NCBI GenBank assembly: GCA_002421475.1
Contig: DIJW01000182.1
Span: 185-11,795, forward strand
DNA length: 11,611 nt
Source of the DNA: Thiomicrospira sp. UBA5634
GTDB taxonomy: Bacteria > Pseudomonadota > Gammaproteobacteria > Thiomicrospirales > Thiomicrospiraceae
Direction of reading: 5' to 3'
Shown: piece by piece, positions 1-11,611 of the stretch
Layout: each line of letters begins with the position of its first letter
Numbering within the stretch: position 1 is the stretch's first letter
Notes under the pieces: model-generated
The model's input: the letters and a program-made list of their open reading frames with translations, nothing else
Database searches by the model: none
What the model was told of the DNA's origin: nothing
Translations under genes and position numbers: made by a program

Positions 1-938
1 GTTTGGTCGCGGCCAGCCTTGTTACGCAAACAGCTGTTGCGGCTGTTGATCCAACTTTACCTGACTACAAACGTGTATCGGGTGTTTCTGGCAACTTCAC
101 TTCAATCGGTTCAGATTCATTAGCCAATATGATGACCTTGTGGGTTGAAGAGTTTAAACGTCACTATCCAAACGTAAACGTTCAAGTACAGTCTGCCGGT
201 TCTTCAACTGCACCACCCGCAATGGCTGAAGGTACTTCACAAGTCGGCCCAATGAGCCGCGCGATGAAGTCGGGTGAAATTGCGATGTTTGAACAAAAAT
301 ATGGTTATGCACCGACTCAGATTGGTGTAGCGATTGACGCTTTAGCAGTATTTGTTCATAAAGATAACCCGATTAAAGGTTTGACTATGCAACAAGTTGA
401 TGCGATTTTCTCTTCTACACGTGCGTGTGGTGCTGAAAAAGACATTACGACTTGGGGCCAAGCTGGTTTAACCGGTGAATGGGCAAATCGTTCAATGCAA
501 ATGTACGGACGTAACTCAGTATCCGGTACTTATGGTTATTTCAAAGAAAAAGCGCTTTGTAAAGGTGACTATAAGAACTCTGTAAACGAACAGCCTGGTT
601 CAGCATCAGTTGTACAAGGTGTTTCTGCTTCAATTAATGGTATTGGTTACTCAGGAATGGGTTACGTAACAGCTGGTATTAAAGCGGTGCCATTAGCGAA
701 AAAAGCCGGTGAAACTTTCTATGAAGCGAATGCTGAAAACGCCGCTAGCGGCAAGTTCCCATTGGCTCGTATGTTATACATTTATGTAAACAAAGCGCCA
801 AACAAAGCACTGGACCCTGCGGTTAAAGAGTTTATGACCATGGTATTGTCTAAGCAAGGTCAAGAAGTGGTATTTAAAGATGGCTATGTACCATTACCGA
901 AAGCGGTAGCGGCACGTGAGTTAGCTAAGTTGAAATAA
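1..938 (+). CDS. pstS: PstS-family phosphate-binding protein, 5' end missing
   Basis: This is the periplasmic substrate-binding component of a high-affinity phosphate ABC transporter. The frame is open from the first base, so the real start and most of the signal peptide lie left of the window; what remains is the end of a signal peptide ([11 protein letters not shown]) followed by about 290 mature residues. Family marks are the phosphate-loop segment [11 protein letters not shown] near the mature N-terminus, [20 protein letters not shown], the central [17 protein letters not shown], and [15 protein letters not shown]. Codons are strongly biased to CGT, GGT and GCT, more than in the neighbouring lptD block, which suggests high expression. 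No pstC, pstA or pstB follows; the gene ends at a hairpin terminator, so the permease genes must lie elsewhere or upstream. A related PBP-like protein with another oxyanion ligand cannot be excluded. The family call is firm and the ligand is inferred. Confidence 0.85.
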
Positions 939-976
939 GCGATTATTTTAATCTAGGCTTAACACGCCATTAAAAG

Positions 977-1006
977 AAAAACCCGGTGTCAAAACCGGGT
1001 TTTTTT
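977..1006 (+). terminator. Rho-independent terminator after pstS
   Basis: An 11-bp stem (AAAACCCGGT-type arms at 977-987 and 994-1004) with a six-base loop GTCAAA runs into a T tract ending at 1006, 39 bp after the pstS stop. The other strand also ends in a T-rich run, so the hairpin may serve the convergent ferredoxin gene as well. Confidence 0.93.
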
Positions 1007-1036
1007 ATGGCTGAAAATACGTGATAACTTATGAGC

Positions 1037-1048
1037 ACCAGGCCTGGT
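1037..1048. repeat. Iterated palindrome copy 1 (exact, intergenic)
   Basis: Exact ACCAGGCCTGGT. It lies between the pstS terminator and the ferredoxin stop codon, in a gap between convergent genes. Confidence 0.9.
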
Positions 1049-1061
1049 ACGCTGTAAAATA

Positions 1062-1313
1062 TCAGGGAATTTCGATTTCAATATCGGTTAACGGAATCAC
1101 GCTGCAGGTGAGGATATAACCCTTGTCACAATCGTAAGCCGGGGTTTGAATTTGTTCGACTTTACCGGATACCAGTTTTACTTCACATGCGCCACAATTT
1201 CCGCCACGACAGCTGTATGGCATATCAAATCCTTGTTCGTCTAACGCTTCCAATAATGAAAACTCACCGTCAAACTCGCAGGTTCCTTGTCCAATCACCG
1301 TGACTGTTGGCAT
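1062..1313 (-). CDS. Plant-type [2Fe-2S] ferredoxin, YfaE-like
   Basis: A small soluble electron carrier of 83 residues with the classic plant-type cluster motif: Cys35, Cys40 and Cys43 in CRGGNCGAC, and Cys70 in ILTCS. Length and layout match stand-alone ferredoxins such as E. coli YfaE (84 residues), which helps keep the diferric-tyrosyl cofactor of class I ribonucleotide reductase. That role is only suggested here, because no nrdA or nrdB is visible. Two further cysteines (12 and 62) are not part of the motif. The ATG start has a good ribosome binding site, AAAAAGGA, eight bases upstream. The gene converges on pstS and appears to be transcribed alone, since a minus-strand terminator separates it from the channel gene. 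A ferredoxin for another oxygenase or reductase is the main alternative. Confidence 0.9.
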   Translation of the reverse strand: MPTVTVIGQGTCEFDGEFSLLEALDEQGFDMPYSCRGGNCGACEVKLVSGKVEQIQTPAYDCDKGYILTCSVIPLTDIEIEIP

Positions 1314-1346
1314 GTTTATATTCCTTTTTCTGGTTAATTCGCGGGT

Positions 1347-1386
1347 AAAAAATAATGGCTCATTTTAACAAAAAAATGAGCCATTA
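1347..1386 (-). terminator. Rho-independent terminator between channel and ferredoxin genes
   Basis: A 14-bp perfect stem (arms 1353-1366 and 1373-1386, including AATGGCTCATTTT) with a six-base loop is followed on the minus strand by six Ts (1352-1347). It lies 86 bp past the channel stop and 33 bp before the ferredoxin start. Its likely job is to end the channel transcript; an attenuator in the ferredoxin leader is also possible. Confidence 0.85.
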
Positions 1387-1436
1387 AAACATCTACTACA
1401 GCCTAGAGATTAAGGATTCGCGCTGACCTTGTTGGT

Positions 1437-1456
1437 GTCACTGCGTTCGCAATGAC
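1437..1456. repeat. 20-bp imperfect inverted repeat in intergenic DNA
   Basis: GTCACTGCG and CGCAATGAC flank a TT centre with one mismatched pair, just after the channel stop codon. Its wording resembles dispersed GTCATTGCGA-type intergenic repeats seen in many bacteria. Only one copy is present here, so the assignment to a repeat family is uncertain. Confidence 0.35.
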
Positions 1457-1472
1457 GACCTGGCATGTGCGT

Positions 1473-2279
1473 TTATTTCTTTTGGTTTTCTAAAATGGCG
1501 GCCAATTGTTGTTTTAGGCTGTCCATTTCATTTTTAATGTATTCAATATTTTCGTAATTTTTTTGGTCATGTTGGAGCGTTTGATTTTCTTCGTCTTTGA
1601 CCGAGTTCATTGCGTCCAAAATAATACCGATAAACAGGTTTAACACGGTAAAGGTGGTGACTAAAATGAACGGAATAAAGAATAACCAGGCATAGGGATA
1701 CACTTCCATCACCGGACGCACGATACCCATTGACCAAGATTCAAGCGTCATTACTTGGAATAGGGTGTAGATACTGGCACTGATTGAACCGAACCATTCC
1801 GGAAAGGCTTCGCCAAACAGATTGGTGCTCATGACCGCGCCGATATAGAAAAAAATCACCAATAAACCGGCAATACTGAACACGCCCGGAATCGCCAATA
1901 ACATGGCAGAAATGACGCGGCGCATAGACGGTACAACTGAAATTAAACGCAGTAAACGCAAAATACGTAACGCACGCAGTACGGCTAAGTCACCGGAGGC
2001 AGGGATCAGGGCGATGGCAACGATAATAAAGTCGAAGTTGTTCCAGCCGCTTTTAAAGAATGAGGCACGTTGCACCCATAATTTCATGGCAATTTCGATG
2101 ACGAAAATAGACAAACATAGGCTGTCGAGCCAATCCAAGGCGTTAATGATTTGGCTGTCGAGACTTTTTGAGGTTTGAATACCAAGGATAATGGCGTTAA
2201 AAATAATCACGTAAATGATGAACTTGTTAAACCAGTTCGAATCTATAACGGTTGCGATTTGACGCGTGAGTTTGTCCAT
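1473..2279 (-). CDS. Bacterial voltage-gated sodium channel (NavBac family)
   Basis: An inner-membrane protein of 268 residues with one six-helix domain that would assemble as a homotetramer and admit Na+ on depolarisation. The voltage sensor S4 (about 100-113) has Arg102, Arg105, Arg108 and Arg111 at three-residue spacing. S2 carries the counter-charge Glu62, and S3 has the WNNFDF segment around Asp83. The pore loop holds TLESWSM at 178-184, identical to the filter reported for NavAb, with Glu180 as the key ligand. S6 ends in NLFIGIILDAMNSV, followed by an acidic linker and a C-terminal coiled coil (about 242-266) typical of tetramer assembly. The ATG follows a weak binding site. It is divergent from bolA and has its own terminator. 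Sodium selectivity is inferred from the filter; channels of this family have been linked to motility and pH homeostasis in alkaliphilic Bacillus. Confidence 0.93.
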   Translation of the reverse strand: MDKLTRQIATVIDSNWFNKFIIYVIIFNAIILGIQTSKSLDSQIINALDWLDSLCLSIFVIEIAMKLWVQRASFFKSGWNNFDFIIVAIALIPASGDLAVLRALRILRLLRLISVVPSMRRVISAMLLAIPGVFSIAGLLVIFFYIGAVMSTNLFGEAFPEWFGSISASIYTLFQVMTLESWSMGIVRPVMEVYPYAWLFFIPFILVTTFTVLNLFIGIILDAMNSVKDEENQTLQHDQKNYENIEYIKNEMDSLKQQLAAILENQKK

Positions 2280-2348
2280 AATGTTTAATCCGTTTGGTTA
2301 AAGTAGAAAGTCGCTAAGAGCGTGCCTTGTTGGCCTAAAACGCGACAA

Positions 2349-2376
2349 ATTTTAGCAAAGTTTAAGCGGGTTTAAA
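2349..2376 (-). promoter_or_regulatory. Candidate sigma-70 promoter for the channel gene
   Basis: On the minus strand, TTTAAA (2376-2371, four of six) and TAAAAT (2354-2349, five of six) are separated by 16 bp. Transcription would begin near 2342, giving a leader of about 60 bases. AT-rich intergenic DNA yields such matches readily, so this is tentative. Confidence 0.3.
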
Positions 2377-2385
2377 CTATACTTA
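2377..2385 (+). promoter_or_regulatory. Sigma-S-like extended -10 element of bolA
   Basis: CTATACTTA matches the extended -10 favoured by RpoS holoenzyme (C before the hexamer, TA after it). No good -35 is found at 16-18 bp, which is also typical of RpoS promoters. The start would be near 2390, about 73 bases before the bolA ATG. E. coli bolA is RpoS-dependent, so the match makes biological sense, but presence of RpoS here is unproven. Confidence 0.45.
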
Positions 2386-2462
2386 GCGTATAAATTTTCG
2401 CTCAATGATGGGCGGTTAACCGTGCTTTTTGCGGTGATAATTCAGTCATAAAAGGACAGAGT

Positions 2463-2768
2463 ATGAGTATGCAATCTTTGATTGAGCAACGTTTAAATGC
2501 CGGCTTTCCACAACTGGAAATGTCGATTGAAAACGAAAGTCATATGCACGCCGGGCCGGCAACCGAATCACATTTTAAACTGGTGCTTATAACGCCGGCG
2601 TTTGAAGGCTTGTCACAGGTAAAACGTCATCAAGCCGTGTATAAAGTCTTGGGTGATGTAATGAGTCGGATTCATGCATTGGCATTGCATACGTTTAGCG
2701 CTGAAGAATGGCTGAAGCAGACTAAAACGGTGCCTGCATCGCCTTTGTGTGCCGGTCAAAATAAGTAA
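2463..2768 (+). CDS. bolA: BolA family protein
   Basis: A 101-residue cytosolic protein of the BolA family, which partners monothiol glutaredoxins through a shared [2Fe-2S] cluster. In enterobacteria it also acts as a stress and morphology regulator. Recognised by NESHMHAGPATESHFKL (24-40), the helix-turn-helix-like signature FEGLSQVKRHQAVY (47-60) with Arg55-His56, and HALALHTFSAEEW (71-83) with His71 and His76. The tail PASPLCAG parallels the C-terminus of E. coli BolA (105 residues), so this is BolA proper rather than IbaG. AAAGGA lies six bases before the ATG. It is divergent from the sodium channel gene and has a sigma-S-like -10 upstream. Only 19 bp separate its stop from the convergent membrane protein gene. 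Confidence 0.95.
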   Translation: MSMQSLIEQRLNAGFPQLEMSIENESHMHAGPATESHFKLVLITPAFEGLSQVKRHQAVYKVLGDVMSRIHALALHTFSAEEWLKQTKTVPASPLCAGQNK

Positions 2769-2776
2769 CCGACATC

Positions 2777-2788
2777 ACCAGGCCTGGT
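2777..2788. repeat. Iterated palindrome copy 2 (exact, between convergent genes)
   Basis: Exact ACCAGGCCTGGT filling most of the 19-bp gap between bolA and the membrane protein gene. Its last base is the final base of that gene's TAA stop codon on the minus strand. Confidence 0.9.
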
Positions 2789-3372
2789 TAATGGGGGGCG
2801 TCGGTTTGTTCTCCTTCTTTCGGTTGGTTTGCGGGATCAAGATGCGGATAAACCAGATGCCACGCGTCCATAAATTTCATATGATCGAGTTTGCGCTGTA
2901 ATAAATGCACCGCTTGCATATATTGGTCAATATACAAATAACGTCCGCGTTTAAGTGATTGCACTAAATGACGGTAACGCGTGGGTAAAAAGTGTTTGAA
3001 GTGCACAATCAAACCAAACTCCCCTTCGGTTTCGGCGATGCGACGCTCGACTTCAAGCCGTGCATTCCAACGAACTTGTTCATCAAATCCTTCAAACATT
3101 TTGCCGATCGTCAGCACAATCCCCGCTGCGATCAAAAAACTTAAAATAAGTTGACCGGTGATCCAAGCACCCAAAAATGTGAAGATAACCAAACTCAAAG
3201 TGGCAACCGGAATGGTCAGAATGTTGATCCAAATTTTATTGCCGCGCATTTGTTCTTCCGCGAGTTTTAGATCAAAGTCTGTTAAGTCGATTTCGTGTAA
3301 GCGAATTAACATTTGCTGGGCGGTAGGAATGGATTCTAGCGGACGATCTTCCGGTAATATGGCGCCTGTCAT
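2788..3372 (-). CDS. Two-helix membrane protein of unknown function
   Basis: I do not recognise this 194-residue protein. It has a polar N-terminal segment (1-46), two hydrophobic helices at about 48-70 and 73-91 joined by a short WITGQ turn, and a long basic, histidine- and tyrosine-rich C-terminal part (about 95-175: EVERRIAETEGEFG, FKHFLPTRYRHLVQSLKRGRYLYIDQ), with an acidic tail after 185. There is no signal peptide, so it is likely an inner-membrane protein with both ends in the cytoplasm. Its ATG overlaps the apaH stop by four bases (ATGA), so it is probably translated by coupling as the last gene of the lptD operon. The coupling is the only clue to its function; a link to apaH or LPS assembly would be speculation. 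Confidence 0.8.
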   Translation of the reverse strand: MTGAILPEDRPLESIPTAQQMLIRLHEIDLTDFDLKLAEEQMRGNKIWINILTIPVATLSLVIFTFLGAWITGQLILSFLIAAGIVLTIGKMFEGFDEQVRWNARLEVERRIAETEGEFGLIVHFKHFLPTRYRHLVQSLKRGRYLYIDQYMQAVHLLQRKLDHMKFMDAWHLVYPHLDPANQPKEGEQTDAPH

Positions 3373-4229
3373 TTAGATTTTTTCCCTTGTTTAGCCGATT
3401 TTGGTTCGCAGGATTGAGGACATTCAAACGTATGGCGTATGCGGGTTTCCAAGCAAAAAGCCGTCAATTTCCCACCCCATAAACAGCCGGTATCGGTTGC
3501 GTGAACTTGATAACCGTCCATTGCACCTAAGGTTGACCAATGGCCGAAAAAGATTTCGACATCTTTATTGCGACGATTATTATGCAAAAACCAGGCCTGG
3601 TAGTTAGGATGGGTATTGCGCTCCGGCGCGAGTTTCATGTCAAAATCTAACACGCCTTGATTGTCGCAATAACGCATGCGTGCAAACGCATTCACGATAT
3701 AACGCAATCTTTCCCAGCCTTGTAAGCCATCGTGCCAGTGTTTGGTTTTTGAGCCGAATAGGTGTTCGGTAATAAATTCACGCCAGTTAGGTGAACGCAA
3801 TAGTTGTTCCACTTCATTGGCGTGAGTTTGCGCTTGTTCTGCACTCCATTGCGGCGGAATACCGGCATGTACCATAACCACCGGCAAAGTGGGGTGTCGC
3901 ACTAATAAAGGTTGTTGACGTAGCCAGTCGATTAACTCGGCACGATCCGGTGCATTCAGAATCGGTTGCAGGGTATCGCTTTTGGAGGCATATTTTTCCA
4001 AACCGCAATCGGAGGCGAGCAGATGAAAGTCGTGATTACCTAACACCATTTTGCCGCGTTCACCGAGCGATTTAACAAAACGCAAACATTCCAGCGATTG
4101 TTCGCCGCGATTAACAATATCACCGACAAACCAAAGCTCATCTTGCTCCGGTTGATAATTAATCTGCTTTAGTAACGCTTGCAGCGGATCAAAACAGCCC
4201 TGTAAGTCTCCGATAATGTAAGTCGCCAC
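3369..4229 (-). CDS. apaH: Symmetric bis(5'-nucleosyl)-tetraphosphatase ApaH
   Basis: Cytosolic hydrolase that splits Ap4A symmetrically into two ADP, lowering stress dinucleotides and affecting Np4-capped RNA. It has 286 residues against about 280 in E. coli. The metallophosphoesterase motifs occur in order: GDLQGC (7-12), GDIVNRG (36-42), GNHDFH (64-69), VHAGIPPQW (near 120-128) and FGHW plus DTGCLWGG in the C-terminal part. The first motif reads GDLQG where E. coli has GDVHG; Gln at this place is a variant of a metal-site His, yet everything else is well conserved, so activity is expected. The start is GTG, with AAAGG seven bases upstream. It lies 42 bp after rsmA, with no apaG in between, and its TGA overlaps the next gene. 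The tail is lysine-rich (SAKQGKKSK). Confidence 0.95.
   Translation of the reverse strand: MATYIIGDLQGCFDPLQALLKQINYQPEQDELWFVGDIVNRGEQSLECLRFVKSLGERGKMVLGNHDFHLLASDCGLEKYASKSDTLQPILNAPDRAELIDWLRQQPLLVRHPTLPVVMVHAGIPPQWSAEQAQTHANEVEQLLRSPNWREFITEHLFGSKTKHWHDGLQGWERLRYIVNAFARMRYCDNQGVLDFDMKLAPERNTHPNYQAWFLHNNRRNKDVEIFFGHWSTLGAMDGYQVHATDTGCLWGGKLTAFCLETRIRHTFECPQSCEPKSAKQGKKSK
3590..3601. repeat. Iterated palindrome copy 3 (exact, in apaH)
   Basis: Exact ACCAGGCCTGGT inside apaH, read on the minus strand as the codons for Tyr-Gln-Ala-Trp. Confidence 0.9.
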
Positions 4230-4271
4230 GCATTTGCCTTTATTATTTTTTTAAGGATTTGAAGATTATGT

Positions 4272-5081
4272 TTATTCTGCCGGTTGCTGCGTTTTAACCT
4301 GGCTATATAAATTGGCCAAGCGCACAAAATCCTCCACCGCTAAAGCTTCTGCTCTTAAACCGGGGTCAACTCGGCAAAGTTCGATTTGTTCACTATTTAA
4401 CCAGTTTTTTAGTGTATTACGCAAGGTTTTACGTTTCTGACTGAACGCTTGTTTAACCAAAGCGGCAAAATCGCTAAAGTTGTCCGCTTTAAATGGCGGT
4501 GTAAGGTAAGGCACCAGCCGAACAACCGCTGAATCCACTTTTGGTGCAGGGGTAAAATTTTCTGGTCCGACGGTAAATAAATATTCGGTTTCGCAGGCAT
4601 ATTGAATCATCACACTCAAGCGACCAAAGGCTTTGCAACCCGGGTTAGCGGTCAGGCGTTCGACCACTTCTTTTTGCAACATAAAGTGCATATCTACAAC
4701 CAAGTCATTAAATTCAAGCAGATGAAACAATAACGGGCTGGAAATGTTATACGGCAGGTTGCCGACTAAACGCAGGCGTTCGTTGGGCACTAACTGCAAG
4801 CTACGATAGTCGAATCTGAGCGCATCGGCATTGTGTAAATGAAACGAAGGCAGTTGGCTAAAACGTTTGGTTAGCGGCGCAATTAAATCGCGGTCGATTT
4901 CAATAATGTCTAAATGTTTTACCGCATGCAATAAGGGTTCGGTCAGCGCGGCTTCACCCGGGCCGATTTCTACCAGGTGTTGATCTGCTTGCGGGTTAAT
5001 CGCCGCCACAATCTGCTGAATCACACGACCGTTATTGAGGAAGTTTTGCCCAAATTGTTTTTTATGCTGATAACTCGACAT
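4272..5081 (-). CDS. rsmA: 16S rRNA dimethyladenosine transferase RsmA (KsgA)
   Basis: Methylates N6 of two adjacent adenosines in the 3' hairpin of 16S rRNA, using S-adenosylmethionine, and acts as a late checkpoint in 30S assembly. It has 269 residues, close to the E. coli 273. Visible motifs are FGQNFL (10-15), the SAM loop [13 protein letters not shown] (38-50), the acidic ribose contact EID (61-63), NADALRFD (84-91), the catalytic motif NLPYNIS (108-114), and [11 protein letters not shown] followed by the [10 protein letters not shown] region. The C-terminal helical domain contains [11 protein letters not shown]. The ATG overlaps the 3' end of pdxA by 20 bp; a strong GGAGG six bases upstream supports this start. 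The order pdxA-rsmA-apaH is that of E. coli except that apaG is missing. Confidence 0.97.
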
Positions 5082-6063
5082 GGCGTGCCTCCAACATTTC
5101 TAACGCGACTTGAATCGCGTAATGGAAGCTGCCGGCGTCTGCCTGACCTGTCGCGGCCAGCTCAAGCGCGGTGCCATGATCCACTGAGGTGCGAATAAAT
5201 GGCAAACCCAGCGTGATATTCACCGCTTGACCAAAGCCCATGTGTTTGAGTACCGGTAAACCTTGATCGTGATACATGGCTAAAAACGCATCCGCTTGCT
5301 TAAGTTTATGCGGCGTAAATAAGGTGTCGGCGGGGTAACAGCCGCTAATATCCATGTGATGTGCGCGTAATTTATTAATCACCGGCTGAATAACATCAAT
5401 TTCTTCGCGTCCCATGTGACCGTCTTCACCCGCATGTGGGTTTAATCCGGCGACAAATAAACGCGGTTTTTCAATGCCAAATTGGTGCTGTAATGAACCA
5501 TAGGTAATGCGCATGACTTTTTCTAATAACTCGGCAGTAGTTGCGTTCGGCACGTCTTTTAACGGCAGGTGAGTGGAGGCAAGCGCCACCCGCAAACCGG
5601 GTGTCGCCAACATCATCACCACCTGTTCGGTTTGGCTAAGTTCAGCCAGTAATTCGGTATGACCGCTAAACACCAAACCGGCTTCATTGATGATGCCTTT
5701 ATGTACCGGGCCGGTCACCAACGCTGCGAATTCACCGCTTAAACAACCTTGGGTAGCTCTGGTAAGCATTCGGATTACATAATCGGCATTAAGTTTATCC
5801 AACACACCGGGTTGAGTGGGGGCGTTGAGGGCTAAATCAAGCACACACAATTCACCAGGCCTGGTAATGCGTTCGGCATCGTTGGCATCATAGTTAATAA
5901 TGGATAAAGGAAGATTGAGCGCCTTGGCACGCGCCTGCAATAAATCTGCATCGGCAATGACCACCAATTGCATCGGCCATTGATGTTGCGCCAATTGAAT
6001 CACTAGATCCGGGCCAATACCTGCCGGTTCGCCGGAGGTAATCACTAAACGCGAGGCAATCAT
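5062..6063 (-). CDS. pdxA: 4-hydroxythreonine-4-phosphate dehydrogenase PdxA
   Basis: Cytosolic, metal-dependent NAD(P) enzyme of the DXP-dependent pyridoxal phosphate pathway. It oxidises 4-phosphooxy-L-threonine, and the product decarboxylates to 3-amino-1-hydroxyacetone phosphate for PdxJ. It has 333 residues (E. coli 329). Motifs are [12 protein letters not shown] (9-20), [11 protein letters not shown] (116-126), FSGHTELLA (132-140), metal ligands His165, His210 (GLNPHAGE) and His265 (YHDQGLP), and [12 protein letters not shown] near 292-303. The ATG overlaps the surA stop by four bases (ATGA), implying coupled translation. A copy of the iterated palindrome encodes Thr67-Arg68-Pro69-Gly70 and forces a rare AGG arginine codon in a non-catalytic stretch. 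Confidence 0.97.
5854..5865. repeat. Iterated palindrome copy 4 (exact, in pdxA)
   Basis: Exact ACCAGGCCTGGT inside pdxA. It is read as ACC AGG CCT GGT (Thr-Arg-Pro-Gly), a different frame from the copies encoding Gln-Ala-Trp. Confidence 0.9.
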
Positions 6064-7040
6064 GGCGTCACCTTGTTTAAACGTATGTCAATATAGGCTT
6101 CATCACGCAAACGGCGCATCCATAAATCAAAGGTTTCATTCGCTTTACGGATACGAATCGCTTGAATGGCCTCTTGTTCAAGTGCTTGACCACTTTGTTT
6201 GGTGCTGCGTTTATCGAGCAGTTTAATAATGTGATAACCACTAGGCACATCAATTACACGGCTGATTTGACCCGGCTGTAAACGCATAACTTCAGTGGCA
6301 AAAAAGGTGGGCATTTGATCAAAGTTTAACCAACCCAAATCCCCCCCGGTAAGGGCGCGACTGCCTTCGGAATGACGTACCGCCATTTGAGCAAAATCAG
6401 CGCCTAATTGCAGTTGTTTGTAAATATCATCCACTTTGGCTTGCAGTTGGGTGCGTTGTTCGGGGGTCGGAGACTCCGGGCGACTGATCAAAATGTGCGC
6501 CAGTTGGAATTCTTCATTGGCAGTTTGTAAATTACGTCGTTGAATAAAGTTATTCACTTCGTCTTCGGTGACATGAATTTGGCTGATGACTTCAACTTCG
6601 CGTAACTTTTGAATCAAAATTTGCTCACTGATTTGGGTGCGAATGCGGGCAAATCCATTCGGCATTTCACGATCCAACGCTTGCTGCAGTTGGATTAAAC
6701 TCAGTTTGTTGGCTTCTGCCATTTGTAATAATTGCGCGTTAATTTCATCATCACTTACCCGCAATCCGCGCTGGTCGGCGCGCTGTTGTTGCAGTTTTTG
6801 CATGATCATATTGTCGAGCACTCGCGCCCGCAACGCATCGCGATCGTCGCCGGCAATTTGACGTTGACGTAACTCTTGTTGGGCTTGCTCCAATTGCATA
6901 TTGAGTTCGCTAAGCAGAATAATATCGTCGTTCACTACCGCGACAATCCGATCCAGCAGGGTGTTGGCTTGGATGGTATGAGCCGATAAACTCAAGATCA
7001 CTACGGCGAAAAAGCGGTGAAAATTTGACATCATATTCAT
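6060..7040 (-). CDS. surA: Periplasmic chaperone SurA, single parvulin domain
   Basis: Periplasmic chaperone that carries unfolded outer-membrane proteins, LptD among them, to the Bam complex. Residues 1-25 form a signal peptide (hydrophobic [11 protein letters not shown], cleavage after HTIQA). The SurA N-terminal domain starts at [19 protein letters not shown] (28-46) and runs through charged helices to about 170. One PpiC/parvulin domain follows at about 176-277 ([38 protein letters not shown]), then a C-terminal helix. At 326 residues it is about 100 shorter than E. coli SurA (428), which has two parvulin domains; one is absent here. No frameshift or break is visible, so this is a native short form. 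The first ATG is 14 bp after the lptD stop with a weak AAAGA; Met3 or Met4 are possible alternatives. Confidence 0.95.
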
Positions 7041-7054
7041 AAAAAGTCTTTGTG

Positions 7055-9343
7055 TTAAAAGTTAAGGGTTTTTTCGATGGTGTCGCGTAAACGGTTGCCC
7101 AAAGTGCTGAGGCCTTTAAACTCGATTACATATTTGACACCGTAATTATAACGGCCATCCGCCAGCTGTGCTTCTTCGAAAATCAGCTCCGATGCCCAGC
7201 AACAACTATCATAACGTAAGCCGGTCGCGGTCTCACGGCGTTGTTGTTGCTCAATGTCATAGTTTACATAACTGGCCAATTCCCATTGCTGGCTAAGTTT
7301 AACCACCAGGCCTGATGCCAAGGTATTTGTTCGTTGTAACGGGTCGACATGATTGATATTAAGCGCTTGATGCACCGCCAGCAAATTGAGTCGCTCACCA
7401 ACTGTCCATTTTAAGCGGTTTTGCAGGTTATTAAGCACTTGAGTCTCACTATCAAAGCGAGCGTTACTGCTCAAGTAAAATTGATCAAATGTCAGACCAA
7501 GTTTTACGAAATAGTCAGAGTGACGTTGTTGATTCAGTTGGCTAGCGGTAAGACCGACCTCTTGATCGACTAAAAATATAATTTGGCCAATCGCTGCTTC
7601 GGCTAAGGGTTCACCTTGGTTATTGAGTAGTTTCGTACCCAACGCAGCCGTGACTTGTTGGGTATCACCAATCCGATCCACGCCGGAAAAACGGTTTAAC
7701 TGGAATAGGTTACTGAAATCTAAACTGGCATTAGCCGTATCAAAAATAGGTAATCGGCTCTGATCAACTAACGGCACATGCAGGTATTGCAACTCCGGCT
7801 CCAACGTTTGCACAAAATCTTGCCCAAATAATGTTAGATCACGTTCAAATACTAAGCCACCACGCAGGGCATATTGCATCACCGTGTTTGATGATTGCTC
7901 ATCCATCGTCAGCGAATTGTTTTGCAGTGCGTACTCGCGATAATTGGCCTTAACCTGTGCTTGCAGATGACCATAAGGTTTATGCAATTGATATTGCACA
8001 CTTGGTTGCGCCACGAGGCGTGTACCGGTCACGCGTGTACTGGGTTCGGGTAAAGTGAATTCGGTCGCTTCGCTGTAAAGATTTAGCCGCCAGTTACCGA
8101 AAGAGTGCCCGACATTTAAGCCGATTTCCGGGTGTTTTTCATAATTTAATGCAGCGTTACGTAAAGGCAGATAACCATAATGTTGAATATGGGTTTGAAT
8201 TGGGCCTCGACGGTAATTTAATTTAATATGGCGTGGCAGATAACTGGCTTTATTAATGGTTTGGTTTTCGTTCAAGGCTAAGGGGATGTCGTTATAAAAA
8301 TCGACATCCGATACTTCGTGCCATACCAAGTTGGAAGTGAGGTGCTTAGTCCATTGTTGCTGCGCGTTAACACTTGCCCGCCATCGTTTGCTGATGACAT
8401 CATCTGTCGCCACATCACCGGCGGGGGTGACATAATCTCGCCCTTGGCGCGAACTTAACTGATCTTGTAACCCACCGATCCGCAATTCACCACGATGCTG
8501 CGGTTGTAAGTAACGAAATTCATTATCCAGCACTAAACCGCGTTGTTCCATCACCATCACACTGAGTGTGTCGTCAATATTTGGCGCGATATTAAAGTAG
8601 TAGGGCACACTCACTAAACCCAAAGGCGTGTCTTGTGCGGCGCTTTTATGACTGCCAATTGTTGGGAATAATAAACCGCTGGCTCGATCATCGAGCGGAA
8701 AGTCGATATAGGGGGTATACAACACCGGCACATCTTTAAAATACAAGGTGCTGTGATAACCGTATAACCGCCGTTTCGGATCGTTAATTTCGAGTTTATT
8801 AAATGCCACATACCAGGCCTGGTCATGGAGCGGACAGGTCGTAAAACTGGCTTGTTCGAGTTCGCTAATCCGGTTTTGTTGGCTAAAGGCAATCCGCTGT
8901 GCCTCGCCATGTGCACGGCTGTCACGTAATTGATAAACAACGTCGTTCAGAAAACCGCTTTGGTTGGCTTGATTAAGCTCGGCCAAACTGCCTAGTAAAA
9001 TCACATCCGTTTGATGTAATTGCACCGAGCCGAATGCGCGCACAATTTGTTGTGTACGATCATAAAACAGCTGGTCACTGAGCATTACCAGGCCTGGTTG
9101 GCTGAGTTTAGCTTGACCGCTGAGAGTGAATTGGTCTTTTTGAGGTTGGTTGAGTTGATTCGCCGACACTTCGGTCAGGGTGCCGAGCGGCGGTAAATCT
9201 TGCGGCGGCGTTATCCATTCCACCACACACGGATCATTTGTTTCACCCGCCGTTATCGACTCGGTTTGCGCAGACGGCCAAGCCGGTCGGCTGACGAGCA
9301 ATAAGCAACTTAAGCTGATGAGTATTCGGTAAAAAATTGACAT
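7055..9343 (-). CDS. lptD: LPS-assembly protein LptD
   Basis: Outer-membrane barrel that, with the lipoprotein LptE, inserts lipopolysaccharide into the outer leaflet at the end of the Lpt bridge. It has 762 residues (E. coli 784). Residues 1 to about 25 are a signal peptide. An OstA/LptA-like beta-jellyroll domain follows (about 56-165), then the barrel domain (from about 200, YTPYIDFPLDDRASGLLFPTIG) to the end. The four cysteines of the essential inter-domain disulfides are in place: Cys39, Cys170 (TTCP) and the pair Cys714-Cys715 (YDSCCW). It is the first gene of the operon and is divergent from amgK, as in pseudomonads. The only upstream in-frame start before a TAG is this ATG, yet the sole Shine-Dalgarno-like AGGA directly abuts it. 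A TAGAAT hexamer (minus strand, 9388-9383) is a possible -10. Confidence 0.97.
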   Translation of the reverse strand: MSIFYRILISLSCLLLVSRPAWPSAQTESITAGETNDPCVVEWITPPQDLPPLGTLTEVSANQLNQPQKDQFTLSGQAKLSQPGLVMLSDQLFYDRTQQIVRAFGSVQLHQTDVILLGSLAELNQANQSGFLNDVVYQLRDSRAHGEAQRIAFSQQNRISELEQASFTTCPLHDQAWYVAFNKLEINDPKRRLYGYHSTLYFKDVPVLYTPYIDFPLDDRASGLLFPTIGSHKSAAQDTPLGLVSVPYYFNIAPNIDDTLSVMVMEQRGLVLDNEFRYLQPQHRGELRIGGLQDQLSSRQGRDYVTPAGDVATDDVISKRWRASVNAQQQWTKHLTSNLVWHEVSDVDFYNDIPLALNENQTINKASYLPRHIKLNYRRGPIQTHIQHYGYLPLRNAALNYEKHPEIGLNVGHSFGNWRLNLYSEATEFTLPEPSTRVTGTRLVAQPSVQYQLHKPYGHLQAQVKANYREYALQNNSLTMDEQSSNTVMQYALRGGLVFERDLTLFGQDFVQTLEPELQYLHVPLVDQSRLPIFDTANASLDFSNLFQLNRFSGVDRIGDTQQVTAALGTKLLNNQGEPLAEAAIGQIIFLVDQEVGLTASQLNQQRHSDYFVKLGLTFDQFYLSSNARFDSETQVLNNLQNRLKWTVGERLNLLAVHQALNINHVDPLQRTNTLASGLVVKLSQQWELASYVNYDIEQQQRRETATGLRYDSCCWASELIFEEAQLADGRYNYGVKYVIEFKGLSTLGNRLRDTIEKTLNF
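7305..7316. repeat. Iterated palindrome copy 5 (one mismatch, in lptD)
   Basis: ACCAGGCCTGAT, one mismatch, keeping the CAGGCCTG core (7307-7314). On the minus strand it is read within Ala-Ser-Gly-Leu-Val. Confidence 0.7.
8812..8823. repeat. Iterated palindrome copy 6 (exact, in lptD)
   Basis: Exact ACCAGGCCTGGT, encoding Gln-Ala-Trp of LptD just after Cys170. Confidence 0.9.
9087..9098. repeat. Iterated palindrome copy 7 (exact, in lptD)
   Basis: Exact ACCAGGCCTGGT in the OstA-like domain of lptD, read as Gln-Pro-Gly-Leu-Val (CCA GGC CTG GTA). Confidence 0.9.
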
Positions 9344-9485
9344 TCCTGGGGCAAAATTATCTAATTGTCGGCATTGCGCGCTATTCTAACCGAGATAGCG
9401 GCTGAATTCGTCGATTTTACATTTGGACACTTGATTAAGTTTGCTGTCCATCCATAACCATCCAGCAAAGAGCACATAACGCATT
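9344..9485. promoter_or_regulatory. Divergent lptD/amgK promoter region
   Basis: A 142-bp gap between head-to-head genes must hold promoters for both operons. For amgK, TTGATT (9431-9436) and CATAAC (9453-9458) at 16-bp spacing is the best weak pair. For lptD, TAGAAT on the minus strand (9388-9383) is the best -10, without a clear -35. No obvious sigma-E pair (GGAACTT/TCTGA) is seen. A 6-bp dyad, TGGACA (9424-9429) and TGTCCA (9445-9450), surrounds the amgK candidate spacer and could be an operator. Confidence 0.4.
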
Positions 9486-10499
9486 ATGGATTTACGATTT
9501 GAACAATTGCAGGCCTGGTTACACGGCCTAAACCGTTTTCGTGAAGGTGAATTAAGTTTGCCTGTTCCGGCATCCAGTGATGCCAGTTTTAGACGGTATT
9601 TCCGCTGTCAGTTTCGTCATGCCGGCGGTGAGCAAAGCTGGATAATTATGGATGCACCACCGGCGCATGAAGATTGTCGGCCGTTTATTGCCATCTCGGC
9701 GGAATTGGCTGCGTTGGGCTTAAATGTGCCGATTGTCGCTGAACAAGATTTAACCCAAGGGTTTTTATTGTTGTCGGATTTAGGTACCACCACCTATTTA
9801 TCGGCGTTAAATGAAAGCACGGCCGAACATTTATACAGTGATGCGATTCGTGCATTAGTGCGTTTACAAACCAAAGCTACCAGTGATCATTTACCGATTT
9901 ATGATACCGCGATGTTAAGCCGTGAAATGGATCTGTTTACCGATTGGTTGGGTGAGCGTCACTGCGAATTAAGCATGAATGCCAGTGAGCGCCAGGCCTG
10001 GTCGCGGGTACAAAGTGAGCTGATCCACTCGGCGTTGTCACAACCGCAAGTTTACGTGCATCGCGATTATCACAGCCGCAATCTGATGGTCACCGGCGCG
10101 AATAATCCGGGGATTTTGGATTTCCAAGACGCGGTAGATGGGCCGCTGACTTATGATGCGGTGTCGTTATTGCGCGACTGTTATATTGTTTGGCCGGAAG
10201 ATCAGGTGCGTGAATGGCAACGACAGTATTTTTTAATGCTGTGTCAAACCGGTCATTTAACCCAATCTGAATGGAGCGGGTTTTTGCAATCAATGGATTG
10301 GATGGGCATTCAGCGCCATTTAAAAGCATCCGGCATTTTCGCGCGTTTGTATCATCGCGATGGCAAAGACGGCTATTTAAACGATATTCCGGCGACCTTG
10401 AATTACATTATCCAAGTCGGACGGCAATATCATCAAATGAAAGATTTAGTCGGTTGGACGGAAAAACTGGCGACGCGTTACAGCGAGATAAAACTGTGA
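9486..10499 (+). CDS. amgK: Cell-wall sugar kinase AmgK (MurNAc/GlcNAc anomeric kinase)
   Basis: Cytosolic kinase of the aminoglycoside phosphotransferase (APH) fold that phosphorylates recycled MurNAc or GlcNAc at the anomeric carbon, feeding MurU. It has 337 residues. The N-lobe includes SSDASFRRYFR (30-40) and WIIMDAPP (52-59). The hinge-like LLLSDLGTTTYL (94-105) follows. The catalytic loop VHRDYHSRNLM (191-201) has Asp194 and Asn199, and the metal motif LDFQDAVDGPLTYD (211-224) has Asp212. Its place, divergent from lptD and followed directly by murU with a GTGA overlap, is the arrangement known from Pseudomonas, which makes this specific call safer than the fold alone. The ribosome binding site AAAGAG is 13 bases from the ATG, longer than usual. 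This pathway gives intrinsic fosfomycin tolerance in pseudomonads because it bypasses MurA; the same effect here is inference. Confidence 0.93.
   Translation: MDLRFEQLQAWLHGLNRFREGELSLPVPASSDASFRRYFRCQFRHAGGEQSWIIMDAPPAHEDCRPFIAISAELAALGLNVPIVAEQDLTQGFLLLSDLGTTTYLSALNESTAEHLYSDAIRALVRLQTKATSDHLPIYDTAMLSREMDLFTDWLGERHCELSMNASERQAWSRVQSELIHSALSQPQVYVHRDYHSRNLMVTGANNPGILDFQDAVDGPLTYDAVSLLRDCYIVWPEDQVREWQRQYFLMLCQTGHLTQSEWSGFLQSMDWMGIQRHLKASGIFARLYHRDGKDGYLNDIPATLNYIIQVGRQYHQMKDLVGWTEKLATRYSEIKL
9508..9519. repeat. Iterated palindrome copy 8 (two mismatches, in amgK)
   Basis: TGCAGGCCTGGT, two mismatches at the left end, keeping the CAGGCCTG core. It encodes Gln9-Ala10-Trp11 of AmgK. Confidence 0.6.
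9991..10002. repeat. Iterated palindrome copy 9 (one mismatch, in amgK)
   Basis: GCCAGGCCTGGT, one mismatch at the first base, with the 10-bp CCAGGCCTGG palindrome intact. It encodes Gln170-Ala171-Trp172 of AmgK. Confidence 0.75.
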
Positions 10500-11167
10500 A
10501 AGCCATGATTTTAGCCGCCGGGCGCGGCGAACGTTTACGCCCGTTAACCGACCATACTCCCAAACCTTTGGTTTCCTTAGCGGGAAAACCGTTGATTGAA
10601 TATCACTTGGAAAAACTCGCCAAAATGGGGATTAAAGAAGTGGTGATTAACTATGCTTGGTTGGGCGAGCAGTTTGTTGAGCGTTTAGCCGATGGTGAGC
10701 GTTTCGGTTTGAAAATAGCCTATTCACCCGAACCTGAAGGCGGATTAGAAACCGCCGGCGGCATTATTAATGCGTTGCCGTTATTAGGGGGTGAACCCTT
10801 TATGGTTGTTAATGCTGATGTATATACCGAGTATGACTTCAGTCAGTTGCCGCCGAGTTTGGCGCCGGGGTTGTTAGCGCATTTGTTATTGGTTCCGACG
10901 CCGAGTTTTAAAGCACAGGGCGATTTCGGTTTAACCGAACTGGGTCAAGTCCGCTCACAAGGTGAGTTTACTTTTTCCGGTATCAGTTTATTGTCGCCGC
11001 AGCTTTTTAACGGTGTCAAACCCGGCAAAGTGCCGTTAGCGCCGGTTTTACGTCAGGCAATGATGCAAGGCCGTGTCAGTGGTAAAGTCTATGAAGGTTT
11101 ATGGAGTGATATCGGTACGTTAGATCGGCTAGAGCAGACAGAAGCATTAGTTAATTCTGCTGTCTGA
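10496..11167 (+). CDS. murU: N-acetylmuramate-1-phosphate uridylyltransferase MurU
   Basis: Transfers UMP from UTP to MurNAc-1-phosphate made by AmgK, giving UDP-MurNAc directly and bypassing MurA and MurB. It has 223 residues, the usual MurU length. The nucleotidyltransferase fold begins with MKAMILAAGRGERLRPLT (1-18), the sugar-nucleotide pyrophosphorylase signature; then come Lys23 in TPKPL, EGGLETAGGI (81-90) and the metal motif VVNADVY with Asp108. The frame is open further upstream, to 10271, but that stretch lies inside amgK and has no family similarity. The GTG at 10496 places the signature motif at the very N-terminus and overlaps the amgK TGA as GTGA, which argues for coupled translation. 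The gene ends 15 bp before the convergent outer-membrane protein gene, with no clear terminator. Confidence 0.94.
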   Translation: MKAMILAAGRGERLRPLTDHTPKPLVSLAGKPLIEYHLEKLAKMGIKEVVINYAWLGEQFVERLADGERFGLKIAYSPEPEGGLETAGGIINALPLLGGEPFMVVNADVYTEYDFSQLPPSLAPGLLAHLLLVPTPSFKAQGDFGLTELGQVRSQGEFTFSGISLLSPQLFNGVKPGKVPLAPVLRQAMMQGRVSGKVYEGLWSDIGTLDRLEQTEALVNSAV

Positions 11168-11182
11168 TCTGCCGTCAAAGTT

Positions 11183-11611
11183 TTAAAACCGCAGGTTAAT
11201 CCCAGTGCTATAAGTCCAGTCGGTTTCTTTTTGGCCGAGCAGCGGGCGTGAGTCGTGACTGTAAGACACATCAAACGTAAACGCAAACAAGCTGTTAATG
11301 CGGGTGGTAATACCGGATGACGCGATACTGCGAACGTCATCGGTTTCTTCAACATTCGGTTGTGCATACAGGCTGATCGCCCATTGGGTATTTTCAGTCA
11401 GCGCATATTTTGAATTTAAGTACAGATTTAATCGCGTCGCATCACGTTCAATGATTTCCGCGCCAACCGGCTCAATCGAACGTTCCTCATACATCAGACC
11501 AAGCCCGCCAAAGCCATTAAACGGAAAAGATTGTAAACGCACACGTGCGTTCATGCCGACCAATTGACGCAGTGATTTTTGATTTAAAGGTTCACTTTGA
11601 TGTTGCACATA
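11183..11611 (-). CDS. DUF481-like outer-membrane beta-barrel protein, 5' part missing
   Basis: The last 142 or so residues of a protein whose start lies beyond the right edge; the reading frame is open through the final bases. The sequence alternates polar and hydrophobic residues as in transmembrane beta-strands (ARVRLQSFPFNGFGGLGLMY, RLNLYLNSKYALT, FAFTFDVSYSHDSRP) and ends in INLRF. A terminal Phe in such a strand is the usual Bam recognition signal of outer-membrane proteins. The SYSHDSRPLLGQKETDWTYS segment near the end, with the aromatic-ending last strand, resembles DUF481 (YdiY-like) proteins, whose function is not established. It converges on murU with a 15-bp gap. Outer-membrane barrel is well supported; the family name is moderately so. 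Confidence 0.75.
   Translation of the reverse strand, partial: YVQHQSEPLNQKSLRQLVGMNARVRLQSFPFNGFGGLGLMYEERSIEPVGAEIIERDATRLNLYLNSKYALTENTQWAISLYAQPNVEETDDVRSIASSGITTRINSLFAFTFDVSYSHDSRPLLGQKETDWTYSTGINLRF

Follow-up and report, generated by a model that had tools for sequence, protein, structure and literature searches.

A 12-bp palindrome iterated through genomes of the Thiomicrospira/Thiomicrorhabdus family, a candidate self-DNA mark

Introduction

To our knowledge, only a few words iterated throughout a genome have been described, and how such words arise is still argued. The known uptake sequences, DUS and USS, are not palindromic as far as we know.

In the Neisseriaceae, DUS form dialects: the words differ by species and are related through a shared core, some relatives have none, and ties to terminators are described (part of PMC3630211). 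For the uptake words of H. influenzae and N. gonorrhoeae, the excess over expectation drops 92-fold and 82-fold, respectively, at the first mismatch (figures from the available part of PMC1939737), and the predicted USS receptor is PpdA/ComN (excerpt of PMC12616744). HIP1 and the alternate HIPs of cyanobacteria are palindromes that deviate at their outer bases and give way to other palindromes in some relatives (as set out in part of PMC4390886).

The word described here, ACCAGGCCTGGT (D1), is a 12-bp palindrome noticed in a stretch of 11.6 kb (11,611 nucleotides) from a Thiomicrospira genome, hereafter the window. It joins a HIP1-type palindrome to DUS-type dialects, without a partner found for either. 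Like DUS, as far as the excerpt of PMC3630211 describes them, it is present in hundreds of copies in genes and gaps, with an apparent terminator association, related words (ACCGGCCGGT, D2, and ACAGGCCTGT, D3) and word-less relatives. Unlike DUS, it is palindromic and belongs to another bacterial family, and its role in uptake is putative. It shares outer-base deviations and replacement by other palindromes with the HIPs, which are denser, at 500-2500 per Mb (same part of PMC4390886) against about 37-343 per Mb for D1. Within the open-licence PMC literature, we found neither D1, nor an iterated word reported for the family, nor Thiomicrospira and "uptake sequence" together. D1 is palindromic and different from USS; more generally, the known uptake words of Neisseria and Pasteurellaceae differ from it, as the preliminary description of the window had said.

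Results

That description listed six exact and three near copies of D1, all of which were recovered at their positions (Table 1). It also had the hexamer AGGCCT as nearly confined to the palindrome: 9 of the 10 in the window fall within the set and the sole outsider is at 7110, when shuffled windows contain 1.26 on average and 5 at most. The number of exact copies it expected by chance, 0.0007, agrees with an order-3 Markov model (about 0.0009 per window, 0.016 per 203 kb). A search tolerating up to three mismatches gives 11 matches in the window, when the mean of shuffled versions is 2.85 and 1 of 200 shuffles reached 11. At 6 exact copies in 11.6 kb, its D1 density is above the genome mean of one per 2.9 kb. 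Both of its word-holding gaps separate convergent gene pairs.

Table 1. Copies of D1 in the window and the reading frames around them
Feature	Position	Setting
Exact D1	1037..1048	gap between convergent frames 3-938 (+) and 1062-1313 (-)
Exact D1	2777..2788	between convergent frames 2463-2768 (+, BolA family) and 2788-3372 (-); overlaps the final base of the latter
Exact D1	3590..3601	within frame 3369-4229 (-, metallophosphatase family; presumably ApaH-like)
Exact D1	5854..5865	within frame 5062-6063 (-; presumably PdxA)
Near D1, 1 mismatch	7305..7316	within frame 7055-9343 (-; presumably LptD)
Exact D1	8812..8823	within frame 7055-9343 (-)
Exact D1	9087..9098	within frame 7055-9343 (-)
Near D1, 2 mismatches	9508..9519	within frame 9486-10499 (+, APH-family kinase)
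Near D1, 1 mismatch (first base)	9991..10002	within frame 9486-10499 (+)
Kinase and nucleotidyltransferase	9486..11167	nucleotidyltransferase adjoins the APH-family kinase; presumably resembling the AmgK-MurU cell-wall recycling pair

In the source genome (G000; 2,007,832 bases, 235 contigs, completeness 83.8%), D1 occurs 688 times in exact form, far above expectation, and the reversed control not once. A sample of 203,100 bases, made of the window and 20 further contigs, contains 71 exact copies, 65 of them on the 20 other contigs. Markov models lead one to expect 0.005 copies in this sample at order 1, 0.017 at order 2, 0.016 at order 3, 0.13 at order 4 and 7.4 at order 5, the high-order values being inflated because the sub-words of D1 itself feed them. 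The top over-represented 10-mers of the sample are pieces of D1 or one-base variants of it. Genome-wide occurrence, presence both within unrelated genes and between genes, and the likeness to HIP1 as a short palindrome iterated throughout the genome and inside genes, all claimed from the window, thus hold at this scale. Neither a genome-wide count close to expectation nor confinement to the window, the two outcomes that the preliminary description named as refuting, was observed.

The excess of D1 is graded by mismatch load, with observed/expected ratios of 11117, 124, 5.2, 1.25 and 1.04 for 0, 1, 2, 3 and 4 mismatches. The USS of Pasteurellaceae shares such a grading. The first drop, 89-fold, is close to those of the H. 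influenzae and N. gonorrhoeae words; the second is steeper here, 24-fold against 9 for H. influenzae and 7 for N. gonorrhoeae (available part of PMC1939737). In 24 of the 31 one-mismatch copies of the G000 sample, the altered base is one of the outer two of a half-site. Weaker, symmetric base preferences flank the core: at positions -9 to -7 these are A, C and C/A in genus g1 (G000, G001), and T, T and a genome-specific base in G020, G045 and G031, from other genera, with A/T farther out. The 71 sites of G000 match the flank preference on both sides in 22 cases, on the left only in 19, on the right only in 15 and on neither side in 15, so that the two flanks fit it about independently. Given the symmetric flank preferences and the mismatch-graded excess, the site is therefore a palindrome of graded specificity, about 18-22 bp long.

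With the flank of genus g1, the site yields CCTGGTGG, which is one letter off E. coli Chi. D1 might accordingly be a Chi-like signal that regulates a nuclease or recombination and protects or marks DNA for repair. Such a role would suit L237 (IMGVR_UViG_3300001336_000470), a temperate-phage contig with integrase, repressor, O/P-like and RecE-like genes, where three exact D1 copies (5326, 5447 and 6447) were found, two within the RecE-like exonuclease gene and one just after it. Yet the Chi-like flank is confined to genus g1, being not preferred in G020, G045 and G031 and missing from D2 and D3, and identity with Chi was rejected on this ground. Chi is moreover directional and no palindrome, whereas D1 is palindromic, and we regard a Chi-like role as very unlikely.

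D1 is a property of one family. Its carriers are 26 of 58 family genomes, with 93-718 copies each, and include all 9 genomes of genus g1; three others have 16-25 copies and 29 have 0-6. Outside the family, 35 genomes have 0-1 copy. The reversed control is absent from all genomes except one, which has 3. Named carriers are Thiomicrospira sp. Kmv17 (660 copies), Thiomicrorhabdus sp. Milos-T2 (498) and T. arctica (333); T. marina has a single copy. G029 has no D1 and holds D2 instead, with 39 copies in 100 kb and 1025 genome-wide, against 0-15 in the other 61 genomes and 0-19 for reversed D2. D3 is found in G033 (224 copies), G019 (154), G023 (119), G053 (113) and G095 (46), against 0-33 in the other 57 genomes and 0-7 for its reversed control. 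The three words have the central GGCC and a C at -4 in common. A minor presence of D3 was observed in three D1 genomes, G054 (33), G051 (26) and G031 (23), which are possibly intermediates between words.

These labels were placed on an lptD tree of 30 rows, two of them unlabelled and two D1 rows long-branched, with G029 absent. D1, D3 and none require 4 label changes, for a possible minimum of 2, and 0 of 200 shuffles were as low. Every main branch includes D1, which looks ancestral in the family as judged from this tree. The D3 rows fall in one branch. Rows with no word are those of the branch of G030, G032 and G034, together with G027 and G057, and the word seems to have been lost there. No iterated word was seen in word-poor genomes G030, G034 and G014 (about 100 kb each), G022 and G047 (40 kb each), or G035 and G010 (20 kb each); for 20 further genomes, a single stretch (1-20 kb) was searched, and several of these stretches were masked or not long enough for a judgement. 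In G030, a probable CRISPR array is seen as a cluster of words that each recur about 28 times (L043, contig 1, 1-20000).

Sites are conserved as their flanks diverge. In 39 comparisons of lptD regions aligned among D1 genomes, gapped or short alignments being excluded, 16 sites were exact against 1.3 expected, 13 were one base off, 6 two off and 4 at least four off; mean identity was 0.90 for the word and 0.64 for the flanks. The pairs are not independent, because they share branches. Between the G000 and G001 samples (21.9 kb aligned, 75% identity), 6 of 13 comparisons were exact, which are three sites viewed from both sides. The close pair G002/G007 gave two sites in 53 kb aligned, with 2 of 3 comparisons exact, too few to weigh. 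For D1 genomes against D3 or word-less genomes at lptD, there were two comparisons only, with 6/12 and 5/12 bases kept.

Placement of D1 and D2 was counted with genes approximated by long ORFs. D1 lies in frames for 50 of 71 copies in G000, 75 of 113 in G001, 11 of 22 in G020 and 18 of 28 in G045, and D2 for 23 of 39 in G029; in these five genomes, the density of the word is 3.6 to 12.4 times higher in gaps than in frames. The coding frame giving T-R-P-G is rare (8/50 in G000, 4/75 in G001). When six samples were pooled (five D1, one D2), site density was highest between convergent genes, at 2.79/kb (36 in 12.9 kb), lower in co-directional gaps, at 1.16/kb (55 in 47.3 kb), and lowest between divergent genes, at 0.66/kb (11 in 16.7 kb). 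Across nine site sets (D1, D2 and D3), the word lies in the middle of a perfect inverted repeat, its arms 6 bp or longer, at 21 of 311 sites, against about 1.3 expected from re-paired arms, and 17 of these 21 are in gaps. Their arm sequences differ from one another, as would those of RNA hairpins carrying the word at the tip. Four chosen word-bearing stretches fold strongly (z -3.5 to -8.5); a T-run is missing from some of them, so that a terminator function of word hairpins is putative. Site pairs less than 60 bp apart numbered 8 against 5.4 expected, an excess that is not convincing. One such arrangement, in G000 contig 120 (L039, 6720-6748), has two D1 copies 5 bp apart that make a 12-bp stem and a loop, then T-rich DNA, and looks terminator-like from its sequence.

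Along the G001 chromosome, 20 stretches spaced by about 100 kb hold 1-11 D1 copies apiece, and 40 windows of 10 kb gave a mean of 2.83 and a variance of 2.40, origin and terminus positions being unmapped; neither set gave a sign of uneven or regional distribution. D1 counts in G001 bore no relation to tetranucleotide deviation (Spearman -0.08) and weakly tracked GC (Spearman 0.38, P 0.016). The uneven distribution of a macrodomain or segregation site (MatP-, SlmA- or Noc-like) was thus not found in G001, which disfavours this candidate and, with it, a regional form of the segregation role suggested in the preliminary description. The longest word-free runs of the G001 sample cover flagellar genes FliM, FlhB and FlhA (L153, 1592-20000) and a pilus/secretion-type cluster with MshL-like and GspF-like genes, both below cut-off (L154, 1-17531). 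In G000 contig 4 (L025), D1 copies at 6911, 7674, 8439 and 9092 follow each other at about 650-765 bp and have flanks that resemble one another, as would copies within the repeat units of a single gene.

Another chromosomal reading is that D1 is the site of a cytoplasmic homodimeric chromosome-organising protein, acting on the nucleoid, replication or segregation, whose preference drifted into related words. Symmetric graded half-sites with independent flanks are what selection by a dimer is expected to leave, sites of this kind are kept, and spacing in gaps leans even in G001 (P 0.034; P 0.10-0.45 in five other samples). Against this stand hundreds of copies with no regional pattern, known chromosome-organising sites being expected in fewer copies. 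Neither the bias to convergent gaps nor that to hairpin tips is predicted by this reading, and no candidate protein was identified for it. We consider it unlikely, if still worth weighing.

A HIP1-type origin would mean that D1 arose and persists through a repair bias, be it mismatch repair linked to methylation or some other, and that a methyltransferase recognises the core. The short iterated palindrome, its outer-base deviations (24/31) and its replacement by other palindromes, as in the HIPs, all speak for it. HIPs generally accompany cognate methyltransferases (PMC4390886, as far as its available part goes). Here, a search for PF00145, PF01555 and PF02086 at E 0.001 gave no match in 18, 16 and 20 of the 26 D1 carriers, respectively. 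A C5-methyltransferase partner was rejected on the 18 carriers without PF00145, which disfavours this form of the methylation role listed in the preliminary description; PF01555 and PF02086 partners are not general. All three families are absent from 8 of the 26 carriers (G002, G003, G011, G020, G037, G039, G046 and G051, the last 86% complete), which weakens the methylation model, and also from G029 (D2) and G023 and G033 (D3); other D3 genomes contain some of these enzymes. We therefore hold a HIP1-type origin to be improbable. What is probably a mobile element lies in G000 contig 225 (1115-6131), where an integrase occurs within 5 kb of a PF02086 methyltransferase.

An uptake mark also predicts scarcity in foreign DNA. 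In 17 methyltransferase loci (64 kb) used for this comparison, 6 copies were found against 8.7 expected (P 0.23), and in 19 lptD loci 21 against 15.6; the phage contig L237 has its three copies. Viral scans with two 18-letter forms of the site gave 0 contigs, and a 14-letter form gave 20 stretches, of which 19 had a single copy and the other was L237. The competence protein ComEC (PF03772) is present in 26/26 D1 carriers and is uninformative on carriers versus non-carriers because 30/36 other family genomes have it. ComP_DUS (PF16732), a family that defines the neisserial system only, was found above the cut-off in 0 of 62 genomes, with one weak match, in a search that also matched 0 of 14 control genomes and is thus of unproven sensitivity. 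We found no reports of competence for these bacteria.

Discussion

Several predictions of an uptake mark were seen: mismatch-graded excess, related words, losses, tolerance within genes, terminator-like placement and upkeep. Most of them are described for DUS or USS in the parts of PMC3630211 and PMC1939737 cited above. Among the roles suggested in the preliminary description, this one fits best. We infer that a protein reads the word, that this reader is a homodimer with two equal, independent half-sites or binds in either orientation, and that it acts in DNA uptake. Our preferred reading, which we put a little short of an even call, is that D1 is a self-DNA mark of the Thiomicrospira/Thiomicrorhabdus family and likely works as uptake sequences do in Neisseriaceae and Pasteurellaceae. 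Word-bearing fragments would be favoured by a DNA-binding receptor within the competence machinery, and biased transformation and recombination would add copies of D1 and maintain them.

The family may thus have a palindromic self-DNA code in at least three related versions, with a putative symmetric receptor and methylation-free upkeep. This would be a separate origin of uptake-type marking, in free-living sulfur oxidisers, a proposal we advance tentatively and as rather less than an even call. One family of harmless sulfur-oxidising bacteria, some members of which are cultured, combines a word that looks ancestral with two alternative words and several losses. It offers a natural experiment in which co-evolution could lead to the reader, and which could separate uptake bias, repair bias and chromosome function as the source of such words.
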